This document shows positions 1-64,000 of a stretch of 64,000 nucleotides of DNA, piece after piece. How positions within the stretch are numbered: position 1 is the stretch's first letter; every line of letters starts with the position of its first letter. The stretch covers positions 1,860,001-1,924,000 of the forward strand of contig NZ_CAAHFB010000001.1 in the NCBI RefSeq assembly GCF_900880625.1, written 5' to 3'. The notes beneath the pieces were generated by a model that was not told the DNA's origin, did no database searches, and saw only the letters and a program-made list of their open reading frames with translations. The DNA comes from Halorhabdus rudnickae (lineage in GTDB: Archaea; Halobacteriota; Halobacteria; Halobacteriales; Haloarculaceae). The translations under genes were made by a program, and so were the position numbers.

Positions 1-318
1 CCCCATGTCCGCCCAGCTGCCGTTGTTCGTGACCCAGGTCTCGGGTACTCCCTCGAAGGTGACGTCGCCGACCGGGACCATCGACACCGAGTACGACGAC
101 GCTGCCGGCGTTTCAGTCCCGGTCGTCTCCGCCATAGTCGTGGGGTCGGACTCCGCCGTCGTCTCCATCGTTGTGGTGGTGTCGGTCTCCGTCCCCGCGG
201 GCGTGTCGCCTTCACCGCCGAGACAGCCGGCGAGCAATCCACCGCCGATCACTGCCCCGCCGTATCGGAGGTACTCACGACGCGTCGACGTTCCAGCAGT
301 GTCTGACTTGCGACCCAT
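1..318 (-). CDS. Iron-complex ABC transporter substrate-binding lipoprotein (5' part only)
   Basis: The first 106 codons are in the window and the gene runs off its left edge. The N-terminus carries a twin-arginine stretch (TSTRREYLRYGG) and a lipobox (LLAGCLGG), so the product should be exported by Tat and lipid-anchored. A Thr/Glu-rich linker follows, then SVSMVPVGDVTFEGVPETW, the usual opening of haloarchaeal BtuF/FepB-like binding proteins for siderophore or cobalamin-type ligands. The ATG at 316-318 directly follows two iron-box-like palindromes, which fits an iron-uptake role. The ligand cannot be read from this part. The family call is from memory of homologues, the signal features are seen directly. 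Confidence 0.75.
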   Translation of the reverse strand, partial: MGRKSDTAGTSTRREYLRYGGAVIGGGLLAGCLGGEGDTPAGTETDTTTTMETTAESDPTTMAETTGTETPAASSYSVSMVPVGDVTFEGVPETWVTNNGSWADMG

Positions 319-322
319 AGAT

Positions 323-374
323 TTTAGGGCAGCCTAAACAAATAAGTCGGTTACGGTTTTTAGGCATACCAAAA
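323..374. promoter_or_regulatory. Two iron-box-like operators upstream of the ABC binding protein
   Basis: Positions 323-338 read TTTAGG-GCAG-CCTAAA, a perfect 6-bp inverted repeat with a 4-base spacer. Positions 359-374 read TTTAGG-CATA-CCAAAA, the same spacing with one mismatch. The first box starts 5 bases before the ATG of the minus-strand gene, so it would cover its start region. The form resembles DtxR/IdeR/SirR sites (TTAGG..CCTAA), which repress iron uptake genes when iron is plentiful. Assignment to a regulator is inference. Confidence 0.6.
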
Positions 375-434
375 CAGGGCTGTCACGAATGGTGGTCGCG
401 CCACGCGCAAAGAGAATCGATTGGCCCAATATAG

Positions 435-450
435 TGCACGATATTGTGCA
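435..450. promoter_or_regulatory. Inverted repeat upstream of the disulfide oxidoreductase
   Basis: TGCAC-GATATT-GTGCA is a perfect 5-bp inverted repeat inside an AT-rich stretch (428-474), centred about 54 bases before the ATG at 496. A TATA-like ATATAATT lies just downstream (460-467). The position fits an operator next to the core promoter. The binding protein is unknown. Confidence 0.4.
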
Positions 451-495
451 TATCGCAAAATATAATTGGGCAGTGGCTACTACGGTGACCTACAG

Positions 496-1137
496 ATGTC
501 GATACTGGACGAGGACGATAAATCCGAAGTGTCGGAGATGCTCGACGAGATGGACGAACCGATCGACGTGCACGTCTTCACGGAGGAAGACTGCCAGTAT
601 TGTGAGGAGACAGTCGAACTGCTCGAAGACGTAGACGCGTTGACCGAGTTGAGTGATCTGTACGTCCACGACATGGGCGATCCGCTGGCCGCCGAGATGG
701 GGGCCGACCGCTACGACGGCGGACCGGTGACAATCATCACGCGCGAGGCTGTCTCGGGTGTCCGGTACTTCGGAATCCCCTCTGGCCAGGAGTTCAGTTC
801 GTTCCTGCAGGACATCCTTGCCGTCTCGACCGGCGAGACGGGACTAGACGAGAGCGTCCGGACGGATCTGGACGAGATCGACGAACCCGTCGAGATCACC
901 GTGTTCGTCACGCCGACCTGTCCGCACTGCCCGCGGGCGGTCCAGACGGCCCACAGCCTCGCCATCGAGAACGAGCACGTCGAGGCAAACTCTATCGAGT
1001 CCCAGGAGTTCATGGATCTCTCCGAAGAGTTCGGCGTCCGTGGCGTCCCCCAGATCAACGTCAACGGGACCGACGGCGAGTTCACGGGTGCGCTACCGCC
1101 GGCTCAGTTCCTCCAGCAAGTCAAACAGGCCCTCTGA
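496..1137 (+). CDS. Glutaredoxin-like protein disulfide oxidoreductase (PDO family)
   Basis: The 213-residue protein has two thioredoxin folds in tandem, each with a CxxC redox site: CQYC in the first half (FTEEDCQYCEE) and CPHC in the second (VTPTCPHCPRA). This is the layout and size of archaeal protein disulfide oxidoreductases, cytosolic enzymes that make or reduce protein disulfides. A cis-Pro loop (GVPQI) follows in the second domain. The start at 496 is preferred over the in-frame codon at 466 because GGTGA lies just upstream and the longer N-terminus (MGSGYYGDLQ) is not typical. It stands alone, behind a palindrome, with rnpB downstream. Confidence 0.85.
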   Translation: MSILDEDDKSEVSEMLDEMDEPIDVHVFTEEDCQYCEETVELLEDVDALTELSDLYVHDMGDPLAAEMGADRYDGGPVTIITREAVSGVRYFGIPSGQEFSSFLQDILAVSTGETGLDESVRTDLDEIDEPVEITVFVTPTCPHCPRAVQTAHSLAIENEHVEANSIESQEFMDLSEEFGVRGVPQINVNGTDGEFTGALPPAQFLQQVKQAL

Positions 1138-1245
1138 GGGCGCTCAGTGGCGCGGTCAAAGCGACCGAATCCCTTAATCCTACCCACCGAATAGCCTCAC
1201 TCGGCAGCGGGAGTCCGGTTCCCGTACCCGGGACCCTCGACGTTT

Positions 1246-1691
1246 CGATTGGATCGGAACGCTGGCAACGGGTATGAGGAAAGTCCCCCCACCGTCCGGG
1301 CAGGCGGCCGGGTGCAAACCCGGGACGGGAGACCGTCGGCTCTGGAACAGCAACGAGACCCCTCGCCCCGACCGATGAGGCGCGCGAACCCCGAGCGAGA
1401 AAGTCCGACCGTGCGATCGCCGCAAGGTGACCGTGCGACCGGACAAACAAGCGACGGGGAGCTAACCCGCCGAGGGCGCGTCGCGGGACGTGAAATCCCT
1501 TCGGGGCCTCACGCTACGCGACGAGTTGGGTCCGCCGGCCTCGCCGGCGGGTCGACGGGCGAGAACGGATGGAACGGCGAATCCCCGCCGGTGCAAGTCC
1601 GCGCGACAGGTAGCCCGGACATGGCGCGGACGCTGAGCCGAATACCGGACCGAACAGAAGGGGGCTCACTCCCCGCAGCCGTTTTCAATCG
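1246..1691 (+). ncRNA. rnpB: RNase P RNA, archaeal type A
   Basis: This is the RNA subunit of ribonuclease P, which cuts 5' leaders from pre-tRNAs. Conserved region I is clear at 1274-1288 (GAGGAAAGTCCCCCC), and the CR-V signature ACAGAAGGGGGCTCAC lies near the 3' end at about 1655-1670. GGTGCAAGTCC at about 1590-1600 is another conserved block. The ends pair: CGATTGGA at 1246-1253 matches TTCAATCG at 1684-1691 with one G-U pair, which would be helix P1. The length of about 446 fits haloarchaeal examples. Exact ends are uncertain; a TATA-like CCTTAAT near 1170 could start a longer precursor. Confidence 0.9.
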
Positions 1692-1750
1692 CGGAGCCAC
1701 GCGAGCAACGGCCCCACGACGCGGGCGAACTATGATGTGTTCGGGAGTCA

Positions 1751-2782
1751 ATGGCCGACGGGATGGACACACTCATCATCGGCGGAACCGGGATCATCTC
1801 GACCGGCATCACCCGCCAACTCGTCGAGGCGGGCCACGACGTGACGATCTTCAACCGCGGTGAAACGGAGATCGAGATTCCCGACGAAGTCACGCGGATT
1901 CACGGCGATCGGTTCGACTACGACGCCTTCGAGGCGGCACTCGATGACGTCGATGTCGGCGCTGTTATCGACATGATGTGTTTCACGCCCGAGGACGCGG
2001 CGAGCGACATCCGGGCTTTCGGGGGCGAGATCGAACAGTTGCTCTTCACGAGCACGATCGACGTTTACGCGCGCCCACCAGAGCGAAACCCAGTCACCGA
2101 AGCGTTCGCGCGAGAGCCAGCAGTCAGCGAGTACGGCGAGCAAAAGGCCGCCACAGAGGACCGGTTTCGAGAAGCCGAAGGCAACGGAGCCTTCGACGTG
2201 ACGATCATCCGTCCCTGGGCGACCTACGGCGAGGGCGGCCACATCTGGCACACCTTCGGCAGCGATCCCTACTACGTCGAGCGAATCCGACAGGGGAAAC
2301 CGATCGTCGTTCACGGCGACGGCACGTCGCTATGGGGGCCGTGCCACCGCGACGACGTCGCGGCGGCGTACGTCAACGCCGTCGGCAACGAGAGTGCCTA
2401 CGGCGAAACGTATCACGTCACCAGCGAGGAGAACATCAGCTGGAACCAGTATCACCGCCGGGTGGCGGCGGCGCTCGACGCGCCCAAACCGGAGCTCGTT
2501 CACATCCCAACGGACGTCCTGCAGTCAGTGGCACCTGATCGGACCGAGAGTCTACTGGATCACTTCCAGTTCAGTACGGTGTTCGACAACAGCAAAGCCA
2601 AGCGCGATCTAGACTTCGAGTACACGATCGACTTCGAGACGGGCGTCGAGCGGACGGTTGCGTGGCTCGAAAACCACGACCGGATCGACGTGGGCGAGGG
2701 TGACACCTTCGAGGACGCGCTGATCGACGCCTGGCGAGAGAGTACCGACGATTTCCGCGAGCGCTTCGAGTGGGAGAGCTAG
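1751..2782 (+). CDS. NAD-dependent epimerase/dehydratase family protein (SDR)
   Basis: A 343-residue extended short-chain dehydrogenase. The Rossmann glycine motif is at the start (LIIGGTGIIS), followed by an acidic or arginine-containing second strand (TIFNRGETEI), STIDVYA in the place of the catalytic Ser region, and IRPWATYGEGG. Homologues act on nucleotide sugars, but the classical YxxxK is not clear here (SEYGEQKAATE is the best candidate), so substrate and activity are open. GGAG sits about 6 bases before the ATG at 1751; an in-frame ATG at 1763 is an alternative. It lies 60 bases after rnpB. Confidence 0.7.
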   Translation: MADGMDTLIIGGTGIISTGITRQLVEAGHDVTIFNRGETEIEIPDEVTRIHGDRFDYDAFEAALDDVDVGAVIDMMCFTPEDAASDIRAFGGEIEQLLFTSTIDVYARPPERNPVTEAFAREPAVSEYGEQKAATEDRFREAEGNGAFDVTIIRPWATYGEGGHIWHTFGSDPYYVERIRQGKPIVVHGDGTSLWGPCHRDDVAAAYVNAVGNESAYGETYHVTSEENISWNQYHRRVAAALDAPKPELVHIPTDVLQSVAPDRTESLLDHFQFSTVFDNSKAKRDLDFEYTIDFETGVERTVAWLENHDRIDVGEGDTFEDALIDAWRESTDDFRERFEWES

Positions 2783-2847
2783 CTTCCGATGGTCGGTGTG
2801 TGGGGGCAACCGCTAAGTGGCTGAGCACGTAACTCGCTGAATAGTAC

Positions 2848-3375
2848 ATGGACGACGCTCCTGTCGACCTCTCGCCACCGGATCGGAACGCCCTGACCGT
2901 CCTCGTCAACGAGTACGACGAGGTCGAGGGGCCGGTAAAGAGCACGCGCCTCGCCGAGCGGGTCGACCGGACGGAGGGGTCGGTGAAAAACCAGATGCGG
3001 AAACTGGGGTCGCTCGGACTGGTCGAAAGTGTTCCCGGCCCGCAAGGCGGATACGAGCCGACTGAGTTGGCCTTTCGGGTTCTCGATCGCAAACCCGGCG
3101 ACGACCAAGAGAACGTCGTCCTCGCCCAGAACTTCCAGCGGCTGGACGTCACTGTCGACGGGATCACGCTGACAAACGTCCACCATCCCACGGAATGTCG
3201 TGCGCGGATCCACTTCCAGCAACTACTCGCAGACGTCGAAATCGGCGATCCGATCGTCGTCGGACCGACACCAGAGTACGACCTCGTCGTCTTGGGAGAG
3301 GTCACCGACATACTGGGTACCGGCGACGAGCTCATGGTCGATGTCGGTGAGATGCAGGCACCTTTCGAGGAGTGA
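2848..3375 (+). CDS. HTH transcriptional regulator (Rrf2-like winged helix plus C-terminal domain)
   Basis: The 175-residue protein begins with a winged helix (about residues 8-70) that includes the recognition region RVDRTEGSVKNQMRKLGSLG and a wing-like VPGPQGGYEPT. The second half (about 95-175) is a beta-rich domain with TNVHHPTECRARIHF and GDPIVVGPTPEYDLVVLG. This two-part layout is common in haloarchaeal paralogues annotated as Rrf2-type or generic HTH regulators. There is no Cys triad of the Fe-S sensing Rrf2 proteins, so the ligand is unknown. It is monocistronic, with convergent hydrogenase genes downstream. Confidence 0.6.
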   Translation: MDDAPVDLSPPDRNALTVLVNEYDEVEGPVKSTRLAERVDRTEGSVKNQMRKLGSLGLVESVPGPQGGYEPTELAFRVLDRKPGDDQENVVLAQNFQRLDVTVDGITLTNVHHPTECRARIHFQQLLADVEIGDPIVVGPTPEYDLVVLGEVTDILGTGDELMVDVGEMQAPFEE

Positions 3376-3508
3376 GACGGGTGATCGGTTAGCGAGCTAT
3401 CTGACGAACACAGACCGATACGCCCCAGTTCGCAAGGAGTCTCGGGATGTCGCTTCTCTGGCTACAGGCGACAGTTCATCGGCAGTGGGAAGTACGTCCA
3501 GGCGAGGG

Positions 3509-3994
3509 TCACACCGACGTCGGTACGCTCCGTGCGAGCGACGCCTCGATGTCGTCGCCGATCTCCGCGATCAGATCCGGCACGGCCGCCTCGACGGCGT
3601 CGGTCATCCCCTCACCGTACTCGAAGGGGTTCGCGACCTCGATGGCGAAAATCGTAATCGACGGCATCGATTGTCCCATCGCCTCGCCGAGAGTCTGTAG
3701 CGTGCCGAGCCCGACGTTGTGAGTCGCCAGTCCGCCCGAGTCTTCGCTGGGTTCGACCTCGCTCGGGGAGAACTCGTAGTAGTCACCGGGTGTTCCGCCG
3801 TCAGTTTTTATCGCGTCGATCAAAAACACGTGGTCGTAGCCACTGAGCTCCTGGATGAGCATGAGCCGACCAGAGGTGTAGGTCTCGACGTCCAGGCGGT
3901 CGCCAAAGCGCTCGGCGAGCGCGTCCGTGACCTCCAGACCGACCACGTCGTCACGCTTGATGTCGTTGCCCAGACCGAGTAGCAGTGCGTCCAT
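3509..3994 (-). CDS. [NiFe]-hydrogenase maturation protease (peptidase family M52)
   Basis: A 161-residue endopeptidase that trims the C-terminus of the hydrogenase large subunit after nickel insertion. The N-terminus LLLGLGNDIKRDDVVG matches the M52 hallmark GxGNxxxxDDGxG, with the nickel-sensing acidic residue near position 12. LIDAIKTDG and TTHNVGL-like HNVGLGTLQ match the other conserved blocks. The gene is last in the hox operon, 31 bases after the stop of hoxH, so its substrate is almost surely that protein. The start at 3994 is the one that puts the glycine motif near the N-terminus. No hypA-F genes are in the window. Confidence 0.85.
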   Translation of the reverse strand: MDALLLGLGNDIKRDDVVGLEVTDALAERFGDRLDVETYTSGRLMLIQELSGYDHVFLIDAIKTDGGTPGDYYEFSPSEVEPSEDSGGLATHNVGLGTLQTLGEAMGQSMPSITIFAIEVANPFEYGEGMTDAVEAAVPDLIAEIGDDIEASLARSVPTSV

Positions 3995-4025
3995 AGTGGA
4001 ATAGGGTGTGATTGTCGGGCCGTCT

Positions 4026-5444
4026 TCAGCGGCTGATTTCGTCGAGCGTCTCGCCGTTCTGTTCGAGGGTGAGTTCCAGTGGCATCTCGCCGATGGAGTG
4101 GGTCGAACACGACAGGCAGGGGTCATAACACCGGATGACGCTCTCCATCTTGTTGAGGATACCCTCGGGAATCTCCGGGCCGTCGATGAACGTCTCGGCG
4201 GCGGAGGTGACCCCGCGGTTCATCGCGCCGTTGTTGTGCGTGGTGGCGACGATGAAGTTGGCGTTCTCGACTGTGCCACCGTCGTCGATGGTGTACTCGT
4301 GGATGAGCGTTCCGCGCGGGGCCTCGATGACGCCGACGCCCGTGCCCGCCTTCGGCGTGGTCGGGACGTTCGTGATGCCGTCGTAGACGTCGTCGTCTTC
4401 GAGCAGTTCCTGGATGCGCTCGACGCAGTACAGCATCTCGATGAGGCGCGCCCAGTGGTAGTACGTCGAGCGTTCGTGGACTGCCCCGTCGGCCGCGTCC
4501 ATGAACTCGACCCATTCCTCGCGGGCCTGGGGCGTCGAAATGTCGTCGACGGCGTTCAGGCGAGCCAGCGGCCCGACGCGGTACTGGCCGTCCTCAAAGC
4601 CCTCCTCCTTGTAGTAGGGGAACTTGAGGTAGCTCCACTCCTTGGATCGCTCGGCGATGATGTCTCGGTAGTCACCGTCGTCGATCTCTTCGAGAGAATC
4701 GCCGGCCTCGTCGACCAGCCGGATGTCACCGTCGTAGTGTTCGAGACCACCCTCCTCGGTGACCAACCCCATGTAGCCCGTCGGGTAGGTGGCGTAATCC
4801 AACGTGTCGTCGTCCATGTCCGCGAAGATGTCCTTGAGGAGGTCGATAGTCTCCCGGAGATAGGTCGGCAACGGCTCGCTCTCTTCGAGCAAAGCCTCGC
4901 CGTCCTCGCGATCGAGCGTGTTCGAGACGCCGCCTGCGACCGCGAAGTCGGGGTGGACTTTCTTCTCGCCCAGCGCGGCGATGACGTTCTGCCCGAAACT
5001 CCGCAGGTCGATCCCGCGCTCGGCCAGCTGTGGGTTCTCCTCTAAGACGCCCTCGATGTTCCGATCGGCTGGGTCGGCGTCGTAGCCCAGCACCAGATCG
5101 GGACTGGAGAGGTAAAAGAAACTCAGGGCGTGACTCTGGAGCACCTGGCCCATATGGAGTAGTTCCCGGAGTTTGTGGGCGCCGTCGGGCACGTTAGCGT
5201 CCATGACGTCGTCGGCAGCCTTTGCCGCCGCCAGCTGGTGGCTGACGGGACAGATGCCACAGATGCGAGCCGTGATCTCGGGCATCTCCCAGATGGGGCG
5301 ACCCTCGACGAACTCCTCGAAGCCACGGAACTCCGTGACGTGGAACTGTGCGTCCTCGACGCTCCCCTCGTCGTCGAGGTGGATCGTGATCTTGCCGTGC
5401 CCCTCGACGCGCGTGACCGGATCGATGACTTCCTTCTTGCTCAT
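4026..5444 (-). CDS. hoxH: [NiFe]-hydrogenase large subunit (HoxH/HydL type)
   Basis: The 472-residue catalytic subunit binds the Ni-Fe centre. The N-terminal ligand motif [10 protein letters not shown] has Cys62 and Cys65; the C-terminal motif DPCLSCSTH has Cys443 and Cys446 and ends at His449. A 23-residue tail follows that His and should be removed by the downstream M52 protease. Sequence and partners place it in group 3 (NAD-linked, cytosolic), as the proteins lack Tat signals and membrane segments. The start at 5444 has a strong AAGGAGG site that overlaps the hoxY stop, so a longer N-terminal extension was not used. Confidence 0.93.
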
Positions 5445-5455
5445 GTTGATCCTCC

Positions 5456-6028
5456 TTAGTCGTACTGCAGTTTGTCGCCTTCGATCTCGGGGGTCTCCCC
5501 GCGAGCCAGCGCTTCGAGACTCTCTTTCATCACGTCGGCGTCGGGTGGACACCCGGGAACGTAGACATCGACGTCGATGAACTCGTCCAGCGGTCGGGCC
5601 TCCTCGAGCAGTGCCGGGACGCCCTCGTCGTCGCCAAAGGGCACTTCGCTCTCCTCGTCGGCTTCGCCCATGTAGGTCTCCTCTAACATCTCGTCGCGAT
5701 CCTGGTAGTTGCGAAGCGACATGATTCCGCGCAACGCGGCGCAGTCGCCCCAGGCGACGACAGTGTCGCAGTTCTCTCGCAATTCCTCAGCGACCTCGAT
5801 GTTCTCCTCGTTGGTGACGACGCCCTCGGCGATGCCGACGTCGGCTTCGGGGACGCCCTTCTCGTCGACGATCATGTGACTGGCGACGATGTCGACCTCC
5901 TCGACCAGATCGACCAGTCCGTGATCGACGTTCAGGAACTCCATGTGACAGCCCGAACAGCCGCCCAGACACACCGTCGCGACGGTCGTCCGGTCGTCGG
6001 CCGTGTCGGCTTCGGCCTGTGCGCTCAT
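5456..6028 (-). CDS. hoxY: [NiFe]-hydrogenase small subunit (HoxY/HydS type)
   Basis: A short 190-residue small subunit that carries the proximal [4Fe-4S] cluster and passes electrons between the Ni-Fe site in HoxH and the diaphorase part. The N-terminal motif CLGGCSGCH (Cys20, 24, 27) and later GDC and PGCPP cysteines supply the ligands. There is no Tat signal, as expected for cytosolic group 3 enzymes. Its start overlaps the hoxU stop (ATGA) and has a GGAGGTG site; hoxH begins 11 bases after its stop, so translation is coupled. Confidence 0.92.
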
Positions 6029-7863
6029 GCTCCCACCTCCTGTAGCTCCGCGATGATCTCACGGTCGGCATCGATCTCCACCCGCGGGTCGAGCACGCGA
6101 TCGACTGCACGCTGCTTGCCGTCGGCGTCGACGATCGTGCCCTCGCGCTCGAACCAGTCGAGGGCGGGGATCACGACGTCGGCGATGTCCGTCAGCGCCG
6201 ACTCGCGAGTGGCCTGGGTGATCACGGTGTCGGCCTCGCGGGCGACCTCGATCGCGCGGTCGAGATCGTCACCACGGTCGTCGCCAGCCAGGAGGTACGC
6301 GACCTCGGCCGGTTCCTCGACGCCGTCGGCCGCGACGTCGGCGCGGTTGGCACTCCGATCGAGGCTCACGACCTGGCTGTCGGTCATCGCTGCCAGGCCG
6401 TAGGCATCGATCAGCGCCTCGGTGTCCTCGATCTCGGGACCGAGGACGACGATGCCGTGTTCGGTATCGAGCGCGCGCGTCGCTGCCTCCGCGACGCCCG
6501 CAACCGGCGAGGCGCTGCCGCCGTCGGCGAGTGCGCCGGCCGCTTCCGCGGTGGCCTGTGCGAGCGGCGATCCCACCGTCAGGCTATCGTCACTGAACCG
6601 TTCTAACTGATCTTCCTCACCGTCGACAGTGACCAGTTCAGCACCGTCGCTTGCCGCCCGACGAACGTAGGAAGCTGCGACGGGATGACTGTCGACGATC
6701 GAGGTGTCGTAGACGACGATGCCCTCGGCGTCGAGGATGTCCTCGATCGACTCGGCCTGCAGATCCTCGTGGCCCTCGGCGGCCAGTTCCTCGTGGATCG
6801 ACGCCTCGGTTGCCCGGCGCTGTGCGCCGGGGATCTCCAAGTCGGCGTCGATGGCGTCCATCGCATCGGCGAACGACTCCAGGGTCTCGGTGGGGAGCCG
6901 GTCGGAGGCGACAGCGTTGACCGCATTGGCCGCGGTCAGTTCCGCACCGGCCCGATCGATCGCCGCGTCGAGATCGACGACGTCGCCGTCGACTCGGGGC
7001 TCCATGATGCGTTCGCGATCGTCGGCGAGCAACTCGAAGCGGCCCATTTCACAGAGCTGGCCGCCGTCTTCGCCGTCTTCGCTACCCTCGATCTTGACGA
7101 TCCGGCCGGAGTTGGTGAAGACCTCGAGTTCACAGCCGACCGAGCACTCGCTGCAGGTCGTCGTCTCGACTTCGCAGTCCCGCTCGCGGCCTTTGTACGC
7201 CGACAGCGGGCTGTATAGCGATCCGGTTGGACACGCCTGAACACAACTCCCACAGGAGGTACACGACGATTCGCCCAGCGGGACGCCCGAATCGGCAATG
7301 ATCGTCGTGTTCTTTCCGCGGTTGCCGAAGTTCAGCGTCTCGTTGCCGACGACCTCTTCGCAGGAACGGATACACCGACCACAGCTGATACAGCGGTCGA
7401 GATCCATCGTAATGTACTCGTTTGAGGTGTCCGGCTCGACGTCCTTGTACTCGAGTGGGAACCGATCCTGATCCAGCCCCGCGCGGTTGAACATGTCCTC
7501 GAGTTCGCAATCGCCCTCCATCTCGCAATACATGCAGTAGTGGTTTTCCTCGGTGAACTGCAACTCGAGGATCGACCGGCGCTGGTCCCAGAGGGCTTCG
7601 GTGTCGAATTCGACGTCCATATCTTCGCCGACGGCCGTCGTACAGGCCGTCTCGCGGCGCTCACCGTCGATATCGACCAGACACATCCGGCAGGCGCCGA
7701 CGTTCGACAGGTTCGCGTGGGCACACAGCGTCGGGATGTCGATGCCCGCACGGTCGGCTGCCTCCAGAATCGTCTCGCCTTCTGCTGCCTGTACCTCCTG
7801 GCCGTCGATCGTCAGCGTGACGTCGCGTTCGACCGTTTCCTCGGGGTTAGATGCCTTGCTCAT
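6025..7863 (-). CDS. hoxU: HoxU/HydA-type iron-sulfur subunit with NuoG-like C-terminal domain
   Basis: A 612-residue electron-transfer subunit. It shows a [2Fe-2S] ferredoxin domain (Cys47, 58, 61, 74), a His-Cys cluster (His108, Cys110, 113, 119), two ferredoxin-type [4Fe-4S] clusters (Cys158-168 and Cys201-211) and a fifth, N7-like site (Cys237, 240, 244, 271). Residues from about 280 on resemble a reduced NuoG/molybdopterin-oxidoreductase domain. Cyanobacterial HoxU is only about 240 residues long, so this version is closer to NuoG or HydA of bifurcating enzymes. It lies 4 bases after hoxF and overlaps hoxY. Confidence 0.88.
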   Translation of the reverse strand: MSKASNPEETVERDVTLTIDGQEVQAAEGETILEAADRAGIDIPTLCAHANLSNVGACRMCLVDIDGERRETACTTAVGEDMDVEFDTEALWDQRRSILELQFTEENHYCMYCEMEGDCELEDMFNRAGLDQDRFPLEYKDVEPDTSNEYITMDLDRCISCGRCIRSCEEVVGNETLNFGNRGKNTTIIADSGVPLGESSCTSCGSCVQACPTGSLYSPLSAYKGRERDCEVETTTCSECSVGCELEVFTNSGRIVKIEGSEDGEDGGQLCEMGRFELLADDRERIMEPRVDGDVVDLDAAIDRAGAELTAANAVNAVASDRLPTETLESFADAMDAIDADLEIPGAQRRATEASIHEELAAEGHEDLQAESIEDILDAEGIVVYDTSIVDSHPVAASYVRRAASDGAELVTVDGEEDQLERFSDDSLTVGSPLAQATAEAAGALADGGSASPVAGVAEAATRALDTEHGIVVLGPEIEDTEALIDAYGLAAMTDSQVVSLDRSANRADVAADGVEEPAEVAYLLAGDDRGDDLDRAIEVAREADTVITQATRESALTDIADVVIPALDWFEREGTIVDADGKQRAVDRVLDPRVEIDADREIIAELQEVGA

Positions 7864-7867
7864 ACTA

Positions 7868-9772
7868 TCAGCCCCTCAACTCGATGGTGTCAACCGGACA
7901 CGGATCGACACATTGGCCACAACCGATACAGGCCGCAGGATCGATCTCGTGGACCTCGCCAGCCTCCCCGGAGATGGCGCCGACCGGACAGGCGTCCTTA
8001 CACTGCTGGCACCCGATACACTCGTCCGGGATGATCTTGTACGTGCCCGCGTGTTCGCCGCTGCCGAGTTCGCAGTCTCCCGCTGGGCACTCTTCGTCTT
8101 CGACGTGATTGCGATATTCCTCTTCGAAGTAATCCAGCGTACTCATCACCGGATTAGCTGCCGTCTGGCCGAGTCCACAGAGCGACATTTCTTCCATGGA
8201 ATCGCCCAGCGAGCGTAGCTCCGAGATGACGTCGGGATCGGCCTCCCCGGTGGTCATCGCCTCGAGCATCTCGAGCATCTGTTTGGTGCCGTACCGGCAG
8301 GGCGGGCACTTCCCACATGACTCGTCGACGCTGAATTCCAGGAAGAACCGCGACTGATCGACCATGCACGTCGACTCGTCCATGACGATCATCCCCCCGG
8401 AGCCCATCATCGAGCCCAGTTCCATCAGCGTCTCGTAGTCGATGGGCGTCTCTGCATGTTTACGGGGAATTACACCGCCGGAGGGACCGCCAGTCTGGAC
8501 GGCCTTGAACTCGCCGCCAGTGGTGCCACCACCGATCTCGAAGACGACCTCTTCAAGGCGAGTCCCGAGAGGCACCTCGACGAGACCGGTATTCTCGACG
8601 TCACCGGTGACCGAGAACACCTTCGTTCCGCCGGACTCCTCGGTGCCGATGTCGGCGAACCACTCGGCACCGTTGCGGATGATCGCCGGGACGTTCGCCC
8701 ACGTCTCGACGTTGTTGACGTTGGTCGGCTCGGCCCACAGCCCCTCGTCAGCAGGGTACGGTGGGCGCGGTTTAGGCATTCCGCGGCCACCCTCCAGGGA
8801 GTTGATCATCGCGGTCTCCTCGCCACAGACGAAGGCGCCGGCGCCTTTCTTGATCTCCAGATCGAAGCTGAAGCCCTCGCCGAAGATATCCTGACCAAGC
8901 AATCCGGCTTCTCGGGCCTGTTCGATGGCGTTCTGGAGGCGATCGATCGCCAGGGGGTACTCAGCGCGAACGTAGATATAGCCCTTCTCAGCGCCCACAC
9001 CATAGCCGGCGATGGTCATCCCCTCCAACACTGCGTAGGGATCGCTCTCCAGCAGCGTCCGGTCCATGTACGCGCCGGGGTCGCCCTCGTCGGCATTGCA
9101 GATGAGATACTTCAGATCGGCGTCGTTGCCGGCGAGGAACTCCCACTTCATGCCCGTCGGGAACCCACCACCACCGCGACCGCGGAGCTTCGATTCCTTG
9201 ATCTCCTCGATGACGTCCTCGGGCGAGTGTTCCGAGAGGGCTTCCCAGAGTGCGAAGTAGCCGTCCCGAGCGACGTACTCTTCGAGGCTATCGGGATCGA
9301 CGAGCCCACTGTTGCCCAGGACGACGCGCTGTTGGGACTCGTAGAACGGGACATCGTCGATGTGCGGAACATCGTGATCGTGCTCGCAGTCCTCAACGTG
9401 GCTCCGAGCAGCGAGCGTGCCGTCTTCGGGTAGCTCGCCATCCTCGATCGCGTCTGCCAGCCGACCCGCCTCGGCCTCGGTAACGTTCTCGTAGATGATC
9501 GAGACGCCATCGGGCCGAATGACTTCGACGAGCGGTTCCCGATCACAGAACCCCATGCAGCCGGTCTGGCCGACGGTAGCGTCGTCTCTCGGGCCAAGTT
9601 CGGCCGACAACCGGCCGTAGACCTCGTCGGCCCCTGCGGCCTTGCCACAGGACGACATACCGACCAAGACCTTGACTCGATCGGGGTACAGCGACTGTTC
9701 GCCCTCGGCTTGCAGGTCGGCCAGATCCTCTTCCGTCCGGACACGACGTGCTTCGGTGAGTACAGTTGCCAT
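7868..9772 (-). CDS. hoxF: HoxF/HydB-type NADH-binding subunit with C-terminal 2x[4Fe-4S] ferredoxin domain
   Basis: The 634-residue diaphorase subunit should hold FMN and bind NAD(H). Order of domains: thioredoxin-like [2Fe-2S] domain (Cys42, Cys72, Cys76), NuoF core with the NADH-loop GRGGGGFPTGMKW (198-210) and FMN loop NADEGDPGAY, SLBB, the SCGKCPPCRYG [4Fe-4S] site, then an extra ferredoxin domain with Cys585-595 and Cys615-625. That added domain is typical of HydB in HydABC-type complexes and is absent from ordinary cyanobacterial HoxF. It sits 12 bases after hoxE and has a GGAGG site. Confidence 0.92.
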   Translation of the reverse strand: MATVLTEARRVRTEEDLADLQAEGEQSLYPDRVKVLVGMSSCGKAAGADEVYGRLSAELGPRDDATVGQTGCMGFCDREPLVEVIRPDGVSIIYENVTEAEAGRLADAIEDGELPEDGTLAARSHVEDCEHDHDVPHIDDVPFYESQQRVVLGNSGLVDPDSLEEYVARDGYFALWEALSEHSPEDVIEEIKESKLRGRGGGGFPTGMKWEFLAGNDADLKYLICNADEGDPGAYMDRTLLESDPYAVLEGMTIAGYGVGAEKGYIYVRAEYPLAIDRLQNAIEQAREAGLLGQDIFGEGFSFDLEIKKGAGAFVCGEETAMINSLEGGRGMPKPRPPYPADEGLWAEPTNVNNVETWANVPAIIRNGAEWFADIGTEESGGTKVFSVTGDVENTGLVEVPLGTRLEEVVFEIGGGTTGGEFKAVQTGGPSGGVIPRKHAETPIDYETLMELGSMMGSGGMIVMDESTCMVDQSRFFLEFSVDESCGKCPPCRYGTKQMLEMLEAMTTGEADPDVISELRSLGDSMEEMSLCGLGQTAANPVMSTLDYFEEEYRNHVEDEECPAGDCELGSGEHAGTYKIIPDECIGCQQCKDACPVGAISGEAGEVHEIDPAACIGCGQCVDPCPVDTIELRG

Positions 9773-9784
9773 ATTGAATCCCTC

Positions 9785-10345
9785 CTAGCGGTACTCCTCG
9801 ATGACTTCGTCCACGTCGTCGGGCTGGACGTCACCGTAGACTTCGTCACCGACCATCACGGCCACAGCCAGGCTACAGGCACCGATACAGCGGACGTGAT
9901 CGACGGTGAACGTCCCGTCGTCAGTGACCTCGTCGAGCTCGACGTCGAGTTCGTCACAGAAGGCTTCCGAGACCTCGTCGGCACCTTTCACGTGACAGGC
10001 CGTTCCCGTACAGACCTTGATGGTGTGCTCGCCACGGGGCTCCATATGGAACTGCGAGTAAAAAGAGGCCGTCCCGTAGACGTGCGCCATCGACGTCCCG
10101 GTGTGTTCGGCTATCAGTTCCATCGTGAATTTCGGTAAGTAACCGTACTCCTCCTGGACGTCCTGCAAGGCCGGGATAACACCCTCCTGGGCGGTAGGGA
10201 CGTCTACGAGGATCTCCTGGACCGTCTCGATCTCCTCGTCACAGACGTCCGCCACCTCTGCGTCGGCCGGAATGATGCCCGAATCCGATCCGACGTCGGA
10301 TGCATCCGACCCCAGTGACTGTTTCACTCGCTCTAGGGTTGCCAT
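9785..10345 (-). CDS. hoxE: HoxE/HydC-type [2Fe-2S] thioredoxin-like subunit
   Basis: A 186-residue NuoE homologue and first gene of the hydrogenase operon. It carries a helical N-terminal bundle (PTAQEGVIPALQDVQEEYGY) and a thioredoxin-like [2Fe-2S] domain with the cysteine pairs KVCTGTACHVKG and RCIGACSLAV. It transfers electrons from the flavin subunit. About 275 bases lie between its ATG and the divergent gene at 10622, enough for promoters in both directions; no obvious operator is seen there. Confidence 0.92.
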   Translation of the reverse strand: MATLERVKQSLGSDASDVGSDSGIIPADAEVADVCDEEIETVQEILVDVPTAQEGVIPALQDVQEEYGYLPKFTMELIAEHTGTSMAHVYGTASFYSQFHMEPRGEHTIKVCTGTACHVKGADEVSEAFCDELDVELDEVTDDGTFTVDHVRCIGACSLAVAVMVGDEVYGDVQPDDVDEVIEEYR

Positions 10346-10621
10346 TCTAGGTGAATATTACCTCGACATCCTGTAAAGGAATGTACCGTATTCTCATCGG
10401 TTGAAAACATCTATGTTAGAATGTGAGGGATTGGGGAAGAATCGAGATCTATATCGAATAATGCGGAGTTCATCGGACACGACACGCCCGAAAAGAGAGG
10501 GTTCTGATTCCTTCTAATGGTTTGAAGAAGAATTACAATCAATTATCGGCTTCACGAAAGCGGTTCGATCGGCCGACGTCGGCGTCTGGATGGGAGAGCG
10601 AAGGCAGCCCAGGAAAACGTT

Positions 10622-11659
10622 ATGGAGATACCCGCGGAACAGGGCGATGTGACACTCCCTCGCCGGACGCTCGCGCTCGTCGGATTGCTGGGGTTGTTGA
10701 GCGTCTTGGCTGTGTTCACACTGTGGCGAGTCTTCGGAACCATATTCTTCGCCGTCACGGTCGCGTACGTCCTCTATCCGGTTCGGCAACGACTGGTGCG
10801 CCGAGGGATTGGACCGCGGATCGCGGCGGCGGCAAGTACAGCGATCGCGTTCGGCTTCGCTGCCGTCGTGGTCACTCCCATCGCGTACTCGCTGTACGCT
10901 CGTCGGTCGGCGTTCTTCGAAATGGTGGCCAGCCTTCCACAGGAGTTCTCCGTGACGTTCCTGGAGACGACGTACTCGATTGATCTCTCGACGGTAGTGA
11001 CGACAGCCCGAAATCTCGCCGCCGACGTGGCGATCGATGCAGCCAGTGCCGCGCCGGTCCTCGCCCTGAAGTTCTTCCTGTTCGTCCTGCTGGTGTACGC
11101 ACTCCTGTTGAAGCCGAAGATGCCCGCTCGCGCGCTCAGACGGACAGTTCCGCCGAACTATTACGATGTCGTCGAGGCACTCCACGAACGGCTACGAGAC
11201 ACACTCTATGGGTTGTACGTCCTCCAGGGCGCAACGGGCCTGGGGACGTTCGTCCTCGCGCTGCCGGTGTTTTTCGCGCTGGGATACGACGCCGCGATCA
11301 CGCTCGCGGTGCTGAGTGGCATTTTGCAGTTCATTCCCATCATCGGCCCGAGCGTGCTGATCGGCGTCCTCGTCGTCATAGAAGTCCTTGCAGAGAACGT
11401 CACACAGGCCGTTCTCGTGGCCGTTGTTGGACTGGTCTTTGTCGCCGGGCTGCCCGACATACTCGTCCGGCCGCGACTCTCGGAGATCGCCGCCGATCTG
11501 CCCGGGAGCCTCTATTTCATCGGGTTCACTGGCGGGGTCCTCACAATGGGGGCGATCGGTATCATCGCCGGGCCGATCGTAGTGGCGCTACTGTCAGAGA
11601 GTGTGGAGCTGTTGGCGAACGAACGGCTCCCCGCCAACGGAGAAAGTCCGTCCGAGTGA
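10622..11659 (+). CDS. AI-2E family transporter (PerM/UPF0118-like membrane protein)
   Basis: A 345-residue polytopic membrane protein with about eight hydrophobic segments and the long soluble loop after the third that is typical of this family (about residues 95-165). The C-terminal half has the conserved FALGYDAAITLAVLSGILQFIPIIGP and GPIVVAL signatures. Members export small molecules or act as sodium/proton antiporters; the substrate here is unknown. It is divergent from the hydrogenase operon and convergent with the rhodanese at 11706. Confidence 0.8.
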   Translation: MEIPAEQGDVTLPRRTLALVGLLGLLSVLAVFTLWRVFGTIFFAVTVAYVLYPVRQRLVRRGIGPRIAAAASTAIAFGFAAVVVTPIAYSLYARRSAFFEMVASLPQEFSVTFLETTYSIDLSTVVTTARNLAADVAIDAASAAPVLALKFFLFVLLVYALLLKPKMPARALRRTVPPNYYDVVEALHERLRDTLYGLYVLQGATGLGTFVLALPVFFALGYDAAITLAVLSGILQFIPIIGPSVLIGVLVVIEVLAENVTQAVLVAVVGLVFVAGLPDILVRPRLSEIAADLPGSLYFIGFTGGVLTMGAIGIIAGPIVVALLSESVELLANERLPANGESPSE

Positions 11660-11705
11660 AAGTCCGTCCCAAGGAGTCGCGAGTAGCGAGTCCCGGACCG
11701 CCGGA

Positions 11706-12482
11706 TTACTCGACTGTCTCGACCGGCTCGCCCGCTGCCTCCCACTCCGTGAGGCTCCCCTCGTAGAAGGCCAGGTCATCGTAGCCGAGGTCCCGGAGAA
11801 CGACGTAGGTATGACTGATCCGTCGGGCGGTGTTACAGTAGAGGACGATCCGCTTTTCGGGCGTGATCCCCCGCGATTCGAGGATCGCCCCGATCTCGTC
11901 GTCGGGTTTGATGCCTCTGGTGTCGTCCTCGACGAGGTCCCGCCAGTCCAACTGGACCGCCCCAGGGATGTGTCCCTCCTCGTACTCCCATCGCTCGCGG
12001 GTGTCGACGATAACCGCGTCGCCATCGATTGCCGCCCGGACGCTCTCTAAGTCGACCAGCGGGGACTTGCCCGGACGTTCGATCTCGTAGTCGGAGGCCG
12101 TCACGTCCGGGACATTGTCGGTCGTCGGATGTTCGCGCTGCCAGGCGCTGAAATCCCCATCGAGCAGGTGGAGGCAGTCCGGATCGTGTCCATACAACTC
12201 GGCAGTCACGAGAAAGCGAGCAGCGAAGACGCCGTGGGTGTCGTCGTAGGCGACGATCTCCTCGTCCGGGGCAATCCCTGCTTCCGAGAGCAACCCAGCG
12301 AAGACGTCCGCGCCGGGTAACATCCCTTCGTCGCCCTCGCTGGCCCGGAATGCATCGAACGGAATCGAGACGGCACCGGGGAGGTGCCCGATACCCTCGT
12401 ACTCCCAGGCATCCCGAACGTCGACAACGTGGACGTTCGGCAGTCTGTCTGCGAGCCACTCCGCAGCGACGATGTCGGTCAT
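11706..12482 (-). CDS. Tandem-rhodanese sulfurtransferase
   Basis: A 258-residue protein with two rhodanese domains. The N-terminal domain (about 1-125) has VRDAWEYEGIGHLPGA but no active-site cysteine (VAYDDTHG). The C-terminal domain has the active loop VLYCNTARR, whose Cys would carry the persulfide. This is the usual arrangement for thiosulfate or mercaptopyruvate sulfurtransferases. The loop differs from the CRxGxR form of the divergent neighbour at 12748, so the two may use different donors. The start at 12482 removes an arginine-rich, non-conserved extension. Confidence 0.82.
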   Translation of the reverse strand: MTDIVAAEWLADRLPNVHVVDVRDAWEYEGIGHLPGAVSIPFDAFRASEGDEGMLPGADVFAGLLSEAGIAPDEEIVAYDDTHGVFAARFLVTAELYGHDPDCLHLLDGDFSAWQREHPTTDNVPDVTASDYEIERPGKSPLVDLESVRAAIDGDAVIVDTRERWEYEEGHIPGAVQLDWRDLVEDDTRGIKPDDEIGAILESRGITPEKRIVLYCNTARRISHTYVVLRDLGYDDLAFYEGSLTEWEAAGEPVETVE

Positions 12483-12747
12483 TGCCGAAACTTGGCTGGC
12501 CCGTGATTTCAACGTGTGGGCGTCACCCCTGGCTGCCAGTGCTCCGAGATAGCGGTAACTTTTTCTGGGTCGTCCGCTCCTCTCGGGCCAGCGCCGCCGG
12601 ACCGGCAAGATAGCACGCGATGTCGAGGGTCCGACCGCCTGGCTTGGGTCACCCCAACGGCAACACCTGCCCCTAGGGGAAACGAGTGGCCGTACCTGCC
12701 GTTACGTCAGCGTCTTTATGGGTCCCGCCTGTAGGGAAGAATGCAAC

Positions 12748-13602
12748 ATGACTGAGTACGCAAACGACGTTCTCGTCTCGGCGGATTGGGTCGAGGACAA
12801 TCTAGACGCATTCGAGAGTGACGATCCCGAGCACCGACTCGTGGAAGTGGACGTGGACACGGAGGCCTACGAGGAGACCCACGCCCCCGGCGCGATCGGG
12901 TTCAACTGGGAGACCCAACTGCAGGACCAGACGACGCGGGACATCCTCAGCAAGGACGAGTTCGAGGACCTGCTGGGTTCCCACGGCATCAGCGAGGATT
13001 CGACGGTCGTGCTGTACGGTGACAACTCCAACTGGTTCGCGGCCTACACCTACTGGCAGTTCAAGTATTACGGCCACGACGACGTGCGCCTGCTCGACGG
13101 CGGCCGCGAGTACTGGGTCGAAAACGACTATCCGACGACGAGCGAGGAGCCGGACTTCTCCGCGGTCGATTACGACGCCAGCGGCCCGCGCGAGTCCATC
13201 CGTGCCTATCGCGAAGATGTCGAGAACGCCATCGAGCGCGGCCTGCCGCTCGTGGACGTTCGGAGCCCCGAAGAGTACAGCGGCGAGATCCTCGCGCCGC
13301 CGGGCCTTCAGGAGACGGCCCAGCGTGGCGGCCATATCCCGGGTGCGGAGAACATCTCCTGGGCAGCCGTGACCAACGACGACGGGACGTTCAAGGACTT
13401 CGACGAACTGCAGGAGCTGTACAGCGACTACGGCATCGACGGCGACAGCACGACCGTCGCCTACTGCCGGATTGGCGAGCGCTCCTCGGTCGCCTGGTTC
13501 GCCCTGCACGAACTGCTGGGTTACGACGACGCCATCAACTACGATGGGTCCTGGACCGAGTGGGGCAATCTTGTCGGTGCCCCGATCGAGAAAGGCGAGT
13601 AA
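12748..13602 (+). CDS. Thiosulfate/3-mercaptopyruvate sulfurtransferase
   Basis: A 284-residue two-domain rhodanese. The second domain ends in the active loop AYCRIGERSS with the catalytic Cys and the Arg pattern of thiosulfate sulfurtransferases; the first domain has VVLYGDNSNWFAAY without Cys. A TATA-like CTTTATGG near 12712 sits about 35 bases before the ATG at 12748, so the leader is very short. It is divergent from the other sulfurtransferase across about 265 bases, which suggests shared control, though no operator is evident. Confidence 0.85.
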   Translation: MTEYANDVLVSADWVEDNLDAFESDDPEHRLVEVDVDTEAYEETHAPGAIGFNWETQLQDQTTRDILSKDEFEDLLGSHGISEDSTVVLYGDNSNWFAAYTYWQFKYYGHDDVRLLDGGREYWVENDYPTTSEEPDFSAVDYDASGPRESIRAYREDVENAIERGLPLVDVRSPEEYSGEILAPPGLQETAQRGGHIPGAENISWAAVTNDDGTFKDFDELQELYSDYGIDGDSTTVAYCRIGERSSVAWFALHELLGYDDAINYDGSWTEWGNLVGAPIEKGE

Positions 13603-13705
13603 GCGCCAGGCTCGTTCGGGACGGCCACGCCGTCTCGTGATCCCGAACTCTCCGAGTTTCGAGGACATCGAATCGGAACGGCGACCAGTAGGGAGTCGTG
13701 GATAA

Positions 13706-13819
13706 GGGCGAGGCCGAGCAAGCGGAGCGCACGAGGCCTCGGAAAATGCGAGTGGAGAACGCAGTGACCCGCCGAACAGGGCGAGGCCGAGTAAACGAAG
13801 TGAAGGCGGAGGCCTCGAA
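13706..13819. repeat. Two copies of a hairpin-forming GC-rich repeat
   Basis: The words AGGGCGAGGCCGAG at about 13706 and again at about 13779 each precede, within 20-25 bases, a GAGGCCTCG block. CGAGGCC and GGCCTCG are complementary, so each copy can fold into a stem-loop. Copies differ mainly in the loop (GCAAGCGGAGC versus TAAACGAAGTG). They fill the gap between the sulfurtransferase and the small membrane protein. No coding potential is visible. Confidence 0.5.
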
Positions 13820-13874
13820 CCGGAGTTCGCCGGAATACCTGGTTTTACAATACAGGGCGCTCGTTCACTCGGTC

Positions 13875-14099
13875 ATGACCGACGAGAACCCCCTCCGTGA
13901 TCGTCGCGTGCGTGGACTGATCGGCCTCTCGGGCGCCGCCGTCGTGGCGTTCGTCGCGATATTCTTCCTCGAAGGAACGATCCGCTGGGTCGTCCTGGGT
14001 GTTGCACTCCTCGACGCGATCGTGACGCCGTACATACTCGGGAAAGGACTCGAGAACGAGGAAGACGACCCGGACGAAGAGTACGGCTTTTCGACGTGA
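13875..14099 (+). CDS. Small membrane protein, unknown
   Basis: A 74-residue protein with a charged N-terminus (MTDENPLRDRRVRG), two hydrophobic helices (about 14-33 and 35-52) and an acidic tail ending in a short aromatic stretch. The layout resembles small haloarchaeal two-helix membrane proteins of unknown role. TTTTACAATA at about 13842 is a possible promoter element about 30 bases before the ATG. The function is not known. Confidence 0.6.
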   Translation: MTDENPLRDRRVRGLIGLSGAAVVAFVAIFFLEGTIRWVVLGVALLDAIVTPYILGKGLENEEDDPDEEYGFST

Positions 14100-14124
14100 C
14101 CGACGTGCACAAACCGTACCTGGG

Positions 14125-15423
14125 CTAATCGTTGGCCGCGGCGTCGAGACGCTCGACGACGAAGGCCGTCGCGGCCGGGACGGCGCGGGCGTACAGTTCG
14201 ACCCAGGCGAGTTCGCCCTGGAGACGGAGCGGATCGGCGTAATCCTCCTCGATCTGATAGGAGAAGCCGTCATAGGCCGACAGTGCCGGCCGTCCGATCC
14301 TCGCCGCGAGCGATCCGTACTCGGCCGTCCGGATCCCGTCGAGGGCGTCCCGGGCCCGTCGGGCCCCGCGTTCGAGCGAGGCAAGCGTCACGTCGTCCTG
14401 ATAGTCGCCGTCCCGGATTCCCTCGATCGCCGTCCGAAGCGTCTCAATGGCGGCGAGGGCCTCCCCGGCGTCGACCACGCTTGTGGCGTAGGCACCGTCG
14501 TCCCGTTGTTGGGCGAAGGTGTCGTCGGCCCACCGGGCCTCCTGACTAGCGGTCTCGAACAGGGTGTACGCCGCCGTCCCGTCGAGGTCTCGATCGAAAG
14601 CCTCCCGACCGGCATCGAGGAACGCATCCACGGGTTCGCGGGTTTCGGCGACGGCGAACCGGAGCCGGTCGGACGCGGCGATCAGGCGGTTCCACTGTGA
14701 ACGCACGCCCGACCGGGCGTCGAGATACGTCTCCCGGAGGCGACGCATGTCGGAGCAGAGCGCGCCGGCCCGCTCGACGCCTTCGAACGCATCGCCGGCC
14801 CGAAACGGCGTCGCGACCGGGTCGTCAGGATAGAGGGGATCGGGCCTGACCCGGCGGCGAGCCGACGAGAGCATGTTCTCGATCGGCGCGTGAACGAGGA
14901 CCCCCTCCCGGACCGAGTCGGCCCGATAGTCGTGGTCGGCGCTAAAGGAGCCGAGATCCTCCCGGACGAGCCGTCGGCGTTCTCCGAGCGCCGAGTCGTC
15001 GTCATCGCCGGTCGCCGCCCGGTAGGTGGCGGCGACGTTCGCAGCCGAACCGCGACGGCCACGCCAACTCGAGAGCGTATCGAGGGGCCAGGGGTCGGTC
15101 GGACCGTCCGCGAGGTCGCTCGCGACTCGCTCGCGATCGGACCGGAGTTCCTCGGCGATCGCCCCGTTCGGGATCTGCGGGTCCGTCGGCACGGTGTCGA
15201 GGAGCTCTTGTGCGCGCTCGCGGTGCGTCTCGGCCAGCGCGTCGGGGACGGCGACTGGGAACGGCGAGGACGGCCACTCGAGGGCCGGGAAGGCGTCGAG
15301 CGGGACCTCGAAGTCGGGGTGGGTCCTTCCCTCGTCACCGACGAACGGGAGTCCCGAACAGCCGGCCAGGGAGACGAGCCCGGCCGTCCCGAGACCGGCG
15401 AGTACCTGGCGACGGCGCTTCAC
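14125..15423 (-). CDS. Haloarchaeal lipoprotein, unknown function
   Basis: A 432-residue secreted protein. The N-terminus MKRRRQVLAGLGTAG with LVSLAGCSG is a Tat signal with lipobox, so the Cys near residue 22 should be lipidated. The body is rich in Arg, Asp and Ala and appears mostly helical, with no catalytic motif that I recognise. Its ATG overlaps the stop of the gene at 15420 by four bases, so the two lipoproteins are translationally coupled and probably work together at the cell surface. Confidence 0.7.
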   Translation of the reverse strand: MKRRRQVLAGLGTAGLVSLAGCSGLPFVGDEGRTHPDFEVPLDAFPALEWPSSPFPVAVPDALAETHRERAQELLDTVPTDPQIPNGAIAEELRSDRERVASDLADGPTDPWPLDTLSSWRGRRGSAANVAATYRAATGDDDDSALGERRRLVREDLGSFSADHDYRADSVREGVLVHAPIENMLSSARRRVRPDPLYPDDPVATPFRAGDAFEGVERAGALCSDMRRLRETYLDARSGVRSQWNRLIAASDRLRFAVAETREPVDAFLDAGREAFDRDLDGTAAYTLFETASQEARWADDTFAQQRDDGAYATSVVDAGEALAAIETLRTAIEGIRDGDYQDDVTLASLERGARRARDALDGIRTAEYGSLAARIGRPALSAYDGFSYQIEEDYADPLRLQGELAWVELYARAVPAATAFVVERLDAAAND

Positions 15424-16079
15424 GCGTCCTCACCCCCACCAGCGGGCGTCACGTCAGCGTCGAAAGATCCCTGGCGGGAGGACGGTCCCGGACGGCACTG
15501 AGAGGACATGCCGCTGCCGCTTCCGGAGGAACTGTCGGCCGCGACCGGGAGACGGATGGCGAACCCCACCGTGTGAACAGTGTCGGTACTGCAGGCGACG
15601 TCGGCCGGACGGGTCCCCTGGCAGAACTGCGTATGTGGATGGATGTCCGTGGATCCGTCCCACTCGACAGTCACCGATCGGAGCCGGATCTCGTGGCACG
15701 CATCGACCGTCTGTGAAGACAGGTACAGCGAGGCCGTCTCGAAGTCGGTCGCACTCGCGAACGTCCGGAGCCGCTCGGCCTCGGGCACGTCAGCGAACGT
15801 GATCCCATCGAGGGCGTCCGAGGAGACGATCACCGAGCGACCGCGTCGGCGATACCGGATCGGAACGTCGGTGTCCGTGGCTGTCGGCGGGTCACCTTCG
15901 GTGAACAACACGGCACCGTCTTCGTTTCTGACGGACGTGACCTCGTAGTCGTCGATCGGGTCGCGATCCGAGCGGTCGTCGATCGTCGCGCGCTCGTCCC
16001 CGGAACCGCCACAGCCGGCGAGGGCGGCGGCTCCCGACGCGACCGCGAGGAGGGCACGGCGGCGGGTCAGATCGGGCAT
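15420..16079 (-). CDS. Haloarchaeal lipoprotein, unknown function
   Basis: A 219-residue product starting MPDLTRRRALLAVASG with lipobox LAGCGG, a Tat-type lipoprotein. Four further cysteines (VDACHE, TQFCQG, VACST, SSQCRPG) are unusual for a haloarchaeal surface protein and could form disulfides or bind metal. The Ser/Gly-rich stretch SSSGSGSGMSS lies near the C-terminus. The start at 16079 was chosen because it places the RRR motif at the normal distance. It is the first gene of a pair with 14125-15423. Confidence 0.65.
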   Translation of the reverse strand: MPDLTRRRALLAVASGAAALAGCGGSGDERATIDDRSDRDPIDDYEVTSVRNEDGAVLFTEGDPPTATDTDVPIRYRRRGRSVIVSSDALDGITFADVPEAERLRTFASATDFETASLYLSSQTVDACHEIRLRSVTVEWDGSTDIHPHTQFCQGTRPADVACSTDTVHTVGFAIRLPVAADSSSGSGSGMSSQCRPGPSSRQGSFDADVTPAGGGEDA

Positions 16080-16205
16080 CGATCCCGATTCGATCACCAC
16101 GCCCAAACGTTTTCTGGACGACTCCGTCGTGGATCACATCGAGCACACGCCGGACGATCACCTCGACGGCTTCGCCGACACCGCAGAAATCGGCTCGCCA
16201 GCCGC

Positions 16206-16310
16206 TCAGAATACGCTGATCCCGTGGGCGTCCTGTGCGTGTTCGATGAGGGCCTTCGTCGTCTCGAAGGGCCCACCACAGCTGCAGGTGTGATATCCCG
16301 GACTGGGTTG
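16206..16310 (-). pseudogene. Relic of a small C2H2-like zinc-finger protein
   Basis: Read on the minus strand, this stretch encodes HTCSCGGPFETTKALIEHAQ followed by DAHGISVF and a stop at 16206. The spacing CxC-(x)12-HxxxxH and the Phe between them match a single-finger haloarchaeal mini-protein. A TAG at 16311-16313 closes the frame upstream and there is no ATG, GTG or TTG start before the finger. So the 5' end appears lost. The rest of 16080-16430 shows no gene. Confidence 0.4.
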
Positions 16311-16429
16311 CTAGCGTGGCGCCGTGTTCGAACGATGGGATCAATCCCTGATGAACGCCGAGGACGAATCCGACGGGTTCTCGGCTTGATCCATCGGATC
16401 GATCACTGTCGACGAGGGGCGACCGATGC

Positions 16430-16870
16430 CTACAGGTTCCCGTAAGCCTCTTCGACGAACTCGCCGGTGTCGGCGATGATCTCGGCCATCGTCTCGTCGT
16501 CGGGCGCCATCCCCACGAGCCGGGCGATCCGCATGATCGAGACGTGATAGACTTCCTGTCGACCCGGTTCGACCTGACGGATGACGACGTTGCAGGGGAA
16601 CAGGCCGCCGAGCCGGCCGTCCGTGGCGTCGAGCGCTCGGTCGGCGACGGCGGGGTTGCACGCACCGAGGACGTGATAGGGCTCGCGATCGGCATTTATT
16701 TTCTCATTGAGCAGTTCCGAGGGTGAGAACTCGGTCGCGATACCGAACCCGGCGTCGACGAACGTCTCGCGGACGTGTTCGACGGCCGCTTCGTGGTCCA
16801 TCTCGAGGGTTGCACGCTTCTCGCCGAGGTCTTCGGCGTCGAGTGCGGTCGGATCGATCGGGAGCGTCAT
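16430..16870 (-). CDS. DUF302 family protein
   Basis: A 146-residue soluble protein matching the DUF302 pattern: MDHEAAVEHVRETFVDAGFGIATEF in pieces, then the conserved YHVLGACNPAVADRAL and LFPCNVVIRQ. The domain is small and alpha/beta; its biochemical role is not established, though members often sit near metal or sulfur genes. The start at 16870 (MTLPIDPTAL) is preferred over a GTG four codons earlier. It shares no operon with its neighbours. Confidence 0.8.
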   Translation of the reverse strand: MTLPIDPTALDAEDLGEKRATLEMDHEAAVEHVRETFVDAGFGIATEFSPSELLNEKINADREPYHVLGACNPAVADRALDATDGRLGGLFPCNVVIRQVEPGRQEVYHVSIMRIARLVGMAPDDETMAEIIADTGEFVEEAYGNL

Positions 16871-16968
16871 GTGTTCGTCCACGGGCGAACGCGAGAAAAG
16901 AGTACGTGTAGCCGGGAGCGCTACCGGATCGGCGAAAGACTGACCTGCTACCCGTCAGATCCCATCGT

Positions 16969-17109
16969 ATGGCGTTCGCTTTCGATCTCACGGTCGCAGT
17001 CGACTCGGCGGTCGAACACTGGCCACTCACGCTCGTAGTCGCTGCGGCCCTCTGGGTCGCGCTCCGCGAATTCGGTCCCGGCCGCAGATTACAGCGGCGG
17101 CTGCGCTGA
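16969..17109 (+). CDS. Possible small single-helix membrane protein
   Basis: An ATG at 16969 opens a 46-codon frame with one hydrophobic helix (HWPLTLVVAAALWVALREF) and an arginine-rich end (GPGRRLQRRLR). The amphipathic, positive-inside layout looks like a real small membrane protein, but no clear TATA box or Shine-Dalgarno site is seen, so the call is tentative. It lies divergent from the DUF302 gene. Confidence 0.35.
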   Translation: MAFAFDLTVAVDSAVEHWPLTLVVAAALWVALREFGPGRRLQRRLR

Positions 17110-17309
17110 TGGTGCAAAAAGTATTGTTTCACAGACCAAAGAACAGACAATAGTCCTCACGGGCGAGCGCCAACCTCCGCGAAAGCCGCCGAGTTGACGA
17201 AAGTGCCGATACGAAACGGTGCCGAGCCGACGTGACGTTCGTGTCTGTGACCAACGCGAACGAGTGCCCCCAGCGATCGGATACGTCCCCACAGTCCCAG
17301 GACCGATAG

Positions 17310-17597
17310 TCACTCAGTGGGGACCGGCCCGGTGTCCACGACCGCCCGGACCGCCTCCTCGAAAGCCTGGCGACGGTCGAAATACGTCTCCTCGACCGAA
17401 TCGAGGACGTCGGAAAGTGGCGTCGGACCGTCCGGCGTCCGGATCTCCGTGTCACCCTCGCGACGTCGGACGGTACTCTTCTCGATGCCGTAGGTGAGTC
17501 GCGAGGATACCTGCGCCAGCGGGACGCCTTCGACCGACTCCCCCTCGCCGAGTTCGACGGCCGGCTCGTCCGCCTCGTCCGCGTCTTCGTCTGCCAT
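17310..17597 (-). CDS. DUF5789 family protein
   Basis: A 95-residue, highly acidic soluble protein. The stretches PAVELGEGESVEGVPLAQV, SRLTYGIEKS and EIRTPDGPTPLSDVLDSV, and the ending VVDTGPVPTE, match a conserved haloarchaeal family of unknown function. About 200 bases without a gene separate it from the small gene ending at 17109. Confidence 0.85.
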   Translation of the reverse strand: MADEDADEADEPAVELGEGESVEGVPLAQVSSRLTYGIEKSTVRRREGDTEIRTPDGPTPLSDVLDSVEETYFDRRQAFEEAVRAVVDTGPVPTE

Positions 17598-17755
17598 ACC
17601 CGTCGTTTGACCGCCTCGGCGATTAGTGTTTTCGGACCCGGAGACGGTCCTGGCAGGACCGGTCCCGCGGACGGGCTGGTCGCAAAACGGGCTTGCGAGG
17701 GCGCAAGACGACCGTCTGACGCACAGTTTTGTGTGTGCCCGCGGTAGTAACCCGC

Positions 17756-18652
17756 ATGACGAGCCTGACGGACGTCTATCGGCGCCGGGTGGGGGCCGTG
17801 GCGAGCCGGCGGCGGGTGTTCGTGGGGGCGACCCTGTTCGCGCTCGGTGCCGGTCTGACCGCGGCGGGGGTCGTTCTGGCGACGACCCACGTCGGCTCCC
17901 GGTTCGGCCTGGAGACCTACGGCGCCAGGGAGTGGGCGGGCATCCTCGCCGGGCTCGGGCTGCCCGCGGTTTTCGTGAGCGTCTTCGCCGTGCTCCCGAC
18001 CAGTCGGGTGACCCGTGCGGCCGCCGCCATCGGCGCCAGCCTGTGCGTCTTTGCCGTCGCCCTGTTCACGTACGCCTATCCGACACAGTGGCCGGGTGCG
18101 CCGGCTGCCGACCCGTTGCTCGCATTGCTCACGCTGGGCGCGTACTTTGGTGGCGCGGTCACGACTGGCTGGTGTCTGTTCGTCGCCGTCGCCACGTTCA
18201 AGACCCGGAAGGCGCCGGGTGGGACCGCAGAGATGCGGATCACCGAGGAAGGGCGGATCAAACTTGTCCAGGACGCCGATGGTCTGGGCGGGACGGGAAG
18301 CGGCGGCCTCGGAAGTACCGGCGGTGTCGGCCTGTTCGGGTCCGATCCCGACGGGGGAGTGCCGACCCAGACTGGCAGTGAGGGGACGAACGGCGACGAC
18401 ACCTCGACCGCACGGACGGTCAGCGACGGGGGATCGACAGCGGTCGATTCGACCGATGAGGGGGCCGAGATACTCGAAGCGGCACGGACACGAACCAGTC
18501 CAGACCGATATTGCGGCAACTGTGAACACTTCCACTACGTCCGCGTCGACGAGGACGCTATCGAGCCCTACTGTGACTTTCATGGGCAGTACATGGACGA
18601 TATGGACGCCTGTTCGGACTGGTCGGCCACTGGCGACAGTGGGACGCAGTGA
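17756..18652 (+). CDS. Haloarchaeal membrane protein with C-terminal zinc-binding-like motif
   Basis: The 298-residue protein has four predicted membrane helices in the first half (about 20-45, 58-80, 85-105, 120-145). A low-complexity Gly/Ser/Asp/Thr linker follows. The C-terminus carries CGNCEHFHYV, YCDFHGQYM and DACSDW, a Cys/His set that could bind zinc or another metal. The family is widespread in haloarchaea and functionally unknown. The start at 17756 is chosen because the earlier in-frame codon adds nothing conserved. Confidence 0.65.
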   Translation: MTSLTDVYRRRVGAVASRRRVFVGATLFALGAGLTAAGVVLATTHVGSRFGLETYGAREWAGILAGLGLPAVFVSVFAVLPTSRVTRAAAAIGASLCVFAVALFTYAYPTQWPGAPAADPLLALLTLGAYFGGAVTTGWCLFVAVATFKTRKAPGGTAEMRITEEGRIKLVQDADGLGGTGSGGLGSTGGVGLFGSDPDGGVPTQTGSEGTNGDDTSTARTVSDGGSTAVDSTDEGAEILEAARTRTSPDRYCGNCEHFHYVRVDEDAIEPYCDFHGQYMDDMDACSDWSATGDSGTQ

Positions 18653-18723
18653 GGCCTCTGGCGCTCGCGTCCCCGATGGTCCAAACCCGGACGCTTAAGT
18701 TCACCCCTTGGCATACGCCCGAC

Positions 18724-19044
18724 ATGGAATTCTGTGACGAGTGCGGTTCGATGATGAAGACCGAGGGCGATCTGTGGGTCTGTGGGAGTTGCGGCGCCGA
18801 GAAACCGCGCGAAGAGGCCACCGAGGGGGGGATGGTCACCACCCAGGGCCAGGAGGAAGGCGAGATCGTCGACTTGAGCGAGAGCGAGGAAGACGCCCGC
18901 CCCTCCACGGAGGCCCACTGTCCGGAGTGTGGCAACGACCGCGCATTCTGGGAGATGAAACAGATCCGCGCCGCCGACGAGTCCGAAACCCGATTTTTCA
19001 CCTGCACCGAGTGCGACCACAAGTGGCGCGAGGACGATCACTGA
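18724..19044 (+). CDS. tfs: Transcription factor S (TFIIS-like RNA cleavage factor)
   Basis: A 106-residue archaeal TFS. It stimulates transcript cleavage by stalled RNA polymerase. The N-terminal zinc ribbon has CDECGSMM and CGSCG; the C-terminal one has CPECGNDRAFWEMKQIR, the acidic catalytic tip AADESET and FTCTECDHKW. A TATA-like GCTTAAG about 30 bases before the ATG suggests a leaderless transcript. A GTG-started gene begins 3 bases after its stop, so the two probably share a message. Confidence 0.93.
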   Translation: MEFCDECGSMMKTEGDLWVCGSCGAEKPREEATEGGMVTTQGQEEGEIVDLSESEEDARPSTEAHCPECGNDRAFWEMKQIRAADESETRFFTCTECDHKWREDDH

Positions 19045-19047
19045 CCC

Positions 19048-19668
19048 GTGACTGGCGAAAGCAGGGCCGACGAGGAGTACCCGACCGTCCCTCTCGACCG
19101 CCTGAAAGCCGATGGCTGGTCACTCCGCGACTGTCGGGAAGAGGTCCGTGCCGAGGTGGCCGGGTTCACCGTCCGCGCGTTCGAACGCCGCTACGAAGAC
19201 GACAGTCTGCGGGCCGATGTCCGGGACGCAGGCGGACCGGATCACCTCTGGCGACTCTTCTACGCGACGCGGCTCTCGTTCACGCCACCGCTGCCGCCCG
19301 GGTTCGGGCCGGCGATGGCACTCCCGAAAGTCCGTAGTGCCGCCCGCGAAGAGTTCGCCGAGCAGCTCCGTGATGAGGGCCTCGTCGACATCGAAGAAAG
19401 CGGAGACGAGCGTCTCGAAGTCGCGTCCGGAACGCGGGCGAAGCTCACACGCTACGACGCGACGCTCCCGGTGGAAACGGGCGACGGAGAGGGCGTGGTT
19501 CCCATGGAGGGGTGGATCGCGAGCTGGCACGACGAGGCGATGTTGCTCGCCGGCGGCCTGTATCCGACGGTGGCGCTGGCCGATGCGCTGGACGTTCCGG
19601 ATCTCGGGTACGATCCAGAAGCGAGTCGTGAGGAGCTACAGTCGCTAATCCGAGGCGTCGAATACTGA
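19048..19668 (+). CDS. Conserved haloarchaeal protein, unknown function
   Basis: A 206-residue soluble acidic protein beginning with GTG just after tfs. Visible blocks are DHLWRLFYATRLSFTPPLPP, a charged helix KVRSAAREEFAEQLRDEG, and MEGWIASWHDEAMLLAGGLY. No catalytic motif is recognised. Coupling to tfs hints at a role in gene expression, but that is only context. Confidence 0.6.
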   Translation: MTGESRADEEYPTVPLDRLKADGWSLRDCREEVRAEVAGFTVRAFERRYEDDSLRADVRDAGGPDHLWRLFYATRLSFTPPLPPGFGPAMALPKVRSAAREEFAEQLRDEGLVDIEESGDERLEVASGTRAKLTRYDATLPVETGDGEGVVPMEGWIASWHDEAMLLAGGLYPTVALADALDVPDLGYDPEASREELQSLIRGVEY

Positions 19669-19725
19669 GTAGGTGTTGTTCCGGACCGCCAGTACTAATA
19701 TCCCGTCTGTCAGTACTGTCGACAC

Positions 19726-20130
19726 ATGAAACCGTCAGTTTGGTCGCCGAGCACGCGTGGTGTGATCTCGATACTTAGCATCCTCCTGATGCTTTTCGGG
19801 GCCGTCTTCGGCTCGTTCGTGCTGGGTATGGGCGAAGCGTCACAACAGCACGCCGAGCCAGTACCACAGGTAGCGGTCGGGTTCGAGACGGACGGATCGG
19901 GGACGGTGACGGTCACTCACGAGGGCGGAGACACGGTTCACCGATCCGCGATCGAGATCCGAAGTCCCGGCACCACCGGCGAGTGGAACACCCTGGAATC
20001 TGATGGCAAGATCTCTGCTGGGGATTCGATCACCGTCTCGGGGCTCGAGAGCGGCGATACGATCCAAGTCGTCTGGGAGTCGTCGGACAGTGACACGTCG
20101 GCAGTCCTCGCAACCTACGACGTCCCCTGA
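19726..20130 (+). CDS. Type IV pilin-like protein (archaeal pilin N-terminal domain)
   Basis: The 134-residue protein starts with a class III signal: a short charged leader (MKPSVWSPSTRG) followed by the hydrophobic stretch VISILSILLMLFGAVFGSFV, the layout cut by the prepilin peptidase PibD. The rest is a Thr/Ser/Gly-rich beta domain (DTIQVVWESSDS) typical of haloarchaeal adhesion pilins. A TATA-like TACTAATA near 19693 lies about 33 bases upstream. It is convergent with folA and overlaps its end by 16 bases. Confidence 0.65.
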   Translation: MKPSVWSPSTRGVISILSILLMLFGAVFGSFVLGMGEASQQHAEPVPQVAVGFETDGSGTVTVTHEGGDTVHRSAIEIRSPGTTGEWNTLESDGKISAGDSITVSGLESGDTIQVVWESSDSDTSAVLATYDVP

Positions 20131-20720
20131 GCCGTACTCGTCGCGTCCGTCCGTTCGTAAGTCACGAACGCCAGTTCCTCGGTCTCCCGTCGGTCGGTGA
20201 CAGTCCAGGCATCCGGATCCCACTCGGGGAAGTGCGTGTCGCCTTCGGGCGTCTCTGGAACCTCGGTGAGGATCATCCGATCGGCCACCGGGAGGAACTG
20301 CTCGTACACTGTCGCTCCGCCGGCGACATAGACCACGTCCGACCCGGTTTCTGTCGCGGTCTCGATCGCCGCGTCGATGCCGTCCGCGACCCGGACAGTC
20401 GTTTGGTCACCAGTGCCGTCTTCCGCAGGGGTAAAGCCCGACTGCGAGAGGACGACGGTCGTTCGGCCGGGGAGGGGTCCGCCCAGACGCTCGGCGATGG
20501 ACTCGTAGGTGCGCCGCCCCATGATCACAGGGTGGCCCATCGTCGTCTCCTTGAAATGGGCCAGATCCTCGGGGTAGTACCACGGAATCTCACCGTCGCT
20601 ACCGATGATGCCGTTCTCGGCGACGGCGGCCAGGAGGACGACCTGGACGCGACTCTCGTCGCCGGCGGTCCGTGCCCGTCCCGGCGCGAGGTCGCCAGGC
20701 GGATTCTCCGTCATCGTCAC
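20115..20720 (-). CDS. folA: Dihydrofolate reductase
   Basis: A 201-residue DHFR that reduces dihydrofolate with NADPH. Family landmarks are VLLAAVAENGIIGSDGEIPW, the substrate helix PEDLAHFKETTMGHPVIMGR and VYVAGGATVYEQFLP. An N-terminal extension of about 25 residues precedes the core. Its ATG overlaps the thyA stop by four bases, so the pair is coupled: ThyA makes dihydrofolate and this enzyme recycles it. Confidence 0.93.
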   Translation of the reverse strand: MTMTENPPGDLAPGRARTAGDESRVQVVLLAAVAENGIIGSDGEIPWYYPEDLAHFKETTMGHPVIMGRRTYESIAERLGGPLPGRTTVVLSQSGFTPAEDGTGDQTTVRVADGIDAAIETATETGSDVVYVAGGATVYEQFLPVADRMILTEVPETPEGDTHFPEWDPDAWTVTDRRETEELAFVTYERTDATSTAQGTS

Positions 20721-21718
20721 TCCGCGACCGAAAAGTCAAGTCCCGGTGCGGACTCGTAGTTCCGGAGCTGAATATCCGCGAATTCGAGGTCGTCGAGCGG
20801 TTTCTCGGCCACGTCGATCGTCGGCCGGTCGCAGGGATCGCGAGTCAGTTGCTCCAGGAGGTTTGGTACGTGGTCGGCGTTCTCCACGCCGGGTTCGGGC
20901 GGGGCTTCCGCCTCGATCCAGTTCCTCACGTCGGCGTACTCGCTGCGATTCTCGACCGCGGCGACCCGCTCGCGCAGTTGCGCCCGGTTGTCGCGATACC
21001 ACTCGCCGCGCTCGCCCTCGCCACAGTAGACGTGGGCGTCGACGACCGTGTGGGAGAAGCGACCGACCTCGAAGCCCGTCCGGTCGGCGACGATGTGGGC
21101 CAAAAGCGAGTAAGCGGCGATGTTGAAGGGAATACCCAGCGCTACGTCGCCCGATCGCTGGGTGAGGTGGACGTTCAACTGATCGCCCTGGACGTTGAAC
21201 ACGAAGGTGTAGTGACACGGCGGGAGGGTACTCACGGCCGCGTTCGCGGGGTGCCAGGCGTTGACGACGAGCCGTCGGGACTGCGGGTTCTCCTGCAGTT
21301 GGTCCATGACGTACTGCAACTGGTCGAAGGTCCCCTCGTCGTTGACCCACCGATGATCCTCTTCGGGCCAGGATTCGCCGGGCAGTCGGTCGTCGTCCTC
21401 CGGGATGGGGTAGCGCCGCCAGAATCGTCCGTAGGCAGTGTCGAGATGTCCCTCCTCGTCTGCCCAGTCGTCCCAGATTCCCGTCTCTTCCCGGAGGGTT
21501 CGGATGTGTTCCTCGCCGGAGAGGTACCACAGCATTTCGTGGATCATCGAATTCCAGCGGAAGCCATCCATCTGCTTGGTTGTGAGCAATGGATAGCCCG
21601 CCTGGAGATCGACCTCGTAGCTATAGCCGAATGCGGCGAGCGTATCGACGCCGGTTCGGTTTGGCTTGTACGTGCCGTCCCTGAGGACGCCTTCGACGAG
21701 ATCGAGATACTGCTGCAT
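20717..21718 (-). CDS. thyA: Thymidylate synthase (ThyA)
   Basis: A 333-residue enzyme that methylates dUMP with methylene-tetrahydrofolate. The catalytic block LPPCHYTFVFNVQ carries the active-site Cys, and QRSGDVALGIPFNIAAYSLL is the dUMP-binding signature; VVDAHVYCGE follows. The protein is longer than the bacterial enzyme (about 264), with insertions around ESWPEEDHRWVNDEG, as in other haloarchaea. The start at 21718 (MQQYLDLVEG) is preferred to a GTG 15 bases earlier. Confidence 0.95.
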   Translation of the reverse strand: MQQYLDLVEGVLRDGTYKPNRTGVDTLAAFGYSYEVDLQAGYPLLTTKQMDGFRWNSMIHEMLWYLSGEEHIRTLREETGIWDDWADEEGHLDTAYGRFWRRYPIPEDDDRLPGESWPEEDHRWVNDEGTFDQLQYVMDQLQENPQSRRLVVNAWHPANAAVSTLPPCHYTFVFNVQGDQLNVHLTQRSGDVALGIPFNIAAYSLLAHIVADRTGFEVGRFSHTVVDAHVYCGEGERGEWYRDNRAQLRERVAAVENRSEYADVRNWIEAEAPPEPGVENADHVPNLLEQLTRDPCDRPTIDVAEKPLDDLEFADIQLRNYESAPGLDFSVAE

Positions 21719-21733
21719 CGTTGCCGGAGCCAC

Positions 21734-22201
21734 GCGCCGGGAAGGTTAATAGCTGGCTACTCCGGGCCAGCGGTTCCGCCTCGGACAGAACGACAGGCGA
21801 CAAATACGGTCCGATCGTCGTCGGGCCCATACCCCGCGACGGTTTCGACGGCGAGACCTGCCTTGCGGGGACTGTCTGCGATCGTTGCGTCCTCGAACGA
21901 GGTCATGCGGCGCGAATCGACGAAGAATCGCCTTCAGGCGTGACCGTTATCGACCGAAGGACCCAAAAATCGATCCCGGTTCGAATAGCAGAAGGTACCG
22001 AGAGCCGCTTGCATCGCCACGAAAGAGAGAGGAGAACACAGACCGGCAACGCCGTGAACGGGGTGGAGCGTTCACCGACGTGATTGAAAGGGGCGATGAC
22101 CCGACGCCGATCGAGCGGATAGTGGGAGAGGAAATCGCGTGTGATCAGATTACCCAGTACGAATCGAAATTCGTATTTTATTTTCACTAGAACGGAACTG
22201 C
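21734..22201. other. Gene-free interval with a promoter at its right end
   Basis: About 470 bases without a convincing gene on either strand; frames here are short or of unusual composition. GC content falls toward the right. TATTTTATT at 22174-22182 is a good TATA box about 26 bases before the GTG at 22202, consistent with a leaderless message for that gene. The left end holds the thyA promoter. Confidence 0.5.
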
Positions 22202-22960
22202 GTGCCCCCCCGAAATTTCTTCACACCGTTTCGTCGTGACGTACTGCTCCTCGTGGTCACCGTTCTGTTGCTTTCAGGTCCGCTCTGGGTGTACGGTCTG
22301 CAGTTGAACGAACCGGTCCACCGCTACGAGCGAGTCGAAGTACACGTAGACGACTCCACGATTGAATACAGCGAGCAACCGGAAATGTGGAAGGATATTC
22401 CGATCAGCGACGAGATGGCCTGTTCGAAGCATTTTATTGGGCGAGTTTGCGCGTTCGAACAGTTTTTGATCGAGAATCGGACCGTCCCAACTGATATGGA
22501 TACGTCGAGTTCCGGAACTGTCTCTCTGCGAGGGACACCATATGAATACGTGCTTTCGGACGAGGCGGTCTATCGAGCGACGGCCCGGGCGAACGAGTCG
22601 GCCCAGCGGGACGACGGGGACTATCCAATCGAGTTGGCACTTGAAGAGGTCCAGCCGGAAGAAGCACTGCAGGACGTTTCGATGCCGATAACGTCGAAGA
22701 CCCAATCAGTCGTCGCCGAGGCGGCCCGGACCGGTAACGCCACCACGCACGAACGGGTCGACGTGCCCGAGACGCCGATCCGACTCGATAATGGGGACTA
22801 TTATCGGGTGTATTACGCAGGCACGATCTCTGATTCAGTTGACTACCACTTGATCAGACTTGCCGGGAACGGCTTGCTGGTGTTTCTGTTCCCACTACTC
22901 GGTCTAAAATTACTGTTTCGAGGGCCGAGACGGTTCGAGATCAACCATATCGGCGACTGA
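22202..22960 (+). CDS. Two-helix membrane protein with large external domain, unknown
   Basis: A 252-residue protein with an N-terminal membrane helix (VLLLVVTVLLLSGPLWVYGL), an external domain of about 180 residues with a pair of close cysteines (MACSKHFIGRVCAF), and a C-terminal helix (LVFLFPLLGLKLLF). GTG at 22202 is taken as start because a TATA box sits at the leaderless distance and the hydrophobic segment starts at residue 13. No relatives are recognised. GC content is lower than in neighbours, possibly acquired. Confidence 0.6.
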   Translation: MPPRNFFTPFRRDVLLLVVTVLLLSGPLWVYGLQLNEPVHRYERVEVHVDDSTIEYSEQPEMWKDIPISDEMACSKHFIGRVCAFEQFLIENRTVPTDMDTSSSGTVSLRGTPYEYVLSDEAVYRATARANESAQRDDGDYPIELALEEVQPEEALQDVSMPITSKTQSVVAEAARTGNATTHERVDVPETPIRLDNGDYYRVYYAGTISDSVDYHLIRLAGNGLLVFLFPLLGLKLLFRGPRRFEINHIGD

Positions 22961-22991
22961 GGGTTTCGAATCGCCAACCGAAATCGTAAGT

Positions 22992-23723
22992 CTACGCCAG
23001 CCGTGCGAACGTCAGATACCCCGTGTGACCCACGCCAGCGGTCGAGGGGCGCGAGCCACGGTCGTCGAAGTCCATCTCCCGCTGGATCGTCTCCAGCGTC
23101 TCGATTTGGGAAAGACCGACTTCTCGGGCTGTCTCGACGACATCTTTGGAACTTTCGACGAACGGCGAGTAGACGGCGACGAACCCTCCGTCGGCCAGCA
23201 GGTCGGGTGCATGCTCGACCAGATCAGGTGCGTCGGCAGTATCGAGTGTCAGCACGTCGAAGGGATCCTCGTCCCGGAGGTCCTCAACATGCGCGGTCGC
23301 GTCGCCGGTCCGTACGTCGACAGTGTCGGTGACGCCGGCAAGTGCCATGTTTTCCCGAGCCACGTCGGCGAAGCCGTCGTCCTGTTCGTAGGTGACGACT
23401 GCCGCGCCCATGCGGCCCATGTATCCGGCGAGCACGCCCGTCCCGGTACCGACATCGAGAACACGGTCGCCGCCAGCGATTCCGGTGTGACCGACGATCA
23501 GGCCGATGTCCCGAGGCATCATCGGCGCGCCGGTCCGTTCGAAGTGCTCGAAGAGATCCGGGCCACGCAGCGCGCGCACCTCGAAGGCGGTCCCAAGATG
23601 GGTCTCCAGCGTGTCCCCCGGCGCGGCGTCCTTGGGAATTTCCAGAACACCCAGATCCGTCTCTAAGGTCTCACCGCGTTCGCGGAGGTACTCCCGTCCC
23701 TCACCGACGAGGAGGACGCTCAC
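22992..23723 (-). CDS. trmI: tRNA (adenine-N1)-methyltransferase, TrmI family
   Basis: A 243-residue SAM enzyme that in archaea methylates A57/A58 in the T-loop of tRNA. The N-terminal beta domain ([20 protein letters not shown]) and the Rossmann core with [31 protein letters not shown] and [13 protein letters not shown] match the TrmI family. Its ATG overlaps the stop of the NAC gene by four bases, so the pair forms an operon in which NAC is first. Confidence 0.88.
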
Positions 23724-24106
23724 TCGAGGTTGGCGACCGCTGCCGCGAGGTCGCCGTCGGCGTCTTGGAGTGCCTCGCGGGCCGTCTCCTCGTCGACACC
23801 CGCCCGCTGGACGACCACGTCGACGTCCGCCTGGGCAATCCCGTCGTCGGTGTCGCTCGATACGTCGTCGCTCGCTGATCCAGCGCCTGCACTACGCTCG
23901 CGGGTTTCAGGCTGACCGACGATCTGGTAGGTCTGTTGCCCCTGGGCGTCCATGCGCTGGACCTCCGCGTCAGTAAAGACGAGTTCCTCGTCGGGGGTCT
24001 TGATAATGACCTCCTCGGCGTCGATATCCTCTAAGTCGATCCCCATCTGTTCCATCATCTGCTTCATTTTGCGGGGATCGAGACCCCCGCCGCCTCCTCC
24101 AAACAT
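23720..24106 (-). CDS. nac: Nascent polypeptide-associated complex protein
   Basis: A 128-residue archaeal NAC alpha homologue that binds ribosomes and nascent chains. After the Gly-rich start [20 protein letters not shown] comes the NAC beta-barrel domain ([20 protein letters not shown]), an acidic Ser/Asp linker and a C-terminal UBA domain ([20 protein letters not shown]). The start at 24106 gives the conserved Gly-rich N-terminus. Confidence 0.92.
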
Positions 24107-24172
24107 ATCTCTCCCTGAGCAACGCGTAATCAAAAGCCTGGCGACGTGTCCCGGCTGGACCTGCCCGCTGGA

Positions 24173-24634
24173 CTATTCCTCTGCGCCCTCGCGCACAGCG
24201 ACGGCCATCCCCGTCTCGAAGTCGTCCATCGCCGTCGCCGGGAGTTCCGCCCGCCCGACGCCAACCAGCGTGTCGTCCTTCCGGACGATCAGTACCTCGT
24301 CGCCCTCCCGGATTGACGGGTCAGCCTCTCGGACGAACTTTGCGAATGCGTTGCGTCCCTCGCGGACGAACGGATCGCTCTCCTCGCCGACGACCACCCG
24401 AGAGGCCGGGGCGACGAGTTCATCCCGGAGGCGCCGACCGCCGGCGAGGCCAAGCGTGAACCGTCCGTCTCCACCCAACGTGACCAGTCGCCCCGCCGGG
24501 CCGTGGATCTGTCGGGGACGACCCGACTTCGAGCGCGTGATCGACAGGGCTGTACGGTCGGCGAACAGCGCCGGCCCGGCACCGGCACCGAACTGGTAGG
24601 ATGCGATCCGTTCGAGGCGAGGCCACTCGTCCAT
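24173..24634 (-). CDS. PUA domain protein (RNA-binding)
   Basis: A 153-residue protein with a C-terminal PUA domain (about 65-150), recognisable by GGRRLRDELVAPASRVVVGE and DPSIREGDEVLIVRKDDTLVG. The N-terminal part (LERIASYQFGAGAGPALF) matches the domain that precedes PUA in stand-alone archaeal tRNA-guanine transglycosylase-like proteins. It likely binds tRNA or rRNA. A longer start at 24718 would add 28 unusual residues and was not used. Confidence 0.78.
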   Translation of the reverse strand: MDEWPRLERIASYQFGAGAGPALFADRTALSITRSKSGRPRQIHGPAGRLVTLGGDGRFTLGLAGGRRLRDELVAPASRVVVGEESDPFVREGRNAFAKFVREADPSIREGDEVLIVRKDDTLVGVGRAELPATAMDDFETGMAVAVREGAEE

Positions 24635-24769
24635 CGCTTCCCGTTTGCCGGCCGAGAGGCATAACCGCTGCCATTCAGCAGGCCAACACCGGTCCACGAG
24701 GACGGCCGACGACGGCAATCGGGAGGGGGTACTGGACGATTTATGACTGCGCCGACGGTAGCGAGACGT

Positions 24770-24949
24770 ATGTCAACAGATTCGACGAAGCAACTCGCGG
24801 GGTTTGCGTTGCTGCTCGTCTCGAGCGTCGTCATCCTCGCTGGGGGCATGACTGACCTCCTCCCTCTCGTCACGGGGAGTGTCGCCGCCCTGGGACTGGC
24901 CGCCGGCGCACTCCTCGTGGGAACGTCCGGCGAAGGCCGACCCGTATAG
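24770..24949 (+). CDS. Small two-helix membrane protein
   Basis: A 59-residue protein with two hydrophobic helices (LAGFALLLVSSVVILAGG and LVTGSVAALGLAAGALLV) and a short polar tail. TTTATGA at about 24740 sits at the leaderless distance from the ATG, which supports this start over codons further upstream. Its stop abuts the end of the convergent NYN gene. Function unknown. Confidence 0.6.
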   Translation: MSTDSTKQLAGFALLLVSSVVILAGGMTDLLPLVTGSVAALGLAAGALLVGTSGEGRPV

Positions 24950-25447
24950 TCACAGCAGGAAGCGATCTGTATCCTCGCTCAGATCAGTGAACGACTCGGC
25001 GCGATCGATCAGTTCTTCGGATGTCGATTCGCCGAAGGCGTAGACCTCTACTTTGACACCCTCGTGTCTGACGTGTGAGACCAGCCGGGAGAAGTCGCCA
25101 TCGCCCGTACAGAGGGCGATCGTATCGACGTGGGGAGCCAGCGAAACGGCGTCGAGGCTCATCCCGACGTCCCAGTCAGCTTTCTTGGACCCGTCGGCGA
25201 AGGTCTTGATGTCCTTGAGTTTGGTCTCGAAGCCGATATCGACCAGTGCCTCGAAAAAGCGCTCCTCGTCGTCAGCATCGGCCCGTACGACGTAGGCGAT
25301 CGCTCGCGTCAACTGCCGGCCGTCGACCGCGGACGTGAGTAACGCCTCGTAGTCGATATTGCGCTGATAGATGCTCTGTGCGGTGTGATAGAGATTCTGG
25401 GAATCAGCCAGCACGGCAATTCGCTGGTCCGGATGGACGTCCGTCAT
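24950..25447 (-). CDS. NYN domain protein (LabA/DUF88 family, PIN-like)
   Basis: A 165-residue NYN-type protein. Acidic residues typical of the PIN-like nuclease fold are seen in VLADSQNLYHT, KKADWDVGMSLDAV and LCTGDGDFSRLVSH. Such proteins are thought to cleave RNA with a metal ion, and the motif residues (Asp15, the DWD pair and the DGD pair) are present here. It is convergent with the small membrane protein. Confidence 0.85.
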   Translation of the reverse strand: MTDVHPDQRIAVLADSQNLYHTAQSIYQRNIDYEALLTSAVDGRQLTRAIAYVVRADADDEERFFEALVDIGFETKLKDIKTFADGSKKADWDVGMSLDAVSLAPHVDTIALCTGDGDFSRLVSHVRHEGVKVEVYAFGESTSEELIDRAESFTDLSEDTDRFLL

Positions 25448-25592
25448 TTGCTCTGGATCGGGCCGGCGCGAGGAAAGCGTTTGTGGCTAGCTGGCCGGCG
25501 GACTTCCCGACCAGCACCGTGGGTGTCATTGCGTGTCGTGAGTATCCGTTACATTAATAGGGTTATATAGTGAACATTGGGTGTGTTATACC

Positions 25593-25766
25593 ATGTCGAT
25601 GGGCGCCTATGACGAAGCGGAGCACGAACGCCGTGAGCGAAAGAACAGTTCGGTCGACGCGAGTTTCGACGACGACCGGTCGACTTATGATGGCAGCGTC
25701 GATTACGAGAGCGACGACTCTGCCGAGGACCTTCTGGAGACGTTCAAAGAGATACAGTCCGACTGA
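25593..25766 (+). CDS. DUF5786 family protein
   Basis: A 57-residue acidic protein starting MSMGAYDEAEHERRERK, followed by DASFDDDRSTYDGSVDYES and ending in EDLLETFKEIQSD. This small haloarchaeal family has no known function. The start at 25593 is set by homology of the N-terminus and by TTATATAG at 25563, at the leaderless distance. Confidence 0.85.
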   Translation: MSMGAYDEAEHERRERKNSSVDASFDDDRSTYDGSVDYESDDSAEDLLETFKEIQSD

Positions 25767-25841
25767 GTCCCAGAGACTGCTTTACCGAGCGCCCAAGCCC
25801 CGATAGTCACACCGACGATCAGCTTCGCAAGCGTACCTGCC

Positions 25842-26207
25842 TTACTCCCTGCCAGGAGTCGGCGGTGTATCGCGCTCTCTCCATGGACGCAGCCAGCGAC
25901 GGCTCAGCCTCGTCGCTGCAGCCCAGAGTATCCAATGCCTCGATTGCCTCGCCGACCCACGAATCGGCGCGAGGTCGATCCCGCCGACAGTGATACCGTC
26001 GCCAGCGCCTGCCCACAGTCGGGGGACGAGGGCGTCGGCCAGGCCGGCCTCGACGAACGCCCGGATCTCGTCACGTCGGAGCGGGGCGAGGTTGTACGTG
26101 TCATCAAGCGGTTCCCTGGGACCCCGGCGTTCGTGATCCAGCACCTCCGCCGCCAGCGGACGCCAATCGAGACAACAGCCCGCACATCCCTCGCACTGGA
26201 CGTCCAT
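25842..26207 (-). pseudogene. Truncated YkgJ-like cysteine-cluster protein
   Basis: The first 85 or so residues look intact: MDVQCEGCAGCCLDWRPLAA is the Cys cluster of the YkgJ/CxxCxxCC zinc- or iron-binding family and DDTYNLAPLRRDEIRAF follows. After GGIDLAPIRG the frame turns into arginine-rich sequence and stops at 25842. The downstream Cys motifs expected in a protein of about 220 residues are missing. Another minus-strand frame (ending at 25819) reads ADSWVGEAIEALDTLG, which looks like the lost C-terminus. I infer an internal deletion with a frameshift. Confidence 0.6.
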
Positions 26208-26244
26208 ACATGGTTGACAGTCACACGGGGCAAAAACAGTGGGG

Positions 26245-27447
26245 CTACCCGGCCTCGAAGGTCCGGAGCGTCTCGACCGCACCCCGGCCGATCGGATGGT
26301 AGCGCAACTCGATGGTCGCCCCAGGGTAGATCCCGACGGTGATGCTGTCCCCCGGTTCGACAGCCGCCGACGGCCCGGAGGAGTCCCCGGCCCACCGGCC
26401 CGGTTCGTCCTGCTCGACGTCCGGATCCGAACGGAACCCCTCACCCCGCAGGACGAGACGACTCCGCGGGATCGCGTCCCCACCGGCGTGGATGATCGTC
26501 GCGGTCCGTCGTTCGCTTCCGTAGGTCGCCTCGAAGGTCGCCGTGGGCCGCGTCTCGACCGCTTCCGCGAGCGTATCGAGCGGGGCGACGGTCTCATTGG
26601 AGAGTCTCGGCACTGTGGCAGTCACGATCCCGACCCGACCCCGGCGCCCGACATCGATGTCCTCGAAGACAGTCCACGCCGCACCGCGAGTCAGTTCCGC
26701 GATCGGGTCCGTCTCGACGGTTGCTCCCGCCCGGAAGACGAACGCGAACGCGACCTTCGCTGCCCCCTCGGCGAACCGCCAGGTGGCGCCCGTCGCCTCG
26801 ACGCGCTCGATCGGCGCCACGTCAGCGCCCGTCCGGGCCACGACGAGGTCACCACTGCCGAGGACCTCCACCAGGTCGGCGAACGTGGCATCAGTGGACG
26901 TGTATCGTTCCCGATCCCCGTCCCGTGCGTCGAGGACAGCCTCGACCACTTCGACCGTCCCGTCGCCGGCCCACGGCCCGACCACGATCGCGTCCGTCGA
27001 GACGGCCACGAGCGTCTCCCCGTCAACGTGTAGGGTGTAGGCTCCGTGAGAGCCGATCGAGCGGAAGTCAGCGTTGCCGAGCCGATCGACAACCCGATCG
27101 GGCCGGAACGACCCCTCAAAGACGACCGCGAAGTGACCGACCCAGGAAACTCCCGTGAAGTCGTCGAAAGACAGCCTGAGCAACTCGAGTGCCCGGTCGA
27201 CCGCCGAAGCGAAGCGCGTCTCGACCGGCCGGGACACGACATCGGATCCGCACACGGCCCGGGGATCGACCCGCAGTAGGTTGAACCGCTCGACGGTCGC
27301 CAGTTCCGCCGGGGAGGGAATCCACGCCGCATAGCCGTCTCCCATGACCCCGGAAAGGTCCCCGCCGAGACAGCCCGTGGTCAGCGTCGCTCCCCCGACG
27401 CTGGCGAGACCCAGCCTTCGGAGTACCGTCCGGCGACGGTAGCCCAT
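26245..27447 (-). CDS. Haloarchaeal lipoprotein, unknown function
   Basis: A 400-residue Tat lipoprotein: MGYRRRTVLRRLGLASVGG then the lipobox TGCLGG. The central part is a repeated alpha/beta arrangement (FAVVFEGSFRPDRVVDRL, LVAVSTDAIVVGPWAGDG) with no catalytic motif I recognise, followed by an IgG-like C-terminal segment (GDSITVGIYPGATIELRY). It is divergent from the helicase gene; the pairing of ATG at 27447 and GTG at 27617 leaves about 170 bases for both promoters. Confidence 0.7.
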   Translation of the reverse strand: MGYRRRTVLRRLGLASVGGATLTTGCLGGDLSGVMGDGYAAWIPSPAELATVERFNLLRVDPRAVCGSDVVSRPVETRFASAVDRALELLRLSFDDFTGVSWVGHFAVVFEGSFRPDRVVDRLGNADFRSIGSHGAYTLHVDGETLVAVSTDAIVVGPWAGDGTVEVVEAVLDARDGDRERYTSTDATFADLVEVLGSGDLVVARTGADVAPIERVEATGATWRFAEGAAKVAFAFVFRAGATVETDPIAELTRGAAWTVFEDIDVGRRGRVGIVTATVPRLSNETVAPLDTLAEAVETRPTATFEATYGSERRTATIIHAGGDAIPRSRLVLRGEGFRSDPDVEQDEPGRWAGDSSGPSAAVEPGDSITVGIYPGATIELRYHPIGRGAVETLRTFEAG

Positions 27448-27616
27448 AACTGTCGACTCTCACCGGACGGAATTGAACGTTGTGGAAACGTCGGTTCCTT
27501 GCCACCGGCACCCGGCGAGTCTGGGCTGGGCGTCGAACGATCTGAACCGCCGTCGACCGGTCGGGATGGTCCAGTCGATCGGTACGGTTAACTGCCGGCA
27601 TCCGTTCTCCGCGAGC

Positions 27617-29389
27617 GTGGATCCCTCCCGCATCGAGTCGGCATTCCCCGCGCCCTCCTATCGTGGCAACCAGGAGGACGCTCTCGGCCGGATCCGGGCT
27701 GCCTTCGAGGACGGCAACGATGTCGTGCTCGTTCGTGCGCCGACGGGTAGCGGTAAATCCCTCCTCGCCCGGGCGATCGCCGGCTGTGCCCGCCAGGGGA
27801 GTCAGGCCAGCGCCACCGACGCGATCGGGGCCTATTACACCACCCCGCAGGTCTCTCAGCTCGACGACGTGGCGAGCGACCCGCTGCTCTCGGACCTCTC
27901 GATCATCCGCGGGAAGTCCAATTACAAGTGCATCCTCTCGGGGGAGACCGACACGCCCGTCACGCAGGCCCCCTGCGCCCGCGAGCGGGAGTTCGACTGC
28001 CAGGTGAAACATCGGTGTCCGTACTTTTCCGATCGGTCGATCGCCGCCAACCAGTCGATCGCCGCGATGACGCTTGCGTATTTCATGCAAACGGCCGGCT
28101 CTGACGTCTTCGGCAAGCGTGACGTGGTCGTCATCGACGAGGCCCACGGCCTGGGCGAGTGGGCCGAGATGTACGCTGCGATCGATCTCGCCCCCGACAC
28201 CGTCCCGGTCTGGGACGAACGCCCGCCGCCGGAAATCGACGGCGTCGAGACGGCCGCCGAGTACGCCGCCGGGCTATCCCGGGTCTGCGATCGGCGACTG
28301 ACTGACCTCCGAGCGCAGGTCGAACTCGAACCCGAAGAGGCCGCCGAGCGCGACCGACTGGAGGAACTCCGATCCGATCTCCAGTGGTTTCAAGAGGCCG
28401 TCCGCGATCCGGACAGCCCGACGACGTGGGTCGTCGATCAGCCAGACGGCGAGGGAAGCCGGACGACGATCAAGCCATTGAACCCCGAACGCTTTCTTTC
28501 GCATACCGTCTGGGACCGCGGGAACAAGTTCGCGCTCCTCTCGGCGACGATCCTCAACAAGGATGCCTTCTGTGCGAGCGCCGGCCTCGATCCCGACCGA
28601 GTGGCGCTGGTCGACCTCGAACACACGTTCCCCGTCGAGAACCGTCCCCTGGTGGACGTCACGCAGGGAAAGATGACCTACGAGGAGCGCGAGACGACGA
28701 TCCCGAAGATCGCCGAGACGCTCGTCTCTCTGATGGCCCGCCATCCCGGCGAATCCGGGCTGGTGCACTGTCACTCCTACGCGATCCAGGATGCTCTGGC
28801 CGACGAACTACGGGCGTGGGGCGTCGGCGAGCGCGTCCGAACCCACGACAGCGAAGACCGCGACGGGCAACTGGCAGCCTGGAAACGTAGTGACGAGCCG
28901 ACGGTCTTTCTCTCGGTGAAGATGGAGGAAGCCCTGGATCTGGAGGGCGACCTCTGTCGGTGGCAACTGCTCTGTAAGGCCCCCTACCCCAACACGCGAG
29001 ACTCCCGCGTGGCGCGCCGCCTGGAGAACGGCGACTGGGCGTGGTACTACCGGAGCGCGCTCCGGACGGTGATCCAGGCCTGTGGCCGGATCGTCCGCTC
29101 GCCCGAAGACCACGGCGTGACCTATCTCGCCGATTCGAGCCTACTGGACCTCTTCGATCGCGCCCGAGTGGACATGCCCGCGTGGTTCGAAGCGCAGGTC
29201 GACCGGATGGCACGTCCCACTCTGTCGACCCCGGAGCCCGACCCGGCATTGGCTGGACTGTCGGACAAACGATCGCGTCGCAGTTCGGGACGGTCCGATG
29301 CGAGCGGCTCCCGACGATCGAGTTCCCGCAGTTCCCGGCGCTCACGATCGGGATCGAACCCCGTCGCGGACGTTTGGGATACCGAATGA
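27617..29389 (+). CDS. XPD/Rad3-like Fe-S DNA helicase
   Basis: A 590-residue superfamily 2 helicase, 5'-to-3' type in characterised relatives. Walker A is APTGSGKS (41-48), the DEAH box is VVIDEAHG (174-177), and four cysteines between them (105, 120, 128, 134) are the [4Fe-4S] ligands of this family. Motif VI is seen as IQACGRIVRSPEDHG. The C-terminus is a Ser/Arg-rich tail (RRSSSRSSRRSRSGS). GTG at 27617 gives the usual N-terminus (MDPSRIESAFPAPSYRGNQ); an ATG at 27566 is possible. It probably acts in DNA repair. Confidence 0.85.
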   Translation: MDPSRIESAFPAPSYRGNQEDALGRIRAAFEDGNDVVLVRAPTGSGKSLLARAIAGCARQGSQASATDAIGAYYTTPQVSQLDDVASDPLLSDLSIIRGKSNYKCILSGETDTPVTQAPCAREREFDCQVKHRCPYFSDRSIAANQSIAAMTLAYFMQTAGSDVFGKRDVVVIDEAHGLGEWAEMYAAIDLAPDTVPVWDERPPPEIDGVETAAEYAAGLSRVCDRRLTDLRAQVELEPEEAAERDRLEELRSDLQWFQEAVRDPDSPTTWVVDQPDGEGSRTTIKPLNPERFLSHTVWDRGNKFALLSATILNKDAFCASAGLDPDRVALVDLEHTFPVENRPLVDVTQGKMTYEERETTIPKIAETLVSLMARHPGESGLVHCHSYAIQDALADELRAWGVGERVRTHDSEDRDGQLAAWKRSDEPTVFLSVKMEEALDLEGDLCRWQLLCKAPYPNTRDSRVARRLENGDWAWYYRSALRTVIQACGRIVRSPEDHGVTYLADSSLLDLFDRARVDMPAWFEAQVDRMARPTLSTPEPDPALAGLSDKRSRRSSGRSDASGSRRSSSRSSRRSRSGSNPVADVWDTE

Positions 29390-29418
29390 CTTCGTCGTCG
29401 AACCCGTGACCACACCCT

Positions 29419-29441
29419 TTTTATACGGAACGGGTATAAAA
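29419..29441. promoter_or_regulatory. TATA-containing inverted repeat before the phosphorylase gene
   Basis: TTTTATAC at 29419-29426 and GTATAAAA at 29434-29441 form a perfect 8-bp inverted repeat with a 7-base spacer. The left arm is the likely TATA box of the gene at 29448; the right arm ends in its AGGAGG Shine-Dalgarno site. Because the message would start near the right arm, a bound protein or hairpin could act on either transcription or translation. Confidence 0.45.
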
Positions 29442-29447
29442 GGAGGT

Positions 29448-30275
29448 ATGACGGAACCGGTCGATTATCTCGAAGAACAGCTGCAGGCGAAAAACCTCTC
29501 GGCCCCCGAGACCGCGGTGGTACTTGGCTCCGGGCTGGGCGGGATGACCGACGAGATGGACATCGCGCTGTCAGTCTCTTACGAAGACGTCCCGGGGCTT
29601 GCAGCCTCGACCGTCGAGGGTCACGCAGGTCGCTTCGTCGTCGGGACGGTGGGCGACGTGAACGTCCTGGGGATGGACGGCCGCGTTCACTACTACGAAA
29701 GCGGCGACATGGATCCGATCGTGGCCCCGATCCGAACACTCGGAGAGCTTGGGTGTGAGCGGCTCCTCATCACCAACGCCGCGGGCGGTGTCAACCCGGC
29801 GTTCGATCCCGGCGACGTGATGCTCATCGATGACCACCTCAACCTGATGGGAACGAATCCGCTGCTGGGCAAGGCGGGACTGGGCGACGGTCCGATGTTC
29901 CCGGACTTGACCGACGCCTACAGCCCGGACCTGCTCGCGGAGGCCCGGGACCTTGCCGGTGATTCCGAACTCACGATCCACGACGGCGGCGTCTACGCGG
30001 GCATGATGGGTCCCAGTTACGAGACGCCGGCCGAGATCGAGATGCTCGACACCCTCGGTGCGGACGCCGTCGGGATGTCGACCGTCCCCGAGACGATCGT
30101 CGCCAATCAGCTGGGGATGGACGTCGTCGGGATGTCGACGATCACGAACTACGCTGCCGGCGTGGTCGGCGACCCGCTCTCCCACGAGGAGGTCGTCGAG
30201 ACGATCGAGACGATCGAGGACGACCTCCGGACGTACGTCTCGACGCTGTTGCAGCGGTTCCCTGAACTCGATTGA
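29448..30275 (+). CDS. Purine-nucleoside phosphorylase (PNP/MTAP family)
   Basis: A 275-residue trimeric-type enzyme that cleaves purine nucleosides with phosphate. Phosphate site VVLGSGLGGMTDEM, HGR-like MDGRVHYYESGD, ITNAAGGVNP, MMGPSYETPAEI and the purine-binding VGMSTVPETIVANQLGMDVV are all in order. The start at 29448 has a strong AGGAGG site. It should serve purine salvage, with guanosine or inosine as the more likely substrates. Confidence 0.9.
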   Translation: MTEPVDYLEEQLQAKNLSAPETAVVLGSGLGGMTDEMDIALSVSYEDVPGLAASTVEGHAGRFVVGTVGDVNVLGMDGRVHYYESGDMDPIVAPIRTLGELGCERLLITNAAGGVNPAFDPGDVMLIDDHLNLMGTNPLLGKAGLGDGPMFPDLTDAYSPDLLAEARDLAGDSELTIHDGGVYAGMMGPSYETPAEIEMLDTLGADAVGMSTVPETIVANQLGMDVVGMSTITNYAAGVVGDPLSHEEVVETIETIEDDLRTYVSTLLQRFPELD

Positions 30276-30299
30276 CGACCGTCACGGTCCTGGGAAGCG

Positions 30300-30386
30300 T
30301 CAGAACAGGCTCGAAGCCGCGTAGGCGAACGACGATCCGACCATCAGGACGACGAGGATGATGGCGAGGATCTGCTGTCGGTTCAT
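30300..30386 (-). CDS. 28-residue membrane microprotein
   Basis: ATG at 30384-30386 opens a 28-codon frame, MNRQQILAIILVVLMVGSSF then AYAASSLF, ending at TGA 30300. It is one hydrophobic helix behind a short polar start. Proteins of this length and N-terminus (MNRQQ...L..LMVGSS) recur in haloarchaeal genomes, as far as I recall, which supports it as a real gene. It lies in the gap between the phosphorylase and the methyltransferase and is convergent with the first. Confidence 0.6.
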   Translation of the reverse strand: MNRQQILAIILVVLMVGSSFAYAASSLF

Positions 30387-30430
30387 GTCGGCGCTTGACG
30401 GGCCGAACGAATAGGTGTTGCCCTCTCTGT

Positions 30431-31549
30431 TCAGTCCACCCGCGCGTCCACGACGACGTGGACGACCCCCTCGCTATAGGTTTTCACGCGACGAGTGTCG
30501 AGAACCTCGACCGACCGACCGCGTTCGCCGGCTGCGGTCTCCAGCCGGTCGATCGGTCGCTCGAAGACCAGATCGGCAGGTGTCGCCTCGTGCAGATGCA
30601 CGATACCCCCCTCTTCGAGCGCTTCCAGCGCGCTGTCGAGGTATTCGTGGGCGTCGTAATACCCCATCACGACCCGGTCGGCATCAACGCCCGCGACCAC
30701 GTCCCGACAATCGGCTCGATAGGGCTGGATGCAGTCGGTCACGTCGTTGAGTCGGGCGTTCTCTAAGAGATACTGAAACGCCGTCGGGTTGCGTTCGACG
30801 GCCGTCACGTCCGCGCCGGCCCGGGCCATCGGCAGCGTAAAGTAGCCGATTCCGGCGAACATATCGAGGACCGTTTCGCCCTCGCTGCTCGCGGGTCGTT
30901 CCTTCCCGCTCGCACTGTCCGTCGTCTTGCTTCGCTCGACGACGCGCCCCATGTGCGCTCGCTCCTCCTTGTTCCCGGGCGAGAACATGACCTCGGCGAG
31001 ATCCATCGCGTAGCGGGTCCCGTGCTCGGTGTGGATCGTCTCCGTGTCGCCCTCGCCCGCCAGTACTGACACGTCGGGTTCGCGATGTTCCCCGGCGATA
31101 CCGTGACGTTCGAGCACAGTGTCGGCCTCGCCGTGGAGATCGAGTAGTGCCTGGCCAACGTCGTCCGGGCGCGGCGCGTCACCGATCTCGACGAGCACGA
31201 CGGTGCCGATAACGGCCCACGACGACGGCGCGCGGTCGATCTCGTTGTCACTCCAGCCGCGCTCGCGGAGGTGATCAGCCAGCGTTCGCAATCGCGGCTC
31301 GCCGATCTGTCGGACAATTTCCCGGATCTCGACAGTCTCGGGGACAGCCGTCACGGGGAGCGAGACGCCACCCTCGCCGTAGGCCCGGACGCTGCGGTCG
31401 GCATCGTAGACGCCTTCGTCCTGTAATGCGTCGATGGCTTGCTGGGCGCGGGACTGTTCGACGACGACGGCGAGTTCTCCCTCGGCGTCGCCAGTGAGAA
31501 CCGCGGAGCCGTCACTCTCCTCGTCCGAAATCAAGCTGTCGTCACGCAT
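30431..31549 (-). CDS. Class I SAM enzyme of the Trm5/TYW2 family (tRNA position 37)
   Basis: A 372-residue protein of the Trm5/Taw2 group, which modify G37 or its wyosine derivative in tRNA-Phe. The SAM motif is VLDMFAGIGYFTLPMARAG; ADRVVMGYYDAHEYLDSAL replaces the NPP-type catalytic block, which favours the aminocarboxypropyl transferase Taw2 over the methylase Trm5. An N-terminal domain (SWAVIGTVVLVEIGD) matches the family. The ATG at 31549 overlaps the nmd3 stop by eight bases, so the genes are coupled. Confidence 0.8.
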   Translation of the reverse strand: MRDDSLISDEESDGSAVLTGDAEGELAVVVEQSRAQQAIDALQDEGVYDADRSVRAYGEGGVSLPVTAVPETVEIREIVRQIGEPRLRTLADHLRERGWSDNEIDRAPSSWAVIGTVVLVEIGDAPRPDDVGQALLDLHGEADTVLERHGIAGEHREPDVSVLAGEGDTETIHTEHGTRYAMDLAEVMFSPGNKEERAHMGRVVERSKTTDSASGKERPASSEGETVLDMFAGIGYFTLPMARAGADVTAVERNPTAFQYLLENARLNDVTDCIQPYRADCRDVVAGVDADRVVMGYYDAHEYLDSALEALEEGGIVHLHEATPADLVFERPIDRLETAAGERGRSVEVLDTRRVKTYSEGVVHVVVDARVD

Positions 31550-32678
31550 CGTCGCCCTCGTCACCGTCGTCACCCGGCAGTACGTGCAATCCAGCCCGCG
31601 ATTTCAACACCGGGACAACCTCGGCCTCGGTGTCCAGATAGTCCGGCCGCGGGATCGACTTCGTCTCGTAGGTCTCGGGGTCAAGCACCTGGACGGCGTG
31701 GTCGTCCTCGATCGCCACCAGCGTCGTCTCGACGCCGTCCTCGCGGTCGCCCAGCCGCCGGGCCTCGGGTGCATCGCCGTCCTCGAAACTCGCTTCGTAG
31801 GCCGCGCCAGTCGAAAGTCGTGTGCCCTTGAGATTCCCCTGGACGCTCCGGACCAACACTGGTCCCTCATCGTCCTCTGGATCGATGACCTCGCCCGGAG
31901 AGAAGGGTGGCAACCGGACCGCGTACGTCACCCGGTAGACTTTCTCGCCGTCCTCGTCCTCGGTGATGAGCCGTTCGGAATCCGAGAAGGAACCGCCGAA
32001 CTCAGCGACCAGACGCTGGGCGATCTTCTGGCCGATTTTCGTCGTCGATACCTTGATGTTCAGTCCACCGTCGACCGACCCGACGTCGGTGACGAACGCA
32101 TCACGATCGCCTGTCGCCTCCATCTCGGCGACAATCTCACGGGCGATCGCCTCGGCGCGCTCCTCCTCTTCGTCAGTGGGCGTTCGGTCGACGGCCCGGA
32201 TCTGGACCGTACTGGCGAAGGAGCCCCCGGCGATGCGGCCACACCGCTGGCAGGTCTCCCTGGCGATTTTCACGGGGACGACGACCTCCTCGGTGAGAGG
32301 CGTCCCGCGAACGACGCCCGAAAACGTCGCGTGCATCCGGATCGTGTTGCGGTCGACCTGTTCGGGCGCGACCTGCCAGGCGACGTCCGTGGCGTCGACG
32401 TGGACGCCCAGCGCCTCGCTGGTCACGTCGACAGCGACGTCGGTGTAGTCCTCGGCACCCACGTCGACCCAGCGGTTGCCTCGGTGGACGGCTCCACACT
32501 GCGAACAGACCCGCACCTCGATCCGGTCGGGCGCGTCCACGAGGGCGAACTCCTCGAAGTAACAGGCGTCACAGAGCACGCTATCCGGATCGCGAGCCTC
32601 CGGATGGGCCGGCCGCTCTCCGGGATCGCTCTCGATAGGATCGCCACAGCGCGGACAGAACGCACCCGAACGCGTCAT
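31542..32678 (-). CDS. nmd3: Nmd3-like ribosome biogenesis protein
   Basis: A 378-residue homologue of Nmd3, which binds the large ribosomal subunit. Zinc-type cysteine pairs occur in CPRCGDPI, CDACYFEEF, CSQCGAVHRG and CQRCGRIAGG. The central domain (VEIGQKIAQRLVAEFGG in part) and the beta-rich C-terminus (AYEASFEDGD) follow. It is upstream of the tRNA-modifying enzyme in a two-gene operon. Confidence 0.9.
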   Translation of the reverse strand: MTRSGAFCPRCGDPIESDPGERPAHPEARDPDSVLCDACYFEEFALVDAPDRIEVRVCSQCGAVHRGNRWVDVGAEDYTDVAVDVTSEALGVHVDATDVAWQVAPEQVDRNTIRMHATFSGVVRGTPLTEEVVVPVKIARETCQRCGRIAGGSFASTVQIRAVDRTPTDEEEERAEAIAREIVAEMEATGDRDAFVTDVGSVDGGLNIKVSTTKIGQKIAQRLVAEFGGSFSDSERLITEDEDGEKVYRVTYAVRLPPFSPGEVIDPEDDEGPVLVRSVQGNLKGTRLSTGAAYEASFEDGDAPEARRLGDREDGVETTLVAIEDDHAVQVLDPETYETKSIPRPDYLDTEAEVVPVLKSRAGLHVLPGDDGDEGDDA

Positions 32679-32844
32679 TGCGATTCCGTAGGGGGCAGGT
32701 TCCTAAAAGCGGCGCGGGTTTCGATCGGAGCGGATCGTTAATCATCCCTCGAGAGTTCTTCGCCTGTCGGGCCGTCATTCACGATTGCCCGAGGTATTCA
32801 TTTCTACGCTACTGTGGTCGACAAGCAGGTACCGATCTTGCTCC

Positions 32845-33033
32845 TCAAACCAAGACAGATACGGAGATTATCAGTGCAATTGCTACCAGAACACTGGCCA
32901 GAGTTCCGACGAAGAAGCACTCGGCGAACGCGCGCTTCTTCAGTTCTTCGAAACGATCGATCGACTTGACGGCCACGACGAGCGCTACCGATTCCCAGTG
33001 GCCAGCCATACCGAGGAGGAACATCCACCGCAC
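32845..33033 (-). CDS. Small membrane protein or 3' fragment of a larger one
   Basis: A 62-codon frame with a helix (LLGMAGHWESVALVVAV), the polar link KSIDRFEELKKRAFAECFF and a second helix (VGTLASVLVAIALIISVSVLV). Composition and pattern look genuine. The same frame stays open upstream through SPDGPESAEDDLEARSRIGS without a clear start, so this may be the end of a decayed gene and not a complete one. No neighbour clarifies it. Confidence 0.4.
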   Translation of the reverse strand: MRWMFLLGMAGHWESVALVVAVKSIDRFEELKKRAFAECFFVGTLASVLVAIALIISVSVLV

Positions 33034-33486
33034 CAGGCTCCCGATGCGGGAACGCGCCTCTAGATCGTCCTCCGCTGACTCGGGTCCGTCGGGAGAACGC
33101 CACGGACGATGATATTCCTGCCTTCGTGAGCGAAGACGAACCCGGAGAGATACACCGCTCGGAGGTCATCTCGAATTATGGATAGAGAAGCCACACCGCC
33201 GAGAGCAGTCACTACCGGTGCGTCCGTCTATGCCGAGAAGGCGATCGGAGACCAGCCAACGAGGAGGACCTGAAGGTGAGCCCTATAGTCCCGAGAATGG
33301 GTGAGCGGACGCGAACTCCTGATTCCGTACCCGAGCCGAGACGGTGTCGATAAGGAATGAAAGTGCGAACGAACAAGCCGATCAGCCGTTCTACGGTTCT
33401 GACCCGAATATATAAAATAAAAATACATTATATTTAACCTATAATACCATCAGAAATACTTATTGAATGAGTTTTTTGAGCTAGTC
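33034..33486. other. AT-rich gene-poor interval with promoter
   Basis: No reading frame here has normal haloarchaeal composition. From about 33400 to 33465 the sequence is very AT-rich, with several TATA-like words (ATATATAAAATAAAA, TTATATTTAA). This probably drives the Tat-secreted protein that starts at 33487. The drop in GC marks the left edge of a low-GC island that runs to about 35.6 kb. Confidence 0.5.
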
Positions 33487-34986
33487 GTGACCTCCAACGA
33501 TAGCAGCAGAGTGCGACGTCGAACTGTGTTGGGAAGTATCGGCAGTATGGTCGGAGGCATGACTATCTCCACCGGTCTGTCGACAGCGAAAAGCGGTATC
33601 GACAGACAGTTCGTCGGAAAATCGTACGGGCCCATGACAGACAAGGAACAGGGAGACGCAACGGCGATACTTAACCACACGCCTGTGGGACTGAAAGGAA
33701 AACTCCATGTCGCCGGATTCAACATTCCGTTGGGTAAATCTGACCGGCTAAGTGACGAGACAGATCACCCGGAAGTAGAGACGTTCTCGTTCGTTACAGA
33801 CGATGATCGGTTTGCTGTCACGGAAGAAGATGAAAAAATCCCGCTCAGAGTTCGAATCGATATGCTGGGCAGTCGTGTTACCGGTACGATCACGCGACCG
33901 AGTCCCAAATACGGGTCAGTGGCGTTCTCTCTGAACCCAACAGACGAAGGGTTCTCACATAGCGACCTCAGAGGTGTGCTTCATCCTGAACGCGTTAGCA
34001 CACAGTCCGTCAGGCCGGACGAAATATCGATCCCATCTGAAGGAGTTCCGACCGACAACAGTATTCGAAATGCTCCAGCCGCTGAGAATACATCCACAGC
34101 AGAGAACAGTGTCGGGACCTCAGACTACATCACTCCCCCAGGGGGCGGCGGAGATAACGACGACGATGTTGGGTTCCTTGACGCTGACAACACCCCCACC
34201 TGGGGGGGTGAAAGGACACATACGTTCGAAGATCGTTGTGGAGAGGACTCAACTAGTATGAGCTGGACGTACGAATTTGGCACTTCGGCAGATGTTCGAT
34301 ACAATACGGACGGGACGATCGCAACCGATTACGATGAGATCGCGGCCCTCGGTGGTTTCAAACGATATCAGATGCAGGCACATTTTAGCGAAGTACCCGA
34401 CCGTATGCTTCTCCCCTGTGATCAAGACATGGAAGAGGGAATGCCTTACCAGACGAACGTTGAATTCTGGGCTCGACAAAAAGGTTCGACGGAACAAAAC
34501 GAGGCAGCACTCTCGGAGCCCCAGCCGGACGAGAAGGATAACTCCCCGAACCCCGGCGACGGAATCCTTGATCTTGGACTCGACATCGTCAACAGTGTTA
34601 GCGGGGTGTACGGCTCCGTCGCGAGTACGGTTATCAAATATGCGCTGAACGACAGTTCAGGTAGCGGGATAGAGGTAGATCATAATCGTCTTGGCGACCA
34701 AGAGGAGTATCATTGGATGTTGCCTCTAGACGGTGGCCCCGAAGATGATACCGAGGGTAACCGGTATTTCCCCGATCACACGGAAAACGTTGCAGGCGCA
34801 AGCTTCCACGTGGAAAACGGTCTGCCACCCGGTTACACGGCAGAGTTAGAAACACGATCACAATTCGAGTTCGCGTATATCGATTATCTGGGTGGCTGTC
34901 CTTGCCCAAGTTTCTCGACAGCCCTGAAGACAACAAAGACCTCCGTTGTGAGCAACTCCCTCACGTACACTAGTGTCGAGAGATGA
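33487..34986 (+). CDS. Tat-secreted protein of unknown function
   Basis: A 499-residue protein from a GTG start. The N-terminus RVRRRTVLGSIGSMVGGMTI is a Tat signal without lipobox. The mature part is acidic and Ser/Thr/Asn-rich, with a Gly-Asp stretch (TPPGGGGDNDDDVG) around residue 215, cysteines at EDRCGEDST and LLPCDQDM, and a CPC pair near the C-terminus. No known domain is recognised. Codon use is more AT-rich than in the flanks, so horizontal transfer is likely. A TTG at 33463 would add eight residues and was not used, as no TATA or ribosome site favours it. Confidence 0.6.
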   Translation: MTSNDSSRVRRRTVLGSIGSMVGGMTISTGLSTAKSGIDRQFVGKSYGPMTDKEQGDATAILNHTPVGLKGKLHVAGFNIPLGKSDRLSDETDHPEVETFSFVTDDDRFAVTEEDEKIPLRVRIDMLGSRVTGTITRPSPKYGSVAFSLNPTDEGFSHSDLRGVLHPERVSTQSVRPDEISIPSEGVPTDNSIRNAPAAENTSTAENSVGTSDYITPPGGGGDNDDDVGFLDADNTPTWGGERTHTFEDRCGEDSTSMSWTYEFGTSADVRYNTDGTIATDYDEIAALGGFKRYQMQAHFSEVPDRMLLPCDQDMEEGMPYQTNVEFWARQKGSTEQNEAALSEPQPDEKDNSPNPGDGILDLGLDIVNSVSGVYGSVASTVIKYALNDSSGSGIEVDHNRLGDQEEYHWMLPLDGGPEDDTEGNRYFPDHTENVAGASFHVENGLPPGYTAELETRSQFEFAYIDYLGGCPCPSFSTALKTTKTSVVSNSLTYTSVER

Positions 34987-35039
34987 GTGTGATCGACACA
35001 ATATTAACATTTGATGCACATATCTGAAAAGGACTTGTA

Positions 35040-35417
35040 ATGAACCGACGAACGCTATTGAAGGCTGGGGTCGTTTCACTCGCCGGGGCGACGGCAGGGT
35101 GCTCCGGCTCGGACGACCAACCGGATCTGGACATCAAGGACCTTTCGGCAGAGATTACGGACATTCCGACAATACACGTAACGTTGCTAGTAAGCAACGA
35201 GGGCGACGGTGTCGGATATCCTATGGGGACGATAAAACTTGAACGTGAAGGAGAACTCCTCGGTAAGAAGAAACAGAAGATGACTGCGATTCCCAAGAGT
35301 AAAAATGGCATCAAAGGGACGTTCAAGTTCGTTGACTACGACTCGGATGCCACCTACACCGTTTCTGGGACGATACCCGGCCACGACTGGGTCACTGTTG
35401 ACAAGCATCCGGAGTAA
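35040..35417 (+). CDS. Small lipoprotein, unknown
   Basis: A 125-residue product: MNRRTLLKAGVVSLAG with lipobox TAGCSG, then a beta-rich domain (HVTLLVSNEGDGVGYPMGTI, TFKFVDYDSDATYTVSG) that resembles FxLYD-like sandwich domains in secreted proteins. It follows the Tat-secreted protein by about 50 bases on the same strand, in the same low-GC island, so the two may form one surface system. Confidence 0.65.
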   Translation: MNRRTLLKAGVVSLAGATAGCSGSDDQPDLDIKDLSAEITDIPTIHVTLLVSNEGDGVGYPMGTIKLEREGELLGKKKQKMTAIPKSKNGIKGTFKFVDYDSDATYTVSGTIPGHDWVTVDKHPE

Positions 35418-35447
35418 AAGCGCTTCCGTCGGTGGAGGAACCCTGAT

Positions 35448-35597
35448 ATGCGATTGCTGTATCGATACCTGTGGAAAATCCTGGGTGTTCTCACTGAAAC
35501 TGAATGGCTTGGTACCACCGTGTCGCTTAGCATACCACTCGGAAACATCGGTGTCGGAACGTCAATTGACGCCTGCGAAGACCGTAGTCATCATTAA
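35448..35597 (+). CDS. Possible small ORF (49 codons)
   Basis: ATG at 35448 is preceded by GGAGG (35434-35438) and opens a 49-codon frame: MRLLYRYLWKILGVLTETEW, then LGTTVSLSIPLGNIGVGTS and an acidic/His end. It lies 30 bases after the lipoprotein on the same strand. The ribosome site is good but no relatives are recognised, so this could be chance. Confidence 0.35.
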   Translation: MRLLYRYLWKILGVLTETEWLGTTVSLSIPLGNIGVGTSIDACEDRSHH

Positions 35598-36012
35598 GCC
35601 CCAGTTCCCGCGGTGAACGGCGAAGCGATGTTCATTCGAAAAGACGAAGCACTGGATTTCCGTGTCATGCTCAACGAGAGACGAACGGCACACATTGAAG
35701 ATCTCCCCCATACAGCATATCGTCCCCGGAGATCAGGGAGTGACTGTTCACTCAGGGCGATCGTCCTGACGTATCCGGGAGCATCCGCGAGATGGTCCGA
35801 CTCGTCGATCGAGAGTGAGATAGGCCCACCGAAACCTGACTGGACTCGATGAGTTACAACTGATTGAACTCATCGAAGAAGGGCACGCGAAACGACCGGT
35901 CGTGTGGTACGACGCGATCGACATCGATCTCCCGCTGGCGACACCGACGGGAGACTCCGAGGAAGCCACAGTCTGACTTCCACCGACGGCTGAAGCCGTG
36001 GGATTTCATCGC
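35598..36012 (+). pseudogene. Decayed coding region with an insertion-sequence-like hairpin at its end
   Basis: No intact gene lies here. Frame 35824-35976 reads LTGLDELQLIELIEEGHAKR and PVVWYDAIDIDLPLATP before a stop; this looks like a true protein end, but a TAG at 35821 closes it upstream and no start is present. A second frame just before it reads SIREMVRLVDRE, so the original gene seems broken by a frameshift. At 35986-35999 ACGGC-TGAA-GCCGT forms a 5-bp hairpin within CGACGGCTGAAGCCGTGGG, resembling the right ends of haloarchaeal IS200/IS605 elements. No transposase gene remains. Confidence 0.4.
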
Positions 36013-36121
36013 GAAACACGGTAACCGGTCTGCTACCCCTACACAGTCAGCCCATCCTTCGCAAACCGGGCGAGTATCAGGAGGTCGATGTTTTTTGTCG
36101 TCAAGGCGGCTGGTCGGACAC

Positions 36122-36535
36122 ATGAGCGACCTCCGCGAGTCGGTCAAGGGCATCGTTCACGAACCGACGCAGGTGTGCGACGACGGCGGGATCGACCTCA
36201 CCGTAACGGAAATCTATACCATCGAGGCCCCGGGACGCGTCGATTTCGGCGGTGGCGAACTCGAACCGGCAGCACTCGACCCCCATCCGCGAGTCTGGCG
36301 CAACGAGGACGACGACTACCAGTGGTGGCACCTCGAAGCCGGGACGTACCTGATTGAGTACAACGAATCGCTATCCGACACGGCACTGCTGCAGCCACGG
36401 ACGGAGATCCTCGAGCGTGGGGCGACTCATCCGACGGTCCGGATCGCCCAGCTGCCTCGCGTTCCACTCACGGTCGGCGAGGGTGGACTGCGCTTGAAAG
36501 CAAATGCACGCGTTTCGACGCTTCGCCCGGAATAG
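36122..36535 (+). CDS. dUTPase/dCTP deaminase-like protein
   Basis: A 137-residue protein of the trimeric dUTPase/Dcd fold. The late motif AGTYLIEYNESL and the strand pattern (TVTEIYTIEAPGRVDFGG, EILERGATHPTV) match short haloarchaeal members. The classical dUTPase motif III (YPGDYRG-like) is not evident, so the reaction cannot be named. It would fit nucleotide hygiene together with thyA and tmk, but they are far apart. The ATG at 36122 is the first that yields this start. Confidence 0.65.
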   Translation: MSDLRESVKGIVHEPTQVCDDGGIDLTVTEIYTIEAPGRVDFGGGELEPAALDPHPRVWRNEDDDYQWWHLEAGTYLIEYNESLSDTALLQPRTEILERGATHPTVRIAQLPRVPLTVGEGGLRLKANARVSTLRPE

Positions 36536-36605
36536 AGAGATGGTCCGTGCCGATCCCCTTTGGTCGATCGCTGCAGGCTGAGTGCCCGGCAGTGCTGCAG
36601 TGTGA

Positions 36606-37835
36606 TTACGTGAGTCGGTCCTTTGCGAACCGAGCGAGGATCGGGATGTCGCCAACGTGCAGTAGCTTCGCGATAGCCCGCCAGCTCCCCTTGTTTGCCC
36701 GGGCGAGTGTCGCGTCGTCGAGACCGTTGAGATCGGAAAGCAGCCGATCGTATCGCCCGTTTGGAGCCAGATAGAGCATGTCAGTCATCCGCAGCCGCGA
36801 GTCCATGCGAGGGGCGACCTCGCGATGCCAGAGTTTCCCGTAGAATGCCATCGCCTCGGCAGACGTGTCCGGCTCGTCGGGCGTCAGCGACTGATCGGCG
36901 GTGACCGCGGCGGCGCGACCGGACTTCATCCCGTTGTGTATTCCCTCGCCCCACAGTGGATCGATCGACGGGACCGTGTCCCCGATCGCCATGAAGCTGT
37001 CCGTACTCATTCCGCCGGGCGGCTGAATGTGAGCCGACCCGCGGTGCTGGCGCCCCTCGATTTTCGTCGCGTCGGCGAAGCGTGGATCGGTATCGATCCA
37101 GTGCTCGAGGTAGCCGTCGATGGTTCGATCGGCCGTAGCGTAGCGCTGGTAACTCCCGTTGTTGATGTAACAGATCCCGACCTTGGCAGTGTCCTCGCCG
37201 GTGTGAAAGACCCAGGCGTACCCACCGGGGGCGTACTCGTGGTCTAGCCGGAGCATTATCGCGTCGTGGAGGTCGGCATAGCCCGGGGCATCGAGGTCGA
37301 CGCCGTCCATCTCGAACTCGACGCCGATGGCGTGTCGGTCCCGCTCAAGGTCCGAGATGCCCAGCTCCGAGGCGATAGGGGCCGCCGGCCCGGTCGCGTC
37401 GACGACGATGTCAGCACGAATGTCCTCCGAGCCATTGTACCGGACGCCATCGACGTCTCCACCCTCCATGATCGGTCCCGAGACGCGCGCGTCGAATCGG
37501 TACTCGGCACCCTGTTGGCGACCGTCCTCGACGAGGTACTGCTTGAACGCACCGAAATCGAGGACGGCACCAGTCTGTTCCTGCCGAAGGAACTCGTTGG
37601 GTGACTCGATCACGACACTGTCGGTGAACTGCATCACCACGTCGTCCGGGATGCCAAAGGAGGACAACATCGACGGGAAAGTCCCGCCAGTGGACTTGTT
37701 GCTCGCACGCGGGAACTCGGCTTCGGCTTCCGTCTCGAGGACCACCACGTCGTAGCCGCGCCGCCCGAGATCGCGGGCAGCCTGCGCGCCGGCGGGCCCA
37801 GCACCCGCGATCGCCACGTCGTAACGCTCGGTCAT
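36606..37835 (-). CDS. Geranylgeranyl reductase family flavoprotein (archaeal lipid saturation)
   Basis: A 409-residue FAD enzyme. The dinucleotide motif YDVAIAGAGPAGAQAARDLG opens the protein, the family PxxxxC-like segment is here SNKSTGGTFPSML (no Cys), and FMAIGDTVPSIDPLWGEGIHN is the second flavin motif. Such enzymes reduce the double bonds in geranylgeranyl chains of membrane lipids. The C-terminus (LLHVGDIPILARFAKDRLT) is typical. It is divergent from the htpX gene. Confidence 0.85.
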   Translation of the reverse strand: MTERYDVAIAGAGPAGAQAARDLGRRGYDVVVLETEAEAEFPRASNKSTGGTFPSMLSSFGIPDDVVMQFTDSVVIESPNEFLRQEQTGAVLDFGAFKQYLVEDGRQQGAEYRFDARVSGPIMEGGDVDGVRYNGSEDIRADIVVDATGPAAPIASELGISDLERDRHAIGVEFEMDGVDLDAPGYADLHDAIMLRLDHEYAPGGYAWVFHTGEDTAKVGICYINNGSYQRYATADRTIDGYLEHWIDTDPRFADATKIEGRQHRGSAHIQPPGGMSTDSFMAIGDTVPSIDPLWGEGIHNGMKSGRAAAVTADQSLTPDEPDTSAEAMAFYGKLWHREVAPRMDSRLRMTDMLYLAPNGRYDRLLSDLNGLDDATLARANKGSWRAIAKLLHVGDIPILARFAKDRLT

Positions 37836-37970
37836 ATACGTCCATCCGGCGTCGCCCTAAAGAGTGTTCTTACCTGGACCCCCAATATTGGGGGGAAAGA
37901 AGACATCCAAGTAACACGGTTGGGGTACCACCCGGAGAGATTTTCTTCGCCGACACCCTACGCCCACTGT

Positions 37971-38852
37971 ATGCAGTGGCAACCAGACTGGGGGTTGCGC
38001 GGGCGCATGTTCGTGACAATGTTCCTGTTGTTCGTCCTCTACATCGTGTTCGTCGGGATCCTTGCGAGCGCCGGCGTTGGTCTGCTGGGAATCGTCGTGG
38101 TGATGGGGCTGTTCTCGTTCGGACAACTGTTCTTCAGCGACAAACTCGCTCTGCGGAGCATGGGTGCAAAGCATGTTGACGAGAACGAGTACCCCGAACT
38201 CCACCGCAGCGTCTCCCGACTGTCCCAGCAAGCCGACCTGCCCAAACCCGACGTGGCGGTCGCCGATGCCTCGGTCCCCAACGCCTTCGCCACCGGACGC
38301 TCGAAGAGCAACGCCACCGTCTGCGTGACGACGGGGATCATGCAGACGCTCGACCAGGACGAACTGGAGGGCGTCCTCGCTCACGAACTCGCCCACATCA
38401 AGAACCGCGATGTCGTGGTGATGACGATCGCCTCGTTCCTCTCGACGATCGCGTTCATGATCGTCCGCTGGGGCTGGCTGTTCGCCGGCGGACGCAACCG
38501 TCGCCAGGGCGGTGGGGGAATCGTCGTCGCCATTCTCGCCTCGGTCCTGGTGTGGATCGTCTCCTACGTGTTGATCCGGGCGCTCTCGCGCTATCGGGAG
38601 TATGCGGCCGACCGCGGCGGCGCGATCATTTCCGGACAACCTTCGGCACTGGCTTCCGCGCTGGCGAAAATCGACAACCGGATGGATCGCGTCCCACAGG
38701 AGGACCTGCGCAGCCAGTCGGAGATGAACGCCTTCTTCATCATCCCCATCTCGAAGGGGATGATCGGCCAACTATTCCGGACCCATCCCTCGACGGAGAA
38801 ACGCATCGATCGGCTACAGGAACTCGAGCGCGAGATGGAAACGTCGTTTTGA
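37971..38852 (+). CDS. htpX: HtpX-type membrane zinc metalloprotease (M48)
   Basis: A 293-residue membrane protease for protein quality control. Two N-terminal helices (about 12-55), the zinc motif HELAH (138-142) with IKNRD, two further helices and the third ligand region SRYREYAADRGG match HtpX. The C-terminal TEKRIDRLQELE is conserved. It is one of two HtpX paralogues in the window (see 42651). The ATG at 37971 gives the normal short N-terminus. Confidence 0.9.
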   Translation: MQWQPDWGLRGRMFVTMFLLFVLYIVFVGILASAGVGLLGIVVVMGLFSFGQLFFSDKLALRSMGAKHVDENEYPELHRSVSRLSQQADLPKPDVAVADASVPNAFATGRSKSNATVCVTTGIMQTLDQDELEGVLAHELAHIKNRDVVVMTIASFLSTIAFMIVRWGWLFAGGRNRRQGGGGIVVAILASVLVWIVSYVLIRALSRYREYAADRGGAIISGQPSALASALAKIDNRMDRVPQEDLRSQSEMNAFFIIPISKGMIGQLFRTHPSTEKRIDRLQELEREMETSF

Positions 38853-38867
38853 GGGTTCTGAGTCCGA

Positions 38868-39416
38868 TCACGGGAGTTCGCTGGTCACCTCAACAAGTGC
38901 CGATTCGCTCCGCCAGCGGGGGAGTCGTCTCTCCCGGTCGAACAACTCGAGGACACCGTTTTGCATCCATCCGAATGGGTGGCCCTCGTCGTCATACTCC
39001 CGTTTGAGGACGTGACTCTTCGAAAAGTATTCGACTGTCCCCACGAGGAGACCTTGGTCGACGAGAAAGTCCCTTGGCTCCATCTCGGCGACGCCTACGA
39101 GATAGGTGACGACATCGGCGATCAGGCAGAACTACTAGATGCTGTTGTCCCTCACCCCACGAATATCGATCACCGGAAGGCGTAAGCATCGGAGCGTTCG
39201 GTTCAGCCTGTCCACGACGAGATTTAACCGCCGGATCGGCTCCCGGTCGTAGTTCCCGAGCACGAAATACGACCAATCGGTCTCGTATACTGGTGTGGGT
39301 TCGCTCAGTGCGTGCAGTATCTCCTCGTTGTCAACCAGTGTGATTGACACCTGCTCTAGTCGCTCCCTCGCACTCGTGAGAAGCTCGTCAGGGACGGGCG
39401 ATTCCCTGTCGGCCAT
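38868..39416 (-). pseudogene. Conserved-looking gene with two consecutive in-frame TAG codons
   Basis: One minus-strand frame runs from ATG 39416 to the stop at 38868 but is crossed by TAG-TAG at 39132-39137. Before them it reads PIRRLNLVVDRLNRTLRCLR and VIDIRGVRDNSI; after them FCLIADVVTYLVGVAEMEPR and DFLVDQGLLVGTVEYFSKSH. Both halves have normal composition, so a 183-codon gene was probably interrupted recently. An ATG at 39083 could restart translation of the second half. No domain is recognised. Confidence 0.55.
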
Positions 39417-39598
39417 ATCGAAGCGATTCCGGGAGTAAGGTATACTTCCCATTATTTCGATGACACAATTCAGACACATTACGTTCTTCCGAAGAGTTTG
39501 CTCTTATGATTTACTCTGAGATGGTTTATCCCAGAGCGAACTACTTCCCGTATCGTCACAAAGGAAAGCACAGGAGTGTGAATCTGGGGACTGTTGAC

Positions 39599-39686
39599 GA
39601 CGCGAACGCGCGATAACTCGTCCATTTCGCCACACAGAAGACGCGAACGCGCGATAACTCGTCCATTTCGCCACACAGAAGACGCG
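39599..39686. repeat. 41-bp direct tandem repeat
   Basis: Unit 1 is 39599-39639, unit 2 is 39640-39680, and the first six bases of a third copy (GACGCG) follow. The two full copies are identical. Each unit contains GACGCGAACGCGCGATAACT. This is a recent local duplication next to a broken HTH gene; no spacers exist, so it is not a CRISPR array. Confidence 0.9.
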
Positions 39687-39688
39687 AT

Positions 39689-40114
39689 TTGCGATCATCA
39701 GCAACACCCTGCAACATCCCGAGAGACTTCTCTCGGCGTGCGAACTCGAGCAACTCGACCGTCAGCGAGGCCACGGTCTACAAACACGTCCAGAAGCTGA
39801 TTGACGCCGGGATCGTCGAAGAAGTCGCCCGCGTAGACGACGAACGCCGACAGGACCATCCCTGGGAATTCTACGGCCTCACCGACGATGGATGGGCGTT
39901 CATCGAGAGGCACAGCTCACACCCAGCCGAAGAGAGACTTCGGCAAATCTACGAGACGATCACGGACAAGCCCGAGAAGATGGTCAAATACGAGAACGCT
40001 CCGCATCCCGACGCTCGGGAGCAGTCGTTCAATTTATATTTTCGTATATGGCTCGATCGCCCGTCTGGTGACTACCCAATCACTCCTCAACGAGTGCCTC
40101 GAGCAGTGGGTTGA
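39689..40114 (+). pseudogene. Frameshifted winged-helix regulator relic
   Basis: The frame from about 39760 encodes STVSEATVYKHVQKLIDAGI and WEFYGLTDDGWAFIERH, a winged-helix domain of the haloarchaeal phage/plasmid type, then RLRQIYETITDKPEKMVKYE. The matching N-terminal helix is in another frame (ISNTLQHPERLLSACELEQL, about 39690-39755), so a shift of one base separates the two. No start fits the in-frame N-terminus. It lies directly behind the tandem repeat. Confidence 0.5.
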
Positions 40115-40140
40115 GGTTGTAGGCCTCTAGCCGCTGGCAG
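40080..40140 (-). pseudogene. Relic of an lrp 3' end
   Basis: On the minus strand this reads CQRLEAYNLNPLLEALVEE and a stop, almost the same as the last residues of the intact Lrp gene at 40972-41457 (SQRALEAYELDTLLEELVEE). The DNA of the two copies aligns over about 60 bases with roughly 80 percent identity, and homology stops at 40140. It marks one edge of an insertion or unequal exchange. Confidence 0.6.
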
Positions 40141-40143
40141 ACC

Positions 40144-40659
40144 TTATCCGTCGCTCGCGTCGATTGGGAGTTTCTCTCGAACCCTGACAACGCCACCCTC
40201 TGGATCAAGTTTGTCCCCGGTGAAGTGCTGGTATGCGACATCAGGGTTCACACTTGAATATTCATGGTGAGCGTACACGTCAACGCTGTCGTCATCTCCG
40301 GAGAAAATCATCACGTGAAGTTGGTACTCCACTCGAGGATCTTCCCGATAGACCCACGATCCGATTTCGGGTTCTCCATTGCGTGTTTTCAATCGCGACA
40401 AAAGGTTTCGAATAAATCCTTCATCTTCGAGAAGATCTTCGACCTCATCTGGCGGCTGGTGAATTGTGCCTGCGAACTCGTCGTCGTCAATGGAACGTGG
40501 CGCGGCACGACTCGCGACCGAACCGGCCCATCGTGAGACCTTTTGGCGGATGGTTTCTGCCAGGCCACCAAACCGTCTCACAGCCCACCGAAATGGTTGT
40601 TTGTAGGTGACGACGTACCCGAACGTCGCAAAGACCTTAGCCATTCCCTCACTGACCAT
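40144..40659 (-). CDS. Hypothetical protein, unknown
   Basis: A 171-residue soluble protein. The N-terminal third is basic (FRWAVRRFGGLAETIRQKVS), the rest acidic with RVEYQLHVMIFSGDDDSVDV and AHHEYSSVNPDVAYQHFTGD. No domain is recognised. An ATG at 40644 is a possible alternative start. It is enclosed between the lrp relic and the intact lrp, in a region of decayed genes, and has more AT-rich codons than its surroundings. Confidence 0.45.
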   Translation of the reverse strand: MVSEGMAKVFATFGYVVTYKQPFRWAVRRFGGLAETIRQKVSRWAGSVASRAAPRSIDDDEFAGTIHQPPDEVEDLLEDEGFIRNLLSRLKTRNGEPEIGSWVYREDPRVEYQLHVMIFSGDDDSVDVYAHHEYSSVNPDVAYQHFTGDKLDPEGGVVRVREKLPIDASDG

Positions 40660-40971
40660 ATGCAACGGAACAGTACCCGCGTCATGAAGATTTGGGAGCG
40701 GGAGGAAGATACTGACATTGCCTCAGACATGAAATAGATCATCTACGCGCACGAACAGGATGGCCACAAACAGCCACGACAGCGGGGCACGGTTCGAAAT
40801 TACGGACCTGCCCGCAAGCGGTTGATAGAGCTTGTACCGGCATCTATCGAGGTCGTCCGAGTACAGTAGAGATTGGCGGTGAGTCAATATCCGAGTCGAC
40901 TCATTTCAGATCAAAAACACTGATTCCGCCTCTCTCCCCCGTCGTCGGTCTCCTCGAGAAGTTCTTCGGCG
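40660..40971. other. Gene-poor interval, possible decayed ORF
   Basis: No intact gene. A plus-strand frame from ATG 40684 reads MKIWEREEDTDIASDMK, meets TAG at 40735, then continues without break through IIYAHEQDGHKQPRQRGTVR and RNYGPARKRLIELVPAS to a stop at 40867. This could be a remnant of a small protein. The right part holds the terminator side of lrp and no features. Confidence 0.3.
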
Positions 40972-41457
40972 TCACTCCTCGACGAGTTCCTCGAGTAGCG
41001 TGTCGAGTTCGTAGGCCTCTAAGGCCCGCTGGCTGTCCTGCAGCGTCGAGATGACGAACGTCGAGTTCGTCCGTTCGACCTCTTCTAAGGCCTCGAAGTC
41101 GCTGATGAGCCGTTCGACCATGTCCGAATCGGTGAGGTGGGCGATCACGATGAAGTCCGTCTCGCCCATCGTCAGGTAGACCTGGGTGACGCCCTCGATC
41201 GCACGGAACTTCTCGGCGACGGCGTCGTAGGTCCCACTGTACTCGGCCAAAACTTCGACGATGACAGTCACCCCCAGCCCGAGCGCGTCCAGGTCGATAT
41301 CGTTCAAGTCGTTCTCGATCACGCCGTCCTCCCGGAGGTTGTTGAGACGATAGTGGATCGTCGAGACGGGAATGTCCGTCTCCTCGTGGAGGCGTTCCGG
41401 GCTGTCGGTCCCGAGATCAGCGATCGCTTTCAGTATCCGCACGTCGCGTTCGTCCAT
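40972..41457 (-). CDS. Lrp/AsnC family transcriptional regulator
   Basis: A 161-residue regulator with an N-terminal helix-turn-helix (MDERDVRILKAIADLG, then IPVSTIHYRLNNLREDG) and a C-terminal ligand/oligomerisation domain (VTVIVEVLAEYSGTYDAVAE, TQVYLTMGETDFIVIAHLTD). It is divergent from the EamA transporter at 41625, and such pairs often have the regulator control the exporter. The start at 41457 is the ATG that puts the helix at the N-terminus. Confidence 0.88.
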   Translation of the reverse strand: MDERDVRILKAIADLGTDSPERLHEETDIPVSTIHYRLNNLREDGVIENDLNDIDLDALGLGVTVIVEVLAEYSGTYDAVAEKFRAIEGVTQVYLTMGETDFIVIAHLTDSDMVERLISDFEALEEVERTNSTFVISTLQDSQRALEAYELDTLLEELVEE

Positions 41458-41624
41458 GCGTGGCACGGTCGGCGGTGATCGGTAAGTATGCTCCGCTCCA
41501 CCGGACCAAGCCACAGGACACCCACCGGATAGGAATATATCGAACGATAGATTATCTCCAAGCATATTGTTGAACTCAATTTCAGAATACGTTAGATTCT
41601 TATATCTACCTACAGCAATACTAG

Positions 41625-42587
41625 ATGATGCGATCGAAATCTCTCATACTCTCGCTGGTGGTCGGCATCCTCTGGGGAAGTTCGTTCCTCGCGATCGAGG
41701 TGGGACTGTCGTACTTCCCGCCGTTGTTGTTCGCCGGGTTGCGCTACGCGCTGGTCGGCGCGGTCGTGCTTGCATTTGCCGCTGTGCTGGTGCGTCGGTG
41801 GTATCCGCGGTCGCTCGCCGATGTCGGCTGTGTCCTCGTCGCCGGTGGGTTCATGATCGCTGGCCATCACGCCTTTCTTTATCTGGGCATGGAGCACGTC
41901 CCGGGCGCAGTCGCGGCGATCGTCGTTAGTCTCTCGCCAGCGTTGACGGCCGTCTTCGCGAGCGCGTTGCTACCGGACAGCGACCTCACCGCGGTGCAGG
42001 TCGCGGGACTGCTCGTCGGTCTCGCCGGCGTCGTCGTCATCTCCGACGTGGGCGTGAACACGGTCGCGAGTGCGAATCTGGTCGGAATCGGGCTCGTCGT
42101 GCTCGCCACGCTGAGCTTCGCGCTGGGGTCGGTCGCGACGCGACCACTCCGGACGGATCTCTCTGCCGTCGCACTCCAGGGCTGGGCGATGCTTCTCGGG
42201 TCCGGACTGCTCGGCCTGACCAGCTACGCGACCGGCGAGTCCGTCGAGACGATCGTCTGGACGCCGCTGTCGGCCGCCTCACTGGCCTTTCTCGTCGTCG
42301 GCCCCGGGATCGTCGCCTTCTCGCTTTACTTCAGTCTCCTCGATCGGATCGGCCCGACCGAGAGCAATTTGATCGTCTACCTCGAACCGGTCGTCGCGAC
42401 GCTGCTGAGCTGGCTGGTACTCGGCGAGGTGATCGACTCGACGACGGTCGCCGGCTTTCTCGCCATCTTCGCCGGATTCCTGCTGGTGAAACACCGGTCG
42501 CTGCTGCCCTCCTGGCGCCGGGTTCGCGATAGGGTGGGATCGACGAACCCCGAAACCGGATCGACCACGTTCGAGAAGTCGGATTGA
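41625..42587 (+). CDS. EamA-family (DMT) transporter
   Basis: A 320-residue protein with ten predicted membrane helices in two EamA repeats (about 8-140 and 150-295). Markers are GILWGSSFLAIEVGLSYFPP, AGHHAFLYLGMEHVPGAVAA and PTESNLIVYLEPVVATLLSW. Members export amino acids or other metabolites. TTATATCT about 25 bases before the ATG suggests a leaderless transcript. The lrp gene diverges from the same interval, which hints at control by it. Confidence 0.88.
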   Translation: MMRSKSLILSLVVGILWGSSFLAIEVGLSYFPPLLFAGLRYALVGAVVLAFAAVLVRRWYPRSLADVGCVLVAGGFMIAGHHAFLYLGMEHVPGAVAAIVVSLSPALTAVFASALLPDSDLTAVQVAGLLVGLAGVVVISDVGVNTVASANLVGIGLVVLATLSFALGSVATRPLRTDLSAVALQGWAMLLGSGLLGLTSYATGESVETIVWTPLSAASLAFLVVGPGIVAFSLYFSLLDRIGPTESNLIVYLEPVVATLLSWLVLGEVIDSTTVAGFLAIFAGFLLVKHRSLLPSWRRVRDRVGSTNPETGSTTFEKSD

Positions 42588-42650
42588 GCTGACGAGACTC
42601 GGCTCGCCCCTAGCGCAGGGTTCTTTTTCGTGTCATTCTAACATAGAGTT

Positions 42651-43541
42651 ATGGCGTGGCGACGCGACCGGCGACTGACGCGTCGGATGGTCCTGGCGCT
42701 CGTGCTCGCGACGGCCGGTTACGGTGCGTTCTGTGGCCTGATCGGACTGCTGTTGCCGTGGCGTGTCGCCGCGGTCGTCTTTGTCCTCGTCGTGATCGTT
42801 CTCATGATTTTGGTCCAGGAAGCGGACCGGCTGACCTACTACATGACGAAGGCGATCGCCATCGACCGGGAGGATCATCCGGCGTTGTTTGACACCGTCG
42901 ATCGCCTGGCTCAGCAGGCGGACATGCCGCGGCCGCCGGTTGCCGTAATCCCGAGCGACGAGCCGAACGCCCTCTCGGCTGGCACAGGCGATCGAACAGT
43001 CATCTGTGTCACGCTCGGGCTCTTGAAGACCCTCGATGACGACGAACTCGAGGCGGTGCTGGCCCACGAATTGGCCCACTGCAAGAACGGCGATTCAACG
43101 GTGCTGACAGTGGCGGGTTTCCCGACGACGGTGGCGCTGCTCACACTGTCGGGGAGTCTCGAACGAATGAACGGATTCGCGCTCATCCTGGGATATATCG
43201 GGCTCGTGATCGTCCTCGCGATCGTCTCGCTGGCCTTGCTGGTGGTGAGCCTCCCCGGGACACTCGTATTAGCGCGCTACCGGGAGTACGCGGCTGATCG
43301 CGGTGCAGTCGCGATCACGGGCAAGCCCGTCGCGCTCGCGGAGGCGCTTGCGACGCTGCACCGCCGCGAACAGCGACCGGATGAAGACCTCCGGTCGATC
43401 GCGGGGCTCAACGCCTTCTGTATCGTCCCAAGCGGAACAGGACTGCTGGCGCTGCCCTGGACGCATCCGCCCGTGGCAAAGCGGATTCGACAGCTTCGGG
43501 AGTTGCAAGCCGACTTCGAGCGTGGATCTGCCGACGACTAA
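42651..43541 (+). CDS. Second HtpX-like membrane metalloprotease (M48)
   Basis: A 296-residue paralogue of the protein at 37971. Two N-terminal helices, HELAH (139-143, AHELAHCKNGD), two more helices and YREYAADRGAVAITGKPVAL are present. The loop after the zinc site differs and lacks the glycine-rich stretch of the other copy. It lies 69 bases before pspAB on the same strand. In haloarchaea these two genes are often neighbours, so they may act together in membrane stress. Confidence 0.88.
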   Translation: MAWRRDRRLTRRMVLALVLATAGYGAFCGLIGLLLPWRVAAVVFVLVVIVLMILVQEADRLTYYMTKAIAIDREDHPALFDTVDRLAQQADMPRPPVAVIPSDEPNALSAGTGDRTVICVTLGLLKTLDDDELEAVLAHELAHCKNGDSTVLTVAGFPTTVALLTLSGSLERMNGFALILGYIGLVIVLAIVSLALLVVSLPGTLVLARYREYAADRGAVAITGKPVALAEALATLHRREQRPDEDLRSIAGLNAFCIVPSGTGLLALPWTHPPVAKRIRQLRELQADFERGSADD

Positions 43542-43610
43542 CCGTCGCATGCACGCGATCTGCGTGCGTGATCCCGCGATGCATAAGTGCGTACCGGGGG
43601 AACAGACCGT

Positions 43611-44243
43611 ATGGGACTGCTCGACGGCATCAAGTCCGCCCTGGGGCTGAAAGCCGAAGCCGATGCAACCCGCGATGCCGATCCCGAGGACCTCTTCGGG
43701 ATGAGCACTGCCTACGTGACGATGGAGGCGGATTTGGGCTACGAGCCCGGGGGCGAGGCGGCGCTGTGTTTCTCTGACGTCGACAGTACCGACTTCCAGG
43801 ACGCCATCGAAGAGGTACACCAGATTTTGGCTGCGGGCGAGGTCGAGACGGGGACGACCGCGGAGTTCGTCGAGGACGCCCACGGCTACACCTGGGTCGT
43901 CCTCGAAGACGACGACGTCGAGGACCTGATCACGAGCGTCCACTTCGCCGCCGATACCCTCGTCGAGAACGGCTACGGCTCGCGGCTGCTCGCGGCCGTC
44001 TTCGCCTTCAGCGATCCCGACGATGCGACCGGATGGGACGACAGTGAGCGGTACGTCTACTGGGTGTACTCGTTCCGTCGAGGATCGTACTATCCCTTCG
44101 CGCCGGAGCCAGGCGAACGCGAACGCGACGCCACTGCGGAGTTCAAACTCCAGAGCGTACTGGACGGCGAACTCGACCTCGAAGACGACGAAGCCTACTG
44201 GTATCCACTGTGGCCCGAAGACGAGGGCCACCCCTGGGAGTGA
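43611..44243 (+). CDS. pspAB: PspA-associated protein PspAB
   Basis: A 210-residue soluble acidic protein starting MGLLDGIKSALGLKAEADAT, with DLFGMSTAYVTMEADLGYEP, SVHFAADTLVENGYGSRLLA and the C-terminal EDDEAYWYPLWPEDEGHPWE. These blocks match the haloarchaeal PspAB family, named for its link to the phage-shock protein PspA. Its role is not biochemically defined. It follows the M48 protease gene. Confidence 0.8.
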   Translation: MGLLDGIKSALGLKAEADATRDADPEDLFGMSTAYVTMEADLGYEPGGEAALCFSDVDSTDFQDAIEEVHQILAAGEVETGTTAEFVEDAHGYTWVVLEDDDVEDLITSVHFAADTLVENGYGSRLLAAVFAFSDPDDATGWDDSERYVYWVYSFRRGSYYPFAPEPGERERDATAEFKLQSVLDGELDLEDDEAYWYPLWPEDEGHPWE

Positions 44244-44283
44244 CCGCTACGGCACGTTCGCTCTGCCCCGAGAATTATTACTT

Positions 44284-44328
44284 CCCGAGCAATCGCTCTA
44301 CCTTACTGCTCTGAGAGCAATCGCTCTA
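44284..44328. repeat. Short direct repeat at the end of tmk
   Basis: GAGCAATCGCTCTACC occurs just beyond the tmk stop (about 44287-44302) and again inside its last codons (about 44313-44328), 26 bases apart. The copy in the gene encodes the end VERLLSEQ. It looks like a small tandem duplication that altered the C-terminus. Confidence 0.5.
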
Positions 44329-44902
44329 CCGTCTCCAGCACGTCCGTCCGCACCGCCTCGGCCGGACGCGACGCGTCGATCCGGACGAACCGATCGGGTT
44401 CGTCGTCGATCAGTCGCTCGTAGTTCTCTCGCACTGCTCGCAACTGCTCGACACGCTCGAACTTGTTGGTAGCGCCGCTGCGCTCGGCCCCGGTTTCGGC
44501 GTCCACGTCGAGATAGATCGTCGCATCCGGCGGGCGCGTCCAGGGTTCGTGAATCTCCCGAACGAATGCCAGAGGGTCGTCCAGCCGGTCGGCGAGTGTC
44601 GCACCCTGGTAGGCGTATCGCGAGTCCGAATAGCGATCTGAGACGACGATGTCGCCGCGTTCGAGAGCAGGACGGACAGTGTCCGCGAGGTGGGCGGCGT
44701 GGTCGGCAGTGTAGAGAAACAGCTCCGCCATCGAGTCGGCGTCGTCGTCGCTAATCGAGCGCTGGACAGCCTCGCCGTACCAGGATTCGGTCGGCTCCCG
44801 CGTGAAGGTGAACGTGGCGTCGACCTCCCGGGTGTGTTTCTGGAGGTGTTCCCGAGCGGAGGTCTTCCCGCTCCCGTCGATCCCTTCGAGCGTGACGAGC
44901 AT
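44303..44902 (-). CDS. tmk: Thymidylate kinase
   Basis: A 199-residue kinase that makes dTDP from dTMP with ATP. P-loop [16 protein letters not shown], the DR motif [16 protein letters not shown], and the lid region [20 protein letters not shown] are present. The start at 44902 places the P-loop at residue 6. It is divergent from the SDR gene at 45030. Confidence 0.93.
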
Positions 44903-45029
44903 ACCGGCCGCACGCGGCGGGGGCACGTAAACGCGCCGTCTCGATCACTGTCCGGATCGGCACCGCCCTCCCTGTTCCTCCATTGCCGGGCACCGTACCT
45001 TTAGGAGTGTTCGATACCATGTCACATTC

Positions 45030-45905
45030 ATGCATGTGCTCGTCACCGGCGGCGACGGCTTCATTGGACGGTACCTCTGTACGGAGCTCGACGAGCGGGG
45101 CCACGACGTGACGGCCCTCTCACGGGATCCCGATCCGAACGTCCTGCCCGCGAGCGCCGAGATCGTCTCCGGAGACGTCACAGATCCCGCCACACTGGAG
45201 GGGGCTTTCGACGGCGTGGACGTGGTCGTCAACCTGGTGGCGCTCTCGCCGCTGTTCATTCCCAAGGGTGGCAACGAGATGCACGAACGGATCCATCTAC
45301 AGGGGACCGAGAACGTGGTCGAAGCGGCCGAGGATGCCGGCGTCGACCGGATCGTCCAGATGAGTGCCCTCGGGGCCGATCCAGAGGGCGCGACCCATTA
45401 CATCCGTGCGAAGGGGCGAGCCGAGACGGTCGTCCGCGAGTCGGACGTAGAGTGGGTAATCGTCCGCCCGTCGGTGGTCTTTGGCGAGGGCGGGGAGTTC
45501 GTCGGCTTCACGAAGAAACTGACCCCCCCACTCCTCGCACCGTTGCCGGGCGGGGGGAAGACCCGCTTCCAGCCGATCTGGGTGACGGACCTCGCACCCA
45601 TGCTGGCCGACTGCGCCGTGGACGACGACCGGGCCAGCGAGACCTACGAACTCGGCGGCCCGGAGAAGCTGACGCTCAAGCAGATCGCCAAACTCGTCCG
45701 GGGCCGCGTCGCGGTCGTCCCCGTTCCGATGGTCCTGGCCGGTGTCGGCCTCTCGATTGGCGGCGCGATTCCGGGGTTCCCGATGGGGAAAGACCAGTAC
45801 CAGTCGCTGCGTTTCGACAACACGACCGGGGATAACGACGTCGAAGCCTTCGGGGTCGATCCGGACGAATTGCTCACGCTCGGGGCGTACCTCAGCCCAG
45901 AATAA
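45030..45905 (+). CDS. NDUFA9-like SDR protein (complex I-associated family)
   Basis: A 291-residue atypical SDR. The nucleotide motif VLVTGGDGFIGRYLCTELD, VSGDVTDPATLEGAFDGVD and VIVRPSVVFGEGGEFV match the NDUFA9-type group found in haloarchaea. The catalytic YxxxK is replaced by THYIRAKGRAETVV, which keeps Tyr and Lys. A membrane-type or quinone-linked role has been proposed for relatives; substrate unknown. Confidence 0.78.
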   Translation: MHVLVTGGDGFIGRYLCTELDERGHDVTALSRDPDPNVLPASAEIVSGDVTDPATLEGAFDGVDVVVNLVALSPLFIPKGGNEMHERIHLQGTENVVEAAEDAGVDRIVQMSALGADPEGATHYIRAKGRAETVVRESDVEWVIVRPSVVFGEGGEFVGFTKKLTPPLLAPLPGGGKTRFQPIWVTDLAPMLADCAVDDDRASETYELGGPEKLTLKQIAKLVRGRVAVVPVPMVLAGVGLSIGGAIPGFPMGKDQYQSLRFDNTTGDNDVEAFGVDPDELLTLGAYLSPE

Positions 45906-45985
45906 CACCCCGGGCGGATACGGGGGGGGCGCACTTGCCGGTGGAACGTCTCGAACCGTCGGAATCCGTCAGAGCTATCCGTGGG

Positions 45986-47314
45986 ATGAACGCACCGGGG
46001 AATATGCCGTCGATCCCGCGCCAGCTGTGGGCATCCCGTCGCGAACGGCCCGTTCTCGTGATCGTCTCGGTGGTGACGATCGTCACGCTACTGGGGTGGC
46101 TCCCCGTCGAACACCATCTCCGGGAGATGGGGATGGGATTGCCCTACACGTTCAACGACTTCAGTGCATACACCGAGGCGTTGAACCGTTGGCTCGAGGG
46201 GACACAGATGTACGTCCCCCAGGAGAACGGCGGGTACTTCGGCGAATACCTCTACCCGCCAGTGACGGTGCTCGCCTTCTACCCCTTCGAGACGACGGGG
46301 TTCCATACCGGTGCGGTGCTGTTCGGGTTTACTGCGATCGTCCTGCTGTGGCTCGGGCTCGAAGCCATGGCGCGGACGCTGGGCTACCGGCTTCGCATCT
46401 GGGAGCGCCTCGGGCTGTTGGTGATGCTGTTCAGTTTCCAGCCAGTCATCCGGAACTTCCGGTGGGCCCAGACCGCGACCCTGCTCACCGCCTCACTCGC
46501 CTTTGCGTTCTACTTCCAGGAACGTGCCGAGAGCGAAACGTCACCGTACAGCAACGGCGCGGTGAGCGATCGCACCCGCTCGCTGTACCGGTACGCGAGT
46601 GGAGCCTGTACGACCCTCGGCAGTAGCTTCAAGCTGTTCTACGCCACTTCGGGCGCACACTTGCTTCGGGATCGCAAACGCTTCGCGGGCGCGATGGCGG
46701 CCGCAGCCGGCCTGGCTGTGGCGTCGCTGGCGATCTTCGGCCTCGAAACGAATCTACAGTACCTCGACGTGCTCACGTGGGGGAAAGGCTGGGGCGAGGC
46801 GAAGGCGATGTACGCCTGGGACACCGCCGCGGCCTACCGGCCGCTGTATGCCTTCGGCGGACTCGGACTCTATCTTAAGATATTCGGCATCCTCACGGTG
46901 ATCGGACTGACGCTGGCGGCACGGACCAGTGACTCCCGGGCGGCACGGCACACGACGTTCGCGCTGGGTATCGCCGCCGTCCCGCTGTTCGCCCCGAAAG
47001 CCGACAGCCACGACCTCGTCGTGCTCGTGGTGCCCGCCGTGATCCTCCTCGCACACGAACTCGATCGCCCGGACGGATACGCCTGGATCCCGGTGCTCTC
47101 GGTGTTGCTCGTACACGTCCATCGGTACGCCCTGGAGTTCCTCACCAAGCCGGAGGGGAACTTCCCCGGGGCGGCGCTTTTGTACGACTTCGGACCGTAT
47201 CTCCAGCCAGGCATGTGGGGGACGTTCCTCCTCGTAGGCCTGGCCGGGTATCGCGTCGCCGAACACGCGACGCTGCCCGCTCTTGGGTCGGTCCGTGACC
47301 GACTCGGGCAGTAA
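45986..47314 (+). CDS. GT87-like polyprenol-linked mannosyltransferase family membrane protein
   Basis: A 442-residue protein with about ten membrane helices and the DUF2029/GT87 marks: an acidic site after the first helix in YTFNDFSAYTEALNRWLEG, YLYPPVTVLAFYPFE and the late LFAPKADSHDLVVLVVPAV. Such enzymes use lipid-linked sugars on the outer face of the membrane. ATG at 45986 is chosen; a TTG at 45935 would add 17 residues. It follows the SDR gene by about 80 bases. Confidence 0.75.
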   Translation: MNAPGNMPSIPRQLWASRRERPVLVIVSVVTIVTLLGWLPVEHHLREMGMGLPYTFNDFSAYTEALNRWLEGTQMYVPQENGGYFGEYLYPPVTVLAFYPFETTGFHTGAVLFGFTAIVLLWLGLEAMARTLGYRLRIWERLGLLVMLFSFQPVIRNFRWAQTATLLTASLAFAFYFQERAESETSPYSNGAVSDRTRSLYRYASGACTTLGSSFKLFYATSGAHLLRDRKRFAGAMAAAAGLAVASLAIFGLETNLQYLDVLTWGKGWGEAKAMYAWDTAAAYRPLYAFGGLGLYLKIFGILTVIGLTLAARTSDSRAARHTTFALGIAAVPLFAPKADSHDLVVLVVPAVILLAHELDRPDGYAWIPVLSVLLVHVHRYALEFLTKPEGNFPGAALLYDFGPYLQPGMWGTFLLVGLAGYRVAEHATLPALGSVRDRLGQ

Positions 47315-47508
47315 CGCGCCCCAAAAGACCTCCCCGTCCTGCAGGGAGAGATGAGTAAACAGCCAGTTCGGACATGCAGCCGACAGATCACCACTATCCG
47401 ATCTGATCGAAGAGAGTGACGGACGGGAGACAGTCACGCGGGCGAATATCGCTGGCAAAAAGCTTATACCCGCATTCCGAGTGTTTTCACGTCGAGAGAA
47501 ACCCAAAC

Positions 47509-48693
47509 ATGAAACTCGCCATGATCGGCTTCGGGCAGGCCGGCGGGAAGATCGTCGATAAGTTCTTGGAGTACGACGAACGGACCGACAGCGGGATCGT
47601 CCGTTCGGCGGTCGCGGTCAACACTGCCAAGGCAGACCTGCTGGGGCTAGACCGGATCCCGAAAGGAAATCGAGTACTGATCGGCCAGGCCCGAGTGAAA
47701 GGCCACGGCGTCGGTGCCGACAACGAACTCGGCGCAGAGATTGCCGAGGAGGACATCGACGAGATCCAGGGTGCGATCGACAACATCCCCGTCCACGAGG
47801 TCGACGCGTTCCTCATCGTCGCCGGTCTCGGCGGCGGGACCGGGTCCGGCGGTTCGCCGGTCGTGGCGAAACATCTCAAGCGAATCTACACGGAACCTGT
47901 CTACGGCCTCGGCATCCTGCCCGGGAGCGACGAGGGCGGCATCTATACGCTCAACGCCGCCCGGTCGTTCCAGACGTTCGTCCGCGAGGTGGACAATCTC
48001 CTGGTCTTCGACAACGACGCCTGGCGCAAGACGGGCGAGTCGATGGAAGCAGGCTACGCCGAGATCAACGACGAGATCGTCAAGCGCTTCGGGATTCTGT
48101 TCGGTGCGGGCGAGGTCGAACAGCACGGCGAAGTCGCAGAAAGCGTCGTCGACTCCAGCGAGATCATCAACACCCTGGACGGCGGCGGCGTCTCGACGGT
48201 CGGATACGCCGCCGAGGAGGTGAATCTCGAGGGATCGAGTGGTGGTCTCCTCTCGCGGTTCCGCGGCAACGACCGGGACGACGACGGCCTCGAGACGGCC
48301 AATACGACCAACCGTATCACGTCGCTGGTCCGGAAAGCAGCGCTGGGCCGACTGACGTTGCCGTGTGAAATCGAAGGGGCCGAACGCGTCCTGCTGGTGA
48401 TCAGTGGACCGCCACGGGAACTCAACCGGAAAGGCATCGAACGCGGCCGCAAGTGGCTCGAAGAGCAGACAGGAAGTATGGAGGTTCGGGGCGGGGACTA
48501 CCCCGCCAGCGACTCCAAATACGTCGCCGCCTCGATCCTCGTATCAGGCGTCCACAACGTCCCACGTGTCAAAGAACTACAACAGGTCGCCATCGAGGCC
48601 CAGGACAACATCGACGATCTCCGAAGCGAAAGCGAAGAGAACTTAGCGGAATTAGTGGAAGATGAGGAAGATGAGTTGGATCCGCTTTTCTAA
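47509..48693 (+). CDS. cetZ: CetZ, tubulin/FtsZ-family cytoskeletal GTPase
   Basis: A 394-residue GTPase of the haloarchaeal CetZ group, which controls cell shape. The glycine loops are GFGQAGGKIVDKF and LGGGTGSGGSPVV (tubulin signature), and the T7 loop region is LFGAGEVEQHGEV. A TATA-like GCTTATACC about 45 bases before the ATG at 47509 could start the message. A secreted-membrane protein gene overlaps its last 32 bases in another frame, which is unusual and points to coupling. Confidence 0.92.
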   Translation: MKLAMIGFGQAGGKIVDKFLEYDERTDSGIVRSAVAVNTAKADLLGLDRIPKGNRVLIGQARVKGHGVGADNELGAEIAEEDIDEIQGAIDNIPVHEVDAFLIVAGLGGGTGSGGSPVVAKHLKRIYTEPVYGLGILPGSDEGGIYTLNAARSFQTFVREVDNLLVFDNDAWRKTGESMEAGYAEINDEIVKRFGILFGAGEVEQHGEVAESVVDSSEIINTLDGGGVSTVGYAAEEVNLEGSSGGLLSRFRGNDRDDDGLETANTTNRITSLVRKAALGRLTLPCEIEGAERVLLVISGPPRELNRKGIERGRKWLEEQTGSMEVRGGDYPASDSKYVAASILVSGVHNVPRVKELQQVAIEAQDNIDDLRSESEENLAELVEDEEDELDPLF

Positions 48694-49438
48694 GGGCATC
48701 ACCCTGCTGGCGGTACTGGCGCTGACGGTCGTGGCGGTCGGGACCGGTGCAGCGGTCACGATCGACACGGATGCGCCATCGGAAGCACAGGCTGGCGACG
48801 TGACGTCGGTCACGGTCACTGTCTCGGACGTCTACGAGGATGCCGATCAGTGGACGCTGACCGGCTCAACGGGTCTCGTCGACGTTCAGGGCTGGGAAGT
48901 GACGAAGGTCACGCCCAGCGGGGAAGCAGAGACGAGCACGTTCGACGGTAAAACCTTCGAGGTCCCGATCGAATCCGGGGAGAACCTCGATCGCATCAGC
49001 GTGACCATCACCGGGACGGTCCCGGAAGTCGAGTCGTTCTCCTACGATCCGCCACAGACCTTCGATGCAGTGACGCTCACCCGCGAGGGAGGGGGCGACG
49101 TCGCGGAGATCGAGACCGCCTCGATCCACCACTACACGTCCGATAGCGCCGACGCCCGAAGCACGCTCGACGACGCCCGGACGGCGGTCGAAAACGCCGA
49201 CAGCGACGAGGCGCAGAACCGACTGGACACCGCGATCTCGGCGTTCGAGGACGGGAGTTTCGACGCGGCCCAGACGGGTGCCAAGGACGCCAAGAACACG
49301 GCTGAATCCGCCGAGTCATCCGCCCAGACGATACAGTACGTCCTCTACGGCGTCGGTGCCATCGTCGTGCTGGCGCTGATCGGTGGCGGGTTCTACTACT
49401 ACCGCTCCCAGCAAGACGACTACGACAAACTGGGCTGA
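48662..49438 (+). CDS. Membrane-anchored secreted protein coupled to cetZ
   Basis: A 258-residue protein: N-terminal hydrophobic signal (GITLLAVLALTVVAVGTGAA), a beta-rich extracellular domain (about 35-140), a helical segment rich in Ala, Asp and Glu (about 155-215), and a C-terminal anchor (VLYGVGAIVVLALIGGGFYY) with a short inner tail. A second ATG lies at 48671. It starts inside the cetZ coding region, so translation should be coupled to it. The role is unknown. Confidence 0.7.
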   Translation: MRKMSWIRFSKGITLLAVLALTVVAVGTGAAVTIDTDAPSEAQAGDVTSVTVTVSDVYEDADQWTLTGSTGLVDVQGWEVTKVTPSGEAETSTFDGKTFEVPIESGENLDRISVTITGTVPEVESFSYDPPQTFDAVTLTREGGGDVAEIETASIHHYTSDSADARSTLDDARTAVENADSDEAQNRLDTAISAFEDGSFDAAQTGAKDAKNTAESAESSAQTIQYVLYGVGAIVVLALIGGGFYYYRSQQDDYDKLG

Positions 49439-49447
49439 CTCTCCAGG

Positions 49448-50056
49448 ATGCGGGTTTTCGTCCCGTTCGACGCGAGCGAGCCCAAGACGCGACTCGATCC
49501 CATTCTCACGACGGACGAGCGGGCGGCGTTCGCCCGGTCGATGCTGACGGACGTTCTCACGGCGATCGAACGCGGCGGCGGCGACCCGACGGTCGTGGCG
49601 ACCGGACCGATCGACGTGCAGGTGCCGGTAACTATCGACGAGCGTCCGCTCGAAGACGCCGTGAACGATCGCATCGCGGACACAACCGTCCCGACAGCCG
49701 TCGTCATGTCCGACCTGCCGCTGGTCACGCCCGAAACGATAGATCGACTGTTCAGTGTCGAGAGCGATGTCGTCCTCGCCCCGGGACGGGGTGGTGGGAC
49801 GAACGCGCTCGTGACCCGCCATCCCGACTTCCGTGTCGACTACCACGACGCCTCGATCCGGGACCACCGGGCGATTGCAGCGGAGATCGGTGTGGACCTG
49901 GTCGAGATGGACTCCTATCGGTTGGGGACCGACGTCGACGAGCCGGCGGACCTCGCCGAAGTACTGTTACACGGTGAGGGGCGGGCACTCGCGTGGCTCC
50001 GCGAGCATGGGTTCGAACTCGCGGTCGGGGACGGCCGGGTCGGCGTCGAACGCTGA
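49448..50056 (+). CDS. cofC: 2-phospho-L-lactate guanylyltransferase (CofC)
   Basis: A 202-residue nucleotidyltransferase for coenzyme F420 synthesis; it joins GTP to 2-phospholactate. The start [20 protein letters not shown] shows the VPF...PKTRL motif of the family and the middle has [17 protein letters not shown] and [15 protein letters not shown]. It begins 9 bases after the previous stop, and cofG follows downstream. Confidence 0.9.
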
Positions 50057-50136
50057 GCGGCAGTAGACGAGTCCGCCCCACTCGGGTCACTGCCGTCGTC
50101 AGAACGCTTTTGTTCCGGCTGGGCCGAGTGCCGAGC

Positions 50137-51222
50137 GTGATTCCCGGCGCGGAGGCGTATGACGTCGAGATCGAAATCGATCCCGTCGAGCGCGAGCGAC
50201 TGCTCTCGGTCACGCCGGCCGACGTTCCCGAGCCGACGGATCTGTCATTTTCCCGTAACGTCTTCGTGCCGCTGACGACCGCCTGCCGGTATACCTGTAC
50301 GTACTGCACCTACTACGATCCGCCGGGAGAGGCCTCGTTACTCTCGCCCGAATCCGTCCGTGAGATCTGCCAGGACGGTGCGGCGGCCGGGTGTACCGAG
50401 GCGCTGTTCACCTTCGGCGACGATCCGGACGATCGCTACGACGGGATCGACGCCCAACTCGCCGCGTGGGGCCACGATTCGATTCACACCTACCTCCGTG
50501 AAGTCTGTGAGATCGCCTTAGAGGAGGGGCTGCTCCCGCACGCGAACCCGGGCGATCAGACCCGCGAGCAGATGGCCGCGGTGGCAGACGTCAACGCCAG
50601 CATGGGCGTGATGCTCGAAACGACCGCCGACGTGGTCGCTCACTCGGGATCACGCCGGAAAGAACCGGGCCAGCGACTGGCGACGATCCGGACGGCCGGC
50701 GAACTCGGCGTTCCTTTCACGACGGGGATCCTCGTCGGCATCGGCGAGGACTTCGAGGACCGCGCTGAGAGCATTCTCGCGATCCGTGACCTTCACGACC
50801 GATACGGTCACGTCCAGGAAGTGATCGTCCAGCCGGTCTCGCCGAACGAACGCTGGAACCGGGACCCGCCGAGTCTCGAAACGATGCGCCGGACGGTGGC
50901 GATGGCGCGAGCGGGGCTTCCCGCGGAAATCGCGGTCCAGGTGCCGCCGAACCTCGCCCGAACGCGTGAGCTACTGGACTGTGGTGTCGACGACCTCGGC
51001 GGCGTCTCGCCGGTCACCGACGACCACGTGAACCCCGATTACGCCTGGCCGGCCCTCGAGGAACTCCGGGCGATCGCCGCAAAAGCGAGAGTCCCGCTGC
51101 AGGAGCGGCTCCCAGTCTACGAGCGCTACGTCGACGAGGCGTGGCTGGGTGAGCCGGTCCTCGCGGCGATCCGGGCCGAGGGCCAGGCTGGCGAGCGCTT
51201 CCGGGCGGTGCGTTCGGAATAG
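50137..51222 (+). CDS. cofG: 7,8-didemethyl-8-hydroxy-5-deazariboflavin synthase subunit CofG
   Basis: A 361-residue radical SAM enzyme that, with CofH, builds the F420 chromophore. The [4Fe-4S]/SAM motif CRYTCTYC has Cys50, Cys54 and Cys57. FTFGDDPDDRY and VIVQPVSPNERWNRDPPSL are other conserved blocks. The start GTG at 50137 is preferred to one at 50128 by comparison with homologues. cofH is not in the window. Confidence 0.92.
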   Translation: MIPGAEAYDVEIEIDPVERERLLSVTPADVPEPTDLSFSRNVFVPLTTACRYTCTYCTYYDPPGEASLLSPESVREICQDGAAAGCTEALFTFGDDPDDRYDGIDAQLAAWGHDSIHTYLREVCEIALEEGLLPHANPGDQTREQMAAVADVNASMGVMLETTADVVAHSGSRRKEPGQRLATIRTAGELGVPFTTGILVGIGEDFEDRAESILAIRDLHDRYGHVQEVIVQPVSPNERWNRDPPSLETMRRTVAMARAGLPAEIAVQVPPNLARTRELLDCGVDDLGGVSPVTDDHVNPDYAWPALEELRAIAAKARVPLQERLPVYERYVDEAWLGEPVLAAIRAEGQAGERFRAVRSE

Positions 51223-51282
51223 ACGATCTGACGGACGACGGGGAGACACAACGACTTTGCCGCGCTCGGTCCAATTGCGGGT

Positions 51283-52275
51283 ATGACCGATGAGCCAGGG
51301 CTCACCCGTCGCCCGCGCCGGCTCCGGACGGACGGCGTCCGGCCGCTGGTCCGGGAGACGACCCTCGAAGCGAGTGACCTGATCGCACCCGTCTTCGTCG
51401 ACGCGACGACCGACGAACGGGTGCCGATCGAGACGATGCCCGGCCACGAGCGCGTCCCCCTTGAGCACGCGGTCGATCGCGTCGAAGAGATTCTCGAAAC
51501 CGGCGTCGAAGCGATCATTGTCTTCGGCATCCCCGAATCAAAAGACAACGACGGATCGCGGGCCTGGGCCGACGACGGGGTCGTTCAGGAGGCCGTCCGC
51601 CGGATTACGACTGAGACCGACGCCTACGTCATTACTGACGTCTGCATGTGCGAGTACACCGAACACGGCCACTGCGGCTTGCTGGAACCCGACGCCCGCG
51701 AGGAACCGACGCTGACGGTCCGGAACGACGATACCGTAGAGGCGCTGTCACGCATCGCCGTCTCTCACGCCGAAGCGGGTGCGGACATGGTCGCTCCCTC
51801 GGCGATGATGGACGGGATGGTCGGAGCGATTCGCAATGGACTGGACGAGACCGGTCACGCCGATGTCCCGATCATGAGCTACGCCGCCAAATACGAGTCG
51901 GCCTTCTACGGTCCCTTCCGGGACGCTGCCGACGGCGCGCCCGCGTTCGGCGACCGGCGACACTATCAGATGGACCCCGGAAACGCCCGTGAGGCCATGC
52001 GCGAGGTCGAACTGGACGTCGAAGAGGGGGCCGACGTGTTGATGGTCAAACCCGCGCTTCCCTATCTCGATGTCGTAAGCGACGTGCGCGAGCGCTTCGA
52101 TCACCCCGTCGCCGCGTACAACGTCAGCGGCGAGTACGCAATGCTCCACGCCGCTGCCGAGCAGGGGTGGCTGGACCTCGAGGAGACTGCATACGAGTCG
52201 TTGCTGTCGATCAAACGAGCGGGCGCGGATCTCATCCTGACGTACTTCGCGGAAGATCTCGCCGCACGGCTGTGA
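51283..52275 (+). CDS. hemB: Delta-aminolevulinic acid dehydratase (porphobilinogen synthase)
   Basis: A 330-residue enzyme that joins two aminolevulinate molecules. The metal site is DVCMCEYTEHGHCG, the lysines are in AAKYESAFYGPF and VKPALPYLDVV, and MDGMVGAIRNGLD follows. It starts about 60 bases after cofG on the same strand. Together with hemL at 58631 it feeds heme, siroheme and cobalamin synthesis. Confidence 0.95.
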   Translation: MTDEPGLTRRPRRLRTDGVRPLVRETTLEASDLIAPVFVDATTDERVPIETMPGHERVPLEHAVDRVEEILETGVEAIIVFGIPESKDNDGSRAWADDGVVQEAVRRITTETDAYVITDVCMCEYTEHGHCGLLEPDAREEPTLTVRNDDTVEALSRIAVSHAEAGADMVAPSAMMDGMVGAIRNGLDETGHADVPIMSYAAKYESAFYGPFRDAADGAPAFGDRRHYQMDPGNAREAMREVELDVEEGADVLMVKPALPYLDVVSDVRERFDHPVAAYNVSGEYAMLHAAAEQGWLDLEETAYESLLSIKRAGADLILTYFAEDLAARL

Positions 52276-52297
52276 GTACGCGTCTCTCGACGCTGCC

Positions 52298-52309
52298 GGA
52301 CGGCCGTCC
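52298..52309. promoter_or_regulatory. GGAC-N4-GTCC palindrome upstream of glnK1
   Basis: GGACGGCCGTCC is a perfect inverted repeat, 60 bases before the glnK1 ATG and about 30 before its TATA-like TTTATGA (52338-52344). The same half-sites recur upstream of amt1 and amt2, which suggests one regulator for the module. The regulator is unknown; an Lrp-type protein is encoded nearby. Confidence 0.4.
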
Positions 52310-52368
52310 CTGCCGAACACTGCCGCTTTGGAAGGGGTTTATGACCGACCCCATCGGAGGTCTACTGT

Positions 52369-52734
52369 ATGTCGGCAGCCACCGACGACACTGACCTCGA
52401 AATGGTGATGGCGATCGTCCGACCGGAGAAACTCAGCGACGTCAAGGCCGCCCTCGCAGAGGCCGGCGCCCCCTCGCTGACGGTCACGCAGGTCTCCGGG
52501 CGCGGCTCCCAGCCGGCCAAGACGGGCCAGTGGCGTGGCGAAGAGTACGTCGTTGACCTCCACCAGAAGATCAAAGTCGAGTGTGTCGTCGAAGCCGATC
52601 GCACCGAGGCCGTCGCCGAGGCGATCCGCGAGGGGGCCAACACGGGGGAGAAAGGCGACGGCAAGATCTTCGTTTTGCCAGTCAGTGACGCTATGCAGGT
52701 CCGTACCGGGGATCGCGGGACCGACGCGCTCTGA
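52369..52734 (+). CDS. glnK: Nitrogen regulatory protein PII (GlnK)
   Basis: A 121-residue PII protein. [17 protein letters not shown] is the conserved start, the T-loop contains [15 protein letters not shown], and the ligand-binding [14 protein letters not shown] is complete. Residue 51 of the T-loop (Tyr in bacterial proteins, the uridylylation site) is Trp here, so the bacterial type of modification is unlikely. A GGAGG site and TATA box lie before the ATG. It stands about 250 bases before the amt1 leader and may be a separate transcript. Confidence 0.93.
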
Positions 52735-52897
52735 AGGCCGGCTGTTTTTCCGCCGATCGAACCGCGCGCGACGTCCAGCCCGTCGCTCGTCGCTCGAGAC
52801 CGTCCGATACTGTTTGTGATCGTCCAATTACCCGCTCGTAGCACTGTGACCGCTGGACGAACGATGACCTTATACTGTTAATATAGTGCACAACATT

Positions 52898-52909
52898 GGA
52901 CGTTTGTCC
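52898..52909. promoter_or_regulatory. GGAC-N4-GTCC palindrome upstream of amt1
   Basis: GGACGTTTGTCC has the same half-sites and spacing as the site upstream of glnK1. It lies about 40 bases before the TATA-like ATTATATAG (52948-52956) that should serve the leader ORF. An AT-rich segment with ATATAGTGCAC precedes it, similar to the repeat near 435. Confidence 0.4.
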
Positions 52910-52981
52910 TATAACAGACTGGAAATAAAGGTGTGCTGACCCAAGGGATTATATAGCATCCTTTCTTGGGACCGAAGCGAG

Positions 52982-53068
52982 ATGGCAACTACGAACGTAG
53001 TCGAATACGGTAGAAAAGTACACGAAATATCAGAAATGAATGCAAACACTGGAATGGGGGTGTCGTAG
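52982..53068 (+). CDS. 28-residue leader ORF of amt1
   Basis: ATG at 52982 lies about 28 bases after the TATA box (52948-52956), so it would be the first codon of a leaderless transcript. The frame has 28 codons, MATTNVVEYGRKVHEISEMN and eight more, and ends with TAG at 53066-53068, directly against the amt1 ATG at 53069. Its length and 10 of 28 positions match the leader ORF of amt2 (55507-55593) without gaps, with VV and RKV shared. GGGGGTG at its end is a Shine-Dalgarno-like site for amt1. Confidence 0.6.
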   Translation: MATTNVVEYGRKVHEISEMNANTGMGVS

Positions 53069-54460
53069 ATGGCTGTCGGTGGAGAAGTCGCCAGCGGCAT
53101 CAACATGGTGTGGGCGCTGACGGTAGCATTCCTTATCTTCTTCATGCAGCCCGGGTTCGCGCTGCTGGAGGCCGGCCAGGTCCGTGCGAAAAACGTCGGC
53201 AACGTCCTGATGAAGAACATGACCGACTGGACGCTCGGCGTGCTCGCGTACTTCTTGATCGGGTACGGGGTCGCTGGGATCATCGGGCCAGCGACCAGTG
53301 GCGGTGGCATCGACATCGGCGCTGCCTTCGCCTACTGGGGCAGTCCCGGCGGCTGGGTCACCTGGCTCGTCGGCGCGGTCTTCGCGATGACGGCGGCGAC
53401 GATTGTTTCCGGAGCGGTCGCCGAACGGATGAACTTCGGCGCGTACGTCTTCGTCGCCTTCGTGATGACCGCCGTGATCTACCCCGTCAGCGAGGGGATC
53501 ACGTGGTGGGGCGGGCTGCTGGCATCGGGCGGATTCATCGGTGAGGCCATCGGCGTCGGCTACCTCGACTTCGCCGGTGCGACCGTCGTTCACATGCTGG
53601 GCGGTATCGCCGGGCTCGTCGGTGCCTACATGGTCGGCCCGCGGAAGGGGCGCTACGACGAAAACGGCAACAGCCAGCCGATCCCCGGCCACTCGATGCT
53701 GCTTGCCGTCCTCGGGACGTTGATCCTTGCGTTCGGCTGGTTCGGGTTCAACGTCGGTACGTCGTCGATCTTCACGGGCGGCGGCGAGTTCCTCGGCGAG
53801 CAGCTCGGGCGCGTCGCGCTGAACACGACGCTTGGCATGGGTGCCGGCGCGCTGATGGCGATGGTCGTCTCCAACGCCTGGCAGGGCAAGCCGGACCCGC
53901 TGTGGACCGCGAACGGCTTGCTGGCCGGGCTCGTGGCCGTGACGGGTGCCGTTCCCCACGTCACGTGGTGGGGCGGCATGATCCTCGGCGGGCTGGCCGG
54001 CGCGCTGGTGTTGCCGGCCTTCCGGTTCACCGTGGACACGCTCGGCATCGATGACGTCTGTGGCGTCTTCGCGGTTCACGGCGTCGCCGGCGCGGTCGGG
54101 ACGGCACTAATCCCGTTGTTCTACACCGAGGCCGGCGGTATGGTTCTCTTCGGCGATCCGTGGGCCTTTGCCGGTGTGGACGTCCTCGTGATGCAGATCG
54201 TCGGCGTCATTGTCATCGCCCTCTGGGCGATCGTCGGCACGGCAATCACCTTCGGGATCGCGGACGTCCTCTTTGGCCTTCGCGTCACTGATGAGGAGGA
54301 GGATATCGGCCTCGACGAGGGCGAACACGGCGTCACGGTCTACCCCGAGTTCGTCGGTGGCGAACCCGGCTCGCCCGGGACTGGTCCGGCCGTCAGCCCC
54401 GACGGCGGCGAGATCCGGACGGACGGCGGTCGCTCGCCCAACGGGGGTGAGAACGAATGA
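53069..54460 (+). CDS. amt: Ammonium transporter (Amt1)
   Basis: A 463-residue Amt/MEP/Rh channel with eleven predicted membrane helices. The signature [22 protein letters not shown] has the first pore His, and [20 protein letters not shown] the second. The C-terminal cytosolic tail ([17 protein letters not shown]) is the site PII proteins bind. Its stop overlaps the glnK2 ATG by four bases. Translation is likely coupled to the upstream leader ORF. Confidence 0.95.
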
Positions 54461-54810
54461 GTGACGACGACATCAAGCTGGTCATGGCGATGATCCGGCC
54501 CGACCGGCTGGGTGCGGTCAAACAGGCCCTCGCGGAAGTCGGCGCGCCCTCACTGACGGTGACGCAGGTGTCGGGCCGTGGCTCGCAGGCCGCCAAGAAG
54601 GGCCAATGGCGCGGCGAGGAGTACGTCGTCGACCTGCTCCAGAAGGTCAAAATCGAGTGTGTGGTCTCGGAGATCCCCGCCGAGGACGTCGTCGAAGCGA
54701 TCCGGGAAGCGGCCCACACCGGCGAGAAGGGCGACGGCAAGATCTTCGTCCTGCCGGTCGAGGACGCCATCCAGGTCCGCACCGGCGAGAGCGGCCCGGA
54801 AGCAGTCTGA
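54457..54810 (+). CDS. glnK: Nitrogen regulatory protein PII (GlnK2)
   Basis: A 117-residue PII protein. [17 protein letters not shown], the T-loop [18 protein letters not shown] and [18 protein letters not shown] are intact. Residue 51 is again Trp. Its start overlaps the end of amt1 by four bases (ATGA). It should block the Amt1 pore when nitrogen is plentiful, the known role of GlnK in archaea. Confidence 0.93.
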
Positions 54811-54825
54811 GAACACGGAGACGGC

Positions 54826-55284
54826 ATGGACCTAGACGACACCGATCGCGCGCTCGTCGATGCCCTCCTCGAAGACGGCCGGGCAACGGTCCGCGATCTC
54901 GCCGCCCAAGCGGGTATCGCCGTCGAGACGGCCGAACGGCGGATCGACGCCCTCGAGGACGCCGACATCATCGAGGGCTACACTGCCCGGGTCGATTACG
55001 ACGCGCTGGGGTACGACGTGACCGCCGTCGTCCGGCTCCGCGTCAGTGGATCGACCGAAGCCGTGGCCGAAACGTTCGAGGAGTACGCCTGGGCCCGCTC
55101 GGTCTACGAGGTGACCGGCGAAGACGACTACGTCCTGATCGGGCGATTCCGCGACACTGACGACATGCACGGGAAAGTCGCCGAACTGCTGACCGAACCT
55201 GCGGTGGGTTCGGTCACCGTCGACGTAGTGCTGGATACCGTCCGGGCGTGTGAGACGGTACGGATCGAGACGACAGAGAACTGA
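54826..55284 (+). CDS. Lrp/AsnC family regulator in the nitrogen module
   Basis: A 152-residue regulator with an N-terminal HTH (DDTDRALVDALLEDGRATVR, TAERRIDALEDADIIEG) and a C-terminal ligand domain (VTAVVRLRVSGSTEAVAETF). It lies 15 bases after glnK2, so it belongs to the same transcript as amt1. It may control one or both amt promoters; no site can be linked to it from sequence alone. Confidence 0.88.
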   Translation: MDLDDTDRALVDALLEDGRATVRDLAAQAGIAVETAERRIDALEDADIIEGYTARVDYDALGYDVTAVVRLRVSGSTEAVAETFEEYAWARSVYEVTGEDDYVLIGRFRDTDDMHGKVAELLTEPAVGSVTVDVVLDTVRACETVRIETTEN

Positions 55285-55378
55285 TCCGCTCGCGCGCGGC
55301 CCCCCGCAATCGGCCCTGTTTCTGCCCCGAAACGGTGTACGAACGTCCAGTTCTATGGCCCAAACTCTGCTCTAGACC

Positions 55379-55393
55379 GGACAATGAACGTCC
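55379..55393. promoter_or_regulatory. GGAC/GTCC inverted repeat upstream of amt2
   Basis: GGACAATGAACGTCC has the same GGAC and GTCC half-sites as those upstream of glnK1 and amt1 but with a 7-base spacer. A second repeat, GAACGTCCAGTTC, is at 55341-55353. Both lie upstream of the TATA-like CTATATG (55471-55479) used by the leader ORF. Confidence 0.35.
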
Positions 55394-55506
55394 TTATATC
55401 CATAATACTCTTATCCATTTTGGACATATAGCAACCCACGCATCCTAATTTGTGACGTATTAAACCAAACCTATATGTATTCCAATGCCCCACCCGTCGA
55501 CCCGTG

Positions 55507-55593
55507 ATGAATACGATAGACGTGGTAACAGGAGCAAGAAAGGTGGACAAATACGCACTCGCGTCGGCCACCACCGAACGGGGGTGTCGCTGA
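55507..55593 (+). CDS. 28-residue leader ORF of amt2
   Basis: ATG at 55507 (with a GTG just before it) opens 28 codons: MNTIDVVTGARKVDKYALAS and eight more, ending with TGA at 55591-55593. The amt2 GTG follows after one base. CTATATG at 55471-55479 is at the leaderless distance, so this would be translated first. Length is the same as the amt1 leader and 10 of 28 residues match it in the same places. GGGGGTGTCG before the stop is shared in both leaders and gives a Shine-Dalgarno-like site for the amt. Confidence 0.6.
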   Translation: MNTIDVVTGARKVDKYALASATTERGCR

Positions 55594-55594
55594 C

Positions 55595-56935
55595 GTGGCC
55601 GTCGATCCGTCGGTACTCACAGACGGGGTCAACAGCCTCTGGATTCTCGTCGTGACCTTCCTGATTTTCTTCATGCACGCGGGCTTCGCCATGCTCGAGG
55701 CCGGCCAGGTTCGGGCCAAAAACGTCGCCAACCAGTTGACGAAGAATCTGTTGACCTGGAGCGTCGGAGTGTCGTTGTTCTTCGTCGTCGGGTACGGCAT
55801 CGCCCAGGCCGTCGCTGGACTGGGCTTTACCCCCGCGTTCGACCTCGCGCCGACCGGCTGGATCGACTGGCTGTTCGGCGCGGTCTTCGCGATGACGGCG
55901 GCGACGATCGTCTCCGGGGCCGTCGCCGGCCGGGCGAAGCTCCGGGCGTACGTCACCTACACGATTGTCCTCGCGGCGGTCATCTACCCCGTCGTGATCG
56001 GGTTTACCTGGACGGCCGAGACAGGACTGGTCGCTTCGATCACGGGCATGGTGCTCGGTACCGAGATCGCCTTCCAGGACTTCGCGGGCGGCATGATCGT
56101 CCACGGCATGGGTGGGATCGCCGGGCTGACAGCGGCCTGGATTCTGGGCCCGCGTCTGGGCCGCTTCGACGGTGACTCGGTTACCGTCATTCCGGGCCAC
56201 TCGATCACGTTCGCCGTCCTGGGGACGCTCATGCTCGCCTTTGGCTGGTACGGGTTCAACGTCGGCACGCAGTTCGAGATCCTCGTCACCCAGGGTGACG
56301 GGATCGCCTTCATGGGCGACGCCCTCGGGCGGGTAGCGATGGCGACGACCCTCTCGATGGCCGCCGGAGCGATGGGGGCCGGCCTCGTCGCCTGGCTGAA
56401 GACCGGGAAGGTCGACACGCTGTACGTCGCCAACGGCCTGCTTGCCGGGCTCGTCGGGATCACGGCGATCCCCAACACGACGGCCTGGTGGGGTGCGTTC
56501 GTCGTCGGCGGGCTGGCCGGCGCACAGTTGCCGGTCGTGTTCACGTTCGTCGAGAAGCGCCTCCACATCGACGACGTCTGTGCGGTCTTTCCCGTCCACG
56601 GCAGTGCCGGGATGCTCGGTGCCCTGGCGTTCCCCTTCGTGGCCGCGCCGGGCGTGCTCGCAGACCGCGGAGTTACCGTCGTCGAGGCCTTCGTCGCCCA
56701 AGTTATCGGCGTCTCGCTGATCGCGGCCTGGACGGTCCTCGCGACGGCGCTCGTCTGGGGCGGACTCCGTGCGCTCGGGGAGGCTCGCGTCTCTGCACCC
56801 CACGAGCGCGACGGCCTGGACGCTTCCGAACACGGCGTCGAGACCTACCCCGAGTTCGGCGCTGGCGAGGAGCCGACGGTGATGACCGACGGCGCACCCG
56901 AACTCCGGACAGACGGAGGTGGTCGCGATGAGTGA
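55595..56935 (+). CDS. amt: Ammonium transporter (Amt2)
   Basis: A 446-residue Amt paralogue. [20 protein letters not shown] holds the first pore His and [20 protein letters not shown] the second. [15 protein letters not shown] in the tail matches the PII-binding region. GTG at 55595 is the start closest to the conserved N-terminus. Its end overlaps the start of glnK3. Confidence 0.95.
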
Positions 56936-57335
56936 CGACCAGCCCCCGGTCGCAGCCGACGACACACCGGCCGACTCGGCGGCCGATACCCGTGACATCG
57001 AACTCGTGATGGCGGTCGTCCGCCCGGAGAAACTCGGTGCCGTCAAGACGGCGCTGGCGGAGGTAGACGCACCCTCCCTGACAGTGACTCAGGTCTCCGG
57101 GCGCGGATCCCAGGCCGCCAAGACGGGGCAGTGGCGCGGCGAGGAGTACGTCGTCGACCTCCACCAGAAGGTCAAAATCGAGTGTATCGTCGCCGACGTA
57201 CCAAGCGAGGATGTCGTCGAAGCGATTCGGGAGGCTGCCCACACCGGCGAGAAGGGCGACGGCAAGATCTTCGTCCTGCCGGTCGCCGACGCTGTCCAGG
57301 TTCGGACCGGCGAGTCTGGTCCGGACGCCGTCTGA
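56928..57335 (+). CDS. glnK: Nitrogen regulatory protein PII (GlnK3)
   Basis: A 135-residue PII protein with an N-terminal extension of about 20 residues ([20 protein letters not shown]) not seen in the two paralogues. The core [17 protein letters not shown], the T-loop [18 protein letters not shown] and [14 protein letters not shown] are intact; Trp again takes the place of Tyr51. It overlaps the end of amt2, so each Amt has its own PII partner. Confidence 0.93.
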
Positions 57336-57497
57336 CAGCGGCTCATCCCCAGTAGCGTTTTCGGCTCCGTTCGGTGTGGCGGAAGGGCTTACTTCCTGGT
57401 CATCGACCCGCGCTGACGCGGCGTCTCGCCTGCGAAGCAGTCGCCATCGAGGGGACGGATCGCAAGACACTACGGCGTTCGAAGCCTGGTTTCAGTG

Positions 57498-57875
57498 ATG
57501 AGCGGCTACCAGCCAGGAGCCTGCAACATCGGTCCCGACCAGCGGCGCCGGCGGGCAGCCATCGCCGCCGCTGCCTTCGGGTTCGCGGCGGTCTGGATCG
57601 GCGCGACAGTCCTTGATCTCCTGCCGAAACCGGTCCTCGTCGGCGTCTTCGTACCGCTGGCAATCGGCTTCGAGTGGGGGCTACAGGCCCACACGGCCTT
57701 TTGCGTCCAGTTGGCACTGTTGAACCGCTACGATTTCCGTGGCGCAGGCGGCGCCACCGGCGAGGTCGAGGATCGAAGCTACCGACGGGCGGACGATGTC
57801 CAGGCTGCCAAGCTCGCCATTGCAGGCGTGTCCCTAGGCGCGCTGCTGACCGTCGCCGTCGTGCTGGCGGTTTGA
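57498..57875 (+). CDS. Small membrane protein with CNIG motif, unknown
   Basis: A 125-residue protein with the conserved-looking start GYQPGACNIGPDQRRRR, three hydrophobic helices (about 22-42, 45-65, 108-124) and an Arg/Asp loop between the last two. The CNIG sequence near the N-terminus recurs in related uncharacterised archaeal membrane proteins. It follows the nitrogen module after about 160 bases and may not belong to it. Confidence 0.65.
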   Translation: MSGYQPGACNIGPDQRRRRAAIAAAAFGFAAVWIGATVLDLLPKPVLVGVFVPLAIGFEWGLQAHTAFCVQLALLNRYDFRGAGGATGEVEDRSYRRADDVQAAKLAIAGVSLGALLTVAVVLAV

Positions 57876-57894
57876 TACAGGCCGCACCCGCTAT

Positions 57895-58527
57895 TCATCG
57901 GCCGACGGCACGTACTGGTGCGCCGTCGCCATCGAGCCCCAAGGGGTACGCCTGGAGCTCGAAGCGCTCATCGACCGCTTCGAGGTTCCGAAGGTTCTCG
58001 AAGATCAACAGTCCAGCTCCCAGTATCGCGTGATGTGCAGGAAAGCCGTCCGGCTCGTCGTCGCTCGCGCGGTCGCTGGGCGTTGGATCGGGGTTGAGCG
58101 TGTCGATGGCGACCGCCAATCCCTGTTCAGCACAGCGCTGGGCGGCCGCCGGCGAGAGAGACGGATGGTCGAGATAGCGGTCGGTGTTCCAGTGCTCGTC
58201 CCACCCGGTCCAGAAGACGAGACAGTCTACGTCGGGCGCGACCGCCGGCACGCGATCGGCCGGAATCGCCTCGCGGGCGTCGAAGTCCCGACAGTCTACC
58301 ACCTGAGCCGTCCGGACGAAGGTGTCGAGGGCGAACTCGGCGAGCGTCCGCCCGTCAGCGACGATATGGGCCGGGGCGTCGACGTGCGTCCCGGTGTGGC
58401 TCCCCATGGAGAGACTGGACTCGCGATACCCGTCGGTTTCGTGGGTTGCGACCGGCTCGACGCTGACGGCTGGATCGCCGGGATAGGTCTGCATCCCGGT
58501 CTCGATCGGATGGGTGAGGTCGTGCAT
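57895..58527 (-). CDS. Cyclase family protein (kynurenine formamidase-like)
   Basis: A 210-residue metal-dependent hydrolase. SHTGTHVDAPAH is the HxGTHxDxPxH metal site of this family, followed by VDCLVFWTGWDEHWNTDRY and HHAILGAGLLIFENLRNL. Relatives hydrolyse N-formylkynurenine or act in polyketide pathways; the substrate here cannot be told. It is divergent from hemL. Confidence 0.85.
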   Translation of the reverse strand: MHDLTHPIETGMQTYPGDPAVSVEPVATHETDGYRESSLSMGSHTGTHVDAPAHIVADGRTLAEFALDTFVRTAQVVDCRDFDAREAIPADRVPAVAPDVDCLVFWTGWDEHWNTDRYLDHPSLSPAAAQRCAEQGLAVAIDTLNPDPTPSDRASDDEPDGFPAHHAILGAGLLIFENLRNLEAVDERFELQAYPLGLDGDGAPVRAVGR

Positions 58528-58630
58528 GGGTCAAGCTCGGAGGCAGTGACAGTAAAGCCACAGGCACCCGGCGAACTGACGTTACCCGTTCGTCGTCAAC
58601 TACTTTCCACTGCCGGCCGAACCGCAGTCC

Positions 58631-59965
58631 ATGAACCACGAGCGCTCTCGGGAACTGTACGATCGCGCGTTGTCGGTCGCCCCGGGTGGGGTCAACTCCT
58701 CCGTGCGAGCGATCCAACCGTACCCCTTCTTCGTCGAAAAGGGCGACGGCGGCCACGTCATCGATGCCGACGGCAACCGCTATCTGGACTTCGTGATGGG
58801 CTACGGACCACTTCTGCTCGGCCACGACCTGCCCGAACAGGTCCAGTCAGCCATCCAGCAGCGAGCGGCCGAAGGACCGATGTACGGCGCACCGACGGAG
58901 GTCGAGGTCGAACTCGCGGAGTTCATCGCTCGCCACGTCCCCAGCGTCGAGATGACGCGCTTCGTCAACTCGGGGACCGAAGCGACCGTCTCGGCCGTCC
59001 GATTGGCTCGCGGGTACACAGGACGAGACAAGATCGTCATCATGCAGGGCTCCTATCACGGCGCCCAGGAATCCACGCTCGTCGAGGGCGAGGGCCATCA
59101 TACCCAGCCGTCGAGTCCGGGCATCCCAGAGAGTTTCGCCGAGCACACCATCACCGTGCCGTTCAACGACGAGGAGTACGTCAAAGGCGTCTTCGAGAAT
59201 CACGGTGACGAGATCGCGGCGGTCATGACCGAGCCGATCCTTGGCAACCACGGCATCGTCCACCCCGTCTCCGGCTACCACGAGACCCTCCGCGATCTCT
59301 GTGACGAGTACGGCTCGTTGCTCATCTTCGACGAGGTGATCACGGGCTTCCGAGTGGGCGGTCCCCAGTGTGCTCAGGGCAAGTTCGGGATCGAACCCGA
59401 CGTGACCACGTTCGGGAAGATCGTCGGCGGCGGATTCCCGGTCGGGGCGATCGGCGGCAAGAGCGAGATCATCGAACAGTTCACGCCCGCGGGCGATGTC
59501 TTCCAGTCGGGCACCTTCTCGGGACATCCAGTGACGATGGCCGCCGGCTTGGAGACGTTGCGCTACGCTGCCGAGAACGACGTCTGGGAGCACGTCAACG
59601 ATCTGGGCCAGCAAATGCGCGAGGGCCTGACCGAGATTGTCGCCGATCGCGCCCCCGAATACACCGTCGTCGGATCGGACTCGATGTTCAAGGTGATCTT
59701 CACCCGCGGCGGTGAGAGTGGCGAGAATTACTGTGGGTCGGGCTGTCGCCAGCGCGAATCCTGCCCGAGCTACGGAGCTTGTCCAAAGAACGGATCCGAT
59801 GTGGATCGCGCCGAAACCGAGCGCTGGGAGCGGCTCTTCTGGCCGGCGATGAAAGACCAGGGTGTGTTCCTCACGCCCAACCAGTTCGAATCCCAGTTCG
59901 TCTCGGCGGCCCATACTGAGGAAGACATCGAGAAAGCGCTGGAAGCGTACAAAGAAGCGCTGTAG
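58631..59965 (+). CDS. hemL: Glutamate-1-semialdehyde 2,1-aminomutase
   Basis: A 444-residue PLP enzyme that makes aminolevulinate. [20 protein letters not shown] binds the cofactor phosphate, [13 protein letters not shown] the ring, and [18 protein letters not shown] holds the Schiff-base Lys. A cysteine-rich insert near residue 370 ([11 protein letters not shown], then YGACPKN) is not part of the bacterial enzyme. Upstream is the divergent cyclase gene. Confidence 0.93.
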
Positions 59966-60059
59966 CGCGGCGTCTCCTTCCTCAAGCCCCGCCGTCATCG
60001 AGTCGTCGTTCGTCGCGATAGAACGGACGATTCAGTTCCGCCTGATTCACGATGGTGCA

Positions 60060-60383
60060 ATGGCGGCCTCCGAAGTTATCAGCAGTCACCCGCGACTGTA
60101 CCAGCGGAGTACCGAGGTCGGACTCTACGACGACGGGTTTGGGGAGCGCCTCGCCGAACTGTGTACTCAGAACCGGACAAAGACCTACTATCGGCTCGGA
60201 ATTGCCACCGAAGCACAAGCAAAGGCGAGCACGATCTCGCCACCGCGATTCATACAGAGCTCGTCAATGCGAGTCGAGTCCAACACGAGTGTCTCTGTTA
60301 ATCGATGGTCTCCGCAAGCTCTTGCCGAAGATAGATCTCAGGAATTCGCAACAATCGAAGAATTCAATTCAATCGACAATTAA
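60060..60383 (+). pseudogene. Possible frameshifted coding relic
   Basis: From ATG 60060 the frame reads MAASEVISSHPRLYQRSTEV, GLYDDGFGERLAELCTQNRT and KTYYRLGIATEAQAKA, which looks like a genuine helical protein. After about residue 54 it turns irregular, while a shifted frame reads HDLATAIHTELVNASRVQHE and stops. I infer a broken small gene. No family is recognised. It is the last sequence of normal composition before the AT-rich insert. Confidence 0.35.
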
Positions 60384-60392
60384 CACATCGTA

Positions 60393-60482
60393 ATGGAACG
60401 AAAGACCAAAGGGAGAATCGCAGGACTTCTTGGAACTATAATATCCATTATAATTGTTCTTTGGGCAATAGGAATAATCTAG
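60393..60482 (+). CDS. 29-residue membrane peptide next to the halocin-like gene
   Basis: ATG at 60393 opens a 29-codon frame: MERKTKGRIAGLLGTIISII then IVLWAIGII and TAG at 60480-60482. A basic head followed by one very hydrophobic helix resembles small immunity or holin-like peptides, but no relative is known to me. It is AT-rich, in line with the adjacent insert, and convergent with the halocin-like gene, 75 bases away. Confidence 0.45.
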   Translation: MERKTKGRIAGLLGTIISIIIVLWAIGII

Positions 60483-60557
60483 CTCATTTACCAAAAGAAG
60501 TCAAGATTTGTTCTTCTTACTCCTTAAATACCATCTGAATCAAAAGTCTGGTCTCGC

Positions 60558-61468
60558 TCATGCACTTATCCCACAATCTTCAAAGCACTGGGCACATGCT
60601 AGAGGAAGGGCAAAATTAGTATTTGCAATGCAGACCAAGCAAGTCAGACCGGCCGACTGGAAACACGACCAATAACAGAGACCTTTTGAAAGCGCCGCTG
60701 AGACGCAGGCGGCACAGGATAGGCCACAATCAAGGGCACCTTGAGTAGATATTGGGTTCTCCCCATTCACGGAACTCTGCGGTGTCGAAGTATCCGTAAA
60801 TGCAAGCGTTGGAGTCACCTCATCAATGTTTCTGGATGGGATTGCTCTGCCATGACCGTTCCCTTTCTTTTCAACGCGATACATTTTATTTTCATCTGAT
60901 AGCGCTAGGAAAGCGCCTTCATTACTATCATAAGCAGCGCGGATAATATCAGTAGAACCAGGTGCACGTTTTTGAATCTTACCGACTTCCTTATCGGTAG
61001 CTAGTCGAAGCATAGAGATCGACTCCTCATGTCCAACTATCGCCATTTGCGAATTTCGGGGGACCGATTTATACTGCCGCGGGAGATGTTTTTTTCACAC
61101 CCGTCTTTTTTGATAAATCATCCAAATTTAATTTGGCCTCCGTTTCTCCTGAGGAGGATTCCGCAAAAATCAACACCCCAACGTTCGTAGATATCTCCCA
61201 CCCTTTGATAGTTGTCTCAGATATTTGTATTTCTTTCCTTGTCGCATCCCCCGTTTCGATTCCTTGTACAGCGTCGATAATAGATTTGACCTTAGGAACA
61301 TTCAGAATGTTCTCTAATTCATCGTCTTCCGGGCCATATTCAGTTACGGATGGGGGCGCCTGGAACTTTTTTGTGCCCTTGTGCAGCCGCTGAACCAGCA
61401 ACGAGGGTAGATGTACTTGCTGTTGCACCAATCGCTTTCAGTAGCTTCCTTCGATTAATATCTGGCAT
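60558..61468 (-). pseudogene. Halocin C8-like precursor, frame broken twice at A-runs
   Basis: Three frames join into one precursor of about 302 residues. Part one (from ATG 61468) is a Tat signal, NRRKLLKAIGATASTSTLVAG. Part two, after a shift at the A6 run 61367-61372, has VTEYGPEDDELENILNVPKV. Part three, after a shift at the A7 run 61089-61095, has ATDKEVGKIQKRAPGSTDII and ends in a domain with ten cysteines (LDCGLSCAACVSAALSKGLC and so on). Signal, middle domain and Cys-rich end match the halocin C8 precursor, in which the middle part is the immunity protein. Removing one A at each run restores the frame. It may be a decayed gene, a slippage-read gene or contain sequence errors. Confidence 0.65.
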
Positions 61469-61718
61469 GGATTTCAACTCCAATTTGCATTTTCCGTTGA
61501 CATTATATATGGCTTTCGAATAGATCAAACTAAGAGTGTTACACGCCGATAAGATAATTGAATCGACTATTCTTTGTGACGAATCGGGTGAAAGATACGC
61601 GCCCCCATCTTGCACGCCAACCAGTAACAATATCGAGAATCCGACCGTTGCTTCGCTCAGTTAGGGAAGAGACAGTGACGCTTGTGCAGTCCACTAGTTC
61701 CGTCACTCCAAAACCTGC
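61469..61718. promoter_or_regulatory. Promoter region of the halocin-like gene
   Basis: On the minus strand a TATA box (CATATATAATG, about 61501-61511) lies about 33 bases before the ATG at 61468, and GGAGTTG about 9 bases before it acts as a ribosome site. The AT-rich character ends near 61600, at the right side of the insert. No gene fits the remaining part. Confidence 0.5.
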
Positions 61719-63107
61719 TCACGTGAGTGCCTCGACAACGTCACCGGCACTGAACAATTTCAGATCGTCACGTTCGTCGGCTGCTTCTTCGACTGACGAG
61801 GTGAACCCACTCCGGGAAAAGAGCGCGTACGTCTCGACTCGATCGCCCCCGTCTTCGGGCGTCCATCGGAGTTCCTCGACGTGATTCTGGAGCTTCGAGA
61901 ACGCGTCGTACCCGAGTGGAGCCTGCGTAAACTTGCACTCACCGACGATCAGCGTCTCGCTCGTCGTCAATCCAACCACGTCGATCTCGTGATCGTCGTA
62001 CCACCACTGTCCCGTCTCCGTGATCGTGTGTTCCGGATAGAGCGTTCTGAGTGCGTCGCTGGACAGTTCCTCGAACGATGGACTCACGAAGTCGGCCAGC
62101 TCCGGTTCGATGACGGTTTCGAACGCCTCCTCGCCGAGTTCGTCGTATTGCGTTCCAGTCCCGTAGACGAAGTGAAACCAGAAGCGAAAGAAGGGATCAC
62201 GGAGACGGTAGCGGCTCCGTTTGCTCCGTTCTTTCCGTTCGGTAATCGGGACGTGTTGATCGATTAAGCGCAATCTCGAAAGCCGGTCGAGATATTTCGA
62301 GAGTTGATTGTAGTCGATCCCGGTCGCCCCGGCAATCTCGTTACGGGTCGTCTTCCCGCCGGCGATCGCTTCCAGGATCGAGAAATACCGCGTCGGTTCC
62401 CGTAACTCCATCCGAAGCACGTAATCGGGTTCGTCGTGCAACGTCCCGTGCCGGGAGAGGATCGTTCTGTAGACGTTTTCACCAAGCGACGCCTCGGGCG
62501 AGACTTCTTCAAGATAATATGGGGTGCCGCCGAAAATGCCCCACGTGCAGATCTGTTCGTCGGCTGTGGAGGCGTCATCGAGGAACGCCATCGCAGCCCC
62601 GAATGGGAGCTGTCGAATGTCGAGCTTCACCGACGATCGGCCATAGAGCGGGCTATTCCCAAGGAGTGCTGCCTCTTCCATCATACTGATCGAGGATCCG
62701 ACGAGGACGAAGGTCGCCGCCGAATCGTCGAGTTCGTGGTCGAACATCGCCTGCAGTACCGACGGAAGACTCTCGTCTTGCTCGATAAGGTATGGGAACT
62801 CGTCGAGGACGACGATGGCGTCTTCTTCGGCCAGATACCCCAGGATCTGCTCCCAATCTTCACGAATCCGTCGTACTCCCGGAAACGACGTTGCAGCCGC
62901 GTCGATGAACTGCTCCAGCTGTAACGCAGTCGTCTTCTGTTTCGCCTGGTAGACGACAGTGTCGTCGTACGCCTCGAGCGATCGTTTCACGAGGGCCGTT
63001 TTTCCGAGCCGGCGCCGACCATACAATATTGCGAGTTCGGCCTCGTCCGATTCATAGAGACTCTCGAGGCGCCCCAGCTCCGCCGTCCGGTTCACGAACC
63101 CCGCCAT
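61719..63107 (-). CDS. Archaeal AAA ATPase with DUF234 nuclease-like domain
   Basis: A 462-residue protein. Walker A is YGRRRLGKTALV (30-37 core) and Walker B AIVVLDEFPYL (about 97-104). A winged helix follows (NEIAGATGIDYNQLSKYLDR), then the DUF234 part with a PD-(D/E)xK-like site: IDVVGLTTSETLIVGECKFT. Members are linked to mobile elements and defence. AGGAGAGGT before the ATG at 63107 sets the start; reading further upstream would run into tandem palindromes. Confidence 0.85.
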   Translation of the reverse strand: MAGFVNRTAELGRLESLYESDEAELAILYGRRRLGKTALVKRSLEAYDDTVVYQAKQKTTALQLEQFIDAAATSFPGVRRIREDWEQILGYLAEEDAIVVLDEFPYLIEQDESLPSVLQAMFDHELDDSAATFVLVGSSISMMEEAALLGNSPLYGRSSVKLDIRQLPFGAAMAFLDDASTADEQICTWGIFGGTPYYLEEVSPEASLGENVYRTILSRHGTLHDEPDYVLRMELREPTRYFSILEAIAGGKTTRNEIAGATGIDYNQLSKYLDRLSRLRLIDQHVPITERKERSKRSRYRLRDPFFRFWFHFVYGTGTQYDELGEEAFETVIEPELADFVSPSFEELSSDALRTLYPEHTITETGQWWYDDHEIDVVGLTTSETLIVGECKFTQAPLGYDAFSKLQNHVEELRWTPEDGGDRVETYALFSRSGFTSSVEEAADERDDLKLFSAGDVVEALT

Positions 63108-63148
63108 ACCTCTCCTAGGGTAGTGCCTACAATAATACTTCCTATAAT

Positions 63149-63193
63149 CGTACTCTAAAGTATGATACTTTGGAGTATGATACTCTAGAGTAT
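63149..63193. repeat. Three tandem 15-bp palindromic repeats (operator-like)
   Basis: Units 63149-63163 (CGTACTCTAAAGTAT), 63164-63178 (GATACTTTGGAGTAT) and 63179-63193 (GATACTCTAGAGTAT) follow without gaps. Each is a near or perfect ATACTC/GAGTAT palindrome. They lie 42 bases before the ATPase start and about 105 before the divergent methyltransferase. This looks like a cooperative operator. Confidence 0.65.
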
Positions 63194-63297
63194 CATAATC
63201 GAATCGACGATCGCCAACGTCCGGAGAGACGGACACGGTCGAGAGAATCGGTTCGTCGGCCTTTTCTCCTCGACTCTTCTATCGCGCAGTAACGCAC

Positions 63298-63915
63298 ATG
63301 GACCCGGAAGACAACCGCCGGATCTGGGCCGGGCGCTCGGGGGCCTACTCGCCCGAGTACTACGCCCACATCGGCCACAACGAGGTCAGCGAGACGCTCG
63401 CAAGCGTCCTCGAGTACTACGCGAACGAGGACGCGAGCATCCTCGAACTCGGGTGTGGCTCGGGCCGCCACCTCGCGCATCTTCTGGACGCCGGCTACAC
63501 CGACCTCGCCGGAATCGACATCAACGACGACTCCTTCGAGGTGATGGCCGATGAGTACCCGCGACTCGCCGAGGAGGGGACATTTCTGAGTGGCGCAATC
63601 GAGGACCTCCTCCCGGAGTATCCCGAGAACGCCTACGACGTCGTCTACTCGGTCGAGACCCTCCAGCACGTCCACCCCGACGACGCGTGGGTGTTCGAGG
63701 AACTGACGCGGATCACCGGCGACCTGTTGATCACGGCCGAAAACGAGGGTAACCGGCCCAACCGGGGGCCGGACGCCGACGACGTCAGCTACGTCGACGA
63801 CGAGTTCCCGCTCTTTCATCGCGACTGGAAAGCCGTCTTTACGGACCTGGGGCTGGCCCAGCTGCTCGTCGAGCGGACCAAGCGCGACACGATACGAGTC
63901 TTCCGGGTTCCCTGA
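63298..63915 (+). CDS. Class I SAM-dependent methyltransferase
   Basis: A 205-residue methyltransferase: motif I ILELGCGSGRHLAHLLDAG, motif II IDINDDSFEVMADEYP, and DVVYSVETLQHVHPDD as the post-I block. The substrate cannot be told. It diverges from the ATPase and its codon use is the normal high-GC type, so it probably lies outside the insert. The last 85 bases of the window hold no gene that can be called. Confidence 0.8.
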   Translation: MDPEDNRRIWAGRSGAYSPEYYAHIGHNEVSETLASVLEYYANEDASILELGCGSGRHLAHLLDAGYTDLAGIDINDDSFEVMADEYPRLAEEGTFLSGAIEDLLPEYPENAYDVVYSVETLQHVHPDDAWVFEELTRITGDLLITAENEGNRPNRGPDADDVSYVDDEFPLFHRDWKAVFTDLGLAQLLVERTKRDTIRVFRVP

Positions 63916-64000
63916 CGCCGTCTCGTGGTGGCTGGTACCTATCGAACCATTGTCAATAGCATCTTAAATCGCTCTGTTGCGGCGACTGCATGGGGTGTGT

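Follow-up and report, generated by a model that had tools for sequence, protein, structure and literature searches.

Both ammonium transporter genes of the window (the whole 64,000-nucleotide stretch of Halorhabdus rudnickae DNA analysed here, in whose coordinates all positions are given) are preceded by a 28-codon micro-ORF, and both micro-ORFs are real rather than products of chance. We consider it probable that they are leaderless conduit ORFs, which would carry ribosomes over a transcribed array of operators and pass them to amt by termination-reinitiation, with an Lrp/AsnC regulator as the likely binder. Sequence comparison shows conservation of frame, start and stop, an absence of selection on the encoded peptide, and palindromes arranged in helical phase; translation, its coupling to amt, and the identity, binding and effector of the regulator are proposed from these features together with the literature. 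The genes, micro-ORFs and promoter elements of the amt region are as follows.

52948-52954, + strand: amt1 proximal TATA box, ATTATAT
52979-52984, + strand: predicted amt1 transcription start and uORF1 start, GAGATG; the ATG lies at TATA+34, and the transcription start is placed by its distance from the TATA box
52982-53068, + strand: uORF1, 87 nt, 28 codons, MATTNVVEYGRKVHEISEMNANTGMGVS; its TAG abuts the amt1 ATG at 53069; homologous frame in relatives
53057-53063, + strand: SD-like word GGGGGTG, putatively serving amt1 reinitiation
53069-54460, + strand: amt1, ammonium transporter (PF00909)
54457-54810, + strand: glnK1 (PF00543), ATGA overlap with amt1
54826-55284, + strand: Lrp/AsnC regulator gene (PF13404 + PF01037), candidate operator binder, between the two amt operons
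55470-55479, + strand: amt2 TATA box region, CCTATATGTA, with TATA at about 55470-55473
55504-55509, + strand: predicted amt2 transcription start and uORF2 start, GTGATG
55507-55593, + strand: uORF2, 87 nt, 28 codons, MNTIDVVTGARKVDKYALASATTERGCR; TGA, one base, then the amt2 GTG at 55595
55580-55586, + strand: SD-like word GGGGGTG before amt2
55595-56935, + strand: amt2, ammonium transporter (PF00909)
56919-57335, + strand: glnK2 (PF00543)

A third P-II gene, glnK3 (52369-52734), lies directly 5' of the amt1 promoter and has no amt partner of its own. A distal CCTTATA element is present at 52868-52876 (amt1) and 55391-55398 (amt2), and in many loci at about -80 from the proximal TATA box; it often has its own TGGACGAA word 5' of it and may be a second promoter.

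The first-pass annotation had described 87-base micro-ORFs at leaderless distance from a TATA box and ending at the amt start, and this arrangement was confirmed at both loci. Its count of 10 identical residues out of 28 between the two peptides, M included, was reproduced; the nine matches left without the M occurred at a frequency of 5e-5 in composition shuffles. The ribosome-site-like word that it placed over the micro-ORF end is also present, as GGGGGTG in both, with GGGGGTGTCG at or near the 3' end of each uORF, and an SD-like word precedes amt in 87 of 101 loci. Among 65 long ORFs of the window, a leaderless uORF of canonical form that stops at the gene start was recovered only for amt1 and for one probable false ORF; amt2 was probably masked by a longer antisense ORF in the greedy ORF set.

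To place these loci in a wider context, we compared amt loci of haloarchaea, 190 in all and 179 of them unique, drawn from named contigs and other genomes of the family and class, the closest of them with 92% Amt identity. A promoter matrix scan identified a common amt promoter architecture in 144 of the 179 unique loci and found it absent from the remaining 35 copies. Four amt copies (L016, L017, L163 and L212) carry no such promoter, operator array or coupled uORF, and are perhaps differently regulated paralogues. Upstream of amt, most loci contain a frame resembling M-I-x-N-T-N-...-V-D-x-R that ends at the amt start and begins with GTG at TATA+31 or ATG at TATA+34, which is the predicted 5' end of the transcript. 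The start codon thus coincides with the predicted transcription start behind a strongly conserved BRE/TATA, as in a leaderless ORF; GTG or ATG was found at TATA+30 to +37 in 127 of the 144 promoter-bearing loci, and most uORFs begin with GTG.

The frame itself is kept with few exceptions. Of 127 start-bearing frames, 121 end within 8 nt of amt, and three of the other six end, as judged by eye, at an alternative (mis-assigned) amt start, so that about 124 of 127 keep the frame (clear failures: L133, L168 and L192); a search for such a frame in other haloarchaeal amt loci, which the annotation had proposed, therefore succeeded. Among the 17 loci without a start codon, the frame was kept in only 10. 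Loss of the frame is commoner where the start codon is missing, and the SD-like word is absent from several of these loci too, which would be expected were amt then translated by another mode of initiation. In L152, L154, L155 and L177, which are among the 17, CGTG has become CGTA; the uORF start at the transcript end has likewise changed from GTG to GTA in L185 and L188, and in several of the six the frame and/or the SD-like word is lost.

The stop lies within 8 nt of the nearest amt ATG in 83 of 98 canonical-start loci, compared with 27.7 in dinucleotide shuffles holding the start and the last 12 bases fixed; these are counts rather than probabilities, because the sequences are related, not independent, and shuffling removes kinship only partly. 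The 83 junctions are mostly TGATG (-2) or ATGA (+1), and most of the other loci end at an alternative amt start, so the uORF stop overlaps or touches the amt start, as in coupled gene pairs. The distance from uORF start to amt ranges between 65 and 131 nt and changes by multiples of 3. In 93 of 101 loci amt occupies frame 2 with respect to the uORF; the exceptions include several Halorhabdus loci, which have TAG-ATG or TGAC-GTG instead. Such variety of length in steps of three would be hard to obtain without translation.

These counts bear on the reading in which the leader is only an operator-bearing 5'-UTR and the open frame a by-product of composition and of the ATGA/TGATG overlap. The leader is indeed under strong constraint at the DNA level, and when the amt start context is held fixed, 28% of shuffles still have an open frame reaching amt. 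Even so, we regard this reading as quite unlikely, given the observed excess of coupled stops, the length differences in multiples of three, the single relative frame of amt and the more frequent loss of the frame where the start codon is missing. A chance open frame is likewise disfavoured by the shuffles and frame counts.

Selection on the micro-ORFs, as suggested by the annotation, is upheld for frame, start and stop (83/98 against 27.7; 93/101) and fails for the peptide. When synonymous and nonsynonymous change was compared, as it had advised, pN/pS was 0.85 in the leader versus 0.24 in the first 300 nt of amt (30 pairs, each sequence used once; relatedness is only partly removed from the pair counts in this and the rate tests), indicating no purifying selection on the leader peptide. 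Pooling of close pairs gave 0.279, 0.285 and 0.257 substitutions per site for the first, second and third codon positions. Outside the operator columns described below, the corresponding rates were 0.287, 0.330 and 0.276, and inside them 0.179, 0.107 and 0.123, a rate 2-3 times lower in operator columns whichever codon position is taken. In addition, the third base of the conserved Thr codon is G or A in 90% of loci and C in 3%, a pattern that selection on the peptide would not be expected to produce at Thr codons of GC-rich genomes. Because codon positions change equally, pN/pS is 0.85 and the Thr third base is rarely C, the conserved letters are DNA.

The peptides range from 20 to 38 codons, and their C-termini are unrelated across relatives. 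Neither purifying selection on residues nor a stable length, the marks of a small protein, was found in the leader peptides; the marks of an attenuator peptide, purifying selection on conserved residues or on runs of codons, were likewise missing. A small protein, such as an Amt subunit or a regulator, would account for the equal place and length of the uORFs at both window loci and for the nine identities beyond Met. It is highly improbable in the face of the pN/pS value, the equal rates at all codon positions, the variable lengths and unrelated C-termini, and the coincidence of the matching residues with operator DNA; the small Amt subunit envisaged by the annotation is ruled out by the equal substitution at the three codon positions together with pN/pS. 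A sequence-specific attenuator or leader peptide, its other suggestion, is unlikely and finds no support, with the codon-position and pN/pS tests against it.

What had looked like peptide selection on shared residues is instead operator DNA, ACGAACGT / GGACGAACGT, read in different frames. The shared TNV and V-D-x-R correspond to one palindromic DNA word, TGGAC-N4-GTCCA: T-N-V (ACG AAC GTN) and V-D-E-R (GTG GAC GAA CGT) both contain ACGAACGT, which is part of it. Conserved residues in short uORFs can, as a general caution, be operator DNA and not peptide. Matches to GGAC-N4-GTCC at 7-8 of 8 positions were found in 21 of 113 leaders and 42 of 113 upstream regions, versus about 3.6 expected in each, at fixed places -113, -51 and +72 from TATA (motif start). 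A 14-mer scan placed the centres of strong sites at -129, -107, -87, -45, -15 and +78 from TATA, with helical phasing of R=0.80-0.83 at 10.4-10.5 bp when the +78 sites were left out. A matrix trained on the +78 site alone peaked next at +47 and -15, at offsets that are multiples of 31 bp; of the periods from 24 to 44, only 31 had zero as its best phase, a modest result by itself (z 2.6). The sites 5' of TATA are spaced by longer helical multiples. The array therefore has the inverted repeats, single helix face and two- or three-turn spacing of an Lrp-type array, with some distances of at least four turns. An RNA hairpin cannot explain the palindromes, because the copies upstream of TATA lie outside the transcript. 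Position TATA+46 (52994 for amt1) is A in 96% of loci, a conservation above what the palindrome requires. The operator sites of the window, to which no strand is assigned, are listed below.

52854-52867: operator-like palindrome TGGACGAACGATGA, amt1, about -87 from TATA, from the TGGAC-N4-GTCCA scan
52896-52911: near-perfect operator palindrome TTGGACGTTTGTCCTA, amt1, about -45 from TATA
52988-53001: operator copy ACTACGAACGTAGT in uORF1, TATA+47, encoding T-N-V-V
53019-53032: degenerate operator copy TACACGAAATATCA in uORF1, TATA+78, 5/10 matches; the consensus is strong in relatives
55421-55434: operator half-site TGGACATATAGCAA, amt2, about -45, from direct reading and called a good half-site
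55544-55557: operator copy TGGACAAATACGCA in uORF2, TATA+78, encoding V-D-K, from direct reading

The leader copies of the window (+47 and +78) are partly degenerate, which, like the excess conservation of TATA+46 and the 35 amt copies lacking the promoter, weighs against the conduit reading. The amt1 palindrome at -45 is one of only 6 such strict sites in the 3.36 Mb genome, another of which overlaps the start of a different ORF. No wider regulon was found at the stringency of palindrome plus TATA, at which 39 genomes gave one amt match and one other. The M. jannaschii Ptr2 site, with the consensus GGACGATTTTCGTCC, has half-sites GGACG/CGTCC identical to those of the amt palindrome; it measures 15 bp with a 5-base centre, whereas the amt palindrome is 12 bp, GGAC-N4-GTCC.

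The position of these operators also bears on what survives of the attenuator-like leader proposed by the annotation, namely a regulatory uORF that acts independently of its peptide. Here, nitrogen state would modulate translation of the leader or reinitiation on amt, possible routes being the efficiency of initiation, the passage of ribosomes through the bound operator, or the efficiency of termination-reinitiation. The strictly kept, amt-coupled frame suits such a role, as does the operator inside the translated region, through which transcription, regulator binding and ribosome loading would share the same DNA. We nevertheless hold it to be unlikely, as no conserved codon run or peptide was seen, no Rfam match was obtained, and the two window leaders folded ordinarily (z -1.25 and -0.83). 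The same two results, no Rfam match and no unusual fold in either window leader, disfavour a structured leader RNA or riboswitch. That the amt leader is a class-wide archaeal regulatory uORF, in which operators and leaderless conduit are fused and regulator occupancy and ribosome entry are controlled together by nitrogen, is a doubtful proposition.

In the conduit reading that we prefer, transcription would begin at the GTG or ATG of the micro-ORF, and a ribosome would initiate at the 5' end, read 20-35 codons of unselected sequence and terminate on or beside the amt start, where the SD-like word would allow reinitiation on amt. The operator array, with TGGAC-N4-GTCCA at about -129, -107, -87, -45, -15, +47 and +78 from TATA on one helix face, would run 50-60 bp past the transcription start. 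The conduit would exist because this extension makes an mRNA leader unavoidable; kept open, the leader would couple amt translation to leaderless initiation. Most likely the array would be bound by the Lrp encoded beside glnA or by the amt-linked paralogue of the window, which would place amt-glnK under the control of nitrogen status. If so, a mainly leaderless lineage can still put operators 3' of the transcription start, by retaining an ORF, whatever its sequence, as the leader.

Published work on haloarchaeal translation bears on several of these steps. In H. volcanii, SD motifs are not used at 5'-UTRs (PMC3986360), and coupling was strict in 9 of 9 gene pairs with ATGA/TGATG stop-start overlaps (PMC6728339). 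GUG has been stated to be non-functional in leaderless initiation (PMC3986360), which is a difficulty for the conduit model, as most uORFs start with GTG; the mapping of H. salinarum lrpA1 as a leaderless GTG mRNA (PMC2894021) speaks against such a failure. The many GTG starts at predicted transcript ends offer a direct test of the claim that GUG is unused.

Compared with known systems, the amt loci share the ATGA/TGATG overlap, the SD-like word and a haloarchaeal host with the coupled gene pairs of H. volcanii (Huber et al. 2019, PMC6728339), but their upstream ORF has only 20-38 codons, encodes an unselected peptide and is tied to one promoter class-wide. The 16 uORFs found by dRNA-Seq in H. 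volcanii (PMC4983044) are likewise short ORFs in the leader of a larger gene; their leaders are 150-250 nt long, in contrast to about 65-130 nt for amt, whose uORFs open at the predicted 5' end of the mRNA and extend to the amt start. Archaeal Lrp/AsnC operators (PMC2995911; Sa-Lrp, PMC3584215; H. salinarum Lrp, PMC2894021) resemble the amt array in their clustered inverted repeats on one helix face and in the link to glutamine and glnA, whereas the amt array, with binding predicted, extends from about -129 to +78 of TATA, into a putatively translated leader. An AT-rich motif, AAAGACTAART, has been proposed for H. volcanii nitrogen genes, the amt1 and amt2 promoters being among those searched; it differs from the amt palindrome, which does not appear in the parts of that report available to us (PMC6801745). 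No published report of the amt uORF or palindrome was found in a search that left most subscription papers and supplements outside its scope.

The probable binder of the predicted operator array is a regulator of the Lrp/AsnC family, which is favoured, on circumstantial grounds, because of the palindrome type and phasing, the gene neighbourhood, the site between glnA and lrp, the literature and the absence of NrpR. An Lrp/AsnC gene adjoins amt in other Haloarculaceae too, and homologues of the window gene were detected in 20 of 20 genomes searched; one such homologue is a neighbour of glnA, both in this genome and in the loci retrieved for it. Archaeal Lrp proteins bind clustered inverted repeats of 13-17 bp that lie on the same helix face two or three turns apart (PMC2995911). 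In H. salinarum, glnA is activated by Lrp (PMC2894021), the H. mediterranei nasABC promoter pulled down an Lrp/AsnC protein (PMC8143581), and a response to glutamine is known for a crenarchaeal Lrp (PMC3584215).

That conduit and array are as proposed and the binder belongs to another family is a real, though lesser, possibility. The Lrp assignment draws on motif type and gene neighbourhood, and in many families no Lrp gene was found beside amt: of 70 long loci, only 31, most of them from a single family, have one within 1.5 kb. On the other side, the palindrome type, the multiple phased sites and the related glnA-lrp site fit Lrp. The nitrogen repressor NrpR was rejected as the regulator, its domain PF01995 being absent from 20 of 20 haloarchaeal genomes and present in the methanogen controls. 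The array thus provides a concrete candidate operator for haloarchaeal nitrogen control, where NrpR is missing and the amt-glnK regulator has been described as unknown.

Most divergent glnA-lrp intergenic regions carry, at a constant place, a word close to TGGAYRTTCGTAAA. In these regions a conserved word resembling TGGAYRTTCGTAAAATTCTAAT, akin to the amt operator, lies about 46-52 bp before lrp in L262 (reverse strand), L271, L275, L278, L279 and L280.

Follow-up and report, generated by a model that had tools for sequence, protein, structure and literature searches.

A gene for a halocin C8-like precursor in Halorhabdus rudnickae, found within the 64,000-nucleotide stretch of DNA analysed here (the window), is split over three reading frames, and the two other precursors detected in the genome, both beyond the bounds of the window, are broken like it. 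We consider it probable that the breaks record a real and recent slippage-type inactivation of all three precursors in a former producer that has kept its protection. This goes beyond a single pseudogene: every detected C8-type precursor of the genome has been hit, and the likely immunity genes have been spared. If the breaks are real in the organism, the genome has lost all detectable C8-type precursors and retained likely immunity; we would then be looking at a former producer that is still protected, in which the loss of halocin production could be studied as a test case. Gene callers will miss such precursors, as the Tat signal and the core are never found in one ORF here.

The window gene and its breaks

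The precursor reading extends from 61468 to 60558 of the window in three overlapping minus-strand frames (a, b, and c), which end at stops at 61340, 61069, and 60558, respectively. This confirmed the first-pass annotation, which had assigned the Tat signal, the middle domain, and the C-terminus with its ten cysteines to three frames, with runs of six and seven A (A6 and A7) as described there. The features of the gene and its surroundings are as follows.

60335..61598, no strand: low-GC insert carrying the window gene; the flanks match sister species and the insert differs
61503..61518, minus: BRE/TATA-like element CGAAAGCCATATATAA, read from the sequence 5' of the start codon; putative promoter of the window gene
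61370..61468, minus: frame a, with the start codon and the Tat signal peptide MPDINRRKLLKAIGATASTSTLVAGSAAAQG, from the sequence and aligned homologue N-termini
61367..61372, minus (T on the plus strand): A6 run, where break 1 most likely lies
61352-61356, minus (G5 on the plus strand): C5 run, alternative site for break 1
61069..61366, minus: frame b, first half of a HalI-like middle domain, with its stop just past the A7 run
61089..61095, minus (T on the plus strand): A7 run, site of break 2
60558..61088, minus: frame c, remainder of the middle domain and the C-terminal cysteine-rich core
60561..60737, minus: ten-cysteine core, from the homologue alignment and a profile match to the TIGR04449 family
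60393-60482, plus: 29-aa ORF MERKTKGRIAGLLGTIISIIIVLWAIGII with one transmembrane (TM) segment, convergent to the precursor gene

The Tat signal carries the twin arginine RRKLLK and an AxA-type end, SAAA-QG; TAT models match it weakly, below their cut-off. The cysteines of the core are spaced C-x3-C-x2-C-x9-C-x3-C-x7-C-x2-C-x11-C-x2-C-x3-C, and the core is preceded by a recurring motif, xxTQG or xxAQG, which may be a processing site. A through-reading of the window gene of 302 residues served solely as a search query; residues 29-131 of it are matched by the strain's own genome at 93%.

The two breaks are located with different precision. Break 2 can be placed at the A7 run because the TGA of frame c stands immediately before the run and the conserved motif LPxx[YF][RK] starts immediately after it. 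This run is the only A7 or T7 within the surrounding 380 kb. Break 1 may lie anywhere from the Tat cleavage region to the stop of frame a, since the linker that follows the Tat signal is poorly conserved among homologues, and a shift at A6 or at C5 yields an identical downstream frame. Thus, of the two sites proposed in the first-pass annotation, A7 was upheld and A6 is likely, not certain, with C5 as the alternative.

Homologues and family placement

Matches to the window precursor were found in 20 of 392 genomes of the order, its own genome counted, and some of these matches cover the Tat signal only. In 15 other haloarchaeal genomes, 17 window-type precursors were identified, and all 17 are full-length as single ORFs (268-367 codons, stop to stop); one decayed window-type copy was also present elsewhere (locus L018). 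A profile search extended the matches to 56 genomes, in which the full-length members are continuous as well. In an alignment of 11 homologues, eight cysteines are invariant, and LPxx[YF][RK] is present in most members. Because the 17 homologues are single ORFs, both breaks lie inside a normally continuous gene, and it is this homology, beyond the open frames themselves, that joins the three frames into one gene. A true gene boundary at the breaks, for which the first-pass annotation had advised a check, is ruled out by homologues that run through both points. No second strain or close relative was found in the genome, viral, and plasmid contig collections, from which the strain's own species was possibly left out.

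The first-pass annotation had called the gene halocin C8-like, and this description holds at the level of profiles and not at that of the curated domain model. The window protein gave no match to TIGR04449 (the halocin C8 domain) at E<=1 and does not reach the curated cut-off. When the profile of its C-terminal part was compared with that of 58 TIGR04449 precursors, hhalign returned a probability of 97.7%, which is possibly inflated by cysteine-rich composition, whereas a reversed profile gave 17% and three controls with shuffled columns gave 0.1-0.2%. The middle domains of the two families fail to align. A Tat signal, a ten-cysteine C-terminal core, and profile-level kinship to TIGR04449 place the window protein in a halocin C8-like superfamily, whose functional hallmark is the proteolytic release of an antimicrobial peptide, with immunity conferred by the N-terminal part. 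We call the window-type precursors a separate family within this superfamily and regard them as putative antimicrobials. The comparison delineates a family of Tat/ten-cysteine precursors outside TIGR04449, and in many cases the next gene is a small one for a two-TM protein, possibly serving immunity.

At several window-type loci in other genomes, the precursor is followed in the same direction by a two-TM ORF of 60-80 aa. These ORFs are candidate immunity genes; where a locus is on the minus strand, its coordinates are counted on the reverse complement.

L006 2436-2621: two-TM ORF after a window-type precursor
L007 2366-2554: two-TM ORF after a window-type precursor
L008 2398-2613: two-TM ORF after a window-type precursor
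L013 2438-2662: two-TM ORF after a window-type precursor
L017 2355-2597: two-TM ORF after a window-type precursor

Two further precursors in the same genome

A search of the genome with TIGR04449 at E<=10 listed exactly two loci, C1:1591208 and C1:1599880, and the window gene was not among them. The two, referred to as precursors A and B, exceed the cut-off of 24 bits, with scores of 41 and 25.9, and are thus members of the TIGR04449 family. They lie outside the window, 260-330 kb off, and both are frame-broken between the Tat signal and the core.

L061 (G000:C1:1585001-1605000) 7073 to 6193, minus: precursor A
L061 5688-6161, minus: intact 157-aa membrane protein downstream of precursor A, in a gene that contains an A7 run
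L061 15771 to 14877, minus: precursor B

In precursor A, the Tat signal and about 113 residues share one frame and the core is in another. Where these frames overlap, the sole run of at least five is an A5, and alignment to L182 puts the joint at most about ten residues from it. In precursor B, the Tat signal is in one frame and the remainder, which gives 207 bits to an intact homologue (L168) from the same family of archaea, is in another; between the parts that align, the sole run of at least five is an A6. The breaks of A and B, and break 1 of the window gene, are assigned to A-runs solely because these are the only runs of at least five A in the respective intervals.

Downstream of precursor B, an intact gene with an A6 run encodes a two-TM protein of about 60 aa. 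The membrane-protein genes adjoining A and B are probably immunity genes. In the 157-aa protein, a two-TM unit has been duplicated internally, and both copies end in G[RL]KPW[FH]P. The Tat signals of A and B are identical over about 75 nt and the remainder has diverged, which suggests recombination or recent copying.

Broken precursors in other genomes

Among 68 TIGR04449 loci of other genomes, the Tat signal and the core share one frame in 58. The remaining ten are heterogeneous: three have the Tat signal in a different frame (L145, L151, and L178), two are truncated (L133 and L173), and five are without a recognisable Tat signal (L167, L171, L174, L184, and L186), among which are three much longer proteins. 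In L151, about 80 bp are inserted, and L133 has a different N-terminal region. By reading, no run of at least five A was found in the break intervals of L145, L178, and the decayed window-type copy L018, and none of the resolved breaks at TIGR04449 loci of other genomes is at an A-run. Breakage of three of three precursors in the strain's own genome compares with 10 of 85 elsewhere (Fisher p 0.003); if only two of the others count as broken, p is 9e-5, and the true figure lies between these values.

Explanations for the breaks

The breaks are read from the genome assembly, and one rival explanation is that homopolymer errors in it have split precursor genes that are intact in the organism; the first-pass annotation had listed such errors among its three options. 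Such errors would agree with the finding that all breaks are single-base changes at or near homopolymers, with the preservation of all cysteines and the lack of any other lesion in the precursor genes, and with breakage of all three precursors, which is odd for biology alone. However, 780 kb of the strain's own genome was checked for frame with the help of stretches from two relatives that total 1.6 Mb. Homology to 1239 reference genes from relatives covered about 155 kb of coding sequence; four candidate frame changes appeared there, and none was near an A or T run of at least five. Such runs were in frame by homology in 48 cases and within codon-model genes (780 kb) in 195; in the 380 kb around the window, 16 A6 or T6 runs lie inside ORFs that span at least about 200 aa. 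Several of the 18 A7 runs of the genome lie in intact ORFs, including the membrane-protein gene beside precursor A, and the genome (3.36 Mb in 6 contigs) has a completeness of 99.99%. By comparison, four of the nine runs of at least five A in the three precursors are broken, with break 1 taken as A6. The difference is marked against both 0/48 (Fisher p 3e-4) and 0/195 (p 2e-6), figures that are indicative, as the runs are treated as independent and the genes being compared differ in GC; the count by homology is the fairer, codon-model genes being intact by construction. After these frame checks, systematic assembly error at A-runs was dropped as the main explanation, and error at the precursor loci is unlikely.

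Of the options in the first-pass annotation, decay of the gene is the best supported, in the form of a recent inactivation: the homologues are continuous, and A and B are broken as well. Taking the assembly as right at the runs, the window gene has what defines a recently inactivated gene, namely a frame that is broken relative to continuous homologues and few further lesions. Beyond the breaks, the three precursor genes contain no further stop. At a neutral divergence of 1%, the three genes together would be expected to have gained about 1.1 stops and lost 0.8 cysteines, so the absence of an extra stop marks the breaks as recent, and we infer less than about 3% divergence since the precursors were lost. 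Weighing against inactivation, the two breaks in the window gene exceed what loss of function needs. The breaks are presumably present in the DNA of the organism, and an ordinary mechanism is most likely. In the course of events that we propose, single-base length changes in short homopolymers, presumably arising by polymerase slippage, would have recently disabled the window gene, so that an exported full-length precursor could no longer be made. Precursors A and B would have been disabled likewise, and the membrane-protein genes beside them, which would confer immunity, would have stayed intact. The strain would then be a former halocin producer that is still protected, in which loss of the precursors was presumably tolerated or favoured.

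Reversible switching, in which changes in run length toggle all three halocin precursors (phase variation) and immunity stays on, would also account for breaks near the 5' part of each precursor, intact immunity candidates, and few other lesions. It has been proposed that prokaryotes, archaea among them, use short A-tracts close to the 5' ends of genes as a means of inactivation (PMC2831843). Nevertheless, runs of five to seven are short for frequent switching, and two coordinated changes would be needed in the window gene. Moreover, runs of at least six A are rarer than expected in 75 intact precursors (loci L004-L188), with 14 observed and 25.3 +- 3.7 expected from synonymous shuffles; for runs of at least seven A, the numbers are 1 and 9.4. 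The idea that the precursor family consists of A-run-rich contingency loci was rejected, as the opposite was seen; depletion of A-runs fits mutation at the runs that remain. Switching is accordingly improbable. Still more improbable, to the point that we give it very little weight, is programmed recoding, that is, expression of the split frames through transcript slippage or ribosomal frameshifting, which had been raised in the first-pass annotation as slippage or +1 frameshifting. The sites are A-rich, and a precedent is fucA1, an archaeal gene for a fucosidase, in which -1 frameshifting takes place at a poly-A site. Along with this -1 shift, Sec and Pyl are the established cases of ribosomal recoding in archaea, and for a haloarchaeal virus a +1 event has been put forward (PMC8037382, PMC8211752). 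Against recoding, the homologues are continuous, the sign of the shift is the same in the window gene and precursor B and opposite in precursor A, and with two events in one gene the losses would multiply. Neither A6 nor A7 of the window gene is followed by structure beyond that of shuffled controls.

Relation to known systems

Bacteriocin and halocin pseudogenes with retained immunity are a known situation. Precursor loci A and B resemble it in that a toxin-type gene is broken and the adjoining likely immunity gene is intact. The window gene differs in that no intact immunity candidate was found beside it except the 29-aa one-TM ORF, which may encode a small immunity peptide or be a chance ORF; immunity is putative in this comparison.

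Compared to ProC8, the halocin C8 precursor (anatomy from PMC11509114), and the TIGR04449 family, the window precursor shares a Tat signal, a long middle part, and a small ten-cysteine C-terminal peptide. Unlike them, it falls below the TIGR04449 cut-off, has a middle part that does not align and another cysteine spacing, and is frame-broken. A hypothetical protein on plasmid pHl5678-1 of Haloferax larsenii NCIM 5678 (WP_258303565.1) belongs to the same family as the window protein, with 24.9% identity over 98% cover, and is encoded, unlike it, by a single intact ORF. The fucA1 gene of Saccharolobus solfataricus is, like the window gene, archaeal, split at a short A-run, and continuous in relatives (PMC8211752). 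Its single -1 shift gives a product proven experimentally, whereas the window gene has two shifts of the other sign and is known from sequence.

Genomic setting

The insert that carries the window gene is flanked by hemL and a gene fragment on one side and an ATPase gene on the other. HemL shares 95% identity with its counterpart in H. salina and 94% with the one in H. amylolytica, which places the host in Halorhabdus. Sister genomes keep the flanks and hold other sequence between them. The interval between hemL and the ATPase gene (window 59975-61598) varies among Halorhabdus species and is a variable insertion site, with a halocin-type gene here, a TFIIS-like zinc protein in one relative (G075), and other sequence in another (G143).

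The gene fragment (window 59993-60300) derives from a gene conserved in three other Halorhabdus genomes and has a 1-nt deletion outside homopolymers relative to all three sister copies; small indels thus accumulate here. The conserved gene seems to be 5'-truncated also in two of the three sister genomes at this site. Elsewhere on the contig, two stretches (G000:C1:1835800-1836620 and 1841000-1843000) appear to be decayed transposase remnants with frame changes, and candidate breaks at C1:1836149 and C1:1841000 were set aside, as by reading they look like such remnants.
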